DNA from: Planctomycetaceae bacterium
GTDB taxonomy: Bacteria > Planctomycetota > Planctomycetia > Pirellulales > Pirellulaceae
DNA: 52,384 bases
Assembly (NCBI GenBank): GCA_007121535.1
Contig: SKKK01000238.1
Coordinates: 1-52,384 of the forward strand
Direction: 5' to 3'
The notes below the pieces were generated by a model. It was not told the origin of the DNA. It saw only the letters and a list, made by a program, of their open reading frames with translations, and ran no database searches. The translations under genes were made by a program, and so were the position numbers. Positions 1-52,384 of the stretch are shown one piece after another; the first letter of the stretch is position 1; every line of letters starts with the position of its first letter.

Positions 1-2
1 AC

Positions 3-125
3 CAAGCAGTAGCACCCTCTGCCGTGGGTGTCGTAGCGATAGGGCTACTGATGCTGATCCTAGGAACGTTCGGGTTACTTGAGACAATTGCTGAATTGAG
101 TTCGTTTCCATTCTGGCGGTCCTGA
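3..125 (+). CDS. C-terminal fragment of a membrane protein (partial)
   Basis: An open frame enters from the left edge and stops at a TGA at 123-125, giving about 40 residues. The stretch from residue 8 to 25 is strongly hydrophobic (Val/Ile/Leu/Gly/Met rich) and looks like one transmembrane helix, followed by a short tail ending in Trp-Arg-Ser. Nothing more can be said about function because most of the gene lies outside the window. It could be a chance open frame, but the hydrophobic pattern makes a real membrane protein end more likely. Confidence 0.4.
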   Translation, partial: QAVAPSAVGVVAIGLLMLILGTFGLLETIAELSSFPFWRS

Positions 126-701
126 CGAACGACAAAGGGTCCAGGCCCATATGGCCGGAATGGCTCGAGGCTTGACTCAGTTCTTGACTTGTCGCTTATG
201 ATGTTTTCTTGTCAAGAGAGAATCGTTTCCATTTCGTAAGTTATGAGTCAAGGCCTGACTTTGACATTCTATGAACGATGAGTCGGATGCGGCTTGGTCG
301 ACGAAGGAGGATGGCGGGTCGGACAAGAATATCGGGGAGGACCATGAGGGTTCGTGGTCCAAGAAACGGGGTCCACTTCAGTCGCTAGATCTCACGAAAC
401 GTGAATCTTGAAGACGATTGGAGAAATCAAACCTGCGCCCGGCGACCGACTGAATTGGGCGTCCTGGCCGATTGGCGTTGCGAGCGAAGGAAACGAGGGA
501 ACTACATGGCCGTGTTGCATCGCGGGGCTGCGTTCGACCACATCGGTGGAAGTCGAGGCCGTCCGGCAGTTTCTCGCCGGTCGTCACAAGGGCGTCGCGT
601 TCGAACAACAATCGCTGACGGTCTAGGAATAAACGTGCGATTGCCCTGGTTCCCCCTTTCTTAGGCATCCGGCGGGATCGCATCCTCCGAAAACTGACAC
701 C
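126..701. other. Intergenic stretch with no convincing gene
   Basis: No reading frame here has both a credible ribosome site and a recognisable protein. A 72-codon frame at 408-626 on the plus strand has a somewhat protein-like composition but I recognise no family in it. I see no tRNA-like fold or strong terminator. Confidence 0.5.
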
Positions 702-1700
702 CTACTCGTCGTGGTCGTGAAATAGCACATCGACCGACGATTCGAGTCGTTGTGCTGCCTCTCTTGATACCTTGGTATTTCGAATGTCGAGACGCTGCAG
801 GGATTCGATGTCTGCAATCGCATCAATCGCACTGTCGGTGATCCTCGTACCAAACAGCTCCAAACTATACAGATTCGCTAGCCCAACAAGAAAGCTCGTG
901 TCCTGATCGCCGATTTTCGTCTGGCCCAACGAGAGTTTTCTTAGCTCACTCATGCCGTTGAGGAAATCAAGCCTTGCGACACCAGTTGATGTTAGATCCA
1001 GGCTGGTCAAGGAGCCGACATTCAAGAAGCTCGTCATCCCGCGTTCGCTCAGTTCGCCGTTGAAGCTGAGATCGAGGCTTTGCAATGGCATTGGGAGCTG
1101 TACGTTCGTTAGATCCTTGTCGGTCAGATTGCTGCTCGCGATGCAAAGTACGCGTAAGCACCGTTCGAAAAATAACTGACGCACTTTCTGCCCCCTCACC
1201 CTGCCCTCTCCCACGAGGGGCGAGGGAACATCGGACAGTTATTTCTCGAACGGTGCTAAGTTGGGAAGTTTGCCAAGAAAGTCCAGCGAATCAGGAAGGA
1301 CACAACGCCTGATGAGCAGATGTTCAAGCTCGGGAAGGTGCTCGAGACTTTCCAGTTCACTGCCAAGCGACTCTCCGAAAAACGACACAGTCCGAATCGT
1401 CGGAAAGCGAAGCATGATAGGAATGCTCTGATTCGGTTGAACGCATCGTACCCAGGTGGGTTCAACAATCAAACCACATCCCAACTCGGCAAGCTCTTCC
1501 AGTCCGGGCTTCAAGCCGAATACGATATCCTTTTCCCCGAGAATGTCGCGGACCCTCAGCGATTCTTGCGTCCCCGACTTGTCCGGTCCCCAACGTAGTA
1601 GAATGACCATTCCCATTACAAAGCCAAGGGATCCCAACACCGTGAGAACCACGATAAGGCGGGGCGTTGTCATGTTGCGAATCTCTCGGCGTGTGTTCAT
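702..1700 (-). pseudogene. Leucine-rich-repeat membrane protein gene, split by a MITE-like insertion
   Basis: On the minus strand the gene starts near 1700 (Met-Asn-Thr-Arg-Arg) or 1673 (Met-Thr-Thr-Pro), shows a hydrophobic anchor segment (VVLTVLGSLGFVMGMVIL), then leucine-rich repeats. Translation runs LGKLPN-L into the 99-bp repeat at 1158-1256 and stops inside it at 1239. Beyond the repeat the same repeat pattern resumes as RVLCIASSNLTDKDL and continues through about five more LRR units to the stop at 702. Removing the repeat and one copy of its TAA flank rejoins the halves in frame as Leu-Pro-Asn-Leu-Arg-Val-Leu, exactly an LRR consensus. The gene is therefore a recently broken relative of the intact LRR lipoprotein at 7302-8627. 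The 3' half could still be expressed only from a start codon supplied by the repeat. Confidence 0.85.
1158..1256. mobile_element. MITE-like element, copy 1, inserted in the LRR gene
   Basis: This 99-bp element is bounded by 21-bp inverted repeats beginning GCACCGTTCGA and ending TCGAACGGTGC (one mismatch between arms). It is flanked by direct TAA repeats at 1155-1157 and 1257-1259, read as a 3-bp target duplication. It encodes nothing. The interior is C-rich on one side and G-rich on the other (CCCTCACCCTGCCCTC and GAGGGGCGAGGG), so it can fold into a second inner hairpin. It interrupts an LRR gene. Roughly nine tenths of its bases match the copy at 1745-1844. Confidence 0.85.
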
Positions 1701-1744
1701 GGTTCCAAAAACACGAATGTTCGGGAGTGTGAATCGAGATCTAA

Positions 1745-1844
1745 GCACCGTTCGAGAAATAACTGACGCACTATCTGACCCCCTCACCCTGCCCTCTCCC
1801 CAGAGGGGCGAGGGGACATCGGACAGTTATTTCTCGAACGGTGC
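1745..1844. mobile_element. MITE-like element, copy 2
   Basis: A 100-bp element with the same 21-bp terminal inverted repeats as copy 1 (identical arms here) and the same interior, again flanked by TAA on both sides (1742-1744 and 1845-1847). It lies about 45 bp upstream of the start of the broken LRR gene, in the same orientation as copy 1, and may separate that gene from its promoter. Confidence 0.85.
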
Positions 1845-2083
1845 TAAGCAGATCAAAATATGGTTCTTCCGACGTTTCTACTTCCCGCATTGTATCCCGT
1901 GCGTTCTGCCAACGACAAGCACTTCATCTTCGCCCGCGGACGGAACTCCCGGGGGATGGCGTGCACCGCAGTCGTCGGTGCCGACTCGGGTGGCGATGAC
2001 GTCGCGATGCGATTGTACCCGTTTCCGCGCAGACGAGCACTGTCCATGATGTGCGCGTCGGGCGTATCTCGAGCCCGATGACT

Positions 2084-5000
2084 CTACGGATGGGGCAACT
2101 CCTCGGGGTCGGCCAGCGTGGGTAGCCGCTCGGCGTCGTCCGATGAAGGAAGATACTCAGGTCGATCAGGACCGCCCTCAGGCTGGAAAATCACCGTTTC
2201 GCCGGGCGGTACGTGCAGCATCCGTTTCATTTTGTGCGAGAACCAAGGCCCATGCGGCAGATCACCGTAGACGGGCGAACCGTAATCGAGCAGATGGAGA
2301 TTCGGCTGGGGCTGGAAGTCCATTTGATACAGCTCGGGCCAGAATCCGTCGTCGTCCACCATCAACAATTCCAGATCCATGAACAACTGGATGCGGTCGA
2401 TCAGGTAGCCGATGTGGGTGCCGGCCAACGTGGTGAGCGATCGGGTATAGTCCTGTTGGGCTTCGAAGACGTCACGAGCCGTGATCCGACCGTAGTCTTG
2501 TTCCAGTTGCGTCCGCGTGCTGACGACCCGTTCGAACGCCAGGGCGGCACTCGACACGGCGATCTCGTATTGTTCGCGGTCGACTTGCAATTCGCGCAGC
2601 GTGTTGCGGACCTGGAACTTGACTTGGTCTTCAGCGTTGATCAGATTGCGAAAGGCCAGATTGTAGTTGATCAGCGACGCGCGGTACTGATTTCGCTGAG
2701 CCCGGCGATTCAGCGGGGCGTCGAAGGTCATGGTGACCCGAGTCTGGCTGTCCTCGAAGGTGAAGTCGAACGGGCGGTTGACTCCGCTCCGCGTGCGGAC
2801 TTCCTGGCTGGCGCGCACGTTCAGGATGGATTTCAAGTCGTCGCCCGCCAATTTGATGCCACGCCAATTGTCGGCCAGTTGCTCGCGCTGGTTCATCAGC
2901 TCGAAGCGCAGCGTCAGAGCCGTCAGCATCGCGTCATCCACGTCGATTTCGATCGGCGTCAGTCCCATGGTGCTGGTGTCCAGCCACTGCTGAGTCGTGG
3001 CGCTCAATTCGTCTACCTGCCGCACCGTCCACTCCAGCGTTTCTTCACGGGTTCGCGGCGGTGACTTCAGGATATCCGCCACTTCATCGGCCAGGATCTG
3101 CGTCTCGTTCAACAGCAGTTCCGCCAAGTCCACCAGTTCGGGAATCTGGTCCAGTGCGCGCTGGTCGATGACCGTTGCCAGGCTGTCGCGCAGTTGTTCA
3201 TATCGGTCGCTTAGCCGGTCGACCGCACCCTGGATTTCGTCTACCAGGAAGGCTTGGTCCGGCAATCGCTCGACCAAGCGCAGTTGCAGCTCGATCATTC
3301 GCAGCAGGGAATTGACCAGTTCCATCGAGCGACGAAATACGAGCAACGGGGGAACTCCGGGCCGGGCCTGGAGTCCGGGATCGGCTGCATCCGGGTCGAG
3401 CTGCAACAAGCCGCGTTCTTCGGGCGGAGCCAGATCTTCCATCAGTAGCTCGCGGTTAAAGCGGACCACCAATCGAGCCTCTTCCACCATCAATTCATCC
3501 AAACGCAACTGCAATTGTTCCAGCGGCACCGATTCGCCCGTCAAGTCGCGGCGTGCTTCCAACATGCTCATCGATTTGCCGGTCAGGTCGATCGCTCCGT
3601 TCAGCAGCACGCTGATCCGATCCCATTCGGGCTCTTGACGCTCGACGACCAGATCGCGCAGCGTTCGACGCACCCGCTCCTCGGTGGCGGCCGCCTCGTC
3701 ACGCAACGTCAACTCTTCCAATTCCGTCAAGTCGAGGTTGATTGGCAGTTCGGTGGGCAATCCGATCCTGATCTTCAACTGGTCCAACGCTTGTTCCAAA
3801 GAATTGCCGGTGCCGATCAATCGGCTGCGGCTCTCCAACGACCGCTGCTCGAATTGATCCACCTCGAATCGAGCGCGGCGGTCGGCGCGATACTCCGCTT
3901 GAGTCTGCAGCCAGGCTCGCAGGTTGCTGAAGTAGTCCTGCGAATCGATTTCGATTCGCCGATAATTCAGCAGCAGGCGATAATATTGGGTACTGAGTTG
4001 TTGAAATAACTCCCTGCGGAAACGAGCCAGATCGCGCGCGGCATACACCACATCCCGCTCGGATTGCGTCAAACGCTCGAAGATGATATCCCGCTGGATG
4101 ATTCGCTGCGAAAGGTCCAACAGCAAAGTCGAACCGACATCCGCCGCAAAACCATCCACGCCATGGAACGTCAATACGACGCTATTGGCGAACCTGGCCA
4201 CCAGATCGGCCCCCGAATTCATCAGCTTGTCCCCAGTGATGACCGTGGGCAGATTCAAGCGGTTCACCGTGGTGCCTCCGAACCGGTCGTGAGTATAGTC
4301 CACCGTATGACGATTGCCGCCCGTACTGAATTTGAGGTCATAGTCGAATCGGTCCAAGGTCAACCGCAGCGCGGCCAGATACAGGATCTCTTTTTGCCGC
4401 TGGTACTCACGTGAATTGATACCGGTCAGATGCAGGATGTCCTCCAAGGTCAATCGTGGCGAGGTATCCCGCTGTTCGGGTGCGGGTTGTTCTCCGAACG
4501 AACGCTCGAATTCCTCGCGTACCGATTCGAATTCGAACATCCGCTGCAAGGTGGTATCGGGCAGCGACTGCCAGATAAACTCAGGTATCGGGGCGATCTG
4601 CGCCTCGCCGGAAATCATCGGCACAGCATCGGTCGAGGGTCTTCCCCGCTCGATGGGTTCGGCGGCATCATCATCCGACGAAGCCTCTTCGAATGTCGTC
4701 AGCCGGATCGAATGCTGATCCGTTCGCTCGGATTCGTGTACGCAAATCGATCCTTCGGATGCCTCGGATACTTCGCACAGCCAATCCTGATCGGCAGATC
4801 CGTTTACACGCCGTCCGGGTAAAGCTGGCAACCGGTACGCGTACAATTGGGGGGCAGGCATCGGCAACTGGGGATCATCCGGCGGCGAGGGATCAAAGAA
4901 ACGCGACTCGGGGTCGGGCATGATGCTGTAATTCCACGGCAGCATCCATGGTCGATTGGTCGTCTTGGACTGCAAGACGGCATGCGCATCGCGATCGGCA

Positions 5001-5101
5001 CGCAGACGATAACGAGTGCGCGAGCAACCAGCCAGTGCTACGAGCACCAGACAGCCCAGCAAGTACGGGATCCATGACCTTCGCAGATCGAAGCTATTCA
5101 T
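2084..5101 (-). CDS. TolC-family outer-membrane lipoprotein
   Basis: The product of about 1005 residues is an envelope protein of the TolC/outer-membrane-efflux type. From the chosen ATG at 5101 it has a lipoprotein signal (YLLGCLVLVALAGC, Cys near residue 26), a low-complexity acidic linker, then long alpha-helical segments rich in Arg, Gln, Glu and Leu with the heptad-like pattern of TolC helical barrels and amphipathic stretches that could form the beta-barrel part. At twice the usual TolC length it carries a large extra helical region (roughly residues 480-720). A longer start at 5185 would put 28 residues before the signal peptide and is less likely. The gene stands alone, without an adjacent periplasmic adaptor or inner-membrane pump, so the transported substrate cannot be inferred. 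Confidence 0.8.
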   Translation of the reverse strand: MNSFDLRRSWIPYLLGCLVLVALAGCSRTRYRLRADRDAHAVLQSKTTNRPWMLPWNYSIMPDPESRFFDPSPPDDPQLPMPAPQLYAYRLPALPGRRVNGSADQDWLCEVSEASEGSICVHESERTDQHSIRLTTFEEASSDDDAAEPIERGRPSTDAVPMISGEAQIAPIPEFIWQSLPDTTLQRMFEFESVREEFERSFGEQPAPEQRDTSPRLTLEDILHLTGINSREYQRQKEILYLAALRLTLDRFDYDLKFSTGGNRHTVDYTHDRFGGTTVNRLNLPTVITGDKLMNSGADLVARFANSVVLTFHGVDGFAADVGSTLLLDLSQRIIQRDIIFERLTQSERDVVYAARDLARFRRELFQQLSTQYYRLLLNYRRIEIDSQDYFSNLRAWLQTQAEYRADRRARFEVDQFEQRSLESRSRLIGTGNSLEQALDQLKIRIGLPTELPINLDLTELEELTLRDEAAATEERVRRTLRDLVVERQEPEWDRISVLLNGAIDLTGKSMSMLEARRDLTGESVPLEQLQLRLDELMVEEARLVVRFNRELLMEDLAPPEERGLLQLDPDAADPGLQARPGVPPLLVFRRSMELVNSLLRMIELQLRLVERLPDQAFLVDEIQGAVDRLSDRYEQLRDSLATVIDQRALDQIPELVDLAELLLNETQILADEVADILKSPPRTREETLEWTVRQVDELSATTQQWLDTSTMGLTPIEIDVDDAMLTALTLRFELMNQREQLADNWRGIKLAGDDLKSILNVRASQEVRTRSGVNRPFDFTFEDSQTRVTMTFDAPLNRRAQRNQYRASLINYNLAFRNLINAEDQVKFQVRNTLRELQVDREQYEIAVSSAALAFERVVSTRTQLEQDYGRITARDVFEAQQDYTRSLTTLAGTHIGYLIDRIQLFMDLELLMVDDDGFWPELYQMDFQPQPNLHLLDYGSPVYGDLPHGPWFSHKMKRMLHVPPGETVIFQPEGGPDRPEYLPSSDDAERLPTLADPEELPHP

Positions 5102-5523
5102 GTGGCAAATGTTCTTCTGCGAATGGGAACGAATATCGAGACCATACAACCCGCGCCTATCCAGCAGAATCGGCACAATCGACAAAATCGTTCAGGCTTT
5201 TTTTGGATCGCACGTCATCGGTCCGACTTGCAATGGATTTCCACCGCTCAAGATGCTGTCGTGCGTTGCCACGGTTCCCATTGATCGAAAAGTCAGCATT
5301 TCGTGGCTTTGGGGGAAATCCCGAGACCCTCGTCCATAATTGCTTGACTTGCACACCTCCCTTCGAGTGGATTGGGGCAATGACTCGTGTTCATCGCATG
5401 AGAAATGCCGCCGCTTTTTCTCAAGTCGACCGAACCGCCGATTGCAAAATACGGGTCGCTGGGATAGTTTGTAGATAGTCAGATCCCGATTAACCCAGAA
5501 ATGCTTCGAAGGAGGATTTATTC
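5102..5523. other. Divergent intergenic region
   Basis: This 422-bp gap separates the TolC-type gene (leftward) from the oxidoreductase gene (rightward) and must hold both promoters. I see a strong ribosome site AAGGAGG seven bases before the ATG at 5524. A TTGACT at about 5344-5349 is a possible -35 hexamer, but no matching -10 is convincing. No coding region or RNA gene is supported. Confidence 0.4.
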
Positions 5524-7002
5524 ATGGCTCGAACAACTCGCCGAAAATTCCTACAGGTAACCGCGACCACCGGTGTCGGCTTTTGGGTTGCTGCCGGCAA
5601 CCGGGTCGCGCTCAGCCGCTCAGCCATCGAACGCCCCAATGTGGCGTGCATTGGCGTCGGCGGTAAGGGGGGCAGCGATGCCAACAATGCGGCTCGATTC
5701 GGCAACGTGATCGCGATGTGCGACGCGGACCGCTCGAGGGTGGAAAGCAAGGGAAAACAGGAGGGGTTTCAGGAAGCCGAACAGTTTATCGATTATCGTG
5801 AGATGTTCGACAAGCACGGCGAGAACATCGATCTCGCGACGATCAGCTCGCCAGACCACGTGCACGGGGTCCAGACGTTGGATGCCATGCGTTTAGGCAT
5901 CGCATGTTATACCCAGAAGCCCTTGACGCGGACGATCTACGAAGCGCGATTGCTGGCTCAAGTGGCCGCTGAGACCGGCGTTGCCACTCAGATGGGAAAC
6001 CAGGGGACCGCCTTGGATTCGTCGCGCGAAGCGATCGCTCAGTTGCAATCCGGCGTGCTGGGCGAATTGAAAGAGGTTTATGCGTGGTCGAACCGTCCTG
6101 TCTGGGCTCAGGGCCCGGGGCGCCGCATGACCATGGAGCGATTTGCCGAGCAGGCGAAACAAGAGAATCCGGAACAAGCCGAGCAGATCGTCGCGCGTCG
6201 CAAGCAGGAAATCGACCGTGCTCTGGAAACACTGGATTGGGAAGTCTGGTTGGGCATCGCCCCATATCGCGAGTATTGGCCGGGGCTGTACCATCCGTTC
6301 CAATGGCGAGGTTGGTGGGACTTTGGCAGCGGCGCTTTGGGCGACATGGCTTGTCACCAATTGACCGTCCCGTTCGTCGCGTGCGACTTACGCGACCCGA
6401 TTTCGGTGGTGGCTCGAACCTCGGGGCACGACTTTGACAGCTTCCCCGCCAGCTCGGTGATCAAGTTCGAATACGCCGAGACTTCCGAGCGTCCTGCGAT
6501 CACATTTTGGTGGTACGACCGTCTGGGCAACCGCCCTCCGCAAGAGGTATTCAGCAAGTGGGGCATCGAAAACGTGTCCAACAGCGGCGTGTTGGTGGTC
6601 GGCGACAGAGGCGCCTTCTACAGCAGCGACGATTACTGCGGCCGTTACGAGCTGAAGGGGGTCGAGAAGGTGGAAGTCGAGTACGAGAAGGCGGAAAACC
6701 AAGGCAACATGGACGTGAACAACATGTACGAGTTGTTCCGCGCTTTGGCCGCCGGCGATCCCAAGATCGCCCACTCGAATTTCGTCGATCGCGCCGGACC
6801 GCTGACCGAGACGATCTTACTGGGGAATTTGGCCGTCTGGGCTGCGTCTCAAGGTGGGGAAGACGGCTCGCTGGGCGATTGGGGTGAACTTGTCCAATGG
6901 GATGCCAAGAACCTGAAGGTGACCAACCTGGCCTCGCTGACCACCCCTGGGGTGGCAGAGTTGATCAAGCCAAAGATCCCTGAAGGTTACCGCTTGGACT
7001 AA
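5524..7002 (+). CDS. Tat-exported Gfo/Idh/MocA-family oxidoreductase
   Basis: This 492-residue protein is a predicted NAD(P)-dependent sugar or polyol dehydrogenase exported in folded form. The N-terminus is a twin-arginine signal (TTRRKFLQV followed by a hydrophobic stretch). The Rossmann domain begins at about residue 37 with VACIGVGGKGGSDA, and a QKPLT segment near residue 131 corresponds to the EKP-type motif of the family. The C-terminal alpha/beta domain has the Trp-rich segment typical of planctomycete paralogues (PFQWRGWWDFGSGALGDMACH). An AAGGAGG ribosome site seven bases upstream fixes the start. Such proteins are highly multiplied in planctomycetes and the substrate cannot be told from sequence. 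Confidence 0.9.
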   Translation: MARTTRRKFLQVTATTGVGFWVAAGNRVALSRSAIERPNVACIGVGGKGGSDANNAARFGNVIAMCDADRSRVESKGKQEGFQEAEQFIDYREMFDKHGENIDLATISSPDHVHGVQTLDAMRLGIACYTQKPLTRTIYEARLLAQVAAETGVATQMGNQGTALDSSREAIAQLQSGVLGELKEVYAWSNRPVWAQGPGRRMTMERFAEQAKQENPEQAEQIVARRKQEIDRALETLDWEVWLGIAPYREYWPGLYHPFQWRGWWDFGSGALGDMACHQLTVPFVACDLRDPISVVARTSGHDFDSFPASSVIKFEYAETSERPAITFWWYDRLGNRPPQEVFSKWGIENVSNSGVLVVGDRGAFYSSDDYCGRYELKGVEKVEVEYEKAENQGNMDVNNMYELFRALAAGDPKIAHSNFVDRAGPLTETILLGNLAVWAASQGGEDGSLGDWGELVQWDAKNLKVTNLASLTTPGVAELIKPKIPEGYRLD

Positions 7003-7301
7003 GGCGGCGTCCAGGAAACGTAGCCGAACTCGCCAGAGTTCGGTCTACTTAGTTTAGCTGCGACTCGCCAGAGTGCCGGATTTCCGCGCTCGGGCGACCA
7101 TGGCGACTCGAAGACGGAAACGTGGACACGGCCCCAGCCGCCGTGTCCCGCCGAGCGGAACGGCGCTAGGCGCCGTTTCCCACTGAGCGGTTCGGCGCTA
7201 GCCACCGTTTCTCACCACGCGGCATGGTGCAACCCACCGTTTCCGCAGCAACCGAAAAAACGAAACCCAGTTCGAAATCTAAGGAGATTCAGGGGACAAT
7301 C
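7003..7301. repeat. Intergenic repeat-rich region
   Basis: Between the oxidoreductase and the LRR lipoprotein lies a 299-bp stretch with several repeat fragments. At 7020-7043 is a 24-bp near-palindrome (GTAGCCGAACTCGCC then AGAGTTCGG), a diverged member of the family seen perfectly at 36016-36039 and 50328-50351. At about 7165-7215 there are tandem GAGCGG...GGCGCTAG...CCGTTTC units. A GGCGCTAGCC motif recurs at about 10679. No gene is seen until the ATG at 7302. Confidence 0.6.
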
Positions 7302-8627
7302 ATGAACAGCTCGTTGATGGCTCGTGTAGGAATCGTGGTCGCGATGATCGCTTGGCTATGTTTTTCGGGCTGTTCCAGACCGACCCCAGAGCCGAAACCG
7401 GCACCGGATACTCCTCCGACCGTGGCAGAGCCTGCTGTTCCAGCGGAAAAGCCCGAGCCGGGCCGCGTATCAACGGCGGCGGTTGAGGACGTCCAGGCTG
7501 CCCAGGCACGCCTGGAGGCGTTGGGAGCCGAAATCACGATCGTGCCCGACCAGGTGCTGACGGGAATCGTCATCCGCGACGGATCGAATTTGACCGCAGA
7601 AGATATCGCTTTGTTCGGTAAGTTGACGGATCTGGAAACCCTGCTGATTTACAACTTTCGTGGCATGAACGACCAGATGGTGGCCAATCTGGCGGAATTG
7701 AACAACCTGACCCGTTTGGCGATCACGAATTCCGTGATCACCGATGCGTCGATCGAAACGATCGCTCGCTCGTTTCCCAGTCTGAGGGAGTTGGATTTGT
7801 CCTCCAATACGTTGGTCACCAGCAGCGCGATGCGGGTGCTGGCGGAATTGACGGGCTTAGAGCGACTGACCTTGATCCAAAACAACTTCAACGATCTGGG
7901 CACCACCCATCTGTCCAAATTGCAGAACCTGCGAGCGTTGGATCTGCGTGGCAACATGGAAGCGGGGGACATGACCTTGGAGGTGGTGGGACAGTTGCCT
8001 CGCTTGGCTTCCTTGCGGCACCGCACGACCACCGTCACCGATTTCGGGATGGAAGCGTTAGCCAACAGCAACACACTGGACTCGCTGCTGATCCAGGATT
8101 TCATGATCACCAGCATGTCGGGCGAACATCTTGCCAAGCTTGAAAATCTGACACAATTGGAAATCTTCCGCTGTCAGGGTTTTGGTTCCGAGGGGGTCCA
8201 GGCGTTGGCGGGCATGAAGCTGACGCGACTCACGCTCCGCGACCTGCCGATGGTCGATGACATGGCCCTGCAGGTGCTGACGGAACTTCCGGAGTTAAGG
8301 CGGTTGTACTTGCATGAATTGGCATCGATCAGCGACTTTGGATTGGAAAACTTGGCGGCCCTGCAATCGCTCGAGCTACTGGACATTTGGGAAGTGCCCC
8401 AGATGTCCGACGCGACGATGGAGGTGATCGCCAATCTGCCGAACCTCAGACAGTTGTCGATCCGAACAACGGGCGTGACCGACGCGTCCATCGACAAATT
8501 GCTGGAGATGCCGAAACTGGAGTCGCTGACGTTCAAGGAAAACGGCATGGTTTCGGCCGAGGGGCTGAAGCGGCTGACCGGCAAGAAATTCCGCATGCTG
8601 GATATCGGTTCGGCCGGTGGTTCGTAA
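7302..8627 (+). CDS. Leucine-rich-repeat lipoprotein
   Basis: This 441-residue protein is a secreted lipoprotein with a leucine-rich-repeat scaffold, probably for protein binding. The ATG at 7302 is preceded by AAGGAGATT at good spacing; the signal peptide ends in a lipobox (CFSGC, Cys near residue 22), followed by a Pro/Glu-rich linker. From about residue 85 there are some fourteen LRR units of 23-26 residues of the pattern LxxLxxLxLxxxxITDxxxxxLAxL, the ribonuclease-inhibitor-like 'GALA/AMN1' type common in planctomycetes. A terminator follows at 8662. It is an intact relative of the broken gene at 702-1700. The binding partner is unknown. Confidence 0.85.
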   Translation: MNSSLMARVGIVVAMIAWLCFSGCSRPTPEPKPAPDTPPTVAEPAVPAEKPEPGRVSTAAVEDVQAAQARLEALGAEITIVPDQVLTGIVIRDGSNLTAEDIALFGKLTDLETLLIYNFRGMNDQMVANLAELNNLTRLAITNSVITDASIETIARSFPSLRELDLSSNTLVTSSAMRVLAELTGLERLTLIQNNFNDLGTTHLSKLQNLRALDLRGNMEAGDMTLEVVGQLPRLASLRHRTTTVTDFGMEALANSNTLDSLLIQDFMITSMSGEHLAKLENLTQLEIFRCQGFGSEGVQALAGMKLTRLTLRDLPMVDDMALQVLTELPELRRLYLHELASISDFGLENLAALQSLELLDIWEVPQMSDATMEVIANLPNLRQLSIRTTGVTDASIDKLLEMPKLESLTFKENGMVSAEGLKRLTGKKFRMLDIGSAGGS

Positions 8628-8661
8628 GAACGGCCGAAAGCAAAGTCGCTTGGCACGGGAT

Positions 8662-8689
8662 GCTCCTGAAAGATCGGGAGCCGTTTTTT
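8662..8689 (+). terminator. Rho-independent terminator after the LRR lipoprotein gene
   Basis: A stem of seven pairs (GCTCCTG with CGGGAGC, one G-T) encloses a six-base loop and is followed by CG and six T residues. It sits 35 bp after the stop of the LRR gene and just before the ABM gene, which therefore likely has its own promoter or depends on read-through. Confidence 0.75.
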
Positions 8690-8718
8690 GGGCATTGACA
8701 AACGCGAGGGAGTCCATC

Positions 8719-9033
8719 GTGATCTTTGTTGTCGCCACCATCGACATCCAACCCGGTAAACGCAACGAATTCCTCCAGGAATTCCAACGCATTGTGCCGT
8801 TGGTCCGCGCGGAAGACGGTTGTCTGCTGTATCAGCCCACGACGGATGTCGCAACAAGCATCAACGCTCAGATCCCCGTCCGGGATCATACCGTGACGGT
8901 CGTCGAGCAGTGGTCCAGCTTAGAGGCGTTAGAAGCTCATCTGATCGCGCCACACATGATGGAGTACCGCACCCGTGTCCAGTCACTGGTGGCGGGCGTG
9001 CAATTGCAGGTAGTCCAAGCGGCCACGGCATAA
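8719..9033 (+). CDS. Antibiotic-biosynthesis-monooxygenase (ABM) domain protein
   Basis: A 104-residue single-domain protein of the ABM/YgiN ferredoxin-like fold. Visible family features are the first strand FVVATIDIQPGKRNEFLQEF, a middle segment EDGCLLYQP, then the strand VTVVEQWSSLEALEAHLIAPHM with the conserved His-Leu and His-Met pairs. Members are small dimeric oxygenases or quinol-handling enzymes in the cytoplasm. I chose the GTG at 8719 because GCGAGGGAG precedes it and the family fold starts there; the longer frame from 8617 would run over the terminator. The length matches the family. The substrate is not predictable. Confidence 0.85.
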   Translation: MIFVVATIDIQPGKRNEFLQEFQRIVPLVRAEDGCLLYQPTTDVATSINAQIPVRDHTVTVVEQWSSLEALEAHLIAPHMMEYRTRVQSLVAGVQLQVVQAATA

Positions 9034-9056
9034 CTTGGCCCGTTACGCGTGTTTGT

Positions 9057-9710
9057 TCACGATCCGTCGGCGGATGCCAGCAGTTGTTCGACAAGCGGTT
9101 GAACGTGCTCGCCATAGGTGAACCCACCCTCGCCGAACTGCGGATCCTCGTTGGTGAACACCTGTGCCAATTCTCCGTCGGCGCCGTAGACCATGACGAT
9201 CGGCACGGCAGCCGCTCCGACGATCGAATACAATTCCTGGTCCGGCGTGCTGCTGATCACGTTGGGAAAAGTCGCGTTTTGCTCACGCAAAAATTCCAAA
9301 ACCTCGTCGCGGAACGACTCCGGCGGTTCGTTGGGCAAGCCACCGTAGTTCGCCGAGACAGAGATGCAGGTCAGTCCCTTCGGGAACGATTCCTGCAATT
9401 TGACGAAATCGGGAAACTTGATCCTGCAAGGTACACACCAGGTGGACCAGATGTCGATCACCACGACTTGGCCACGGAGATCGGCTACCATCTGCTGGAC
9501 TTCTTCCCAACTCTTGACCTCGACGGTGACCTCATCGACCTCATCGACCTCATCGGATGCGGTTTCTTCTGCATCCGGGGCTTCGGCGGCTTGGTCCTGT
9601 GGCAGATCTGGCGTGGGGTCAGAAGGTGTTTCGGACGGCTGGCAGCCGATGACGCAAGCCAAGAGCAGACCGAGTACGACGTTTATCAGAGAAGCTTGTT
9701 TCAGCATCAT
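9057..9710 (-). CDS. TlpA/ResA-like thioredoxin-fold lipoprotein
   Basis: This 217-residue protein is an exported thiol-disulfide oxidoreductase. It has a signal peptide with lipobox CVIGC (Cys 23), an acidic low-complexity linker (residues 25-62), then a thioredoxin fold with the redox motif WCVPC (Cys 92, Cys 95) after strand VVVIDIWST, and the cis-proline segment AAVPIVMV. This is the TlpA/ResA arrangement used in extracytoplasmic disulfide reduction, such as cytochrome c maturation. The start is supported by GGGAGA upstream. The next gene on the same strand, at 9856-10419, encodes another thioredoxin-like lipoprotein, so the two may work in related redox chemistry, although a terminator-like hairpin lies between them. 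Confidence 0.88.
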   Translation of the reverse strand: MMLKQASLINVVLGLLLACVIGCQPSETPSDPTPDLPQDQAAEAPDAEETASDEVDEVDEVTVEVKSWEEVQQMVADLRGQVVVIDIWSTWCVPCRIKFPDFVKLQESFPKGLTCISVSANYGGLPNEPPESFRDEVLEFLREQNATFPNVISSTPDQELYSIVGAAAVPIVMVYGADGELAQVFTNEDPQFGEGGFTYGEHVQPLVEQLLASADGS

Positions 9711-9784
9711 GGTTCTCCCGATCGATAATGTTGGCGGAAATAAACAACCCCGGCGCGGGGCGTAGTACGAAACGGAAACGAAAA

Positions 9785-9823
9785 TCGGGAAGCGACCGTG
9801 CCTGGTCCACGGCCGCTTCCCGA
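9785..9823 (-). terminator. Terminator-like hairpin between the two thioredoxin-like genes
   Basis: The arms CGGGAAGCG and CGCTTCCCG pair perfectly, with an inner CCGTG/CACGG stem. Read on the minus strand the hairpin is followed by ATTTTCGTTT, a T-rich tail suited to ending transcription of the gene at 9856-10419. Confidence 0.65.
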
Positions 9824-9855
9824 AAAGGTTGGCTCGACATCAGCAAAAAATTCGC

Positions 9856-10419
9856 CTAGTTGAGCATCGTCTTCAAGCCGTCGATGACCTTGGCCGTCGC
9901 GTCATCATTCAGCTCTTCATTTTTCGCAGAGAAATTGAAGGTCACCTTCCTTCGTGTGTAATGCATCACGGTAACATCGACATCGTCGCTGATTTCAAAA
10001 CGGTCGGCATCGCCGGTTACCACCAAAGCGGTATTTTCGATGCCATGCTTTTCAGCGAACTCCGCAATCTTCTCCAAATACTCGTCCGTCGCCTCACCCG
10101 GGAAATTGATCACTGCCGCCAGTTGTTTGTCGGCATTTTCAGCAACCGCTTTGTCAATCGCTTTGGCCAAACTGGCCAAATGATCGTCGGCGTTCTTCGC
10201 AAACACGAAGATCACCGGACGACCGCCCAGCCGTCACGTATAGCACAGGGATTGTCCGACGGCGACACCGTCGTCGACCCCCCCAAGTTTGACCCCGGTG
10301 TAATTGGCTATAGCGCCACCCACCCCAACGCCGCTTGCCACTTCGTTCGCGGGAACTTGCGCACACGCGACGAGCACGACGGCCAGGGCGGTTGCACTCA
10401 CTGCGCAAAAGAATCGCAT
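9856..10419 (-). CDS. Putative selenoprotein: thioredoxin-like lipoprotein with C-x-x-Sec motif (in-frame UGA at 10234-10236)
   Basis: One continuous minus-strand frame of 188 codons is broken only by a TGA at codon 62. Upstream is a lipoprotein signal (MRFFCAVSATALAVVLVAC); the start at 10419 is chosen because AGGAGG lies six bases before it. The UGA follows Ser-Leu-Cys-Tyr-Thr and precedes Arg-Leu-Gly-Gly-Arg-Pro-Val, giving C59-Y-T-U62. Downstream, strand VIFVFAK, an acidic helix and repeated alpha/beta elements (LAAVINFPG, TALVVTGD, VTVMHY) suggest a thioredoxin-like fold. From memory, planctomycete relatives carry a CYxC motif at this place, so UGA would replace the second cysteine, the usual pattern for selenoproteins. 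A long bulged hairpin follows the UGA (10182-10224). The second half has no ribosome site of its own. The alternatives are a nonsense mutation or a sequencing error. Confidence 0.72.
10182..10224 (-). promoter_or_regulatory. SECIS-like hairpin downstream of the in-frame UGA
   Basis: Counting from the first base after UGA, bases 10-15 pair with 47-52 (one G-U), base 16 is a bulged C, bases 17-21 pair with 42-46 (one U-G), 22 and 41 form an A-A mismatch, and 23-28 pair with 35-40. That makes 17 pairs closing the loop UGUUUG, whose second base is G. The loop starts 29 nt after the UGA. A G among the first loop bases and a UGA-to-loop distance of about 16-37 nt are published features of bacterial SECIS elements, which sit inside the coding sequence and bind SelB. 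Confidence 0.68.
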
Positions 10420-10893
10420 AAGCAACCTCCTCATTGTGAAAAACCTCTCTGCAAAAATCCGCTTGCGTCAAACGACCAGGTCCGAAGCGGCATGAATCAC
10501 GCCGATTCATCATAATCTACTATCGTACCAACCCATGACCAACTGGAAAAGTAGCCTGCCCAACCAGCCTTCCAGCACCAACCACCCACGGGAAGGGAAA
10601 CTCGATGTTAGTCAAATGGATGGGCATAAGGCATATTCAATAGAGGGAGCCACATCGGTCACTAATGGATGGGTGGCCTTCGTTGCCTGGCGCTAGCCGC
10701 CGGTTTTTTCGTTGTGGGGGAACCGATCCCGAATGGGCTTCGCCCCCTTGCCCTGTCCTACAAGTCGACCATGATAGACCCAAGGATTTTGGGTCCGGGT
10801 AGACGCACTCACCAGAGTGCGGGTTTCCCTAGCCGTACTCCCACCTTCTGGCGAGCGCGGCGACTTCCACGGCGAAAGATAAACGAGGTGCTG
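10420..10893. other. Intergenic region between divergent genes
   Basis: This 474-bp stretch holds no supported gene. It carries repeat fragments: GGCGCTAGCCGCCGG at about 10679, the short palindrome CCCAAGGATTTTGGG at about 10780, and an ACTCACCAGAGTGCGGG motif at about 10807 that resembles one at about 7066. The promoters of the putative selenoprotein (leftward) and the Nif3-like gene (rightward) must lie here; I cannot place them. Confidence 0.45.
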
Positions 10894-11694
10894 ATGATCC
10901 CGTTGCGCGACATCTGTGAATTCCTGGATACGTTCGCTCCGTTGGAGACGGCCGAGGACTGGGACAACGTTGGTCTGTTGGTGGGCGATCCAGATCGAAT
11001 GGTGGCCCGGGTGATGACCTGTCTGACCGTCACGTCGGACAGTGTGACCGAGGCGGTCGAGGATGCTGTGGACCTGATTGTTTCGCACCATCCGATGCCG
11101 TTTCATCCGCTGAGACGTCTGACAACGGAAAAGACGCCCAGCCGCCTGCTTCTTCGGTTGATCCGGGCGGATGTGGCCGTCTACAGCCCTCACACGGCTT
11201 TCGATTCGGCAGCGCACGGGATCAATCAGCAACTGGCCGACGGCCTGGGTCTGACGAACGCGCTGCCGTTGGTGGTGCAAGATCCGCAGCGCCCCGAACA
11301 AGGTTCCGGTAGGTACGGTTTGTTGCAGAGGCCGATCAAACTGGCCGATCTGGCGCAGGAACTGCGGCGGTTCCTGGGGATTGCGGGCCTGCACGTGGTC
11401 GGAGATCGCAATCGCGATGTGCGACGAATCGCCGTGGCTTGCGGCGCGGCCGGCCAGTTCTTGGAACCGGCCGGGCAGGTTGGTTGCGACGTGTTGGTGA
11501 CCGGTGAAACGACGTTCCATACCTGCTTGGAGGCCGAGGCCTTGGGCATGGGTTTGTTGCTGCCGGGACATTACGCCAGCGAGCGATTCGCCGTCGAGAC
11601 GCTGGCCGAACGTCTGGCCGATCGATTTCCCAAACTTGTGGTCTGGGCGAGCCGGCAGGAGAAAGATCCCTTATTTTGGGCAAACGAGGTCTGA
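10894..11694 (+). CDS. Nif3-like dinuclear metal centre protein (YbgI/DUF34 family)
   Basis: This 266-residue cytoplasmic protein matches the Nif3/DUF34 family, toroidal hexamers that bind two metal ions per subunit. Key segments are the N-terminal DWDNVGLLVGD, the metal-binding SHHPMPFHPLRRL, SPHTAFD, and C-terminal GHYASERFAVETLAERL with its conserved His and Glu. The ATG at 10894 follows GAGGTG and gives the canonical N-terminus; upstream codons read into repeat DNA. The length is typical of bacterial members. Their function is debated (a GTP cyclohydrolase-like or metal-insertion role), so only the family is assigned. Confidence 0.92.
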   Translation: MIPLRDICEFLDTFAPLETAEDWDNVGLLVGDPDRMVARVMTCLTVTSDSVTEAVEDAVDLIVSHHPMPFHPLRRLTTEKTPSRLLLRLIRADVAVYSPHTAFDSAAHGINQQLADGLGLTNALPLVVQDPQRPEQGSGRYGLLQRPIKLADLAQELRRFLGIAGLHVVGDRNRDVRRIAVACGAAGQFLEPAGQVGCDVLVTGETTFHTCLEAEALGMGLLLPGHYASERFAVETLAERLADRFPKLVVWASRQEKDPLFWANEV

Positions 11695-11806
11695 GATCGC
11701 CGACGGTGGTCCCGGAGGTCTCTCGAAGGATATCCGGCACAGGATGGAAAAAGCGGCCTGGTTTGCTAGAATCTACAGAACCCTCTCCTGAAGGAAATGA
11801 GAACAT

Positions 11807-12589
11807 ATGCTCGAACGTCGCCCCATCTTTCCCAATGTCATCGAGATCAATCATCAAGCCGGCCAAATATTGGGTAGCAACGTCTATTTGATCTACGACC
11901 GGGACGAATGGATTCTGATCGATATTGGATTCGAGGAAACGGTGGAGGAGATCATCGAAATGATCCGCGAGATGGATTTCCCGCTGTCCCGATGCAAGAC
12001 GTTGATCGCCACCCATGCCGATGTGGATCACGTCCAGGGTCTGGCCAAAGCCAAGCAGATTCTGCGGACCACGGTTACCGCTCACCCCAAGGCGGTCGAA
12101 CCGTTGAGGACGGGCGATCACTGGTTCACCTTTGCACGCATCCCGCCACAAGACATCGACTTGGACATGCCTCCCGTCGAAGTCGATCACACGGTGGACG
12201 AGGGCGACAAGGTGACCGTCGGTGGTTTGAATCTGGATGTCTGGTTCACGCCGGGGCATACCGATTGCCAATTGTCGTTTCGTATGGGCGAGCTGCTGTT
12301 CAGTGGCGACAACATCTTCCGCGACGGTTCGGTGGGCGCGATCGATGCGCACCACGGCAGCGATCTGCCCCGGTTCATCCGCTCGCTCGAGCGAATTCGC
12401 CGTAGCGACGTGCAATGGCTGTTGCCCAGCCACGGTCCCTACTTCCGCAACGACCCGCAGCGATTGACCGAGACCATCACGCGTCTGCAAGGCTACCAGC
12501 ACCTGGCAGATTTTGGTACTTGTGCGGTCGATTGGCCGTTGATGGACCAGTGGGAAAAGGAACTGGCCGAAGGCTGGCAAGTACGATAA
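11807..12589 (+). CDS. Metallo-beta-lactamase-fold hydrolase
   Basis: A 260-residue cytoplasmic MBL-fold hydrolase. It has the HADVDH metal motif (residues 70-75), the third ligand in FTPGHTDCQ, the bridging Asp in LLFSGDNIF, and the final metal His in LPSHG. The arrangement is like that of glyoxalase II and related thioester or phosphodiester hydrolases, but the substrate is unknown. The start is fixed by GAAGGAAATGAG upstream. The TAA stop at 12587-12589 is also the first three bases of a dispersed repeat. Confidence 0.9.
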
Positions 12590-12742
12590 GCACTGGCGCA
12601 TGAATTGGTGTCGCGTCTCGCAAAAGGGGCCGGGCGTCGTTTTCGGGCAAGCCGCTTACCACGTGGTTGATCTTTGCCCGAAAACGACTCCCGACCCCCG
12701 GTCTCCGCCGATTCCACCAAGAAATACCAGGACGGGTGCATA
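12587..12742. repeat. Composite palindromic repeat (TAAGCAC...GGGTGCATA), diverged copy
   Basis: The element begins TAAGCACTGGC, whose TAA is the stop codon of the MBL gene, and ends near ACGGGTGCATA. Inside it (12626-12698) is a long hairpin with arms GTCGTTTTCGGGCAA and TTGCCCGAAAACGAC, followed by the family tag GATTCCACCAAGAAATA. Full-length and short relatives lie at 30928-31100 and 38617-38665. The terminal arms here have several mismatches. Confidence 0.7.
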
Positions 12743-12763
12743 GCTGGGGAACACGGAAAAGAA

Positions 12764-12802
12764 CAAGACGCCGGCCACGGGGATCCAATGACCGGCGTCT
12801 TG
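12764..12802 (-). terminator. Terminator-like hairpin after the porin gene
   Basis: A perfect 11-bp stem (CAAGACGCCGG with CCGGCGTCTTG) encloses a 17-base loop. Read on the minus strand it is followed by TTCTTTTCC, 30 bp past the stop of the porin gene at 12835. It probably ends that transcript. Confidence 0.65.
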
Positions 12803-12834
12803 CGTCCGCAGGCAAGGCGTCGAACGTGCGGCGA

Positions 12835-14328
12835 TCAAAAAGTGATCACCATGTCGACACCTAACGTCAGTTGATCGCTCCGGTCCGCGTTGCCGAAAGG
12901 AAGCGTTTTGTCGGGCACGGGACTGTCCTGCCCATTGTACCAGTCGTAGCGGATTTCCGGCCGGAATAACAGATTGGCGTGCGGCCGCCAATTCAACCCG
13001 AGCGTCAATCCATAGAAGTCGCCAGCGTAGCCGGCGCCGTCCCAAGCTGCGACGCCCTCAATATTGCCGGGACCAGCGATCCGAACTCCGTCGTCGTCCC
13101 GCATCCACTCGGCTCGCAGATTCGCACTCAGACGCGGATTGATCTGGTACAGCAGGTACTGGTTCAATCCGTACCACTGAGCATCGCCACCACCCAACTG
13201 TACCGGCACACCCGTTTCGTAGCCCAGATTGTGCACCATCACGTAACGCAGACGCTCGGTCAATTGCCGCTGGACGACCAGACTGTACACGAAACGATTG
13301 TCGTTGTTGGCATCAAGCACCGGCATGAAGCTCTGCCGACCGCTGGACAAGGCGTAGGCCACGGAAGTTTTCTGATCCAGACTGTTCCAACGAAAGCCCG
13401 CCATGATGTCCCAGTCGTCGTTGTAATCGTCGAACATCATCCAACCGCGGTGCAATCCGGCCTGGAGCGACCACTGTTCGTTCATCTTCCAATCGGCCAG
13501 CGCTCCGGTCACCAGCATCGGAACCGTGTACCCGTAGCTGTAGGAGTGCGAATAGAAGGGATTGGGGGGCGCCGGAATGACTTCATAATCCAGGATGGCG
13601 GCGAAATGGCCCAGCTTGACCGATAGATCGTTGTATGCCACTTCCAGGTAGAACTGAGGCAGTACCAAGCCGTAGCGTTGATCGTTCAGGCTGTTGATGC
13701 GATCCTCCAAGCCGTGATTGATCCCGAAACGCCAGTCGGTGCCGTAGACCATATCGATCCGACCTCCGATGGCCCATCCGCAGCCGCCCGTATCGGCGGG
13801 ACGGTTCAGGTACAACCACAACTGATTCATCTGGTACTCGCTGTCCAAATCGTTGGTTGCCACCGGTCCATTGAAACCGCTGTCCGGATTCCGATGGTTG
13901 TAGGTGATTCCATGCTGCAACCAACCTCCGACATCGATCCCCATGCGATTCAGCAGCGCGGGCTGAGGCATCTTCCAGGGGTTGCCCGGGCAACGCCAAC
14001 ATCCGCTCGGGCTCCCTCCGTAACCAGGTTTGTCCTCGGTCTCTTTCCATGCGTCAACGACCGATGGGATTCGTGGTTCAGGAGCCTCCGGCATCAAGTC
14101 TGGTTCCACCAACGGGTCGGAGAGCACGGTCGGCGGTTTACGAGTCGCCGGGAGATCGCTGGGCGAAGCCTCGATCTCGTCATCGATCGATGGACCAGCC
14201 GGAAGGGTTTCATCCCGTTGGACGATCACCAAGGTCGACCGAGCCACTTGGTCGTTGGCAACCGACCAACCCGGTGGGATGAACGCCCCAACTGCCCAAG
14301 TCCACGCGAAGAGTTTCCATGCCTTCAT
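12835..14328 (-). CDS. BBP2-type outer-membrane beta-barrel porin
   Basis: The roughly 497-residue protein is an outer-membrane beta-barrel of the planctomycete 'putative beta-barrel porin-2' kind. It has a signal peptide (KLFAWTWAVGAFIPPGWSVA), a Pro/Glu-rich periplasmic linker to about residue 110, then alternating aromatic and polar strands such as IDVGGWLQHGITYN, LWLYLNRP, FYLEVAYNDLSVKLGHF and LRAEWMRDDDGVR. It ends LTLGVDMVITF, a C-terminal Phe typical of barrels inserted by BamA. I use the ATG at 14328 because GGGAA precedes it; an ATG 15 bases further upstream is also possible. It likely forms a diffusion channel; the cargo is unknown. Confidence 0.85.
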   Translation of the reverse strand: MKAWKLFAWTWAVGAFIPPGWSVANDQVARSTLVIVQRDETLPAGPSIDDEIEASPSDLPATRKPPTVLSDPLVEPDLMPEAPEPRIPSVVDAWKETEDKPGYGGSPSGCWRCPGNPWKMPQPALLNRMGIDVGGWLQHGITYNHRNPDSGFNGPVATNDLDSEYQMNQLWLYLNRPADTGGCGWAIGGRIDMVYGTDWRFGINHGLEDRINSLNDQRYGLVLPQFYLEVAYNDLSVKLGHFAAILDYEVIPAPPNPFYSHSYSYGYTVPMLVTGALADWKMNEQWSLQAGLHRGWMMFDDYNDDWDIMAGFRWNSLDQKTSVAYALSSGRQSFMPVLDANNDNRFVYSLVVQRQLTERLRYVMVHNLGYETGVPVQLGGGDAQWYGLNQYLLYQINPRLSANLRAEWMRDDDGVRIAGPGNIEGVAAWDGAGYAGDFYGLTLGLNWRPHANLLFRPEIRYDWYNGQDSPVPDKTLPFGNADRSDQLTLGVDMVITF

Positions 14329-14575
14329 CGTTTTCCCATCCATGGTCGTGAGAGATATCCGATCGAGTCCCGTCCCTGGCAGATTCCTTGCACTGGACAA
14401 CGGTAGTAATCGACCCAAAACACGAAGTCCGGCGGGGGAGCTTCGTCTTGTTTCTATCCCCAGTTTTCGGAGACCATTTCTGACGGGTTCACCCAATCTG
14501 ACAGCCGTTCCGATTGTTCCGCCCAACCCCGTTCCGGAGTTGACACTCGTATCGATTACTCCCTTTCCGCAGATG

Positions 14576-16027
14576 TCAACGTTTCACCTGACCCCCGTCA
14601 CGTAGGATGCTCCAAAAGGCTCCCCGACAACCCGCAGCAATGGCATCCACCAGCCCCTTGTTATGGGAGTAATTGTGGTCAGCCGTTTGTGCTGAAACCG
14701 CTTGTTCAAGAGGGTCCTCAGGGGGAAAGAATCGAGGATCATCACCGATCAGCTCGCGGACGAGCCGAGAGGGACGGTCACCGAGATGCCGAGAGAGGTA
14801 ATATGCCGGTTGTAGAAGATCAACGGGCCCGAATCCCGGCCGACGAACATGAGGATTGGTTTCGAGGAGTCCTTGTGCTTGAAGAAGGCTTGCCAGCGGG
14901 GTCCCGGGGTAGATCCGCAAGCCAAGCGCAGCTCCTGCGCAATCGGGATCGATCTCTTTGAACGCCTTGATGGTTTCCGCGACGGTTTCCGGCGTTTCCC
15001 CAGGTCCGCCCAGCAGCATGTCCAGCATGACGGAGATGCCGTTCTGACGACACGCGAGCACCGCGTGTTCCAGGTCTCGGCGACGATGTCGATGATTGTA
15101 GTTGGCCAACATGGTGGGATGCGCCGAGTCGCTGGTAAAGTTGATTCCCACGCATCCCGCTTGCCGCATGCGTCGGACCAGCGACCGGGTCAGCGGCGTG
15201 ACCGCCATGTAGGCGTACCAACGCATCGACCGGCCCAACCCGCGAGCAATCAACGCCTCGCAAACCTGCTGGGCGTGGTCCATGGGCAAGTTGAATTCGG
15301 CGTCGCACAGATGGATCACATCGACGCCAGATGCCAAGAGATAGGCGAATTCATCGGCTACTTCGTCGGGTGGCCGACAGCGATACGATCTACCCTTGGC
15401 GACGGGGTCCGCACAATACAGGCATCGGCGGCGGCACCCCCTTTTCGTCTCGACGCCGATCTGCCCGCCAAGGCGAAAATAGGTAGGATTGTCGACCAGC
15501 GCTCGCCTGGCGGGCACGGAAATCTGACGAGGCCAGGCGGGCGGATTTGCGACAACTTGACCTTCCCGCCAAAAAAGCAATCCGTCGACAAGCTCCCAAC
15601 AACGACCGCCCTTGATCTGGTCCAGCAACTGGATCAAGGCCCGTTCGCCGTCGCCATGGATACCAAAATCCGCGCCGCTGCATTCCAGCAGCCGTCGTGG
15701 AAACAACGAGTATCCCACTCCGCCCAAGACAATCGGCGCATCGGTTCGTCGGCGAACCGCAGCCACGTCGTCCAGAAAACGCGGCACGAAGGACTGGCAA
15801 CTGGACCAAAAGCAGTCGTCGACGTTGCGAAATGTCAACCCGACCAGCTCAGGGCGCTGTGCGGCAAAGTAGCGATCCAATTCGCTTTCGGCATCGTCGG
15901 CCAGACACAAGTCGATCCCATCGACCGCGATGCCGGTGTCCCGGACCGCCGACGCGATGTAATCCAAACCGATGGGTGCAATCGGCGGATGCATCCGATT
16001 GGTGTTGATCAATGTCAGTAACGTCAT
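14576..16027 (-). CDS. B12-binding-domain radical SAM protein
   Basis: A 483-residue enzyme with an N-terminal cobalamin-binding-like Rossmann domain (residues 1-140) and a radical SAM core. The [4Fe-4S] motif is KRGCRRRCLYCADP with Cys 198, 202 and 205 (CxxxCxxC); GGPGETPETVAETI is a later SAM-binding segment. I see no DxHxxG base-off motif, so cobalamin would bind differently or may not be needed. Such enzymes methylate or rearrange unactivated carbons in lipid, cofactor or natural-product pathways. No neighbouring gene points to a substrate. The start ATG at 16027 gives the family-typical N-terminus (LLTLINTNR). Confidence 0.85.
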   Translation of the reverse strand: MTLLTLINTNRMHPPIAPIGLDYIASAVRDTGIAVDGIDLCLADDAESELDRYFAAQRPELVGLTFRNVDDCFWSSCQSFVPRFLDDVAAVRRRTDAPIVLGGVGYSLFPRRLLECSGADFGIHGDGERALIQLLDQIKGGRCWELVDGLLFWREGQVVANPPAWPRQISVPARRALVDNPTYFRLGGQIGVETKRGCRRRCLYCADPVAKGRSYRCRPPDEVADEFAYLLASGVDVIHLCDAEFNLPMDHAQQVCEALIARGLGRSMRWYAYMAVTPLTRSLVRRMRQAGCVGINFTSDSAHPTMLANYNHRHRRRDLEHAVLACRQNGISVMLDMLLGGPGETPETVAETIKAFKEIDPDCAGAALGLRIYPGTPLASLLQAQGLLETNPHVRRPGFGPVDLLQPAYYLSRHLGDRPSRLVRELIGDDPRFFPPEDPLEQAVSAQTADHNYSHNKGLVDAIAAGCRGAFWSILRDGGQVKR

Positions 16028-16271
16028 GGCTCCAGCCGGATCGCTTCAATCACGACATCGAAACACAGTTCGCCGCTGCATAGAACGAAGAATAGAACAG
16101 CACCGATGCTTGTTCGACTGAACACGGCTTCACTCCCTCGTAAACACACCATTGCCTGTTAGCATCCATTTGTATACGATAGGTGCTGAATTCTTCAAGG
16201 GATAAAATCGGAAACAAGCGACTTCGATTGGCCCGAGTTCGACGACGATCAGGCCTGACGCGAGCGGGATT

Positions 16272-17003
16272 TCACCGCATGAACAGGCCGCCGTTCAGAT
16301 CCAGCGTTTCGCCTGTGGTGAATTGGTTCTCGATCAGAAACGCGATGCCATGAGCGACGTCTTCCGCGCGACCGTTGCGAGCCAGCGGTGTCGCGGAGCG
16401 GAATTGTTCCAGCCTTTCGGCCGTCGTCACCTGGTCGTGAAAGGGCGTCTCGATCACGCCCGGCGCCACGGCGTTCACGCGGATTCGCGGCGCCAGTTCC
16501 TTGGCCAGCCCGCGCGTAAAGACGTCCAAGGCGCCTTTGCTGGCCCCGTAGATCGTCGCCGTGGGTGCTCCGTGTCGCATGGCGATCGAGGTCAGATTGA
16601 CGATGCAGGGATCGGTGCCCTTTTCCAGCAGCGGGATGCACAACGAGGACATCATCATCGTCGAAAACGTATTGAGCGAAAAAATATCCAACATCAATTG
16701 CCACTCCAGACGGTCGGCGGCACAGCGGCGGATCAGACCGCCCGCGTTGTTCACCAGGACTTCCAGTCGCCCGCACGTGTCCGCTACGAAATCCGTAGTG
16801 TCACGGCACCCCTGTTCGGTGGACAAATCCGCTTGGACAAGATGGGCCACCCCACCCGCAGACCGGACATCCGAAGCCACCCCTTCCGCTGCTTCTTTGG
16901 ATAGATGGTAGTGAATCACTATCGTGTTTCCCGAGGCCAGCAACCGCGCTGTCGCGGCGCCGATTCCCGTACTGGCTCCGGTGATCAGGATCGTTTTGTT
17001 CAT
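16272..17003 (-). CDS. Short-chain dehydrogenase/reductase (SDR)
   Basis: A 243-residue classical SDR of the 3-oxoacyl-ACP-reductase type. It shows the cofactor motif TGASTGIG (residues 8-15), NNAG (85-88), catalytic Ser 139, Tyr 152 and Lys 156 (YxxxK), and a C-terminal LDLNGGLFM segment. The His-Tyr in place of an Arg/Asp pair after the second strand hints at NADP use but is not decisive. The GGGAGAG seven bases upstream supports the start. The real substrate may be a sugar, polyol or acyl group. Confidence 0.9.
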   Translation of the reverse strand: MNKTILITGASTGIGAATARLLASGNTIVIHYHLSKEAAEGVASDVRSAGGVAHLVQADLSTEQGCRDTTDFVADTCGRLEVLVNNAGGLIRRCAADRLEWQLMLDIFSLNTFSTMMMSSLCIPLLEKGTDPCIVNLTSIAMRHGAPTATIYGASKGALDVFTRGLAKELAPRIRVNAVAPGVIETPFHDQVTTAERLEQFRSATPLARNGRAEDVAHGIAFLIENQFTTGETLDLNGGLFMR

Positions 17004-17030
17004 CGTTGCTCTCCCAACTGTTTCACGGAA

Positions 17031-17103
17031 GGGGTCGGGAGTCGTTTTCGGGCAAGCCGCATCAAATGTGATTGATCTTTGCCCGAAAACGACGCCTGAC
17101 CCC
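17031..17103. repeat. Solo internal hairpin of the composite repeat family
   Basis: Arms GGGGTCGGGAGTCGTTTTCG and CGAAAACGACGCCTGACCCC pair over about 20 bp with one or two mismatches, around a 33-base loop. This is the inner hairpin of the elements at 12587 and 30928 but without the TAAGCAC/GTGCTTA ends and without the GATTCCACCAAG tag. It lies between the SDR and CinA-like genes, which are divergent. Confidence 0.75.
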
Positions 17104-17303
17104 GTTGCCTACCATCCGTCCAAATCCGACGGTTATTCCTTGGCCGATCCCTCACGTCGGCAACTCGGTATTCTAAGTATCGTGCCCCAACCACCGCAAT
17201 GGCCGGATGCTGGGGCGAGCCTCATTGCAGTTTGCCTCGGTTTATGCGACAAATCTGCTCGTCCATGGTTTCCGGGAATCGAAGCGACGGGGTTAATCGA
17301 TTG

Positions 17304-18506
17304 ATGCGGGCGGAAGTGATCGCGATCGGTGATGAGTTGACCAGCGGCCAACGGCTGGATACCAACAGTCAATGGCTCAGCCAGCGACTGGAAGAGCTGG
17401 GGGTCGCCGTGATGTTTCATTCGACGGTTGGCGACGACCTGGAGGCGAATGTGCGAGTCTTCCGGGAAGCAGCCGATCGTGCTGACATCGTCGTTTGCAC
17501 GGGAGGCTTGGGGCCGACGGCCGACGATTTGACACGAGAAGCGTTGGCTGCCTGTGCGGGCGTCGACCTGGTGTTGGACGCCGAGGTGCTGGAGCACATC
17601 CGACGATTATTTGCTCGCCGACGCCGCGAGATGCCCGAGCGGAACCGCATCCAGGCCATGTTTCCTCGTGGCAGTCGCGTCATCCCCAACCCGCATGGCA
17701 GCGCCCCCGGCATCGAGATGCAGTTCGCGCGTGAGAACGGATCGTCGTCTCGCTTCTTCGCCCTGCCGGGCGTTCCGGCAGAGATGCACCAGATGTGGCG
17801 CCAGACGGTCCAGCCCAACTTGCTGGCGATCTTGGGCGACCAACGACGTTGCCTGGTTCATCGAACGATCAAGTGTTTCGGGGTGGGAGAAAGCGATCTG
17901 GAAGCGATGCTGCCGGATTTGATCCGCCGCGGGCGCGAACCGCGAGTGGGGATCACGGTCAGCCGCGCGACGATCTCGTTGCGGATCACCGCCGCCGGTT
18001 CCAGTCCCGAGGCATGCCAAGGGCTGATCGAGCCGACCGAAGCGACGATTCGCACGTGCCTGGGCAATCTGGTGTACGGGGACGAGTCCGACGAGTTGCA
18101 GGACGCGGTGATCCGACTTCTGGCCGCTCGGAACCAACGCTTGGCGACCGTCGAGTTCGGGTCGGGAGGCCTGATGGCTCACTGGCTGACCGAAGCGGAT
18201 TCGACGCGTCAGACTTACTGCGGTGGCTGGGTCTTGCCGGACCGGGAGGATTCAGCGGACGGCATGATCCGGGTAGGGCAGCAATGTCGCCAACAGTTCC
18301 AAAGCGATTGGGCGCTGGTCGTCGGTCCATTTCCGGACAGCGACGCGAACGGCGGCGAGCCCGGGGATTTGCATCTTGCGCTGCTTGGCCCCGGCGATCC
18401 CGTGACGCGAAGCGTGCCGTTCGCAGGTCACCCCGATCTGTTGAAACATCGCTCCATCAAGTTGGCGCTCGATCTGTTGCGGCTGACTTTGATCCAAAGT
18501 TTGTAA
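17304..18506 (+). CDS. CinA-like protein with a degenerate amidohydrolase domain
   Basis: The 400-residue protein has the CinA layout: an N-terminal MoCF/ADP-ribose-pyrophosphatase-type domain (GDELTSGQRLDTNSQWL, TGGLGPTADDLT, FALPGVPAEM) and a C-terminal region where the nicotinamide-nucleotide amidohydrolase domain should be. The usual ESCTGG catalytic motif is replaced by VEFGSGGLMAHWLT near residues 281-294, so the nucleophilic Ser and neighbouring Cys are absent. The N-terminal domain looks intact. The ATG at 17304 begins the canonical CinA N-terminus (MRAEVIAIGDE). It probably keeps only the pyrophosphatase-type role in NAD-derived nucleotide handling. Confidence 0.85.
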   Translation: MRAEVIAIGDELTSGQRLDTNSQWLSQRLEELGVAVMFHSTVGDDLEANVRVFREAADRADIVVCTGGLGPTADDLTREALAACAGVDLVLDAEVLEHIRRLFARRRREMPERNRIQAMFPRGSRVIPNPHGSAPGIEMQFARENGSSSRFFALPGVPAEMHQMWRQTVQPNLLAILGDQRRCLVHRTIKCFGVGESDLEAMLPDLIRRGREPRVGITVSRATISLRITAAGSSPEACQGLIEPTEATIRTCLGNLVYGDESDELQDAVIRLLAARNQRLATVEFGSGGLMAHWLTEADSTRQTYCGGWVLPDREDSADGMIRVGQQCRQQFQSDWALVVGPFPDSDANGGEPGDLHLALLGPGDPVTRSVPFAGHPDLLKHRSIKLALDLLRLTLIQSL

Positions 18507-18737
18507 GGATATGGTCGGTGTCAAGTACGAGGGACGATCTTATCAGCATCCCACGCCAGAACGCCATCGTCAAGAGCTAAGGAATCCGTTCTCCGCAAGA
18601 CGGAGTGCGTCGTCAAGCCCGAGAAGCCGAAAAGTTCGGGTTCGAGTTGCATTTCGGCATCGAGTGCGGAATAATGGGAGCGTGTGGTCCAAATCGTGTC
18701 GTATCGCAAGCCGGACTGTCGAACGGGAGGTTCCCAA

Positions 18738-19436
18738 GTGACATCGAGCGTTCTGCATAGCCGCCCGTCGGTTGATAAGCCGGCGATTCCTCCGCTGCGC
18801 AATGGCGACCACCTGACCCGCGACGAATTCGAACGGCGTTACCAGATCATGCCGGACGTGAACAAGGCGGAATTGATCGAAGGAGTTGTCCATATGCCGT
18901 CTCCCGTTTCCGCCGAAGATCACGGCGAACCGCATTTTGATTTGGTGAGTTGGTTGGGTTTCTATCGTGCCGGTACCCCTGGAGTGCGCGGTGGTGACAA
19001 CTCTTCGCTGCGGCTTGATCTGGACAACGAACCTCAGCCTGACGCCTATCTTCGACTGCTGCCCGAGTGCGGAGGCCAAGCACAGTTGATCGACGGTTAT
19101 GTCACTGGTGCTCCGGAGCTGATCGTCGAGATCGCGGCCAGCAGTGCCAGTTACGATTTGCACGAAAAACTGCACGCCTACCGCCGCAACGGCGTGAGCG
19201 AATACGTTGTCTGGCGAGTCTGGGACGCGGCCATCGACTGGTTTGTGCTGCGCGAAGGACGCTTCGAACCGCTGCAACCGCGGGATGGCATCTATCGCAG
19301 CGAGGTGTTCCCCGGACTGTGGTTGGCCTCCGACGCCATGCTGCAGAGCGATCTGGCCCGCGTTCTGGAAGTCCTCCAGCAAGGCCTGGCCAGTCCCGAA
19401 CACGCGGCGTTCGTAACGCGTCTTGCAGGGCGCTGA
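18738..19436 (+). CDS. Uma2-family (DUF820) putative endonuclease
   Basis: About 232 residues of the Uma2 family, a PD-(D/E)XK-like fold. Visible features are MPDVNKAELIEGVVHMPSP near the N-terminus, the metal-binding Asp in EPQPDAYLRL, Glu in PELIVEIAASSASYD, and Lys in LHEKLHAYRRNGVSEYVVWRV, which together give the D-E-K active site. The start is taken as the GTG at 18738 because GGGAGG lies seven bases upstream; an ATG at 18684 in the same frame is weaker. These genes are numerous in cyanobacteria and planctomycetes and their cellular role is not established. It converges with the HzsA-like gene, 18 bp away. Confidence 0.82.
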   Translation: MTSSVLHSRPSVDKPAIPPLRNGDHLTRDEFERRYQIMPDVNKAELIEGVVHMPSPVSAEDHGEPHFDLVSWLGFYRAGTPGVRGGDNSSLRLDLDNEPQPDAYLRLLPECGGQAQLIDGYVTGAPELIVEIAASSASYDLHEKLHAYRRNGVSEYVVWRVWDAAIDWFVLREGRFEPLQPRDGIYRSEVFPGLWLASDAMLQSDLARVLEVLQQGLASPEHAAFVTRLAGR

Positions 19437-19454
19437 TCGACGAATCGTCCTTGA

Positions 19455-22400
19455 TCACGGGACTTCAAGCCGCTCCAGGCCCTGGGGATTGGTCGGGTCG
19501 ACGTCCAGCTTTGGCCAAACCAGTTCCCCGGCCATCTGACGGTGCTCGTCGTAGAACGCTCCCAGTCGCAACGCGTTGGCGTCCAGCCACAGCACCACTC
19601 GGCGATAGGCGTCGGTCGGAACTCTGTCGCGATGCGTGGCGTCCAGCAAGGCCCTTCCCATACGAGATTGGCGGGCGCCGACGCGGCCCGGAATCGATCG
19701 GCTGCCGCCGTAGTGGGGCGCCATCACCTCGCCTCGCATCCCCCCACCGAAATAATGAACGTAGGGCCGCAAGCCCTCGAAGCTCATGTCCAACGGACCG
19801 GCGTTCTCTTGTCGATGGCAGGGAAGGCACGTTTCCTGAAAGACTGGCTCCACCAGCCGGTAGAAGTTTACCGGCTCGACGGCGTCCAACTCCGGCTCCA
19901 AGAGCGAAGGCGGACGGAGCATGGCCAGAGGAATCTGTGCCGACGCTGCCGGGGCAGTCTGCGGATTCTCGTGGCAGCCGACACACGCAAGATGCTCACC
20001 GCGTTGCACGTGCGTCACCGACCGCATCGTCTGCACGGCCATGTAGTTTTCGTCCAGCACCTGAAAGATCAGAGCCCGCTCGACCGGCGCCTCGAAGTGG
20101 GCGCTGCCGTCCTGCTCGACCGGGACGATTCCCAGAGGAATCCTCGGTGTGTTCTCCCAGTGATAGCCCATGGCCTGAGGCTCGTTCATCTGGGGATTCG
20201 ACTTGGGGATGTCCTGCAACACCCGAAGATAGCGGATGCGAGTGCCTTCCGGGAAAGGAATATCGCTGTCGTACACGTTCATGACGCTCACCCGCGCCGT
20301 CTCTGGCGTCCCGTCCGGTTGACCCGCCGCGGTTCCCGGGGGAACGATCGGCGGGGCGGGACGCGGGCGGATCGGGATCGGATCGATCAGCCGCATGTTC
20401 CAGTGGGTCGTGCCGTCGAAGACCAAGGAGTTCTCGCACAGCAGTTCGCGGTTGCCGAAGCGGTCCAACAGGTAGATGTTCTCCCACCAGTTGACCAGGT
20501 AGAAGTTCTCGTCGAACGGCCAAGCCGTGCCGTACGGGTACTGCAGACGCGCGGGCTGCTCGGACTCGGGGAAACGCACGTACGGCGTGATCCGTTTGAT
20601 TTGGGACATATGGCCATCGTCGGGCACCGACAAGTCGATCATCACCAGGCTGCCGAAAGACTCGCCGTGGTGCGGGGCCGCCGTGGCGATGTAACGCCGC
20701 GAGCCAGGCACGGCGCGAATACTCATTTCGGTGTAAGGGCGGCCGATCCGCGAATCGCCTCGAGTGTTGTCATCGAACGTGTGCCATGGATCGGGATAGT
20801 TGCCGTGGGGCGCCCGTGGATTGCGGCCGTCGGGGGCACAGATCCAAAAATTGGACCCCAGGCAGTTTTCGCGGTCGACATAATCCCAGCGTGTGTAGAC
20901 GATCATGCCGTTGTTGTCCACACTCGGATGCCATTCGCCCGTGACAAACCAGCTCAAAGGGCGGATGTCGCTGCCGTCGGCGGCCATGCTGTGCAAGGTA
21001 TGCTGCGGTACACGCAGGCCCCCAAAGCAACGAATGTATCCTCCACGACGCTCGGAAATGAAAGCGATTCGTCCGTCCGGCAAGAGGCAGGGATCGAAAT
21101 CGTTCCAGGGCGAATCGGTCAGTTGCGTCAGGTCCGAACCGTCCACGCCCACGCGAAAGAGGTTCCAGGTAGTGTGCCGGTTCCACTCGTAGCTGTGAAG
21201 CCGCTCGTTTTCCGTCCAGGCGAACAGGATCTCCTGCCCGTCGAACGAAAGTTCGGGTGACAGGAAAGCCCCGGCTTCCAACTTCTGATTCGCCAATCGG
21301 CCATTCACGACCCGGGACCGAGCGACTACGTTGCGAACCGTCGGATTGGTCTTGAAGTCTGCAACGGCAAACAATCCGCCGCCCGGAATGGAATTGAACG
21401 CGAAATACTGCGTGTGGAAATGCTGCCCCTGGCGATCGTTCGTCGGTTGCAAGCCCCGGGCCCGCGAACCGTTGGGAACGCCGCGAGCGACAAACAGAAT
21501 CTCCTGGAAGTCCAAGTGCGGGTTCATGAAGGCCAGCCCTCGGCGGAGGGCACAACCCGCCAGGTACAAGCCTTTCCTCTTGTCCGAATCCTGCCCGGGT
21601 GGTGTCGCGGCTGCCGCGGCCTGCAGGACGGTCAAGTCGCGTGCCCAAGCGTCCAGCGCCGGGGCACGACGCATGTTTTGCAGGTGCTCCAACAACGCGG
21701 CCGTCCGGCGAAGAACCACGCCCAGCGGATCGCGGTCCTCTGGATCGCAGAGAGCGTGCCGATCGAACGCCTGATCCGGATTGCCCGGCAGCGGCTCTCG
21801 GCCGGCGATCTGATTCTCCCAATGCCAGTACTGCTCGTCCCAATCCTTCAAGACCGCATCGCGGAACGCGGCGGCATCACCGACGGACCGCAGTTCGAGT
21901 TCCTCCAGCGCGCCGGCCAGCAAGCGCCGGGATGCATCTGCATCCGCAGGCGGCGCCAAGACAGCGACTTGGCTTCCGAGCATGCGTTGTGTGGGATCAC
22001 GTTGTTCGGGAGCCGTGGGCTGAACGGTCTGCGTGGCCGCCCGGAGGCGGGCGTCGTTCCCCATGGTGGAAAGATCGGCGATGGTGACGCCCGCCTCCCG
22101 AGCGTCAAGTCGCCACAAACCGATGGTCGACGCGTCAGCCGTCAGCGGTTCCGCGGGGATCTTGTTGATGGTGCGAGCCGCCTGCGAAATGCGGACCTCG
22201 GCGATCGCGCCCCCACAGCCGATCCCGCCCTCAGAGAGTTCGCCCAAGGACAGCGGCCCGGCTTGCGTGACCAATTCCGCCGGGCGGGTGACAGCTTGTT
22301 CCACGACCTGTTGCCCGTCCACGTACAACCGTACTCGATCCGCCTCGATCACCGCCGCCAGATATCGCCACTGACCGTCGACCACGTCGACACCGGAACG

Positions 22401-22757
22401 AATCTCTGCCGGCCGGTAGCCGGGCATATACAGCGCCAATTCACCAGTCTTGCGATACGTATACAACTCCCAGTGGGTCGCCGAACTCTTGGGTTCGTGA
22501 GCCACCAAGATATTCCAATCTCGTCCATCCAGCCGAGCCCAGCATTCGATGGTCAGCGGCCGGACACGATAAGCCTGGCCCCCTTCCGCTTTGGCCACCA
22601 AGCGGCGAGCGTCCAGGTACTTGGTAAAGCGTACCTCCGAGCCTTCTTCCCCGCCGCTCAGCACCGGCCCGCAACACGTCAGAGCAACGGCAACGAACGA
22701 TCGAACGAAGACGATCCGGACAGCATTCGGCAACAGATCCTTGCACACGTTTTTCAC
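19455..22757 (-). CDS. HzsA-like PD40/LamG exported dihaem cytochrome
   Basis: The roughly 1100-residue exported protein combines, in order, a signal region, a LamG/concanavalin-like domain (residues 60-240: ECWARLDGRDWNILV, LYVDGQQV), a beta-propeller with PD40-like repeats (LSPELSFDGQEILFAWT, DPCLLPDGRIAFISERRGG, HPSVDNNGMIVYTRWDYVDR), and a C-terminal cytochrome part with two haem sites, CVGCHE near residue 923 and CLPCH near residue 976. This resembles the HzsA-related family of planctomycetes, named after the hydrazine synthase alpha subunit but widespread in non-anammox species. I chose the GTG at 22757 because GAAGGG precedes it and the signal begins soon after; an upstream in-frame ATG at 22925 would add about 56 unlikely residues. 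The substrate is unknown. Confidence 0.82.
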   Translation of the reverse strand: MKNVCKDLLPNAVRIVFVRSFVAVALTCCGPVLSGGEEGSEVRFTKYLDARRLVAKAEGGQAYRVRPLTIECWARLDGRDWNILVAHEPKSSATHWELYTYRKTGELALYMPGYRPAEIRSGVDVVDGQWRYLAAVIEADRVRLYVDGQQVVEQAVTRPAELVTQAGPLSLGELSEGGIGCGGAIAEVRISQAARTINKIPAEPLTADASTIGLWRLDAREAGVTIADLSTMGNDARLRAATQTVQPTAPEQRDPTQRMLGSQVAVLAPPADADASRRLLAGALEELELRSVGDAAAFRDAVLKDWDEQYWHWENQIAGREPLPGNPDQAFDRHALCDPEDRDPLGVVLRRTAALLEHLQNMRRAPALDAWARDLTVLQAAAAATPPGQDSDKRKGLYLAGCALRRGLAFMNPHLDFQEILFVARGVPNGSRARGLQPTNDRQGQHFHTQYFAFNSIPGGGLFAVADFKTNPTVRNVVARSRVVNGRLANQKLEAGAFLSPELSFDGQEILFAWTENERLHSYEWNRHTTWNLFRVGVDGSDLTQLTDSPWNDFDPCLLPDGRIAFISERRGGYIRCFGGLRVPQHTLHSMAADGSDIRPLSWFVTGEWHPSVDNNGMIVYTRWDYVDRENCLGSNFWICAPDGRNPRAPHGNYPDPWHTFDDNTRGDSRIGRPYTEMSIRAVPGSRRYIATAAPHHGESFGSLVMIDLSVPDDGHMSQIKRITPYVRFPESEQPARLQYPYGTAWPFDENFYLVNWWENIYLLDRFGNRELLCENSLVFDGTTHWNMRLIDPIPIRPRPAPPIVPPGTAAGQPDGTPETARVSVMNVYDSDIPFPEGTRIRYLRVLQDIPKSNPQMNEPQAMGYHWENTPRIPLGIVPVEQDGSAHFEAPVERALIFQVLDENYMAVQTMRSVTHVQRGEHLACVGCHENPQTAPAASAQIPLAMLRPPSLLEPELDAVEPVNFYRLVEPVFQETCLPCHRQENAGPLDMSFEGLRPYVHYFGGGMRGEVMAPHYGGSRSIPGRVGARQSRMGRALLDATHRDRVPTDAYRRVVLWLDANALRLGAFYDEHRQMAGELVWPKLDVDPTNPQGLERLEVP

Positions 22758-23022
22758 CGAGCCCTTCTTAATTCGATTGTCGTTCGCACATTCTCCAGCG
22801 CCCAATTCTGCACCCCGGCCGCCGAGATTGCAACGGATCGTGAGCGATTTGCCGGCGTTCCCGGCCGGTGGTCGCGGCCGATTTGGTGAAGCTCCGTACC
22901 TCCGGCCCGCGACGGTTCCATACAAGCTGCGTCCCCGTTTCGATCAAAATTCGTGCTCTTGACTACGCGTCCGTTTCGGTTAATATAAGCAGTGGTTCTG
23001 TCGGTTCGGGAGCAACCGGAGC

Positions 23023-23442
23023 ATGCTTTTTCACAAATCCAGGGCGGTCGCCATTCTTTTGGCTGCTTGGCACCTGCTGCTCGGCGCGGCGGGTTCGTCG
23101 CTGCATGTCGTTATGGGCGAACATGTCAGGCCCTGCGCTCATGCCGTCACCGCCAGTTGTTGTGATCGTGAACACTGTGGATTGACGTTTCCAACAGTGG
23201 TTCAGCCGAACCAAAGTCAGCGGTCGATCGAAGCGGCTGATGGCTCGCACGACCCGCAGAACTGCCTCTTGTGTCGCTGGCTTTCCCAACCTCGAGATCC
23301 TGTTTGCTGGGTAGCGTTCGAATTGGCAGAGGACCTGCCGGTCTGGAAGTCGACCGAAGCATCCGCGGTTTGCGTTTCTACTGCCTTGCATCCCTATGCG
23401 GCTCGGGCTCCCCCATCGATCTCCGCCCAACGTTGTGTTTGA
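23023..23442 (+). CDS. Small exported Cys/His-rich protein, possibly DUF2946-like
   Basis: This 139-residue protein starts with a signal peptide (AVAILLAAWHLLLGAAGSSLH) and then carries scattered Cys and His (CAHAVTASCCDREHC, HDPQNCLLCRW). It ends with an ARAPP segment, which recalls the DUF2946 family, small exported proteins sometimes linked to copper. The family match is weak and from memory only. It diverges from the HzsA-like gene and precedes an unrelated operon. Confidence 0.6.
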   Translation: MLFHKSRAVAILLAAWHLLLGAAGSSLHVVMGEHVRPCAHAVTASCCDREHCGLTFPTVVQPNQSQRSIEAADGSHDPQNCLLCRWLSQPRDPVCWVAFELAEDLPVWKSTEASAVCVSTALHPYAARAPPSISAQRCV

Positions 23443-23748
23443 CGTTGTTTCCGCGACAGTCTCGCCTGCCGATGCGTTCCGTTACGCTTGCGCGGGTGGT
23501 CGTCCTGTCGCGGTGCGAATCTTGCCTTTATTGTTCGAGCCTGCGCGTTTGGCTGTCAGCTAGCCGTTCGTTAGGACCGGCAAAGAAACAACTGTTGGAT
23601 TTTCACGTACGCGGCAAGGCGTTAGGGTCCGGTTTTTCGGCCGCTTGGAAACCGGTGGCCAGCGCCATTCCGCTCAGTTATTTCTTCGCCGATGGTGAAC
23701 GGCAGCATGCCGCATCGGGTTCGGACATCGATCAGCATGGGAGATGCG
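23443..23748. other. Intergenic region upstream of the DUF58 operon
   Basis: A 306-bp gap with no credible coding frame; open frames here lack ribosome sites and family features. The region must hold the promoter of the downstream four-gene operon, which I cannot place. GGAG lies just before the chosen start at 23749. Confidence 0.4.
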
Positions 23749-25065
23749 ATGCGAGGGTTCATTCCGGCGCGAATCGTTCGCGCACTGACCGCTTTGCGCG
23801 TCAAAGCCGCGGAGGTGGGCCATTATGATTTTTGTCCTTGGGCGAACCGATACGTCTATTGGCTGAAACAGCCAATCGGCTGGTTGGCGGCCGGTGCTTT
23901 GGCTTCGTTACTGGTGGCGCTGGTGGTCGCTCCGCAAGCCTGGTTTGTATTCGGAGCGTTGATGGCGGTGATGATGCTGGGGGTGGCTTGGCCATGGATC
24001 TCGATGCACGGCCTGGACGCCACGCTGGCGTTCGATCGCAAACGATGCCATGAACTGGAAGCCGTCGCGATGCGCTTGACGGTTCGCAATCGATGGCCTT
24101 GGCCTGCTTGGGGCTTGGTGGTCGAGCGAGGGTTCTTCGAATCGGAGGATCCGACGGATCCCACGGCTGCCGTGACCGCCTTGGCTCGCGTGCCGGGATG
24201 GTCGCAGAGCGAGTACGGGTTTATGTTTCGGCCCGAGCGACGCGGAATCTATCCGCAGGCGCCGCCCGTGCTGGCCACGGGATTTCCTTTCGGCATTTGG
24301 ATCCGCACGCGTCCGATCCCCACGTGCAACCGTCTGATCGCCTGGCCACAGACGGTCCCGTTGACGTCGGTTCCCGTCATCGGCGGCAATCTTCTGACGG
24401 TGGCTGGCAGCCCGATCGATCGCGCGGGCGACGACGGCGACATCTTGGCAGCTCGTTTCTATCGGGAGGGTGATTCGTTACGGCGCATCCATTGGGCACA
24501 AACGGCTCGCCGCGACACGCTGATCGTCTGCGAGCGTCAGACCACGGCGCGGCGGCGGGTGATCGCCGTCCTGGACGGTGCCGCGTTCGGCGGTTCATCG
24601 CCGGCGGATCATCGGCGGCTGGATTGGGCGGTGCGAGTCTACGCCAGCGTGTGCCGCGAACTGCATGCTCATCATCTGGATGTCGAATGCCGTTGGGACG
24701 GCGTGTCGTTTTGCATGCCACCAGGCCCGGTTGGCTTGCATCGGATGCTGGACCGTTTGGCCGAGTACCGGCCGGAACCGGCGGGGGAAGTTCGAGGCAG
24801 CTTGGGGGTGTCGGGGCTTGATTCGCTGGTGCTGTTGATCACGCGCGACCAGCGGTCGGCGATGCGGTTCGCTCCGGCCAGTGGGATCGGAAAGTTTCGA
24901 TCGATCTTGGTCGACGATCGCGTGGCGGTCGTCAGCGGCATTCGGGACCCGTCGGCGGGTCGAGCGGTCCGAGCGTGGATTTCTTTGGATTCATCGACCG
25001 ACGTTGCGGGGCAACTACAGCATCAATGGGGAAAGCGGTGCCATGACAACGGGCGTAACAACTGA
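23749..25065 (+). CDS. DUF58-domain membrane protein
   Basis: A 438-residue inner-membrane protein with two transmembrane helices (residues 33-85: WLAAGALASLLVALVVA and WFVFGALMAVMMLGVAW), a beta-rich region, and the DUF58 signature AARFYREGDSLRRIHWAQTARRDTLIV near residues 230-255, followed by a vWA-like fold. DUF58 proteins occur with MoxR ATPases and transglutaminase-like proteins and are thought to act in chaperone-like maturation of envelope complexes. The chosen ATG at 23749 has GGAG five bases upstream. It overlaps the next gene by 23 bp, so translation is probably coupled. Confidence 0.85.
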   Translation: MRGFIPARIVRALTALRVKAAEVGHYDFCPWANRYVYWLKQPIGWLAAGALASLLVALVVAPQAWFVFGALMAVMMLGVAWPWISMHGLDATLAFDRKRCHELEAVAMRLTVRNRWPWPAWGLVVERGFFESEDPTDPTAAVTALARVPGWSQSEYGFMFRPERRGIYPQAPPVLATGFPFGIWIRTRPIPTCNRLIAWPQTVPLTSVPVIGGNLLTVAGSPIDRAGDDGDILAARFYREGDSLRRIHWAQTARRDTLIVCERQTTARRRVIAVLDGAAFGGSSPADHRRLDWAVRVYASVCRELHAHHLDVECRWDGVSFCMPPGPVGLHRMLDRLAEYRPEPAGEVRGSLGVSGLDSLVLLITRDQRSAMRFAPASGIGKFRSILVDDRVAVVSGIRDPSAGRAVRAWISLDSSTDVAGQLQHQWGKRCHDNGRNN

Positions 25066-27508
25066 AGCGCGACATCCCATCACGGTTTCGGCTCGCGTCA
25101 GCGGCCGAGCTTCGCGTGCGGAATTCGAAAGCGGCACCTGGTCGCTGGCGTTGCTGGCCGCAATGACGTTGCTGGCCGCGCGCAGCCCCTCGTCCACTCA
25201 TCCTTGGATATTGATTGTCCAAACTGCGTTGGCTGTGGGCGGACCGCTGCTGATCGTCGCAGCCCGCCGTCGGTGGCCCGCTACGCGGTTGGCATGGGAT
25301 CGTTGGATGGGCGGGGTGGTCGCGGCGTGGTGCCTTTGGCCGTTGCTGGCAGACAGCGTCCTTCGAAGTTGGGAAATGGGCGAAGCGCGCGAGTTGAGCT
25401 TGCTGGTGGGTATGCAAAACGCGGTGTTGGCTTTGAGCGTCTATTCACATCGCCGACGATGCCAACAGGTCGCCTGTCTGTTGGGGTCTTTCTTGGTGCT
25501 GTTTGCGATCGTGATCGAGGCCGGTGTCGTGGTCGGCGTGTTGGCCGCCTTGTACGGGATCGGGTTGCTATGGTGGTTGATGGCCCGCTACTGGGAACGC
25601 ATCCAGCAGGCTCGGTCGGCCGATCAGGTCACGCGATGTCTGCCCGTGCGATGGTCGGTTCTGGGCATGACGGTGATGGTCGGGGCCACGATCGCCGCGG
25701 TTTTCGGCGCCGGCGGAGGCGCGACGTACATGCTGCGCGGTTTCATGCCCACCTCGGGAGGCGATCGCTGGTACGACCCGTTTGCTCGAGCCGGCGTAGG
25801 GGACGGCGACGCGATGGTGGCGGGCAAAGAGGACGCGATGAGCTTCGGGCCGATCGAAAGCGAGCTGTTCTTGGAATCGTGCATGCCCACGTTGTACGAC
25901 ATGTTCAACGACATGTACGGCGAGCCGATTCGCCCGGCCGTGAAGCGAGAGCTGGTGGTGACGCTGACCGATCAGAGCGTGCAGCAGACGGATCGACACA
26001 TGGCGCAGACGCAACGCGGCGGCCGTGAGTTTTCGGTGCTGCGGCGTCGATCCGACGCAGCTCGGCGAACCCTAGAGGATCGTCGTGCGGCCGCCATGTT
26101 GTACATCGTCGGTCCGGTTCCGGTGCATTTGGCGTTGGATTCGTTCAATCATTTCGATGGCGTCACGTGGACTCATGTCCCCGTCCCGGAAACCCAACCA
26201 CCGATCCGCCGGCTGACCGATTCCAAGCAGCCTTGGTTTTCGTTCCAGACGGCCGGTCTGCAATCGATCGTCCGCAGCCCGTTACGTCATGCAGCCAAAG
26301 TGATCAATCTGAAGACGAATCGCGTGCCCGCACCGCCCTACATGACCGCCGTGCACGTGGATCGCCTGGACAACGCTGATTTTTGGGGTTGGACGGAAGA
26401 CGCGATGGCTGCCATGGTGGCTCGCAGTTCCATCCCGCAATTGACCGTCCTGCACCTTCGCTCGCAGCAAGTCGATCTCCACCCGTTACGGGACCATGAC
26501 TTCTCTGCCGCGTGGCAGGTTCCCACGGGGGCCTCGCACGCGGATGCCGCAACCGGACCATTCGCCCGGGAATCGCTTTCTGCTTATTTGCAGACGCCGG
26601 ATGGCTCGGATTCCGAGACCGCGCAACTGGCTCGACAATGGACGAACGGAGTTCCTCGGGGCTGGCAGCAGGTGGAAGCGGTGGTCCAAAGGCTGCGCGA
26701 GGACTATCGTCTGGAAATCGAGCTGACGGCGGACCCCGATACCGAGAACGTCGTCCAGCAGTTCCTGAGACAGGGTGGAGGTCCGGCCTATGAATTCGCC
26801 AGCAGCGCCGCGATCATGTTGCGCCATCTGGGCTATCCTACCCGCTTGGTGGGCGGCTTCTACGCTCGCCGCGATCGATTCGACCGAGTGGCAGGACAGA
26901 CGACCGTCTTGCAAGAAGATGCTCATGTTTGGGCTCAGGTGCGCATCGACGACAACACGTGGGTGACGATCGAACCGACGCCGGGATACCGGCCGCCACG
27001 AGAATCGTTGACGTGGAGTCGATGGGCCTGGACGATCGTGCGTGGCGGATGGAACTGGGCCGCTGGCCACCCGTTCCACGTCGGTTTGATGGCCACATTA
27101 TTGGTGGCAATCTGGACGATGCGACTGTGGCTGCTGGATTCGGCGGCTTGGTTTGTCTGGCAACTGGCCGGGATAGGTCGCTTCGACCGGAAGATGCGAG
27201 CGACGGTCCGTCTGCTGGAATGGCGCAGCCGCCGGTGTGGTCGTGTCCGTCCGGCCGGAGTCACGCTTTCGCAGTGGTACGGGGAATTGGCAGAACGTCT
27301 GCCCGCCGAGACCGCGTCGACGTTGACCAGATTCTTGCGCCAGGCCGAACGCGTGCTGTACGGTCCGCCAACGGGCGGATTGATGGGAAACCATCCGCAG
27401 ATGATTCGCGAGACCTGTCAGCACGTGGCTCGTGGATTGACCGTGCGGGCGATGCGACGTGCCAACGTCCAAGCCGGGCCTGACGACCGGTTGGCTGCAC
27501 ATGGGTGA
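25043..27508 (+). CDS. Transglutaminase-like membrane protein lacking the catalytic Cys
   Basis: The 821-residue protein has five or six N-terminal transmembrane helices (residues 30-240), a large extracytoplasmic segment, a transglutaminase-like core (about 500-660), and a C-terminal helix with cytoplasmic DUF4129-like tail. In active members the core reads GxCxxFA ... DAHxW ... DPTP. Here the first motif is GGPAYEFASS, so Cys is replaced by Ala near residue 582; His is kept in EDAHVWAQV (about 627); Asp is replaced by Glu in IEPTPG (about 644). It is therefore probably a non-catalytic scaffold. It lies between DUF58 and MoxR genes, the standard neighbourhood for this class. Confidence 0.85.
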   Translation: MTTGVTTEARHPITVSARVSGRASRAEFESGTWSLALLAAMTLLAARSPSSTHPWILIVQTALAVGGPLLIVAARRRWPATRLAWDRWMGGVVAAWCLWPLLADSVLRSWEMGEARELSLLVGMQNAVLALSVYSHRRRCQQVACLLGSFLVLFAIVIEAGVVVGVLAALYGIGLLWWLMARYWERIQQARSADQVTRCLPVRWSVLGMTVMVGATIAAVFGAGGGATYMLRGFMPTSGGDRWYDPFARAGVGDGDAMVAGKEDAMSFGPIESELFLESCMPTLYDMFNDMYGEPIRPAVKRELVVTLTDQSVQQTDRHMAQTQRGGREFSVLRRRSDAARRTLEDRRAAAMLYIVGPVPVHLALDSFNHFDGVTWTHVPVPETQPPIRRLTDSKQPWFSFQTAGLQSIVRSPLRHAAKVINLKTNRVPAPPYMTAVHVDRLDNADFWGWTEDAMAAMVARSSIPQLTVLHLRSQQVDLHPLRDHDFSAAWQVPTGASHADAATGPFARESLSAYLQTPDGSDSETAQLARQWTNGVPRGWQQVEAVVQRLREDYRLEIELTADPDTENVVQQFLRQGGGPAYEFASSAAIMLRHLGYPTRLVGGFYARRDRFDRVAGQTTVLQEDAHVWAQVRIDDNTWVTIEPTPGYRPPRESLTWSRWAWTIVRGGWNWAAGHPFHVGLMATLLVAIWTMRLWLLDSAAWFVWQLAGIGRFDRKMRATVRLLEWRSRRCGRVRPAGVTLSQWYGELAERLPAETASTLTRFLRQAERVLYGPPTGGLMGNHPQMIRETCQHVARGLTVRAMRRANVQAGPDDRLAAHG

Positions 27509-27568
27509 CCGCGGTCTGCGAGTTCCCGAATGGTTCTTCAAGCGAAATGAAAGAGAGGAAAGTAGAAA

Positions 27569-28567
27569 ATGTCTGTCTTGACCGCAACCGATGCGATGCC
27601 CGGCGAAGCACGTGCACCCGTCGGAGACTCGATCTGTTCGTATCAGCCGGCGATCGACCGGCTGCGCGAGTCGTTGAACGAGACGCTGATCGGCAAATCC
27701 GAGGTCGTGGAACTGGTGTTGGCGTGTTTGCTGGCGCGCGGGCATCTGTTGTTTGATGATCTACCGGGATTGGGTAAGACGACGCTGGCCAAAGCGGTCG
27801 CCCACTCGGTCGGCGGTGCGTTCGCGCGAGTTCAATGTACACCGGACCTGTTGCCCAGCGATATCACGGGGTTCAACGTATTCAACCAGAAGACTCGCGA
27901 GTTCGAATTTCGTGAAGGCCCGGTCTTTTCCGATGTGTTGCTGGCCGACGAAATCAATCGAGCCACCCCGCGAACGCAAAGTGCACTGTTCGAAGCGATG
28001 GCGGAACGCCAGGTAACCATCGATCGGCAAACGTACCGGTTGAGCGAATCCTTTTTCGTCATCGCCACGCAGAATCCCGTGGAGAGTCACGGTGCTTATC
28101 CCCTGCCGGAAGCCCAATTGGACCGTTTCGCCATGAAACTGCGCATCGGATACCCGGATGCCGCCGACGAACTGAGGATGCTGGCAGCCAACGTGGGCGA
28201 TTGCGATCAGCCGAGCCGATCGACCCACGAATCGGTCATCGATCCGCAACAGCTTCGAGGACTCCAGCGGCACGTGTCCCAGGTATCGGTCAGTCGCGTG
28301 GTTCAGGAGTACCTGGTCGGGCTGGCCCGGGCGACTCGCTCGCATCCCGAGGTGACGTTGGGCCTGAGTCCTCGCGGCTTGCTGACCTGGCAGCGAGTGG
28401 CTCAAGCTCAATCGCATCTGCAACGTCGCGATTTCGTGATTCCGGACGACATCCAATACGTTGCTCGCCCGGTGTTGGAAGTCCGTTTGGCTGGCAATTT
28501 CGACGGCGCGATCCAAGTGGTCGACGAGATCCTGGCAGCCGTGCCCGTACCTGTCTTGGAGAGGTAG
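27569..28567 (+). CDS. MoxR-family AAA+ ATPase
   Basis: A 332-residue cytoplasmic AAA+ ATPase of the MoxR type. It has Walker A DLPGLGKTT (residues 64-72), Walker B VLLADEINRA, sensor 1 FVIATQNPVE, the arginine-finger region PLPEAQLDRFAMKL, and a C-terminal lid. MoxR ATPases cooperate with vWA/DUF58 partners, here the gene two places upstream, to remodel or insert cofactors into protein complexes. The AGAGAGGAAA upstream supports the ATG. The downstream permease begins only 3 bp after the stop, so it is co-transcribed. Confidence 0.93.
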   Translation: MSVLTATDAMPGEARAPVGDSICSYQPAIDRLRESLNETLIGKSEVVELVLACLLARGHLLFDDLPGLGKTTLAKAVAHSVGGAFARVQCTPDLLPSDITGFNVFNQKTREFEFREGPVFSDVLLADEINRATPRTQSALFEAMAERQVTIDRQTYRLSESFFVIATQNPVESHGAYPLPEAQLDRFAMKLRIGYPDAADELRMLAANVGDCDQPSRSTHESVIDPQQLRGLQRHVSQVSVSRVVQEYLVGLARATRSHPEVTLGLSPRGLLTWQRVAQAQSHLQRRDFVIPDDIQYVARPVLEVRLAGNFDGAIQVVDEILAAVPVPVLER

Positions 28568-28570
28568 GCG

Positions 28571-30109
28571 ATGATCGAAGTGCTGTGGTGGGGGTTCGTG
28601 CTGCGCTTGGTGCAAGCGTTGTTGCAGGCAGCCCCCACGATTCTGATCGGGCTGCTGATCGCAGGCATCTTTCGCCGGCTGGTCGGATACGGCGGCACGC
28701 GCCGTCTGTTTGGTCATGGTACGCGCCGAGCGTTCTTGCATGCCTGGGTGATCGGCATGCTGCTGCCCGTTTGCTCGCTGGGCGTCTTTCCCATCTTGCG
28801 GCAACTTCGTCTGGCCGGATTGTCGGGTGGTACGATCCTGGCGTTTGCATTGACCGCGCCTTTGTTCAATCCCATTTCGGTCCTGTACGGCCTGACGCTC
28901 TCCAGCCCGGTGGTGATTCTTGTCTTCTGCCTGTGTTGCCTGACGATCGTATCGACGATCGGTCTGTTGTGGGATCGTCTGTATCCCGATACGGCAGTCG
29001 GCGGATCCGAGCCCGCAGCGGCCACTTACGGCATCAAACGCATGCTGGCCGTCGCCGTGACAGCGGCGGACGATCTGGTCAGTAACTCGTCCAAGTTTCT
29101 TTGGATCGGGCTGATCGGTGCGGCCTCGTTGAGCATCCTGCTGCCGATGGGCTACTTGCAGGAGGCGGCGGAGCATGATGATCCGTGGGCGCCGTTGTTC
29201 ATGACGCTGGTCGCCGCGCCCGCCTATACGACCCCCATGGCCGCGATGGTCCAGGTGGCCTCGATGTTCGAGCACGGGAATTCCGTCGGCGCTGCGTTCG
29301 CGCTTCTCACATTGGGGGCCGGAGTCAATATCGGGTTGATCGCTTGGATGATCCGCGCTTACTCAACGCGGCGGACCGTCGTGGGGTTCAGTCTGCTGTG
29401 GGTGATGGTGCTTGTACTGGCCTACGCCGTCGACAAGCCTCTGTATCCGCACGGCGTCAATCCGCCCGGTCACACGCACGCTTTTGACGCCTACTGCTGT
29501 CCGTTCCTGCTCAACGAACCTGAGCCTTTTCGGCGTATGTGGGCGACATTGGGCGAGCATTCGGCGCCGTGGGAGACTCAGGCGCTCACCATGCTGAGCC
29601 TGCTGGCCGTCGGTGGGATTTTTCTCAGACGAACCGGTGTGATCCCACGGCTGGAGGCCTGGTTCCAACAACAGCCGAAGACCAGCTCGGGATACGACAT
29701 TGTCCTGCCGGGGCCGGTCCTGGGCGGCGTGGCCCTGGTCGGCTTGATCGGCTTCAGCGTCTTGGGCTGCTACATCTACTACCCACCGCCGAGCGAAATC
29801 TTCGAGGAAATGCGCATCATCAACACCGAAATCGTCGTTTCCGCCAACAGCCAAGACTGGGACGCGACGGCCTACTGGATTCCCATCCAGGAAGACTGGA
29901 CTCGCAAGCTGCAAGTCAGTATGCAGTTGCGAGGTCATTCCATCAGTTCGGATCAGCGTGAACAAGCGGTCCGACTTCTTGCCGCCTTGGACTCGTTGGA
30001 ACACGCCTTGGACGACTCTGCCGTCGAGGTGATTCGAGAAAAAGGTCGCTTCGTCGACCAAGCGTACCGCAGCTTGCGAGCGGCCTATCAAACCGACATC
30101 AGCCGGTGA
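28571..30109 (+). CDS. Permease of the YraQ/ArsP (DUF318) type with a soluble C-terminal extension
   Basis: A 512-residue polytopic membrane protein. The first half has the permease signature MLLPVCSLGVFPILRQL followed by TAPLFNPISVLYGL, as in the DUF318 family that includes the organoarsenical exporter ArsP. The family's usual second Cys in LPVCSCG is Leu here. About eight to ten hydrophobic helices fill residues 5-290 and 345-400. The last 110 residues are soluble and mostly helical, ending in a Glu/Arg/Leu coiled-coil-like stretch. It follows MoxR by 3 bp. The transported solute is unknown; operon membership with MoxR is unusual and may be incidental. Confidence 0.75.
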   Translation: MIEVLWWGFVLRLVQALLQAAPTILIGLLIAGIFRRLVGYGGTRRLFGHGTRRAFLHAWVIGMLLPVCSLGVFPILRQLRLAGLSGGTILAFALTAPLFNPISVLYGLTLSSPVVILVFCLCCLTIVSTIGLLWDRLYPDTAVGGSEPAAATYGIKRMLAVAVTAADDLVSNSSKFLWIGLIGAASLSILLPMGYLQEAAEHDDPWAPLFMTLVAAPAYTTPMAAMVQVASMFEHGNSVGAAFALLTLGAGVNIGLIAWMIRAYSTRRTVVGFSLLWVMVLVLAYAVDKPLYPHGVNPPGHTHAFDAYCCPFLLNEPEPFRRMWATLGEHSAPWETQALTMLSLLAVGGIFLRRTGVIPRLEAWFQQQPKTSSGYDIVLPGPVLGGVALVGLIGFSVLGCYIYYPPPSEIFEEMRIINTEIVVSANSQDWDATAYWIPIQEDWTRKLQVSMQLRGHSISSDQREQAVRLLAALDSLEHALDDSAVEVIREKGRFVDQAYRSLRAAYQTDISR

Positions 30110-30171
30110 CATCGTCAGAATCGCACCACCGCAAGTTGTTCCGGGGGTTCGAAATTTCCTGTTAAAGGGGG

Positions 30172-30198
30172 TTGCAAAGCTCGATCAGATAGTATAAT
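30172..30198 (+). promoter_or_regulatory. Possible sigma70-type promoter
   Basis: TTGCAA (30172-30177) and a perfect TATAAT (30193-30198) are separated by 15 bp, slightly short of the ideal 17. The pair lies about 90 bp before the start of the gene at 30290 and is the best promoter-like sequence I see in the window. Confidence 0.4.
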
Positions 30199-30289
30199 CG
30201 AAGCTGCGGTTATGCCGATCCAGCCGTAGATCATGTCTTGATGGCGCGGTGGTTTTGATTGGAAACTCTTCTTGCACACGGTCTATGCC

Positions 30290-30889
30290 ATGGTAAACAA
30301 ACGACAGGTTCCTGAAGTGCGGCCAGAGTTGGCGTTGGTCCAGTTCTATCGGCGAAACGGTTACATGCGCGTTCCCAACGAAGCGCTTCGCGAAGATGCG
30401 CCTCGCGAGTACAAGAAGGGATACGAGATCCGGCTGATCGCCAAGTCTCAGCGTGAGTTGACGGCGATGCGGCGAATGATCCGTCAGGTCGATTTGCGGC
30501 CGGGGAAACCGTTTCCAAAGCACAATCAATGGGTCCAACCCATTTACGGGCGCGATGCGATGGTTCTTTTCACAACTTGGCTTGATCAGTTCGCGGAAGA
30601 ACCGAATGGCAATCCGCAACGAAATCACGGGAGGCAAAAGACCGTGATCAAATTGGTGGCTGTGACCGAACCCGTATCGCGCAAAAGCACGCCGAAGAAG
30701 GCGGCAGGATCTGCATCCCGAACCGCGAAAGCGGTCGCGACGACCCCGTCCAAAAAGACGGCCAGTGTTACCAAGTCGAAGAAGACAGGCCGCACGAGCG
30801 GCGCCACGAAAGCCGCCGCGATCACCAAGCGAAAAACGCGGTCCAACTCGGCAACCGGTACCACTCGCGTCGGTCGCAGAGTAGGCTGA
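30290..30889 (+). CDS. Protein of unknown function with a histone-H1-like basic tail
   Basis: A 199-residue basic protein. Residues 1-120 form an ordered-looking domain (ALVQFYRRNGYMRVPNEAL, GYEIRLIAKSQRELTAMRRMI) that I do not recognise. Residues 125-199 are almost only Lys, Ala, Thr, Ser and Arg, with repeated TPKKAAGSASRTAKAVATT- and SKKTG-like units, as in bacterial histone-H1-like or HctB-type nucleoid proteins. The tail suggests nucleic-acid binding in the cytoplasm. The start is the only in-frame ATG near a promoter-like sequence; no good ribosome site is seen. It is monocistronic. A repeat element follows 38 bp downstream. Confidence 0.6.
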   Translation: MVNKRQVPEVRPELALVQFYRRNGYMRVPNEALREDAPREYKKGYEIRLIAKSQRELTAMRRMIRQVDLRPGKPFPKHNQWVQPIYGRDAMVLFTTWLDQFAEEPNGNPQRNHGRQKTVIKLVAVTEPVSRKSTPKKAAGSASRTAKAVATTPSKKTASVTKSKKTGRTSGATKAAAITKRKTRSNSATGTTRVGRRVG

Positions 30890-30927
30890 ATCCAGCGTCG
30901 CACGCTTCAGGAACGGTGGCCAGCGAA

Positions 30928-31100
30928 TAAGCACCCGGCCAGGAGTTTCTCGTCATTTTGGGGCAGCTTGGGATACAGGATGCAACGGGGTCGGGAGTCG
31001 TTTTCGGCCAACGACCTACCACGTGGGAAGCGGGGCACCCGAAAACGACTCCCGACCTCTTTCGCCCGATTCCACCAAGCAATATCTGGCCGGGTGCTTA
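30928..31100. repeat. Full-length composite palindromic repeat (TAAGCACCCGGCC ends)
   Basis: This 173-bp element has perfect 13-bp terminal inverted repeats (TAAGCACCCGGCC and GGCCGGGTGCTTA). Inside is a second hairpin at 30987-31057 with arms GGTCGGGAGTCGTTTTCGG and CCGAAAACGACTCCCGACC, then the tag GATTCCACCAAGCAATATCT. It has no coding content and lies between the histone-like gene and phoH. Related copies: 12587-12742 (diverged), 17031-17103 (inner hairpin only), 38617-38665 (ends only). After it, 31101-31397 holds no gene. Confidence 0.85.
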
Positions 31101-31397
31101 CCACGCAAGCGGGACCCAAGCTGGACGCGATTGGCAAAAGAAAGTACGGGTCCCGCTCAGCGATCGGAACCCACAGCGGCACCGTGCAAGCCCACCTGGA
31201 ATAACAGGTTTTCGAGTTCCGACATGGCACAACGAAGCTCGTGGCCGTATGCTATGATATCGTGGATATGCTTAATTCGGTTGAATCGGCTCGCTTGGCC
31301 CCTTGACGTTTGGGTCGCAGAGGATTTCAGTAACGGGTTTGGGAATGCATCCGATCCTACTTTCACATGGGCGACTTGCGGGTCGCCGTTGCCTTTG

Positions 31398-32360
31398 ATG
31401 GTCGAAGCAATCATCTCGTTACCCGAACCGCAATTGGCGTTGTCCTTGTTGGGGATTCGGGATCAGCATCTCAGGACGATCCGGCAGGCGTTGGGAGTCA
31501 CGGTGACGCATGGCGATGGTCGCATCCGCGTCTCGGGCCCCCAGGAAGCGGTGGAACGAGCGACGGCGGTGCTCGAACAGTTGAAGAGTCGGGCAGAGCG
31601 AGTCGGGGGACTGACCGAAGGCGATGTTCAGGGGGTATTGGCGGCCGTCACGGGCAATGGGCGGGACGCTCCGCCGATCGATATTATTTCGTCCGGCCGC
31701 ATGATTCGGCCCCGCACGCCCGGCCAAGCACGCTATATCGACTCGATTCGCGAGAACGATTTGGTGTTTGCGATCGGCCCCGCAGGCAGCGGAAAGACGT
31801 ATTTGGCCGTCGCGTTGGCGGTCGAGGCGCTCAAACGCCACCAGGTCCGAAAGATTGTTCTAGTTCGTCCGGCTGTCGAGGCTGGAGAAAGTTTGGGGTT
31901 CTTGCCGGGCGATCTCCAAGCGAAAATCAATCCCTACTTGCGGCCATTGCTGGACGCGTTGCGCGAAATGGTCGATTATGATCAGATCAAACGTTACATG
32001 GAGATGGATGTCGTCGAGGTGCTACCGTTGGCCTACATGCGTGGTCGGACCCTGAATGAATCGTTCATCATCTTGGATGAAGCCCAGAATACCACCGTCT
32101 CGCAAATGAAGATGTTCTTGACTCGCATGGGAGAGGGATCGAAAATTGTTGCTTCGGGCGACATCACGCAAACAGATTTGCCGCCGCATTCCAGCAGCGG
32201 GCTGCAGGATGCCTTGCGGCGTCTGCGGCACATTCAGGGCGTGGATGTCATCCGCTTGACCAAAGCGGACATTGTGCGGCATCGGTTGGTACAGGACATC
32301 GTGCATGCCTACGATCGAGAATCCAAGTCCAAGAGGAGCACAGACGAGAAGCGCGGGTAA
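31398..32360 (+). CDS. phoH: PhoH-family ATPase
   Basis: The 320-residue cytoplasmic protein is a PhoH-type P-loop ATPase, thought to act in RNA metabolism. The N-terminal KH-like segment (LSLLGIRDQHLRTIRQALGVTV) is followed by Walker A AIGPAGSGKTYLAV, the family motif VRPAVEAGESLGFLPGD, Walker B FIILDEAQNTT and the sensor region IVASGDITQTDLP. The ATG at 31398 gives the standard family length. The stop overlaps the next start (TAATG). Together with the next four genes this is the conserved order phoH - 7TM-HD - ybeY - corC - recO. Confidence 0.93.
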   Translation: MVEAIISLPEPQLALSLLGIRDQHLRTIRQALGVTVTHGDGRIRVSGPQEAVERATAVLEQLKSRAERVGGLTEGDVQGVLAAVTGNGRDAPPIDIISSGRMIRPRTPGQARYIDSIRENDLVFAIGPAGSGKTYLAVALAVEALKRHQVRKIVLVRPAVEAGESLGFLPGDLQAKINPYLRPLLDALREMVDYDQIKRYMEMDVVEVLPLAYMRGRTLNESFIILDEAQNTTVSQMKMFLTRMGEGSKIVASGDITQTDLPPHSSSGLQDALRRLRHIQGVDVIRLTKADIVRHRLVQDIVHAYDRESKSKRSTDEKRG

Positions 32361-34120
32361 TGCCGCTCTTCGAACGAACCATCATGTCATCTGGTAACTC
32401 TGCCAAGACGCGTTCCGATCGTGCTGCTTCCCTGAAACTTCGACCCGGTGCGTTCGCCCGGGTGTGGCGGCTGTTCCACAGCCGGCAGTTCTGGGTGCAT
32501 GCCGGGCTGTGCGCGTGGATGATCGCTCTGCTGCTGGTGGTCACGGGCGCCGGAAGTCCGCCTTTCGCTTATCGAAGCGGCTACATCCCCGAGCACGACT
32601 TGCTGGCGCGTACTTCGTTCCAGGTGGCGACGGCGCCCGACCAGAGTCATCAGTTCCGAGAAGGGAGTGTGCTGGCACGGCGTGGCCGTCCACTGTCGAC
32701 CAGCGACGTCCAAAAGCTGTTCGCCGAGCATGCGGCCCTGAACGCTCAACAAGGGTGGGACCAGTTGCTGGCTCGCGTCATGGCGTCGATGGGAATCTAC
32801 GTGCTGCTGACGGTGATCTGTGGTTGGTATCTGCACATCCACCACCGTTCGATTCTGGAACACACGGGCCGATTGGCGGTGTTGGGCGCCGGCGTGGTCC
32901 TGATGGTTCTGTTGTCGCGAGTCGGTTCGTCGGATGCTTGGCGCGCCGAGAGCGTTCCCTTGATTTTGCTGGGCATGACGCTGGCCATCGTTTTCGACCG
33001 TCCGCTGGCGCTGCTGTTGGCGGTCGCGGTCACTCTGGTCGTATCCTTGTCGTTGGGTTTCAGTCTGCCCAAGCACCTGTTGTTGGCCTCGTCGGTCGCG
33101 GTCCCCACGCTGATGGTCACGCGGATCCGCAGCCGCACGCGTCTGATCCACGTCGGGGTCGTCAGTGGCGGGATCGTGCTGGTCGTGACGCTGTGCATCA
33201 GCGGGATGGCGGGTCAATCGTTCGGGCTGTCGCATTGGACGCACGTTTCCCCCATCGACGAAGGCGATCTCTTGACGCGTTGGTCCTTCGCCCAGCAAGT
33301 GATGTACGGCGCCGCCTGGTACGGCGTCTGCGTCGTGCTGGCTGGCTTTTTGATGTCGGGTTTGCTACCGTACCTGGAACGAGCGTTCGACTTTCAGACG
33401 GACATCCGTTTGTTGGAACTGGGCGACGCGGCTCATCCCGTGCTTCGCCAACTGGCTCAGCGAGCCCCGGGGACGTACAACCACAGCATCAACGTGGCTT
33501 CGCTTGCGGAAGCTGCGGCGGAATCGATCAATGCGGATGGTTTGCTGGTCCGGGTGGCTTCCTACTTTCACGACATCGGCAAGATGTTCAAGCCGGAGTA
33601 CTTTATCGAAAACCAGTCGACGGCCGGGAATCAGCACGATTCGCTGGTGCCGGCGATGAGCACCTTGGTGATCGTTGCCCACGTCAAGGACGGCGCCAAC
33701 CTGGCGCGCCAGCACCGCTTGCCCCGATCGATCATCGATCTGCTGGAACAACATCACGGGACGACGCTGGTCGAGTACTTTTTCCGCCAGGCAACCTTGC
33801 AGCACGAGAAGGCACCGGATAGCAGGCGGCCGGACGAGACGAACTTCCGTTATCCGGGTCCCAAACCTCAGACGCGCGAGGCGGCGGTGTTGATGATGGC
33901 CGATGCGGTGGAAAGCGCTTGCCGAACGCTGACCGACCCCACACCGTCTCGCATCGAAAGCCTGGTCGGCGAGATCGGCTGGAAACGCCTGCTGGACGGG
34001 CAATTCGCAGAATGTAACCTGACGCTTCAAGAGTTGAATACGATCCAGGAGACTTTGGTCAAGTCGTTGACGGCGGTCTATCATGGGCGCATCAAGTATC
34101 CCAGCCAACAGACCGCTTGA
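32360..34120 (+). CDS. 7TM-HD membrane phosphohydrolase (PgpH-like)
   Basis: A 586-residue protein with a periplasmic 7TMR-HDED-type N-terminal segment after the first helix (WVHAGLCAWMIALLLVVTGAG), six or seven further transmembrane helices between residues 140 and 340, and a cytoplasmic HD domain. The metal motif is visible as YNHSINVASLAEAAA ... SYFHDIGKMFKPEYFIENQ (H...HD), with a later Asp in MMADAVESA. PgpH-type enzymes hydrolyse cyclic di-AMP. Its start overlaps the phoH stop, and ybeY follows within 20 bp, the order conserved in many bacteria. Confidence 0.9.
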   Translation: MPLFERTIMSSGNSAKTRSDRAASLKLRPGAFARVWRLFHSRQFWVHAGLCAWMIALLLVVTGAGSPPFAYRSGYIPEHDLLARTSFQVATAPDQSHQFREGSVLARRGRPLSTSDVQKLFAEHAALNAQQGWDQLLARVMASMGIYVLLTVICGWYLHIHHRSILEHTGRLAVLGAGVVLMVLLSRVGSSDAWRAESVPLILLGMTLAIVFDRPLALLLAVAVTLVVSLSLGFSLPKHLLLASSVAVPTLMVTRIRSRTRLIHVGVVSGGIVLVVTLCISGMAGQSFGLSHWTHVSPIDEGDLLTRWSFAQQVMYGAAWYGVCVVLAGFLMSGLLPYLERAFDFQTDIRLLELGDAAHPVLRQLAQRAPGTYNHSINVASLAEAAAESINADGLLVRVASYFHDIGKMFKPEYFIENQSTAGNQHDSLVPAMSTLVIVAHVKDGANLARQHRLPRSIIDLLEQHHGTTLVEYFFRQATLQHEKAPDSRRPDETNFRYPGPKPQTREAAVLMMADAVESACRTLTDPTPSRIESLVGEIGWKRLLDGQFAECNLTLQELNTIQETLVKSLTAVYHGRIKYPSQQTA

Positions 34121-34137
34121 TCTCACGGTTCCCCCGC

Positions 34138-34635
34138 ATGATCGACATCGAATTATCGAATCAACAAGACGCCTACTCGATCGACGAAGCTCGTTTGGTG
34201 GCTGCGGTCCAACGGGTGTTGCAAGGCGAAGGCATCCGTTCGGGTACGATCAGCTTGGCCCTGGTGGATGATCCGACGATGCACGAACTGAATCTCCGAT
34301 ACCTGGAACATGACGAGCCGACGGATGTGCTGAGCTTTGTGCTCGAACGAAGAGGGGATGCCTTGGAAGGCGAGGTGATCCTGAGTGTCGATACGGCGGC
34401 CACTTCGTGCGAACGATTCGGCTGGTCTTGCGATGACGAACTGCTGCTGTACGCCGTGCATGGCGCCCTGCATCTGGTCGGGTATGACGACGGCTGCCCC
34501 GAGGACCGGCGGCGAATGCGGCAGCGGGAACAGCACTATCTGGCCGCTTGGGGATTGGAGGCGCGATACGACGAAATCGCCCCGGTTCCGCCGCGGCCAA
34601 CCGATCCGGCGTCGGGAGCCGAGGAGACCGCCTGA
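34138..34635 (+). CDS. ybeY: YbeY-type endoribonuclease with an altered third metal ligand
   Basis: A 165-residue cytoplasmic protein of the YbeY/UPF0054 family, which acts in 16S rRNA maturation and ribosome quality control. The core motif is VHGALHLVGYDDG (His 108, His 112) where the family has HGxLHLxGYDH; the third metal ligand is Asp 118 instead of His. Asp can still bind metal, so activity may be kept. TDVLSF (residues 62-67) is also conserved. The ATG at 34138 is preferred over an upstream TTG. The stop overlaps the next start (TGATG). The last 25 residues are a Pro-rich extension. Confidence 0.9.
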   Translation: MIDIELSNQQDAYSIDEARLVAAVQRVLQGEGIRSGTISLALVDDPTMHELNLRYLEHDEPTDVLSFVLERRGDALEGEVILSVDTAATSCERFGWSCDDELLLYAVHGALHLVGYDDGCPEDRRRMRQREQHYLAAWGLEARYDEIAPVPPRPTDPASGAEETA

Positions 34636-35954
34636 TGATTGCGTGGATTGCGTCCGCGACATTGATCTTGGGCTTGCTGATCGTCACCGCCGCCGCCACC
34701 GCCTCGCGGACCATCTTGGACTTCTCCCACCGACAGTTGCAGGTCTACAGCCGGGCTCAGCGACGCCGCGAATTGTTCGAGGAGATCCTGGAAACGCACG
34801 ACGAGGTGGCCTTTGCCGTGGATAAACTCGAGACGCTGGGTTTGATCCTGACCATCGGCAGCGCCACGTTGCTGTTCTATTACGGGCTGGACACAGTGGC
34901 GGTCTGGGCGCTGTTGCTGTGGCTGATGCTTGGCGTCCTGCTGTTGTTCGCGGTGACCAGTTGGATTCCCACGGCGGTGGCCAATCAATGCTCGGGTCCC
35001 TTCCTGCTTCGGACGTGGCGATTGTGGTGGTTGGCCCATTGGTGCTTCTGGCCCTTGCGTTGGGGGCCGCAAATCATGGACGTCGTCGTCCGGCGGCTGT
35101 CCGGCAAATCCGAACCGCCCAACAAGGAGGATCAGGAAGATGAACTGGAAGATGAAATCATGACGATCGTCACCGAGGGCCAGCGTGACGGACTGCTGGA
35201 ATCCGATGCTCGCGATATGATCAAAGGCGTGATCGAATTGGGGGACGCGGAGGTCAAGGAGATCATGACGCCGCGCTCGCGCGTCGACAAGATCGATATC
35301 CGCATGGACTGGGGGGAGATCCAACAGATCATCACGCGTTCCGGCCGAACTCGACTGCCCGTCTGCGATGGATCGTTGGATTCGATCATCGGAATCTTGT
35401 ACGTCAAGGATCTGCTTTCCAATCTGGCTCAGCTACCCGGCCAGCCTCAACGAACCCTCGCCGAACTCGTGCGACCCGTGTGGAAAATTCCCGAGACCAT
35501 GCCGCTGCTGAATCTGCTGCGAAAATTTCGCTCGAATCGGCGACATCTGGCCATCGTGGTTAATGAATACGACACCGTAGTGGGAGTCGTGACGATCGAG
35601 GATGTCCTGGAAGAGATCGTGGGCGAGATCGTCGACGAAAGCGATAAAGAGGAAAACGATGGCATCCGCAAACTGAGCGACACGACTTTCGAAGTGGTAG
35701 GCACGACTCCGATCGATGTCTTGAACGAGCGACTGGGCGTCAATCTTCCCGAGGCGGATGATTACGAAACGTTGGCCGGTTTGATGGTCAGCCGCTTCGG
35801 CTTTATCCCGCGTCGGGGGGAAACCATGACCTGTGGCAACGTGCGCTTGACGGTTTTGCGAGCCGAACCACGAAGAGTTCAACGCTTGCTGGTCGAGACG
35901 CAGCTTGAAACCTCCGATTCGAATGAGGAACAAGCGGGGGATTCGTCTCGCTAG
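34635..35954 (+). CDS. CorC/HlyC-type CBS-domain membrane protein
   Basis: A 439-residue protein with a hydrophobic N-terminal region (helices at about 2-25, 68-85 and 90-115), a CBS-domain pair (EIMTPRSRVDKIDI to about residue 330, including VVNEYDTVVGVVTIEDVLEEIVGEI), and a C-terminal CorC_HlyC domain (LNERLGVNLPEADDYETLAGLM). This architecture is that of the hemolysin C / CorC / YtfL family, linked to Mg2+ or Co2+ efflux. The gene is coupled to ybeY by a TGATG overlap, as in many bacteria. Confidence 0.9.
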   Translation: MIAWIASATLILGLLIVTAAATASRTILDFSHRQLQVYSRAQRRRELFEEILETHDEVAFAVDKLETLGLILTIGSATLLFYYGLDTVAVWALLLWLMLGVLLLFAVTSWIPTAVANQCSGPFLLRTWRLWWLAHWCFWPLRWGPQIMDVVVRRLSGKSEPPNKEDQEDELEDEIMTIVTEGQRDGLLESDARDMIKGVIELGDAEVKEIMTPRSRVDKIDIRMDWGEIQQIITRSGRTRLPVCDGSLDSIIGILYVKDLLSNLAQLPGQPQRTLAELVRPVWKIPETMPLLNLLRKFRSNRRHLAIVVNEYDTVVGVVTIEDVLEEIVGEIVDESDKEENDGIRKLSDTTFEVVGTTPIDVLNERLGVNLPEADDYETLAGLMVSRFGFIPRRGETMTCGNVRLTVLRAEPRRVQRLLVETQLETSDSNEEQAGDSSR

Positions 35955-36015
35955 CGTTGCGTGATTGGCTGGCGTTGACCGCACGGCCGTCGCGGGATCG
36001 CTGGGCAAGAGGCCC

Positions 36016-36039
36016 GTAGCCGAATTCGCCAGAATTCGG
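36016..36039. repeat. Short dispersed palindrome (GTAGCCGAATTCGCC family)
   Basis: A 24-bp near-palindrome, GTAGCCGAATTCGCC followed by AGAATTCGG, 24 bp before recO. An identical copy and its inverse lie at 50328-50351 and 50367-50390, and a diverged copy at 7020-7043. Confidence 0.75.
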
Positions 36040-36062
36040 AAATTTCAGATAACAGGCGAGAT

Positions 36063-36815
36063 ATGTCCCTCGAAAAAAGCTCGGCGATCGTTCTTCGGTT
36101 GGTGGATTTCAGTGAAACAAGCTGCGTGGTGACCCTGTTTACGCAACATTTCGGCAAGATCAGCGCCCTGGCCAAAGGGGCTCGCCGTCCCAAAGGACCT
36201 TTCGACTCTGCTCTTGACCTGCTGGCCCTTTGTCGCATAGTGTTCCTGCAGAAATCGTCCGATTCGCTCGATTTGCTGACGGAAGCGAAGCTCGTGCGCC
36301 GTTTCCGGTCGGCATCGCGCGATTTGTCTCGTCTTTATGCGGCTTATTACGTCGCCGAACTACTGTGGGAATTGACGGAGTTCGGAGATCCTCATCCCGA
36401 ATTGTTTGAAGAATCCGAACGAGCCTTGTCGAACCTGGACCAGCACAGCGATGTTGCCGACACCGTTTTGCGATTCGAGATGTCGTTGCTGCGGCAGTTG
36501 GGCTATCTGCCGGCGCTGCGCGTCTGCGCGGTGTGCGGAGCGTCTGCGCTGCAACAGGACCGCGTCTTATTCGGACTTGCGGCCGGGGGCCTGCTGTGCC
36601 CCAAGTGTCGACCGGGCCAGCGGCAGGTCGTCAGCCTCAGTCGTCCGGCGGCGGATGTCCTGGACCGGACAGCCAATCCGTCGGACGGATCACCGGCACC
36701 GATGGACGATCCGAAGCTGCGGGGGGAGCTGCGCGGACTGATGAATCGTTATTTGACCAATCTGCTGGGGCATCCGCCCCGCATGCAGAAATACTTGGGA
36801 ATGCTGGCAACCTGA
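36063..36815 (+). CDS. recO: DNA repair protein RecO
   Basis: A 250-residue cytoplasmic protein of the RecO family, which helps load RecA through RecF-RecR and anneals single strands. It has the N-terminal OB-fold (SSAIVLRLVDFSETSCVVTLFT, KISALAKGARRPK), the helical domain (YAAYYVAELLWELTEFGDPHPELF), and a zinc-finger CAVCGA ... GLLCPKC. The ATG at 36063 gives the usual N-terminus. It lies downstream of the phoH-ybeY-corC genes, a common linkage, after a short repeat. Confidence 0.92.
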   Translation: MSLEKSSAIVLRLVDFSETSCVVTLFTQHFGKISALAKGARRPKGPFDSALDLLALCRIVFLQKSSDSLDLLTEAKLVRRFRSASRDLSRLYAAYYVAELLWELTEFGDPHPELFEESERALSNLDQHSDVADTVLRFEMSLLRQLGYLPALRVCAVCGASALQQDRVLFGLAAGGLLCPKCRPGQRQVVSLSRPAADVLDRTANPSDGSPAPMDDPKLRGELRGLMNRYLTNLLGHPPRMQKYLGMLAT

Positions 36816-36841
36816 AGCGTTGCCCGGGCAAGGAAGTCCTC

Positions 36842-38032
36842 ATGCGAATGCATCCTTTTCCAGAAATTGGCGGCTTGGCACTGCTGGTACTGCTGGCCGG
36901 TTGCGCGGCGCCGCTGACCAGCAGTCGCGATTCCGGCTTGGCCGCCGGTGGCAGTGCTGACAGCACCAGCTTGTTCGACACGAGTCGATGGTCGAAACAG
37001 ATGGACAAGGCCACACGGAAAGTGACGGGACGGTCGATCAACCCCGACAAGGCCCGCGAACTGTACAGCCAGGCAGAACGGAGCTATCAGACGGCCATCA
37101 AAGCCGGCGATCGGCGCAGCGATTACCTGACCGCAGCCAAGGGATTCCGTAGCGCGGCCGACCGTTGGCCGGACTCGGCCCTGGAACAAGACGCATTGTT
37201 TCTGGCCGGCGAATCGTATTTCTTTGCCGATCATTATCCCAAGGCGAATGAATCGTACGAACTGCTGCTGAAGAAGTTCCCGCATACCAAGTACATGGAT
37301 CTGGTCCAAGCTCGCCGTTTCGCCATTGCCGACTACTGGTTGAAGTTGAACGAAGTCGACCGGCAAGCGTTTTGGGAATTCAATTTCTTCGACAAGCAGC
37401 GGCCGATGCGCGATTCGTTCGGGCACGCGGTGCGGGTCTTCGATCGCATCCGCATCGAGGATCCCACGGGGCGTCTGGCGGACGATTCGACCTTGGCGGC
37501 TGGTAACGCGTACTTTACGATCGGACGCTACTTGGAGGCTGACAACTTCTACACGGACCTTCGCAAGACGTTTCCCAGCAGCAACCATCAGTTCCGGGCG
37601 CACCTGCTGGGTGTCCAAGCCAAACTGCGCAGCTATCAAGGTCCGGATTATTCCGGGATCCCGCTGGACGAAGCGGAAAAGCTGATCAAGCAGATCCGCC
37701 GACAATTCCCGCACGAAGCCAACGAAGAGCGGGAATTCCTGACACGGGCTTATGCCGAAGTTCGCTATCACAAAGCGTTGCGGGAATGGGACATGGCCAA
37801 GTATTACGATCGTCGAGGCGAAAGCGGGGCGGCTCGGTTCCACTATGCGGTGGTGGCCACCGATTACGCGGAAACCCCGTTTTCCCGACGAGCCGCCGAT
37901 CGGCTGGTGGAGCTGGGAGACGCTCCGGACGTGCCACCTCAACGCCTGGCGTGGCTGGTCGATCTGTTTCCCCAAGAGGAAGACCTGCAACCGTTATTGG
38001 CGGACCCGCCGCAAGAGACCACATTGCGCTAA
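36842..38032 (+). CDS. BamD/YfiO-like TPR lipoprotein
   Basis: A 396-residue outer-membrane lipoprotein with a signal ending in a lipobox (LLAGC, Cys near residue 22) and repeated helical hairpins of the TPR/BamD kind (YFFADHYPKANESYELLLKKFPHTKYMDLVQ, AAGNAYFTIGRYLEADNFYTDLRKTFPSSNHQFRAHLL, FHYAVVATDYAETPFSRRAADRLVEL). BamD takes part in beta-barrel assembly; this protein is longer than proteobacterial BamD. The start ATG at 36842 is preceded by AAGGAAG. It lies 27 bp after recO and just before an LptE-like gene, so the last two genes of the cluster concern the outer envelope. Confidence 0.8.
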   Translation: MRMHPFPEIGGLALLVLLAGCAAPLTSSRDSGLAAGGSADSTSLFDTSRWSKQMDKATRKVTGRSINPDKARELYSQAERSYQTAIKAGDRRSDYLTAAKGFRSAADRWPDSALEQDALFLAGESYFFADHYPKANESYELLLKKFPHTKYMDLVQARRFAIADYWLKLNEVDRQAFWEFNFFDKQRPMRDSFGHAVRVFDRIRIEDPTGRLADDSTLAAGNAYFTIGRYLEADNFYTDLRKTFPSSNHQFRAHLLGVQAKLRSYQGPDYSGIPLDEAEKLIKQIRRQFPHEANEEREFLTRAYAEVRYHKALREWDMAKYYDRRGESGAARFHYAVVATDYAETPFSRRAADRLVELGDAPDVPPQRLAWLVDLFPQEEDLQPLLADPPQETTLR

Positions 38033-38094
38033 CGAAAGGACGCGATGCGCCGCGAACACACGGTACCATTACTCCAGCCGGAGGGCTCGCGATC

Positions 38095-38619
38095 GTGTCC
38101 CGTCTTTCCGGTCTGATTCTACTGATCGCCCTGATGCAATCGTGCGGCTGTGCGGCTTACCGGTTCGGACATCAGACGATGTACCGCCCCGATATCCGCA
38201 CCGTCCACGTGCCCATTTTTCGATCCGACAGCTTTCGGCGAAACCTGGGGGAACGGGTCACCGAGGCGGTGATCAAGGAAATCGAACAACGAACGCCGTA
38301 CAAAGTCGTTGCCAATGCCAACGCCGACAGCGTCCTGTCAGGGCGTATCACGCACGATTCCAAAAAAGTGATCGCCAATAATCGCTACAACGACGCCCGC
38401 GATGTCGAAACCGAATTGACAGTCGCCGTCGTCTGGACCAACCGGCACGGAGAACTGCTGATGCAGTCCGGCGGCCTGCCATTGCCGCAAACGCAGATCG
38501 AAGTCCTGGCCCACGCCCAGTTCCTGCCCGAAGCCGGACAATCGCTGGCGACCGCCCAACAAGCTGCCATCGAACGATTGGCTCGGGAAATCGTCAATCA
38601 GATGGAAATCTGGTGGTAA
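38095..38619 (+). CDS. LptE-like lipoprotein
   Basis: A 174-residue predicted lipoprotein of the LptE/LPS-assembly type. The signal has a lipobox around LIALMQSCGC. The domain starts YRFGHQTMYRPDIRTVHVPIFRSDSFRRNLGE, with the family's strand-helix pattern and a GRI strand (VLSGRITHDSK), and ends with a helix (LAREIVNQMEIWW). LptE plugs the LptD barrel in lipopolysaccharide export. The GTG at 38095 is chosen because GGAGGG precedes it. The stop codon TAA is the first triplet of a dispersed repeat. Confidence 0.78.
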   Translation: MSRLSGLILLIALMQSCGCAAYRFGHQTMYRPDIRTVHVPIFRSDSFRRNLGERVTEAVIKEIEQRTPYKVVANANADSVLSGRITHDSKKVIANNRYNDARDVETELTVAVVWTNRHGELLMQSGGLPLPQTQIEVLAHAQFLPEAGQSLATAQQAAIERLAREIVNQMEIWW

Positions 38620-38665
38620 GCACCCGGCCGGGGATTCCACCAAGAAACATTTGGCCGGGTGCTTA
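38617..38665. repeat. Short form of the composite palindromic repeat
   Basis: A 49-bp sequence with perfect 13-bp inverted ends (TAAGCACCCGGCC / GGCCGGGTGCTTA) and the family tag GATTCCACCAAGAAACATTT, but without the inner hairpin found at 30928-31100. Its first triplet is the stop codon of the LptE-like gene. It lies between convergent genes and could serve as a bidirectional terminator. Confidence 0.85.
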
Positions 38666-38690
38666 TTGCGGGTGAAGTCTTCGTTCGGCC

Positions 38691-39953
38691 TCAAGTCGGA
38701 TCGAACGAGGGCACGGTCAATTGCTCGCCGTCCTGCAAGGATGATTGATGAGCGATAATGCCGGGGACATTCATCGCCAGCGATTCGTACAGATCGATTT
38801 CCGGCTCGCGATCTTCCAGCAGAGCGTTGACAAACTCGGCGGAGATGAACACGGCCGAACCGCCGTGGCCGGACGGGCGCCGCATCGGTTCCGGCAACAT
38901 GTCGCTTTCCCAATAACGCGGTACGGCAGCCGCTTCGGCTCGACGCCCCCGAATATCGATCACGTTGCCGTGTACCCCGTCGATCGCCATGTAAAACGTG
39001 GCCTCGTCGCCGAACCATTGTGCGCGCTCGCCGCGGGCGCGACAGCGGCGGAACTCGTTCATCCTCGCCATGTGACCGCGGTCGGTCAGCATCAGCGAAC
39101 TCTGGCTCCAGAACGGGTTGTCATACACGTTTTCGGTCATCATCGGGTGCTCGCGCAGTTCCGGGCTGGTGCCGCGCCACCCCAAGCACGATACCTTCAC
39201 CACCCGTTCGCCCGTCACAGCGGTCAGGAATCCCACCGAATGCGTCGGATACAGCATGGGCGGGTAACCGAACCGCCAGGAACGCGACCCGTCGGGATTG
39301 TGAGGCAATCCGGTCCGCGTTGCCATGAGTTCCTCCAATCGCTTCAGATCGCCTCGATCGTGATAGTACTCGCCCTCGGTGTAAAACAGTTCGCCGAAGA
39401 CGCCTTCGCGGTACAGATTCCGAGCGAAAATGCACTCTTGGCGGTACCAACTGGATTCCGCCAACATGTAGCGCAGCCCCGTCCTTTCTTTCCATTCCTT
39501 CAACATGGCCGCTTCGTCCAGCGTCACGCACGCCGGCACGGCAGCAACCACGTGCCAGCCTCGATCCATGCACATCTTGGTATGCTTTGCGTGATCCGTC
39601 GCACCGGAAAACACCGCCACCGCATCGACATCCTTGGCCTGCTGAATCATTTCTTCCAGCGAATCGTACACGTTATCGCACTGGTAGTGGTTCTTTAACC
39701 GCTCGCGGCGTTCCGGATACAAATCGGTCACGGCCGTGATCACGCAATGGGGATGTTGGTGCCAGTGGAAGGTGGCCCCGAAGCCACCGCCGACCACGCC
39801 CATCCGGATCGTCTTGCCCGTTTCCTGCGGATAAGCACGACCGGCGCGCGTCAGCAGGTCGCCACCGGCGATCAGCGCGGCCGTCGCACCGGACACCTCC
39901 AAGAAAGACCGTCGCGAGCGACGCCCCGATTCCACTTGATCATGATCGTTCAT
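38691..39953 (-). CDS. Tat-exported Gfo/Idh/MocA-family oxidoreductase with altered catalytic motif
   Basis: A 420-residue protein with a twin-arginine signal (RRSRRSFLEVSGATAALIAGG) and a Rossmann domain starting IRMGVVGGGFGATFHW near residue 51. Where most members have an EKP motif with the catalytic Lys, this one reads VVAAVPACVTLDEAAML, so the Lys is missing and the protein may act differently or bind without catalysis. The C-terminal domain has the His/Asp-rich segment FYTEGEYYHDRGDL. AGGAG eight bases before the ATG at 39953 supports the start. It is a paralogue of the gene at 5524-7002; the substrate is unknown. Confidence 0.85.
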   Translation of the reverse strand: MNDHDQVESGRRSRRSFLEVSGATAALIAGGDLLTRAGRAYPQETGKTIRMGVVGGGFGATFHWHQHPHCVITAVTDLYPERRERLKNHYQCDNVYDSLEEMIQQAKDVDAVAVFSGATDHAKHTKMCMDRGWHVVAAVPACVTLDEAAMLKEWKERTGLRYMLAESSWYRQECIFARNLYREGVFGELFYTEGEYYHDRGDLKRLEELMATRTGLPHNPDGSRSWRFGYPPMLYPTHSVGFLTAVTGERVVKVSCLGWRGTSPELREHPMMTENVYDNPFWSQSSLMLTDRGHMARMNEFRRCRARGERAQWFGDEATFYMAIDGVHGNVIDIRGRRAEAAAVPRYWESDMLPEPMRRPSGHGGSAVFISAEFVNALLEDREPEIDLYESLAMNVPGIIAHQSSLQDGEQLTVPSFDPT

Positions 39954-40342
39954 AAAAGGGCTCCTGCTGGTTGACTGCGTTCTCAACGCCCGGGTGGCTC
40001 ATTGACAGCCTTCGCCGCCATTTCGCCCCCCGGATCTGCTGGCTTCTCCACCGTTCCAGTCTACCCCCCATCACACGCGATGCAACCATCCGCCCATCCG
40101 CCCCGGCCTCAGTCCGCTGCTTCAAGCTTCTGCAGACGCATCATGAGCAATAGGAAATGTTTGGTTCGCGGACCGGCCGCCCTTCGGAAACGGGACGCGG
40201 GAGGCAAGCGTTTTCTTCAAACCCTGTGAGCATGGGCAGCCTGGTCGTGACCGTAGCGGCCTGTCGCACATCGGCGCCGTTTCGCCTAGAATGAATGCCG
40301 GAGAATCACCAAAGGCTTCGTGGTCCAGGAACACACGCACTT
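39954..40342. other. Divergent intergenic region upstream of the R-M operon
   Basis: This 389-bp gap separates the oxidoreductase (leftward) from mod (rightward). No gene or repeat of the families seen elsewhere is recognised. The R-M promoter presumably lies here. An in-frame ATG at 40295 could extend mod by 16 residues. Confidence 0.4.
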
Positions 40343-43000
40343 ATGGCAAAAAAGGCGAAAAGGAAATCGGCGAATGAAAATCCCAGCAAGCGGGATAAGA
40401 AGCGGATTGAATCGTACGAGCACAAGGACAAGCGGCGTGCGAACAATCCGCCCGTGGGTCTGGTTACGTCCGACAGCGAACCCGTGACTGCACAGCGAAC
40501 GACCTACGCGTACGATCCGCATCTTGACCCCCAATTGACGTGGGCGGGAAAGGCGGAACGGACGAGCTTCGAGGTTCCCACCGTTTCGTTGCACGTTCAC
40601 GAACGGATCGATCCCAAGGCGATTGTCGCGGCCGTACGCACCAACGGCGAGCGGACCAAGTCGGGAGACGGCAAGGCGAGGCAACTGTCGTTATTCGAAG
40701 AGCCGGCCGAGTATCTGCCGTTGCGGGATGCTCTGGATTTCTACAAACATCCGCACGGTTGGACGAATCGGCTGATCGCCGGAGACTCGTTGTTGGTCAT
40801 GAACAGCCTGCTGGAGAAGGAAGGCATGGCGGGCAAGGTGCAGATGATCTACATCGATCCGCCCTACGGGATTCGCTACGGATCCAATTTCCAGCCGTTC
40901 GTGAACAAGAGAAACGTGCAGGATGCTCGCGATGAAGATCTCACTCAAGAGCCGGAGATGCTGAAAGCTTTTCGCGACACTTGGGAACTTGGGATACACA
41001 GTTATCTTACGTATCTGCGCGATCGGCTCTGCCTTAGCCGCGATCTTCTTAGCGAGTCCGGGAGCGTCTTTGTCCAGATTGGCGACGAGAACCTCCACCT
41101 GGTCCGAGCGGTACTTGACGAGACTTTTGGATCGACTTGCTGTATCGGCACGATTAGCTTTGCGAAAACGGCGGGTGCTACCTCGAAGTTCATACCTGGC
41201 ACGCTTGACTACCTCGTCTGGTACGCTAAGAAGCCAGACGCATGCAAATACCATCCCCTATTTCGGCTGAAGGAGCCTGGTGGAGAAGGCGCGACTGCGT
41301 ATACGTGGATCGAATTGCCGAACCTGAGCCGCCGGCGAATGACATTCGAAGAAAGGTCAGGTAGCGAATCACTACCCGAAGGCGCTCGCATATTCACGAC
41401 AGGTGACCTTACCTCGGCTCGTGTGCGTCCCGGCCGGACTGGCTACTTTCCAATCAGCTTTGATGGTAAAGAGTTCCTGCCGCCGAAACGCGAGTGGAGC
41501 ACGCATCGCGAGGGAATCGAGCGTCTGAAACTCGCAGGTAGAATAGCACGAGTGGGAAAAGGCCTGGCCTACGTTCGTTTCCTAGACGATTTTCCAGCAG
41601 TTCCGCTGACAAATCTCTGGTCCGACACGTTGGGGCAAAATCAATTTGGCGGTGACAAGCAATATGTTGTGCAAACCGGGCTGAACGTAGTAAAGCGATG
41701 CATGCTAATGACGACCGATCCCGGTGACCTTGTCCTCGATCCGACGTGCGGTTCCGGCACGACAGCGTTCGTTGCCGAGCAATGGGGACGACGCTGGATC
41801 ACGTGCGATACTTCGCGGGTAGCGGTGACACTGGCCAAACAGCGGTTGATGACGGCGGTCTTCGATTACTATTCACTGGCCCGTCCCAAGGAAGGCGTCA
41901 GCAGCGGCTTCAAGTACAAGACCGTGCCGCATATAACGCTCAAGTCGATTGCCAACAACCCGGAAATTGTCGAAGGGATGACGCGCGAGCAGATTGATGC
42001 GGCGATCGCCAAGTATGCCGATCAGGAGACTTTGTACGATCAGCCGGAAGTCGACCGCACCAAGGCTCGCGTAACTGGGCCCTTCACCTACGAGGCGGTC
42101 CCAGCCATCAACGTCCGTCCGATTATCGACCCTGAATCCATTGGGCCGATCGCAGCGCCGATGCCTGCCGATCAATCCATCTCGCGCAGCGGGGCGACCT
42201 CGAAGCAAGACGAGTGGCGCGACGAACTGGCTCGCACCGGGGTGCGGGGCAAGGGCGGCGCGAAACTGGAGTTCGCCCGCCTGGAACCGCTTCCGGGAAC
42301 CCGTTACCTGCACGCCGTCGGGGAAACCAAGGACAAACAGGCGCGCACCGTCGCCGTCTCCTTCGGCCCCGAGTTCGCCCCAATGGAACAACGACACGTT
42401 GAGCTTGCCTGGGAAGAGGCTCGCAGTCTGAGGCCCAAGCCCGAAGTGCTGTTGTTTGCCGCCTTTCACTTCGACCCCGAAGCGGCCAAGGACATCGACC
42501 ACTTGGATCCGAAGAAGGCAGGGATGCAGTTCTTGAAGCTGCAAATGAACACCGACTTGCTGACCGACGACCTGAAGAAAAAGCGTTCGAGCAACGAGAG
42601 TTTCTGGCTGGTGGGACAGCCGGACGTGACGCTCCGCAAGATCCATCGCGGTCCGGACACGGGATTATGGGAGGTCGAAGTCCACGGCTTCGATTATTAC
42701 AATCCGGCCAACGGCAAGATCGACTCGGGCGACACGTCACGGATCGCGATGTGGTTGCTGGACACGGATTACGACGGTCGGAGCCTGCTGCCTCGGCAGG
42801 TCTTCTTTCCGATGGCCGGCGAGCAGGATGGCTGGAGCCGATTAGCCAAAAACCTGAAGGCGGAGATCGACGAAGAATTGGTCGAAGCGTATCGGGGTAC
42901 GGTTTCGTTGCCATTCGACCTCGGTAGCAACCGTCGTATCGCTGCCAAGATCATCGACGATCGCGGGATCGAGTGTTTGAAGATCATCAGTGTGAAGTAA
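40343..43000 (+). CDS. Type III restriction-modification methyltransferase (Mod)
   Basis: An 885-residue beta-class N6-adenine DNA methyltransferase. The catalytic motif DPPYG is at residues 172-176 (MIYIDPPYGIRYGSNF), followed by LTYLRDRLCLSRDLLSESGSVFVQIGDENLHLV, and the SAM-binding FxGxG-type motif LDPTCGSGTTAFVAEQWGRRW near residue 466. The target-recognition region lies between them, about residues 270-450. The C-terminal third (550-885) is a long extension with a GGAKLEFARLEPLPGTRYLHA segment common in this subfamily. The start at MAKKAKRK is preferred; an ATG at 40295 is possible. The ATPase gene begins 15 bp downstream. The enzyme would methylate one strand of an asymmetric site to protect against the Res product. 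Confidence 0.92.
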   Translation: MAKKAKRKSANENPSKRDKKRIESYEHKDKRRANNPPVGLVTSDSEPVTAQRTTYAYDPHLDPQLTWAGKAERTSFEVPTVSLHVHERIDPKAIVAAVRTNGERTKSGDGKARQLSLFEEPAEYLPLRDALDFYKHPHGWTNRLIAGDSLLVMNSLLEKEGMAGKVQMIYIDPPYGIRYGSNFQPFVNKRNVQDARDEDLTQEPEMLKAFRDTWELGIHSYLTYLRDRLCLSRDLLSESGSVFVQIGDENLHLVRAVLDETFGSTCCIGTISFAKTAGATSKFIPGTLDYLVWYAKKPDACKYHPLFRLKEPGGEGATAYTWIELPNLSRRRMTFEERSGSESLPEGARIFTTGDLTSARVRPGRTGYFPISFDGKEFLPPKREWSTHREGIERLKLAGRIARVGKGLAYVRFLDDFPAVPLTNLWSDTLGQNQFGGDKQYVVQTGLNVVKRCMLMTTDPGDLVLDPTCGSGTTAFVAEQWGRRWITCDTSRVAVTLAKQRLMTAVFDYYSLARPKEGVSSGFKYKTVPHITLKSIANNPEIVEGMTREQIDAAIAKYADQETLYDQPEVDRTKARVTGPFTYEAVPAINVRPIIDPESIGPIAAPMPADQSISRSGATSKQDEWRDELARTGVRGKGGAKLEFARLEPLPGTRYLHAVGETKDKQARTVAVSFGPEFAPMEQRHVELAWEEARSLRPKPEVLLFAAFHFDPEAAKDIDHLDPKKAGMQFLKLQMNTDLLTDDLKKKRSSNESFWLVGQPDVTLRKIHRGPDTGLWEVEVHGFDYYNPANGKIDSGDTSRIAMWLLDTDYDGRSLLPRQVFFPMAGEQDGWSRLAKNLKAEIDEELVEAYRGTVSLPFDLGSNRRIAAKIIDDRGIECLKIISVK

Positions 43001-43015
43001 GGAACGAATACCGAG

Positions 43016-44332
43016 ATGCTAACCGACCTACATGTCGAGAATTTTCGTGTTTTTGACCAGGAGGTGCATCTGCGTCTGCGTCCCATTACGGTCTTGATCG
43101 GCCGTAATAGCGCTGGTAAGTCGTCGATCTTGAAGTTCTTGCTGATGCTGCAACAGTCACTGGGAGCGAACGAGGGCGAATTTCTTGCGCCGGAGGGAGA
43201 CCGGGTTCATCTGGGGGCGTTCGCCGACCTGCGAAATAGTGTTCGAAAGCGACGAAAACTGCGATTTCAGCTCCGTTTCAGGACGACTGATTTACCATCT
43301 CGACCTGAACGGGCGATGCTGGATGCCGTGAAAAGCCAGACGCCGACAACAGATCCGATCACCAATAAGACAGAACTTCGAATCACGGTCGAGGATCTTC
43401 GCAACCAGACAATGATCGAACGAGAAGAAGCTGACTACACGATCGACACGACCGTTTCCTACAGCGCAAAAATTGGGCAAAAGGGGTCCCATTCGGTAAA
43501 GGCACGGATGGGCGATGATGTGCTATTTCACCAGTTTACTGAAAATTTGCAAACAGCCCAATTTCTCCAATTTCCAATACAAGCCAACGACCCAGTAAAG
43601 AGTTTGAAAGGATTTTGGACGGATCGATTCCTCATGCCCGTACGCCGAGAGATTAGTTCTTGGCGACACTTGTCGCCGATTCGCGAAGAATCGCAACGTG
43701 CCATTGTCACGTCTAGCCCCCCGCAAGACAGCGTTGGACAAATGGGCGAATATGCAATGCCTCATCTGCAAAGAATCTATAACGCCAAAGGAACTGAAGC
43801 AGACTTCGTCTTTCGCCACATGAGCGAAGTCGCCGGCGTCAGTTCCATCCGATTCGAATCATCAATGAAGGGTTATTTGGCGCACGCGCAAGGCACGAAC
43901 AGACTGACGAATGCCGAGTCCTATTTGTCGGACTTCGGGTTTGGCGTGAGTCAATGTCTACCCATCTTCGTCCAAGGGGTTTTGATGCGCGAAAATCAAT
44001 TACTGATGGTGGAACAACCCGAGGCACAGTTGCACCCCACGGCGCAGCTTGAGATGGGCTCGTTTTTCGCGGAGTTGTGGTCAGAACGAAAGGTTATGTC
44101 CTTGATCGAAACGCACAGCTCGCAGATCGTGCTGCGCCTGCGGCGGCTGGTCGCCAATGGGAGTCTCTCGCCCAATGACGTATCCCTAGCCTACATTCAT
44201 GTCTCCGACGATGGCATGCCGGCGATCAAGAACTTGGACATCAATGATGCGGGGAATTTGGAGAAAGGTTTGCCCATGGAGTTCTTCGGGGCGGACATCA
44301 CTGAGGGGCTTCACTTAAGGGCAAAAAAATGA
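43016..44332 (+). CDS. AAA ATPase (AAA_15/AAA_21, DUF3696-like) nested in the R-M locus
   Basis: A 438-residue ABC-like AAA ATPase of the OLD/RecF group. It has strand LTDLHVENFRVF, Walker A GRNSAGKSS (residues 29-37), a long insert (60-300), a signature-like FGFGVSQ (307-313), Walker B LLMVEQPEAQLHP (329-341), then ETHSSQIVLRLRRL as the D-loop/switch region and a C-terminal LPMEFFGADITEGL that resembles the DUF3696 tail. Such ATPases usually act with a nuclease in phage defence. Here the partner is the PIN gene whose ATG overlaps this stop (ATGA). Base composition is visibly lower in GC than the flanks, so the module was likely acquired. Confidence 0.87.
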   Translation: MLTDLHVENFRVFDQEVHLRLRPITVLIGRNSAGKSSILKFLLMLQQSLGANEGEFLAPEGDRVHLGAFADLRNSVRKRRKLRFQLRFRTTDLPSRPERAMLDAVKSQTPTTDPITNKTELRITVEDLRNQTMIEREEADYTIDTTVSYSAKIGQKGSHSVKARMGDDVLFHQFTENLQTAQFLQFPIQANDPVKSLKGFWTDRFLMPVRREISSWRHLSPIREESQRAIVTSSPPQDSVGQMGEYAMPHLQRIYNAKGTEADFVFRHMSEVAGVSSIRFESSMKGYLAHAQGTNRLTNAESYLSDFGFGVSQCLPIFVQGVLMRENQLLMVEQPEAQLHPTAQLEMGSFFAELWSERKVMSLIETHSSQIVLRLRRLVANGSLSPNDVSLAYIHVSDDGMPAIKNLDINDAGNLEKGLPMEFFGADITEGLHLRAKK

Positions 44333-44886
44333 ATCAACCCTTCGAGAGTGCCGTTGCCATCGATACCAATATCTTTCTTCATCTCTTCCATCGTGGAAAT
44401 GATGCGGATGCTGTGAATGTGAATGCAGATTCCCACATCGACAACTTGCTGGATGCAATGCAAGCGGCGTCTGTTGTCCCCATTCTGGATAGTCAAAACA
44501 AGATTGGTAGCGAATACCTTGCCTACTTGCATTCGATTATGAAAGAGGAAGATGAGATGGACACGAAGCGGCTTATCTTAAAATACTGGATTATCGATGC
44601 CGATCCGGCGGTTGTTCAATTTGATACCAACTCCGAACTCTATAAGCGGATCAAGAAGGTTATCCATGAAAGGGACGAGGCCGTGGACCGAGCTTTTGTT
44701 TTCGTAGCATTCTCCCGCGGTACGGTCCTCATAACAAACGACAGAAGGCACATCCTGTTCGGGCCAAATGGCGAGAGAAACACTAGTACATACAATCGAC
44801 GTACCCGATTGATGAAGGAGACAAAAAAGAGCCGTACGAAGGGCGGCGAAATTCTCTCTTCAATGGAGGCTCACGAACGAATGTGA
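44329..44886 (+). CDS. PIN-domain nuclease partner of the nested ATPase
   Basis: A 185-residue protein with the PIN fold. The acidic residues of the family are visible: Asp 12 in AIDTNIFLHLF, Glu 62 in IGSEYLAYL, Asp 120 in EAVDRAFVFVA, and Asp 138 in VLITNDRRHI. PIN domains are metal-dependent RNases. The last 35 residues are basic and may be a nucleic-acid-binding tail. Its start overlaps the stop of the ATPase gene (ATGA), which implies translational coupling. The pair is probably a toxic effector (PIN) controlled by the ATPase. It could also be a type VII-like toxin alone, but the coupling and setting favour the two-gene unit. Confidence 0.8.
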   Translation: MNQPFESAVAIDTNIFLHLFHRGNDADAVNVNADSHIDNLLDAMQAASVVPILDSQNKIGSEYLAYLHSIMKEEDEMDTKRLILKYWIIDADPAVVQFDTNSELYKRIKKVIHERDEAVDRAFVFVAFSRGTVLITNDRRHILFGPNGERNTSTYNRRTRLMKETKKSRTKGGEILSSMEAHERM

Positions 44887-44893
44887 GTTGAAA

Positions 44894-47710
44894 ATGCCTA
44901 AACGAAAATACCGACTCGGCGCAGGCGACTTGATTATCAACACTCCTTTCGCGGAACCGTCGAAGTATTGGAGCTACGACCGAAAACACATGATCTTCAC
45001 GCAGGTCGAAGGCCGCCGTCCGGCCGGGTACATCGTAGCAACGCCCGGCTCCCAGGGTTTCAACGATCCCGGCCAGTTTGTCGAACTGGGATTGGTAAAC
45101 GAGATACGCTCGCGAGTGAAAATCTGGCGTGAGGCAAATTGGCCCGGCGCAACAGGCATCACGCGACGACTGCTGGAACATTGGCACGATCCGCACCAGC
45201 GCGAAGGAATGCGTTTCTTCTTCTGCCAGTTGGAAGCCATCGAAACACTGATTTGGCTGACGGAAGCGCCAGCCGGTCAGAAACAGGGAATTGACATTCC
45301 TGGTGACGGCGGTGCCTTTCCCCGCTGGTGCTCCAAGATGGCGACGGGCAGCGGTAAGACGATCGTCATGGCGATGCTCGTGGCTTGGGAGACTCTGAAC
45401 AAGGCAACGTACACGGCAGACCCGCGGTTTTCGAACTTCGTTCTGATCATTGCGCCGGGTTTGACTGTGAAGAACCGATTGGCTGTCCTCGTTCCTGATT
45501 CGCCGGGGAACTACTTCGATTTGTTCCAGATCGTGCCGCCGGCATTGTACGACAAATTGCGACAGGCAAAGGTCGTGATTCATAACTGGCACAAACTGGG
45601 TTGGGATACCGATGAACAGATCGCCCGCCGTCGAAGTGTGGATAAGCGGGGGGCCAAGAGTGACGAAGCCTACGCACGCGAGGTCTTGGGGGAAATAGCG
45701 TCCGCTCGCAATCTGATTGTGATCAATGACGAAGCTCATCATGCCTGGCGCGTGCCTATGGGTTCGAAGATCAGCGGAGTCGCCAAAGATGATCTGGACG
45801 TGGCGACGAAATGGATCGATGGATTGGACCGGATTCACCGGACGCGTGGTGTGATGCAGTGTTTCGATTTTTCCGCGACGCCGTTTGCCCCGTCCGGGAA
45901 GAAGAGCGGCGAAGATGCTTTGTTCGGCTGGATCACCAGCGACTTCGGCTTGAACGATGCCATTGAGTCCGGATTGATCAAGACGCCGCGAGTCGTTGTG
46001 CGAGACAACGGGCGTCTGGATGCGGCGTACAAGAGCCGGTTCTATCACCTATACCGCGACGCGGACGTCCAGGACGACTTCAACCGCAAAGCACTCCCGC
46101 ACGAACCGCTTCCCGACATCGTCACCCAAGCGTACACGTTGCTCGGGCAGGACTGGCTCGAAACTCGCAAGGACTGGGAGCGTGTAGGACACCCGGTTCC
46201 GCCGGTGTTGATCACGGTCGCCAACCGAACCGAAACGGCAGCGAGGATCAAATACGCGTTCGATCACGAGAGGATTCACATTCCCGAGTTGTGCGTTGCC
46301 GATCAGACGCTGCACATCGATTCCAGCGTATTGAACAAAGCAGAGTCGCAAGAGCGGGCTGTGCCGCTTGCGACGCGCGTCGTTGACGACGATGACGAGG
46401 GGCCTGTGAGATTACTGACGAAACAACAGCAAGCAGAGTGGTTACGGCAACAGGTCGATACGGTGGGGAAACCCGGAAAACCGGGCGAGCGAATCCAAAA
46501 CGTCATTTCGGTTGGCATGTTGTCCGAAGGTTGGGATGCCAAGACAGTGACACACATCATGGGTCTGCGCGCTTTTTCGAGCCAATTGTTGTGCGAGCAG
46601 GTGGTGGGCCGGGGGCTGCGTCGAACTTCGTATGACATCAATCCGGAAACGGGAAAATTCGAACCCGAGTATGTCAACATCTTTGGCATCCCGTTCACCT
46701 TCTTGCCGCATGAAGAAGGAGACGCCACGCCGCCGCCGCCACCAAAGCCAAAGACGCTAATCGAACCACTGCGTGACCGTGAGAGCGAATTCGGGATTTC
46801 CTGGCCCAATGTGGTCCGTATCGAACATGTGTACTCTCCGGTGTTGCGACTCGATCTGGCAAAGATCCCAGTCTTGGAATTGAATCCGCTGGACACACCG
46901 ACTCATGCGGAACTCGCGGCAATTCTCGAGGGCAAGCCGAACATGGAGTCGCTGTCGAAGATTGAGCTGATCGAGCTCGGCAAACGCCATCGTCTGCAGA
47001 CGGTTGCCTTCAAAATGGCGCGCGATGTGTTCGAGCAGATGCAACCGACTTGGAAGGGGACGCAAGATGCATTGCTCTCCCAGGTGATTCGTTTGGTCGA
47101 AAAAGTGCTTAATTCGGATAGAATTCAATCGAGGGGACGAGATCAGGGCGAAGACGGCCTCAGACGGCGAGTCTTGTTGATTCTGAATATGAATCGAATC
47201 GTACAACACATCTGGGAGGCGATTCGATTCGAGAATACAAGTCGTCTCGAGCCCGTGTTTGATAGACATCGGCCGCTGCTTAGTACCGCAGACATGCGCC
47301 CCTGGTTTACCGCTCGACCTTGCGAGTACACCAAACGATCGCACATCAATTGTGCCGTTTTCGATTCCACTTGGGAAGCTTCAGAAGCGTATCAATTGGA
47401 CAATTCGGAGCTGGTGGCAAGCTGGGTCAAGAACGAACATCTAGGCTTCGAGATTCTGTACGTGTACCGTGGGGCCGTGCGAAAGTACCGCCCGGACTTC
47501 TTGGTTCGGCTGAACTGTGGGACGAAACTGATTGTCGAGGTGAAGGGGCAAGATTCTGACGAAACTCGCGTGAAACTACGTTTCCTGAATGAGTGGGTAC
47601 AGGCGATCAATGAAACAAACAGGTTCGGCTTATGGAAATGGATTGTTATCTCAGATCCGGCGGAATTTGAAACCCATCTGACGGCGTTGACACTCAATTT
47701 GAAAAGCTAA
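44894..47710 (+). CDS. Type III restriction endonuclease (Res)
   Basis: A 938-residue protein with an SF2 helicase core and a C-terminal nuclease. Visible motifs are Walker A MATGSGKTIVM (about residue 149), DEAH in IVINDEAHHAW (about 278), motif III QCFDFSATPFAP, and the C-terminal helicase motifs VGMLSEGWDAKTVTHIMGL and CEQVVGRGLRR. Near the end is KYRPDFLVRLNCGTKLIVEVKGQD, the PD-(D/E)XK active site (Asp about 866, Glu-Val-Lys about 882). It would translocate or slide from a Mod site and cut DNA. The ATG at 44894 lies 7 bp after the PIN stop; a TTG at 44888 is a possible alternative. No mutation is seen, so the system looks intact. Confidence 0.92.
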   Translation: MPKRKYRLGAGDLIINTPFAEPSKYWSYDRKHMIFTQVEGRRPAGYIVATPGSQGFNDPGQFVELGLVNEIRSRVKIWREANWPGATGITRRLLEHWHDPHQREGMRFFFCQLEAIETLIWLTEAPAGQKQGIDIPGDGGAFPRWCSKMATGSGKTIVMAMLVAWETLNKATYTADPRFSNFVLIIAPGLTVKNRLAVLVPDSPGNYFDLFQIVPPALYDKLRQAKVVIHNWHKLGWDTDEQIARRRSVDKRGAKSDEAYAREVLGEIASARNLIVINDEAHHAWRVPMGSKISGVAKDDLDVATKWIDGLDRIHRTRGVMQCFDFSATPFAPSGKKSGEDALFGWITSDFGLNDAIESGLIKTPRVVVRDNGRLDAAYKSRFYHLYRDADVQDDFNRKALPHEPLPDIVTQAYTLLGQDWLETRKDWERVGHPVPPVLITVANRTETAARIKYAFDHERIHIPELCVADQTLHIDSSVLNKAESQERAVPLATRVVDDDDEGPVRLLTKQQQAEWLRQQVDTVGKPGKPGERIQNVISVGMLSEGWDAKTVTHIMGLRAFSSQLLCEQVVGRGLRRTSYDINPETGKFEPEYVNIFGIPFTFLPHEEGDATPPPPPKPKTLIEPLRDRESEFGISWPNVVRIEHVYSPVLRLDLAKIPVLELNPLDTPTHAELAAILEGKPNMESLSKIELIELGKRHRLQTVAFKMARDVFEQMQPTWKGTQDALLSQVIRLVEKVLNSDRIQSRGRDQGEDGLRRRVLLILNMNRIVQHIWEAIRFENTSRLEPVFDRHRPLLSTADMRPWFTARPCEYTKRSHINCAVFDSTWEASEAYQLDNSELVASWVKNEHLGFEILYVYRGAVRKYRPDFLVRLNCGTKLIVEVKGQDSDETRVKLRFLNEWVQAINETNRFGLWKWIVISDPAEFETHLTALTLNLKS

Positions 47711-47770
47711 TTTACCCGGTGTGATTTGGGCTTTCGGCAAAGCAGCATGGGGGGGCCTGGTGTCAGCGTC

Positions 47771-47990
47771 CCGGGGTCAGACCTTGTTTTTCGTTTTCAT
47801 GCTGTCCAACTCGCCGGCGAGCGGGCTGTCGATCGTTTCGACGGAAACGGTGATCGCCGCGTTAGCCGCGTATTACGGGGTCTCGCTGCCCATGATTCAA
47901 GCGCGGCGACGCGCCTGACACCTGACACGTTGTTTCACAGCCGCCACGTAAAGGGTTTGACAAAAACGAAAAACGAGGTCTGACCCCCGG
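47771..47990. repeat. Inverted-repeat-flanked remnant, possibly of a RAYT-type element
   Basis: Arms at 47771-47797 (CCGGGGTCAGACCTTGTTTT) and 47962-47990 (its inverse, with ACGAAAAACGAGGTCTGACC) match over about 25 bp with two or three differences. The 160 bp between them encodes a fragment STETVIAALAAYYGVSLPMIQARRRA, which resembles the DnaA-C-like helix-turn-helix tail seen on some REP-associated transposases. No transposase catalytic domain remains. It immediately follows res and may mark the right edge of the acquired island. Confidence 0.5.
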
Positions 47991-48045
47991 ATTGCCCCCC
48001 GGATTCCGACGGGAAGGCTGCCTGGGTTGCGGGCGTCGGGCCGCG

Positions 48046-49146
48046 CTAGGTGAGCAGGGCGGCTTCGATGGCCAAGCCGGGGCCGAAGGCGAGCATGACG
48101 CACGGGCGAGATGCCTGCTGAGCTTGAAGACGCTCCAAGATGAACAGGATGGTCGGCGAGGACATGTTGCCAAACGCGGATAACACCTCGCGGGAAACGG
48201 CCAACTGCGGCGGAGCCAGCGGCAAGGATTGCGCACAGGCTTGCAGGATCCGCGGACCGCCGGGATGGACGGCCCAGGAACCGATGTCCTCGATCGTCCG
48301 TCCATGCCGGCTCAACCAGCCCGCCAGCCACGGGCGCAGATGGCGGCGGATCGCGTCTGGAACGCGCGGCGAAAGCGTCATCGCGAAACCGTGATCGCCA
48401 ATCCGCCAACTCATCAAATCGCTGGTCCGATCGATCACGATCGACGCTTGGTCGACCAGATTCCAGGCCACGTCTCCCGGCGACGCATCGGTTTGGCGGC
48501 AGACGGCGGCGGCAGCACCGTCGGCGAACAAGGCGTTGGCCACGATCGCCTCGGGGTCCTGCCAGCCGTATTGATGGTGCAGGCTGCACAATTCCAAGGC
48601 GCAGACCAGTACACAAGCTCGCCGGTCCGCTTCGGCAAACGCTTTGGCCACCCGCAACGCGTTCATCGCACCGTGACAGCCCATGAAGCCGACGTGGGTC
48701 CGCGACGTGCCGGGGGACAACGGCAACCGGGTGATCAATTCGATGTCGAAGCCCGGCGCGCTGAACCCGCTGCACGAGACGCTCACCAGATGCGTCACCG
48801 CGTTGAACGGGATCCCCGCCTGGTGCAAGGCGGCGCTGGCGGCTCGGCAAGCCAGTCCGGCCGCGTCCGCTTCATAGCGTTGCATCCGGGCGGCCGTCGT
48901 CGGTCCCCGGTCCTGCGGATCACGCGCCGGCGAGTAGAAATCCTGGCTCGCCGCATCGCCATCGGTGGGCTGCGTCAACACCACGCTGTGCCGAGACCGT
49001 ACACCGGACCGCCGATACAGCGCAGTGATCAATCGTTGCTGTTCGGGCTCCGGCGGGCAGACCACCATCGCTTTCGCCACCGCCGCCTGCTGATCGACGG
49101 AACGTTCGGGAACTGCGGTGCCGATGCCGCAAAGCTTCAGTGTCAT
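48046..49146 (-). CDS. Type III polyketide synthase (chalcone-synthase-like)
   Basis: A 366-residue thiolase-fold enzyme that condenses acyl-CoA starters with malonyl-CoA. The catalytic triad is visible: Cys 157 in GFMGCHGAMNAL, His 294 in SWAVHPGGPRI, Asn 327 in LSAFGNMSSPTILF. The C-terminal GPGLAIEAALL matches the conserved GFGPGL motif. The ATG at 49146 gives a full-length protein starting LKLCGIGTAVPE. It is the last of three minus-strand genes: methyltransferase, FAD oxidoreductase, PKS, joined by overlaps. The likely product is a methylated or oxidised alkylresorcinol, pyrone or quinone; the exact compound is unknown. Confidence 0.9.
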   Translation of the reverse strand: MTLKLCGIGTAVPERSVDQQAAVAKAMVVCPPEPEQQRLITALYRRSGVRSRHSVVLTQPTDGDAASQDFYSPARDPQDRGPTTAARMQRYEADAAGLACRAASAALHQAGIPFNAVTHLVSVSCSGFSAPGFDIELITRLPLSPGTSRTHVGFMGCHGAMNALRVAKAFAEADRRACVLVCALELCSLHHQYGWQDPEAIVANALFADGAAAAVCRQTDASPGDVAWNLVDQASIVIDRTSDLMSWRIGDHGFAMTLSPRVPDAIRRHLRPWLAGWLSRHGRTIEDIGSWAVHPGGPRILQACAQSLPLAPPQLAVSREVLSAFGNMSSPTILFILERLQAQQASRPCVMLAFGPGLAIEAALLT

Positions 49147-50465
49147 CAAAATCGCTCCAGTTGTTGGACCAATGGCCGGGCCAAGCCAGGCAGCGTGGAC
49201 AAGCCCGCCCAGGCGGTCGAAGCTGCCCAAGGATGCTTGAGAACAGCGGTCAGCATGCGGCAAAAACGTTGACGCCGCCGGATCAGACGATCGTAACGCT
49301 GATGCCAGAGCGTCACAAGACGTTGCTCCCACGCCGTGCAGGCCTGTTCGGCCAGCGGCGCGACCGCGGTCGCGGCGGTCAACGCCCACGCAATCCCCTC
49401 GCCGGTGAACGGTTCGACATAGCCGGCGGCGTCGCCCAAAACGAACAAACGCCAATCGGCCAGTTTGTCCGTGCGGCGAGTCAGCGGCGGCGTACCCTGC
49501 CAGGTTGGTGATTCGACGGTGGGGACGGGTCGTTGGGCTTGCTGCAGGATCGTTGCGATGGCAGTCTCCGGTCCGCCGCACCGGCGCAGGAAGCGGCCGT
49601 CGATCGCCGCCGCGACGTTCAGTCGATCATGCTCGACTCGCACCACGCCGACGTAGCCGGTGCAGCCGACCGCCATGTAGATCGTTCCCGGCTCGTAATC
49701 GTTCGTGCTTGCGGTCGCGACGGTCCCGAGTCCGATTCGCGATCGCTGTGCGACGCGGCTCTCGAAGGCAGGCAACTGCCTCAGGCTGCTGTGGCTCAGC
49801 CCGTCGGCAACCAGCACGACGCGCGCGGCGATCTCCGTCGCATCGCGACCTCGCGTGCGCAACGCGACCTGGCGGAAACTCGCGGCAGGATCGGCGAATG
49901 CAGGAACCACGGTCGCCGACGTTTCCGACCGAAACACGGCTCCCGCCGCGACGGCCGCGTCGACCAAAGCCGCATCAAACGCTCGCCGACTGATGGCGAC
50001 GCCGCCCGAGAGCGGAACGGCCACACGCCGCGAGCCGCGGCAGATCTGCAACCCGTCAAGAGGCACGCCGCCGTGCCCGCGCGCAACGTGTCCCAGTCCC
50101 AGCAGCTCCAGTTGCGCCACGGCCCGGGCACCGACACATCCCCCGCAGACCTTGTCCCGCGGAAATACGCTGCGTTCGACCAGCAGGGTGCGGAGCCCCC
50201 GCGATGCCAATTGGTGCGCGGCCAGCGATCCGGCCGGACCGGCACCGACGATCACCGCATCCCAAGGTCGTTCCGATGCGCCTCCCGTGGCGTCGCGCCC
50301 CGTCGCGCAATGCCGTGAAGGATTCTCGTAGCCGAATTCGCCAGAATTCGGTTGTTCTTGAACATTCCGAATTCTGGCGAATTCGGCTACCTTCTGCTTG
50401 CCTGTACCTTTTCGGGGCAGAGAATCCTTCACGGTGTTGCCCGTCACGCTCACGATCGCCTCCAT
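49146..50465 (-). CDS. FAD-dependent oxidoreductase of the geranylgeranyl-reductase/monooxygenase type, with a repeat in its 5' end
   Basis: A 439-residue flavoprotein. The FAD motif VIVGAGPAGSLAAHQLASRGLRTLLVER begins near residue 70, with VFPRDKVCGGCV after it and a second FAD site FVLGDAAGYVEPFTGEGI, as in geranylgeranyl-reductase and aromatic hydroxylase families. The frame opens at an ATG at 50465 that overlaps the methyltransferase stop, but residues 11-51 are encoded by a 122-bp palindromic repeat (50313-50434). The repeat stays in frame and has no stop codon. Without it, the N-terminus would run MEAIVSVTGN straight into ATGGASERPWDAV. An internal GTG start just before IVGAG is possible. 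It probably tailors the PKS product. Confidence 0.85.
   Translation of the reverse strand: MEAIVSVTGNTVKDSLPRKGTGKQKVAEFARIRNVQEQPNSGEFGYENPSRHCATGRDATGGASERPWDAVIVGAGPAGSLAAHQLASRGLRTLLVERSVFPRDKVCGGCVGARAVAQLELLGLGHVARGHGGVPLDGLQICRGSRRVAVPLSGGVAISRRAFDAALVDAAVAAGAVFRSETSATVVPAFADPAASFRQVALRTRGRDATEIAARVVLVADGLSHSSLRQLPAFESRVAQRSRIGLGTVATASTNDYEPGTIYMAVGCTGYVGVVRVEHDRLNVAAAIDGRFLRRCGGPETAIATILQQAQRPVPTVESPTWQGTPPLTRRTDKLADWRLFVLGDAAGYVEPFTGEGIAWALTAATAVAPLAEQACTAWEQRLVTLWHQRYDRLIRRRQRFCRMLTAVLKHPWAASTAWAGLSTLPGLARPLVQQLERF
50313..50434. repeat. Large palindromic repeat inside the oxidoreductase gene
   Basis: Outer arms CCGTGAAGGATTCTC (50313-50327) and GAGAATCCTTCACGG (50420-50434) pair perfectly over 15 bp. 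Inner arms at 50328-50351 and 50367-50390 pair perfectly over 24 bp (GTAGCCGAATTCGCC... and its inverse). A 15-base loop and an asymmetric GC/A-rich stretch complete it. The inner sequence is the dispersed family also found at 36016 and, diverged, at 7020. Confidence 0.85.
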
Positions 50466-51163
50466 TGCAGCACGAGGCGTTGCGGCCAGTGCCGAGACAG
50501 CCGGACATCGTCAAGCTCCGCTTGAGCCGCCAGTGCCAATACCTCGCGGGGCGTGTACGCCGCTCGCACCGATCGTGGCCCGTCGACTCGCACGATCGGC
50601 GAACGCGACAGCAGATGGCAGCCGATCCACGTCAGCACCAGACCCAGCCGGCTGCGAAGCAGGTCCTCCACCAGCACGACTTGCCGTGCCGCCGCGGCCA
50701 TCCTTCCAAGCAGGGCGACGGCGTCCGCTTCGTCCAAGTGATGCAGAAACAGCGTGCACAATACGATGTCAAAGGACCGAGTCAACGGCTCGTGCAGAAC
50801 GTCTTTCGCGAAGAAGTTGATATCCGACACACCGGCCGCTTCGGCTCGCTGGGCAGCGTAATGCAGCGCTGCGGGGCGCAGATCGCACCCGCCCAGTTGC
50901 AGGGGAAAACCGACCGCTCGAGCCCGCCGCGCAAGCTGCACCAGCACGTCACCTCCACCGCAAGCGACATCCAACACGCTCAGCGGCGCCGGCGCCTGGC
51001 GCCGCGCAACCTGCCGCACCACTTTCCAGAGCGGACCGACCGTGCAGCGGACTCGGTGGAGCGAACTGAGACCCGACAGCGCGTGATGATGTTCCGCCTC
51101 GTCCAGCCCGGGCTGATCCATCCATTCCGGCTCGCGGCGGCGCGGCATCGGACAACACATCAT
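50450..51163 (-). CDS. Class I SAM-dependent methyltransferase of the PKS cluster
   Basis: About 237 residues with a class I methyltransferase fold. The SAM-binding motif I is SVLDVACGGGDVLVQLARR, followed by motif II GGCDLRPAALHYA and motif IV FDIVLCTLFLHHL. The N-terminus carries RRREPEWMDQPGLD, a segment I associate with methyltransferases encoded next to type III PKS genes. The start is taken as the first of two adjacent ATGs at 51163, with AGGA about eleven bases upstream; a start at 51148 is possible. Its stop overlaps the start of the oxidoreductase. It likely O- or C-methylates the polyketide. Confidence 0.82.
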   Translation of the reverse strand: MMCCPMPRRREPEWMDQPGLDEAEHHHALSGLSSLHRVRCTVGPLWKVVRQVARRQAPAPLSVLDVACGGGDVLVQLARRARAVGFPLQLGGCDLRPAALHYAAQRAEAAGVSDINFFAKDVLHEPLTRSFDIVLCTLFLHHLDEADAVALLGRMAAAARQVVLVEDLLRSRLGLVLTWIGCHLLSRSPIVRVDGPRSVRAAYTPREVLALAAQAELDDVRLSRHWPQRLVLQWRRS

Positions 51164-51334
51164 GTTTGCGAGAATCCTGAAAGCGAAACGGAGATCCTTG
51201 AGCCGGCTGCGCCCCATTTCCGGCAACGCAACGAACGAGCACAAACAGGCGTTATAAACCCGTGCCGGTTGGATTGCAACCATCCCGACGTTTTCGGGTC
51301 CATCCCCGTTTCTGCGGACAAGTGGTGGCTTGCC

Positions 51335-51470
51335 ACCCCCACCGGTCATTTATCGGTGAAGGGAGGTTTGGAAGGCCACCCTGAATTCCCCCCTTTCCTT
51401 GCCCCCCCACCGGTCTTGCACCGGTGGAGGGAGGTTTGGAAACCAGAGCCGCCCACCCTGAACTTTCGTT
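51335..51470. repeat. Tandem pair of imperfect direct repeats
   Basis: Two copies of a unit of about 60 bp: ACCGGTC-ATTT-ATCGGTGAAGG then GGAGGTTTGGAA, then CCACCCTGAA-TTC at 51335-51388, and the same order with CACCGGTGGA at 51403-51468. Each copy contains a small ACCGGT/ACCGGTG hairpin. No coding sense is seen. It lies between the PKS cluster and the GC-rich gene at the right edge. Confidence 0.6.
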
Positions 51471-51494
51471 CCCTTGGCGCGGGGGAACGGCCGG

Positions 51495-52382
51495 TTATCG
51501 GCCGTACCAGACCAGGTGGTCGTAGGTGCGCCGGTCGCCGGGCTTCTGCTGGTGCGGCTCCAGGGGACCGTCGTAGCGAACGTGGAAGAAGCTGTTGTCG
51601 GCCATCGGTCGGGGCAGCCGGTCGCGGTCGCCCCGGATGGCAGCGGCCAGGTGCAGGATCGCCAAGGGCACCTCGTCGCCGGTGCGGGCGTGCTCGCGGC
51701 GAGGCCGGGGGAACAGGCCGGTATCGACCTGCCGTTCCAGCAGCGCGTCGCCGACGCGAGCGGCTGTCCGCAGCAGAGCCGGGTCGCCGGTGGCCTCGTG
51801 GAGTTCGAGCAGCGCGTAGAGACTGTGGTGGAGCGGCCGCCAATCGTCCTGCCGCGTGCGCCGGCGGAGCGTCGCGTCGAGCGCGTCGGCCCCGGCGAGC
51901 GCGCGGCCCCGGCCGTCGGGCGCGCCGAGGTCGCCGAAACCGAGCACCTTGGCGATCTCGCGCGACATCCGCCAATGCACCGGGTCTCCCGAAAGCCGAT
52001 AGGCCAGCGCGTAGCCCCAGAAGATCTGCCCGTTCGGCCCGATCGGCATCAGCCCGTCCTGATGGGCCAGGTAGTAGCCGCCGTCGCCGTCGCTAACCTC
52101 CTGCCATCGCAGCGGCGTGCCGTCGGTCAGCATCGACCGGAACACCTGCTGCTCGGCGTCGTAGACCTGCTGGCCGTAGGCGGCGAGATCCTCCAACGCC
52201 CAGTCGATGAAGCGCCGGCCCGCCTCGGCGAAGGGACCTCCGGCTTCGAGAAGCTGCTGGCCGTTCTGCATCTGCACCAGGGGCAGTCCGTGGTAGCGGG
52301 CTGTGCGGTGGTAGGTGGCGATCATGTTCGCCTCGGTGATCTGCGGATGGACGTGCCCGAAGGCCGCGCGGGCGCGGTCGTC
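51495..52382 (-). CDS. C-terminal part of a probable alpha/alpha-toroid carbohydrate-active protein (partial, GC-rich)
   Basis: The frame is open to the right edge, so the N-terminus lies outside; about 295 residues are visible, ending YDHLVWYGR. The sequence is a series of helices with aromatic and acidic pairs (RFIDWALEDLAAYGQQVYDAEQQVF, QIFWGYALAYRLSGDPVHWRMSREIAKVLGF, LHHSLYALLELHEATGDPALL), the pattern of alpha/alpha-toroid enzymes such as pectate lyases and unsaturated glucuronyl hydrolases. I cannot name the family with confidence. Base composition is clearly more GC-rich than the rest of the window, with third positions nearly all G or C, so it may come from a different source. Confidence 0.55.
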   Translation of the reverse strand, partial: DDRARAAFGHVHPQITEANMIATYHRTARYHGLPLVQMQNGQQLLEAGGPFAEAGRRFIDWALEDLAAYGQQVYDAEQQVFRSMLTDGTPLRWQEVSDGDGGYYLAHQDGLMPIGPNGQIFWGYALAYRLSGDPVHWRMSREIAKVLGFGDLGAPDGRGRALAGADALDATLRRRTRQDDWRPLHHSLYALLELHEATGDPALLRTAARVGDALLERQVDTGLFPRPRREHARTGDEVPLAILHLAAAIRGDRDRLPRPMADNSFFHVRYDGPLEPHQQKPGDRRTYDHLVWYGR

Positions 52383-52384
52383 CT

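Follow-up and report, generated by a model that had tools for sequence, protein, structure and literature searches.

The TlpA/ResA/DsbE-like oxidoreductases are exported proteins with a thioredoxin-like core, and the structure predicted here for a planctomycete protein resembles theirs (Z 17.2 for the DsbE-like entry 3gl3 and 16.1-16.7 for ResA entries). The family to which this protein belongs, however, lacks a CxxC at the start of helix 1 and carries its CYxU/C motif before strand 1 of the predicted fold; profile-profile comparison found no sequence homology to TlpA (hhalign probability 2). The peroxiredoxins Tpx, Bcp/PrxQ and AhpE likewise share the core fold (Z 15-17), whereas the family has neither Cys nor Sec at the helix 1 peroxidatic position; among 31 members scanned, none matched Pfam AhpC-TSA and a single weak Redoxin match appeared (E 0.086). 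A Cys-x-x-Sec motif is known from catalogued selenoproteins, including SelW-like, AhpD-like, Trx7/PDZ, Prx-SUH and UshA-like 2 proteins and the FCYXU TonB receptor (PMC13188914, available in part), yet our family, with about 187 aa and an export signal, has no Pfam or NCBIfam match that would place it among them. In UxxC TlpA-like selenoproteins, which two of our loci resemble in carrying UGA within WALWUxHC (a neighbouring gene in L139 and a fused domain in L157), Sec occupies the classical thioredoxin site, unlike that of the family described here, which lies in a different place and in a different protein.

Within the accessible part of PMC13188914, the catalogue contains no such family and the string "planctomycet" does not occur. 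No description of the family was found in the available portions of PMC12013277, PMC4807772, PMC2398784, PMC9312934 and PMC1242214, and subscription journals lay mostly outside our coverage. As far as their accessible parts go, PMC4807772 reports selenoproteins in planctomycetes P1 and P2, and a table in PMC2398784 includes "GOS_A" with 2 Sec and 155 Cys sequences; that the family corresponds to GOS_A, or to an entry in the S9 table of PMC4807772, is not excluded by these partly available sources. Among viral contigs, 20 pattern matches contained no relative of the family. Very probably this is a new selenoprotein family of planctomycetes, one that appears to be uncatalogued. Standard gene calling truncates such genes at the UGA. 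With numerous Sec and Cys members within a single phylum, the family lends itself well to the question of why selenocysteine is retained in some lineages and lost from others. It also presents a thioredoxin fold whose redox site is inferred to be displaced, together with a named candidate partner, which is directly testable.

The gene was found in a 52,384-nt stretch of DNA from a Planctomycetaceae bacterium (contig SKKK01000238.1), to which we refer as the window (Table 1). A preliminary description of this DNA had pointed to a single TGA in an otherwise clean frame, at the second redox position of C-Y-T-x. Both points were borne out: the minus strand, which that description had left unspecified, translates into 187 residue positions, the TGA included, followed by a TAG stop, and the TGA is codon 62. 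The predicted protein starts MRFFCAVSATALAVVLVACAQVPANE, reads C59-Y60-T61-TGA62-R-L-G-G-R-P around the site, and contains no Cys after residue 62. We conclude that the gene very probably encodes an exported redox protein with selenocysteine. The ribosome-binding site that had been proposed is present, but the lipoprotein signal proposed with it stays uncertain. The window protein has an LVAC box, whereas a lipobox was found in just seven of the 114 family rows, one of them being that of the window, and an AxA-like site in 102 of the 114; these sites were scored by simple patterns and not by a trained predictor. Judged from the sequence, lipidation of the window protein is possible, but being a lipoprotein is not a trait of the family.

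Table 1. Positions of the predicted selenoprotein gene, its elements and its neighbour within the window.
Feature	Coordinates	Strand	Basis and remarks
Predicted selenoprotein gene	10419..9856	minus	187 aa with Sec at residue 62; export signal, CYxU motif, thioredoxin-like domain; translation, family alignment, fold model (pLDDT 90.3)
In-frame UGA, proposed Sec codon	10236..10234	minus	Residue 62 of CYTU; translation and UGA/Cys column in relatives
AGGAGG ribosome-binding site	10426..10431	minus	Sequence; just 5' of ATG
N-terminal export signal (predicted)	10345..10419	minus	About residues 1-25; LVAC lipobox at residues 16-19, or signal-peptidase I cleavage; translation
Predicted bSECIS-like hairpin	10184..10222	minus	Apical loop GUUU (10204-10201), 29 nt after UGA; -21.1 kcal/mol
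Terminator-like hairpin	9785..9823	minus	16 pairs; between selenoprotein gene and TlpA-like gene; consensus scan
TlpA/ResA-like thioredoxin gene	9057..9710	minus	217 aa, WCVPC; downstream neighbour, same strand; Redoxin 7.6e-8, AhpC-TSA 3.6e-7; proposed redox partner

Under the standard code a UGA is a stop, in which case the locus would be a pseudogene, contain a sequencing error or make a short product of 61 residues. A GTG-started ORF of 119 aa does follow the UGA, but the relatives give no hint of a separate gene there. A translated search detected the family in 140 of 296 genomes of the same order, and among the 150 matches listed, 22 had an in-frame stop, which was TGA every time and never TAA or TAG, against what an ordinary stop would lead one to expect. 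From this search we read 50 loci, namely each of the 22 that had a stop plus 28 that had none; the proportion 22/50 is not a frequency of UGA, since the loci were chosen to include every one with a stop. The TGA fell on one column in 22/22 loci, and the same column held Cys in 28/28, giving the motif C-Y-x-[U/C]. The suggestion that relatives would have Cys at the UGA site thus held in every stop-free locus read.

Looking more broadly, we scanned named genomes across all prokaryotes and obtained 38 loci, 16 of them duplicates of earlier loci. Every one of the 38 bore a planctomycete title; Planctomicrobium, Kuenenia and one Rhodopirellula baltica strain were represented. When 392 genomes of the phylum were searched with a profile, 58 contained the family, and additional families and classes proved to have UGA forms; the loci from this search were read together with 20 more sequence stretches. 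Once identical proteins had been removed, the pooled set comprised 114 distinct rows, with U at the site in 45, C in 66, S in one and A in two. Relatives with Sec or Cys at the same position occur across planctomycete bacteria; the family was seen only in Planctomycetota here, where most of the searching was also done. On a tree of the family, the U/C label requires at least five changes, four of which are forced by well supported branches, and UGA rows sit on most of the deep branches. The direction of change is an inference, because the root is only a midpoint root and the tool warned of long branches. The members are related, so that their sequences are not independent.

Several relatives depart from the common arrangement. 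Three divergent ones (L110, L155 and L156) have CPVU in place of CYxU, one (L157) has CYAS, and two distant ones (L158 and L159) lack both redox residues, reading DYAA and DYVA. One locus (L144, on contig C214 of genome G339) holds two adjacent copies on one strand, both with UGA.

The protein encoded 3' of the UGA is under selection, as the computed substitution rates show. Over the 45 codons after the UGA, dN/dS was 0.04-0.27 in seven of ten pairs, some sequences being used in more than one pair. In two pairs, which differ by 1.0 and 2.5 synonymous changes, the values were 0.71 and 0.77; the remaining pair had no nonsynonymous change at all after the UGA. Low ratios in seven pairs count against an ordinary stop, as do the 45 distinct genes whose UGA falls on one Cys column, a number that makes a base error in sequencing very unlikely, and the stronger RNA folding after the site in UGA genes that is described below. 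We regard the ordinary stop as having only a slim chance of being correct.

We asked how strongly the 51 nt downstream of the site codon fold, relative to recodings that encode the same protein and match its codon usage. In a first set, 26 UGA genes had a mean z of -1.67 (p 2e-9) and 45 Cys genes a mean of -0.35 (p 0.007), the latter thus also folding slightly beyond the synonymous null; the two groups differed with a Mann-Whitney p of 4.5e-7. The difference was present in the overlapping +18 segment as well, and there was none in the segments at -54, +57, +111, +165 and +219. In a second set, the mean z was -1.31 for 18 UGA genes versus -0.40 for 28 Cys genes (p 0.0013). These were 18 of 19 new UGA genes, one having been dropped for an undetermined base, and four of the Cys genes (L111, L112, L113 and L115) were shared with the first set. 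Here UGA genes folded more strongly in the +111 segment, too (p 0.024), which is unexplained.

The window gene itself reached z -3.19, with none of 300 recodings folding as well, and its predicted hairpin conforms to the bSECIS rules that PMC13188914 sets out in its section 5. The same review describes many bSECIS elements as unlike each other and unlike those of E. coli. A rule-based bSECIS scan did not discriminate, with 12/26 UGA genes passing versus 36/45 Cys genes, and RNAalifold (gap-free) recovered no structure common to the 26 UGA genes. The Rfam SECIS_1 model was uninformative, its controls being without a match as well, and an Rfam scan of window positions 9700-10600 gave chance matches only.

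All of the genes selA, selB, selC and selD, which the preliminary description had proposed to look for, were found in the assembly that contains the window. This is a draft (9.3 Mb in 706 contigs, 95.3% complete, 3.13% contamination), and the sel genes lie on contigs other than that of the window: SelB on C85 (318.5 bits), SelA on C694 (554 bits), two SelD on C502 (371.3 bits) and C456 (367.2 bits), and tRNA-Sec on C409 (63.1 bits), identified by ARAGORN as SeC with anticodon TCA (UCA). The Rfam tRNA-Sec model alone is unspecific, exceeding its cut-off in 5/14 control genomes, and its next three matches in the assembly were tRNA-Ser. Absence of these genes, or homologues without Cys at the site, had been named as observations that would refute the selenocysteine interpretation; neither did, and the interpretation is supported overall. 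The SelD on C456 (L019, 22963-23886) itself has an in-frame TGA (GUAAK) and that on C502 (L018) has none, so the assembly has both forms. Near the start of C502, a second SelB-like match above the cut-off (L002, 99-860) may represent a second locus or contamination.

Of the 296 genomes of the order, 192 had some SelA-like match and 82 had SelA above the curated cut-off. SelA above the cut-off accompanied the UGA form in 17 of 20 genomes, versus 23 of 120 in which the family was present but no UGA form was listed (Fisher p=1.8e-8). Most of the 120 were classed by the lack of a stop alone, the residue at the site not having been read. Two of the three UGA genomes without SelA above the cut-off had strong tRNA-Sec matches (G234, 65.8 bits; G031, 64.6 bits), and the third (G288, 91% complete) had neither SelA nor tRNA-Sec above the cut-off.

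The UGA might also be read through without selenium, by a near-cognate tRNA (such as that for Trp), by a Cys-inserting suppressor or as a reassigned codon, with help from the local context. Such readthrough would likewise keep the 3' part under selection, and the base after the window's TGA is indeed C, the context to which the preliminary description had drawn attention. This context is not conserved in the family, the base being C in 19, A in 13, G in 11 and T in two of the 45 UGA genes. In addition, UGA genes track SelA, the alternative residue at the site is Cys, and in several UGA genes (L147, L150-L154 and L160) a second in-frame TGA occurs 126-129 codons further on, near the ends of the relatives, as if TGA still stops there. 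Readthrough without selenium consequently seems no less improbable than an ordinary stop. On the evidence against these two explanations, we rejected a plain stop, +4-context readthrough and a reassigned UGA.

An AlphaFold2 model of the protein, built from 34 sequences with Cys in place of Sec, had a pLDDT of 90.3 and a pTM of 0.83, and we are confident that the modelled fold is thioredoxin-like overall. The best structural match was 3gl3 (rmsd 2.0, 137 aligned residues), followed by Tpx and Bcp4 (Z 16.9 each) and the ResA entries; the comparison was also run with Foldseek. Sequence-based searches were far less informative: Pfam and NCBIfam gave only weak, scattered matches and no fitting family for the 31 members scanned, and a search of the PDB by sequence returned only designed proteins (E 0.078-4.5).

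We also modelled residues 66-187, the fragment after the motif, alone (pLDDT 93.8). Its first residue aligned to ResA 61/62, E. coli Tpx 45 and PrxQ 32, and the active Cys residues, numbered from the entry titles, are ResA 74/77, E. coli Tpx 61 and PrxQ 48. From these offsets, the classical site would correspond to about residues 76-81 (NADDHL), which contain no Cys; in the model, the window protein lacks a redox Cys pair at the N-terminus of helix 1. The model strongly suggests that Cys59 and Sec62 precede strand 1, an inference based on first and last aligned residues only, with no measured superposition. With CxxU before core strand 1, the redox site would be displaced from where thioredoxins usually have their active site. 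As regards a cis-Pro, no Pro stands directly before the conserved T150-V151 in the sequence, as seen without a residue-level structural alignment.

Sec is common in peroxidases, and the modelled fold is about equally near to Tpx, Bcp/PrxQ and AhpE. The selenoprotein could accordingly act as a peroxiredoxin-type peroxidase and not in thiol-disulfide exchange with a TlpA-like partner. Against this, the classical peroxidatic position has no Cys or Sec, the stretch after the motif already aligning from PrxQ 32 (active Cys 48) and E. coli Tpx 45 (61), and the vicinal CxxU suggests a selenenylsulfide. We consider a peroxidase less likely than not, though it is the alternative with the strongest claim.

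The preliminary description had also taken the neighbouring gene for a thioredoxin-fold protein, and profile matches in Pfam and NCBIfam confirm it as TlpA/ResA-like. Its N-terminus looks lipoprotein-like by eye. Using a profile of such neighbours, we found a TlpA-like gene in 15 of 117 loci, the window's own included, 117 being the number left after removal of 21 listed duplicates. Ten of the 15 lie downstream on the same strand, one is fused (L157), two are divergent (L059 and L060), and two sit past the 3' end in the opposite orientation (L025 at a distance of 1.2 kb, and L072). The linkage was observed in a minority of loci; 15/117 is a lower bound, because most loci had just 0.5-1.5 kb of flank. 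In an all-against-all comparison of ORFs from 45 loci, the TlpA-like cluster was the largest besides the family and its antisense frames, with 11 loci, two of which are one place (L032 and L077). The other clusters comprised at most five loci each, one including the distant L109. In the window, the selenoprotein and TlpA-like genes may be separate transcripts, because a strong terminator-like hairpin is predicted between them; the consensus scan of positions 9000-10900 found five sites versus 2.3 expected.

It is also conceivable that CxxU binds a soft metal or a selenium/sulfur species, as a chaperone or sensor, without redox catalysis. A few relatives do lack the second redox residue, L158 and L159 being without either and L157 having CYAS. 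Nevertheless, 111 of the 114 rows have U or C at the second position, and, in an analysis that did not look for metal genes in particular, the linkage to a thioredoxin also argues against binding alone, which we consider a distinctly weaker candidate than a peroxidase.

The explanation that we favor, with a probability of roughly 0.88, is that the gene specifies an exported redox protein with a thioredoxin fold, UGA 62 being translated as Sec with the help of SelB, tRNA-Sec and the RNA hairpin just 3' of the UGA. Its computational support comprises the UGA/Cys column, the Sec machinery, folding beyond codon choice, selection 3' of the UGA, the fold model and the recurrent TlpA-like neighbour; Sec insertion, the substrate and the partner chemistry are inferred, and there is no protein-level evidence of selenium. 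Cys59 and Sec62 would form a selenenylsulfide in an extracytoplasmic cycle, either thiol-disulfide or peroxide-reducing, and the TlpA-like neighbour would exchange electrons with the CYxU protein. Our best guess for the function is an extracytoplasmic thiol-disulfide or peroxide reaction coupled to the TlpA-like thioredoxin.

More tentatively, and at somewhat less than even odds, we propose a phylum-wide extracytoplasmic redox pair. One member would have a thioredoxin fold without the classical site and Cys-x-x-Sec on a loop before strand 1, the other would be a TlpA-like thioredoxin with which it exchanges electrons, and Sec could reside in either partner. That selenium use moved between the partners in evolution is inferred from the occurrence of Sec in either, as CYxU in the family and as WALWUxHC in the partner in L139 and the fusion in L157. 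In L139 (2406-2834), the TlpA-like neighbour has UGA at the first active-site Cys (WALWUSHC), and in L157 (419-856), a TlpA domain with UGA (WALWUAHC) is fused to the CYAS relative of the family.
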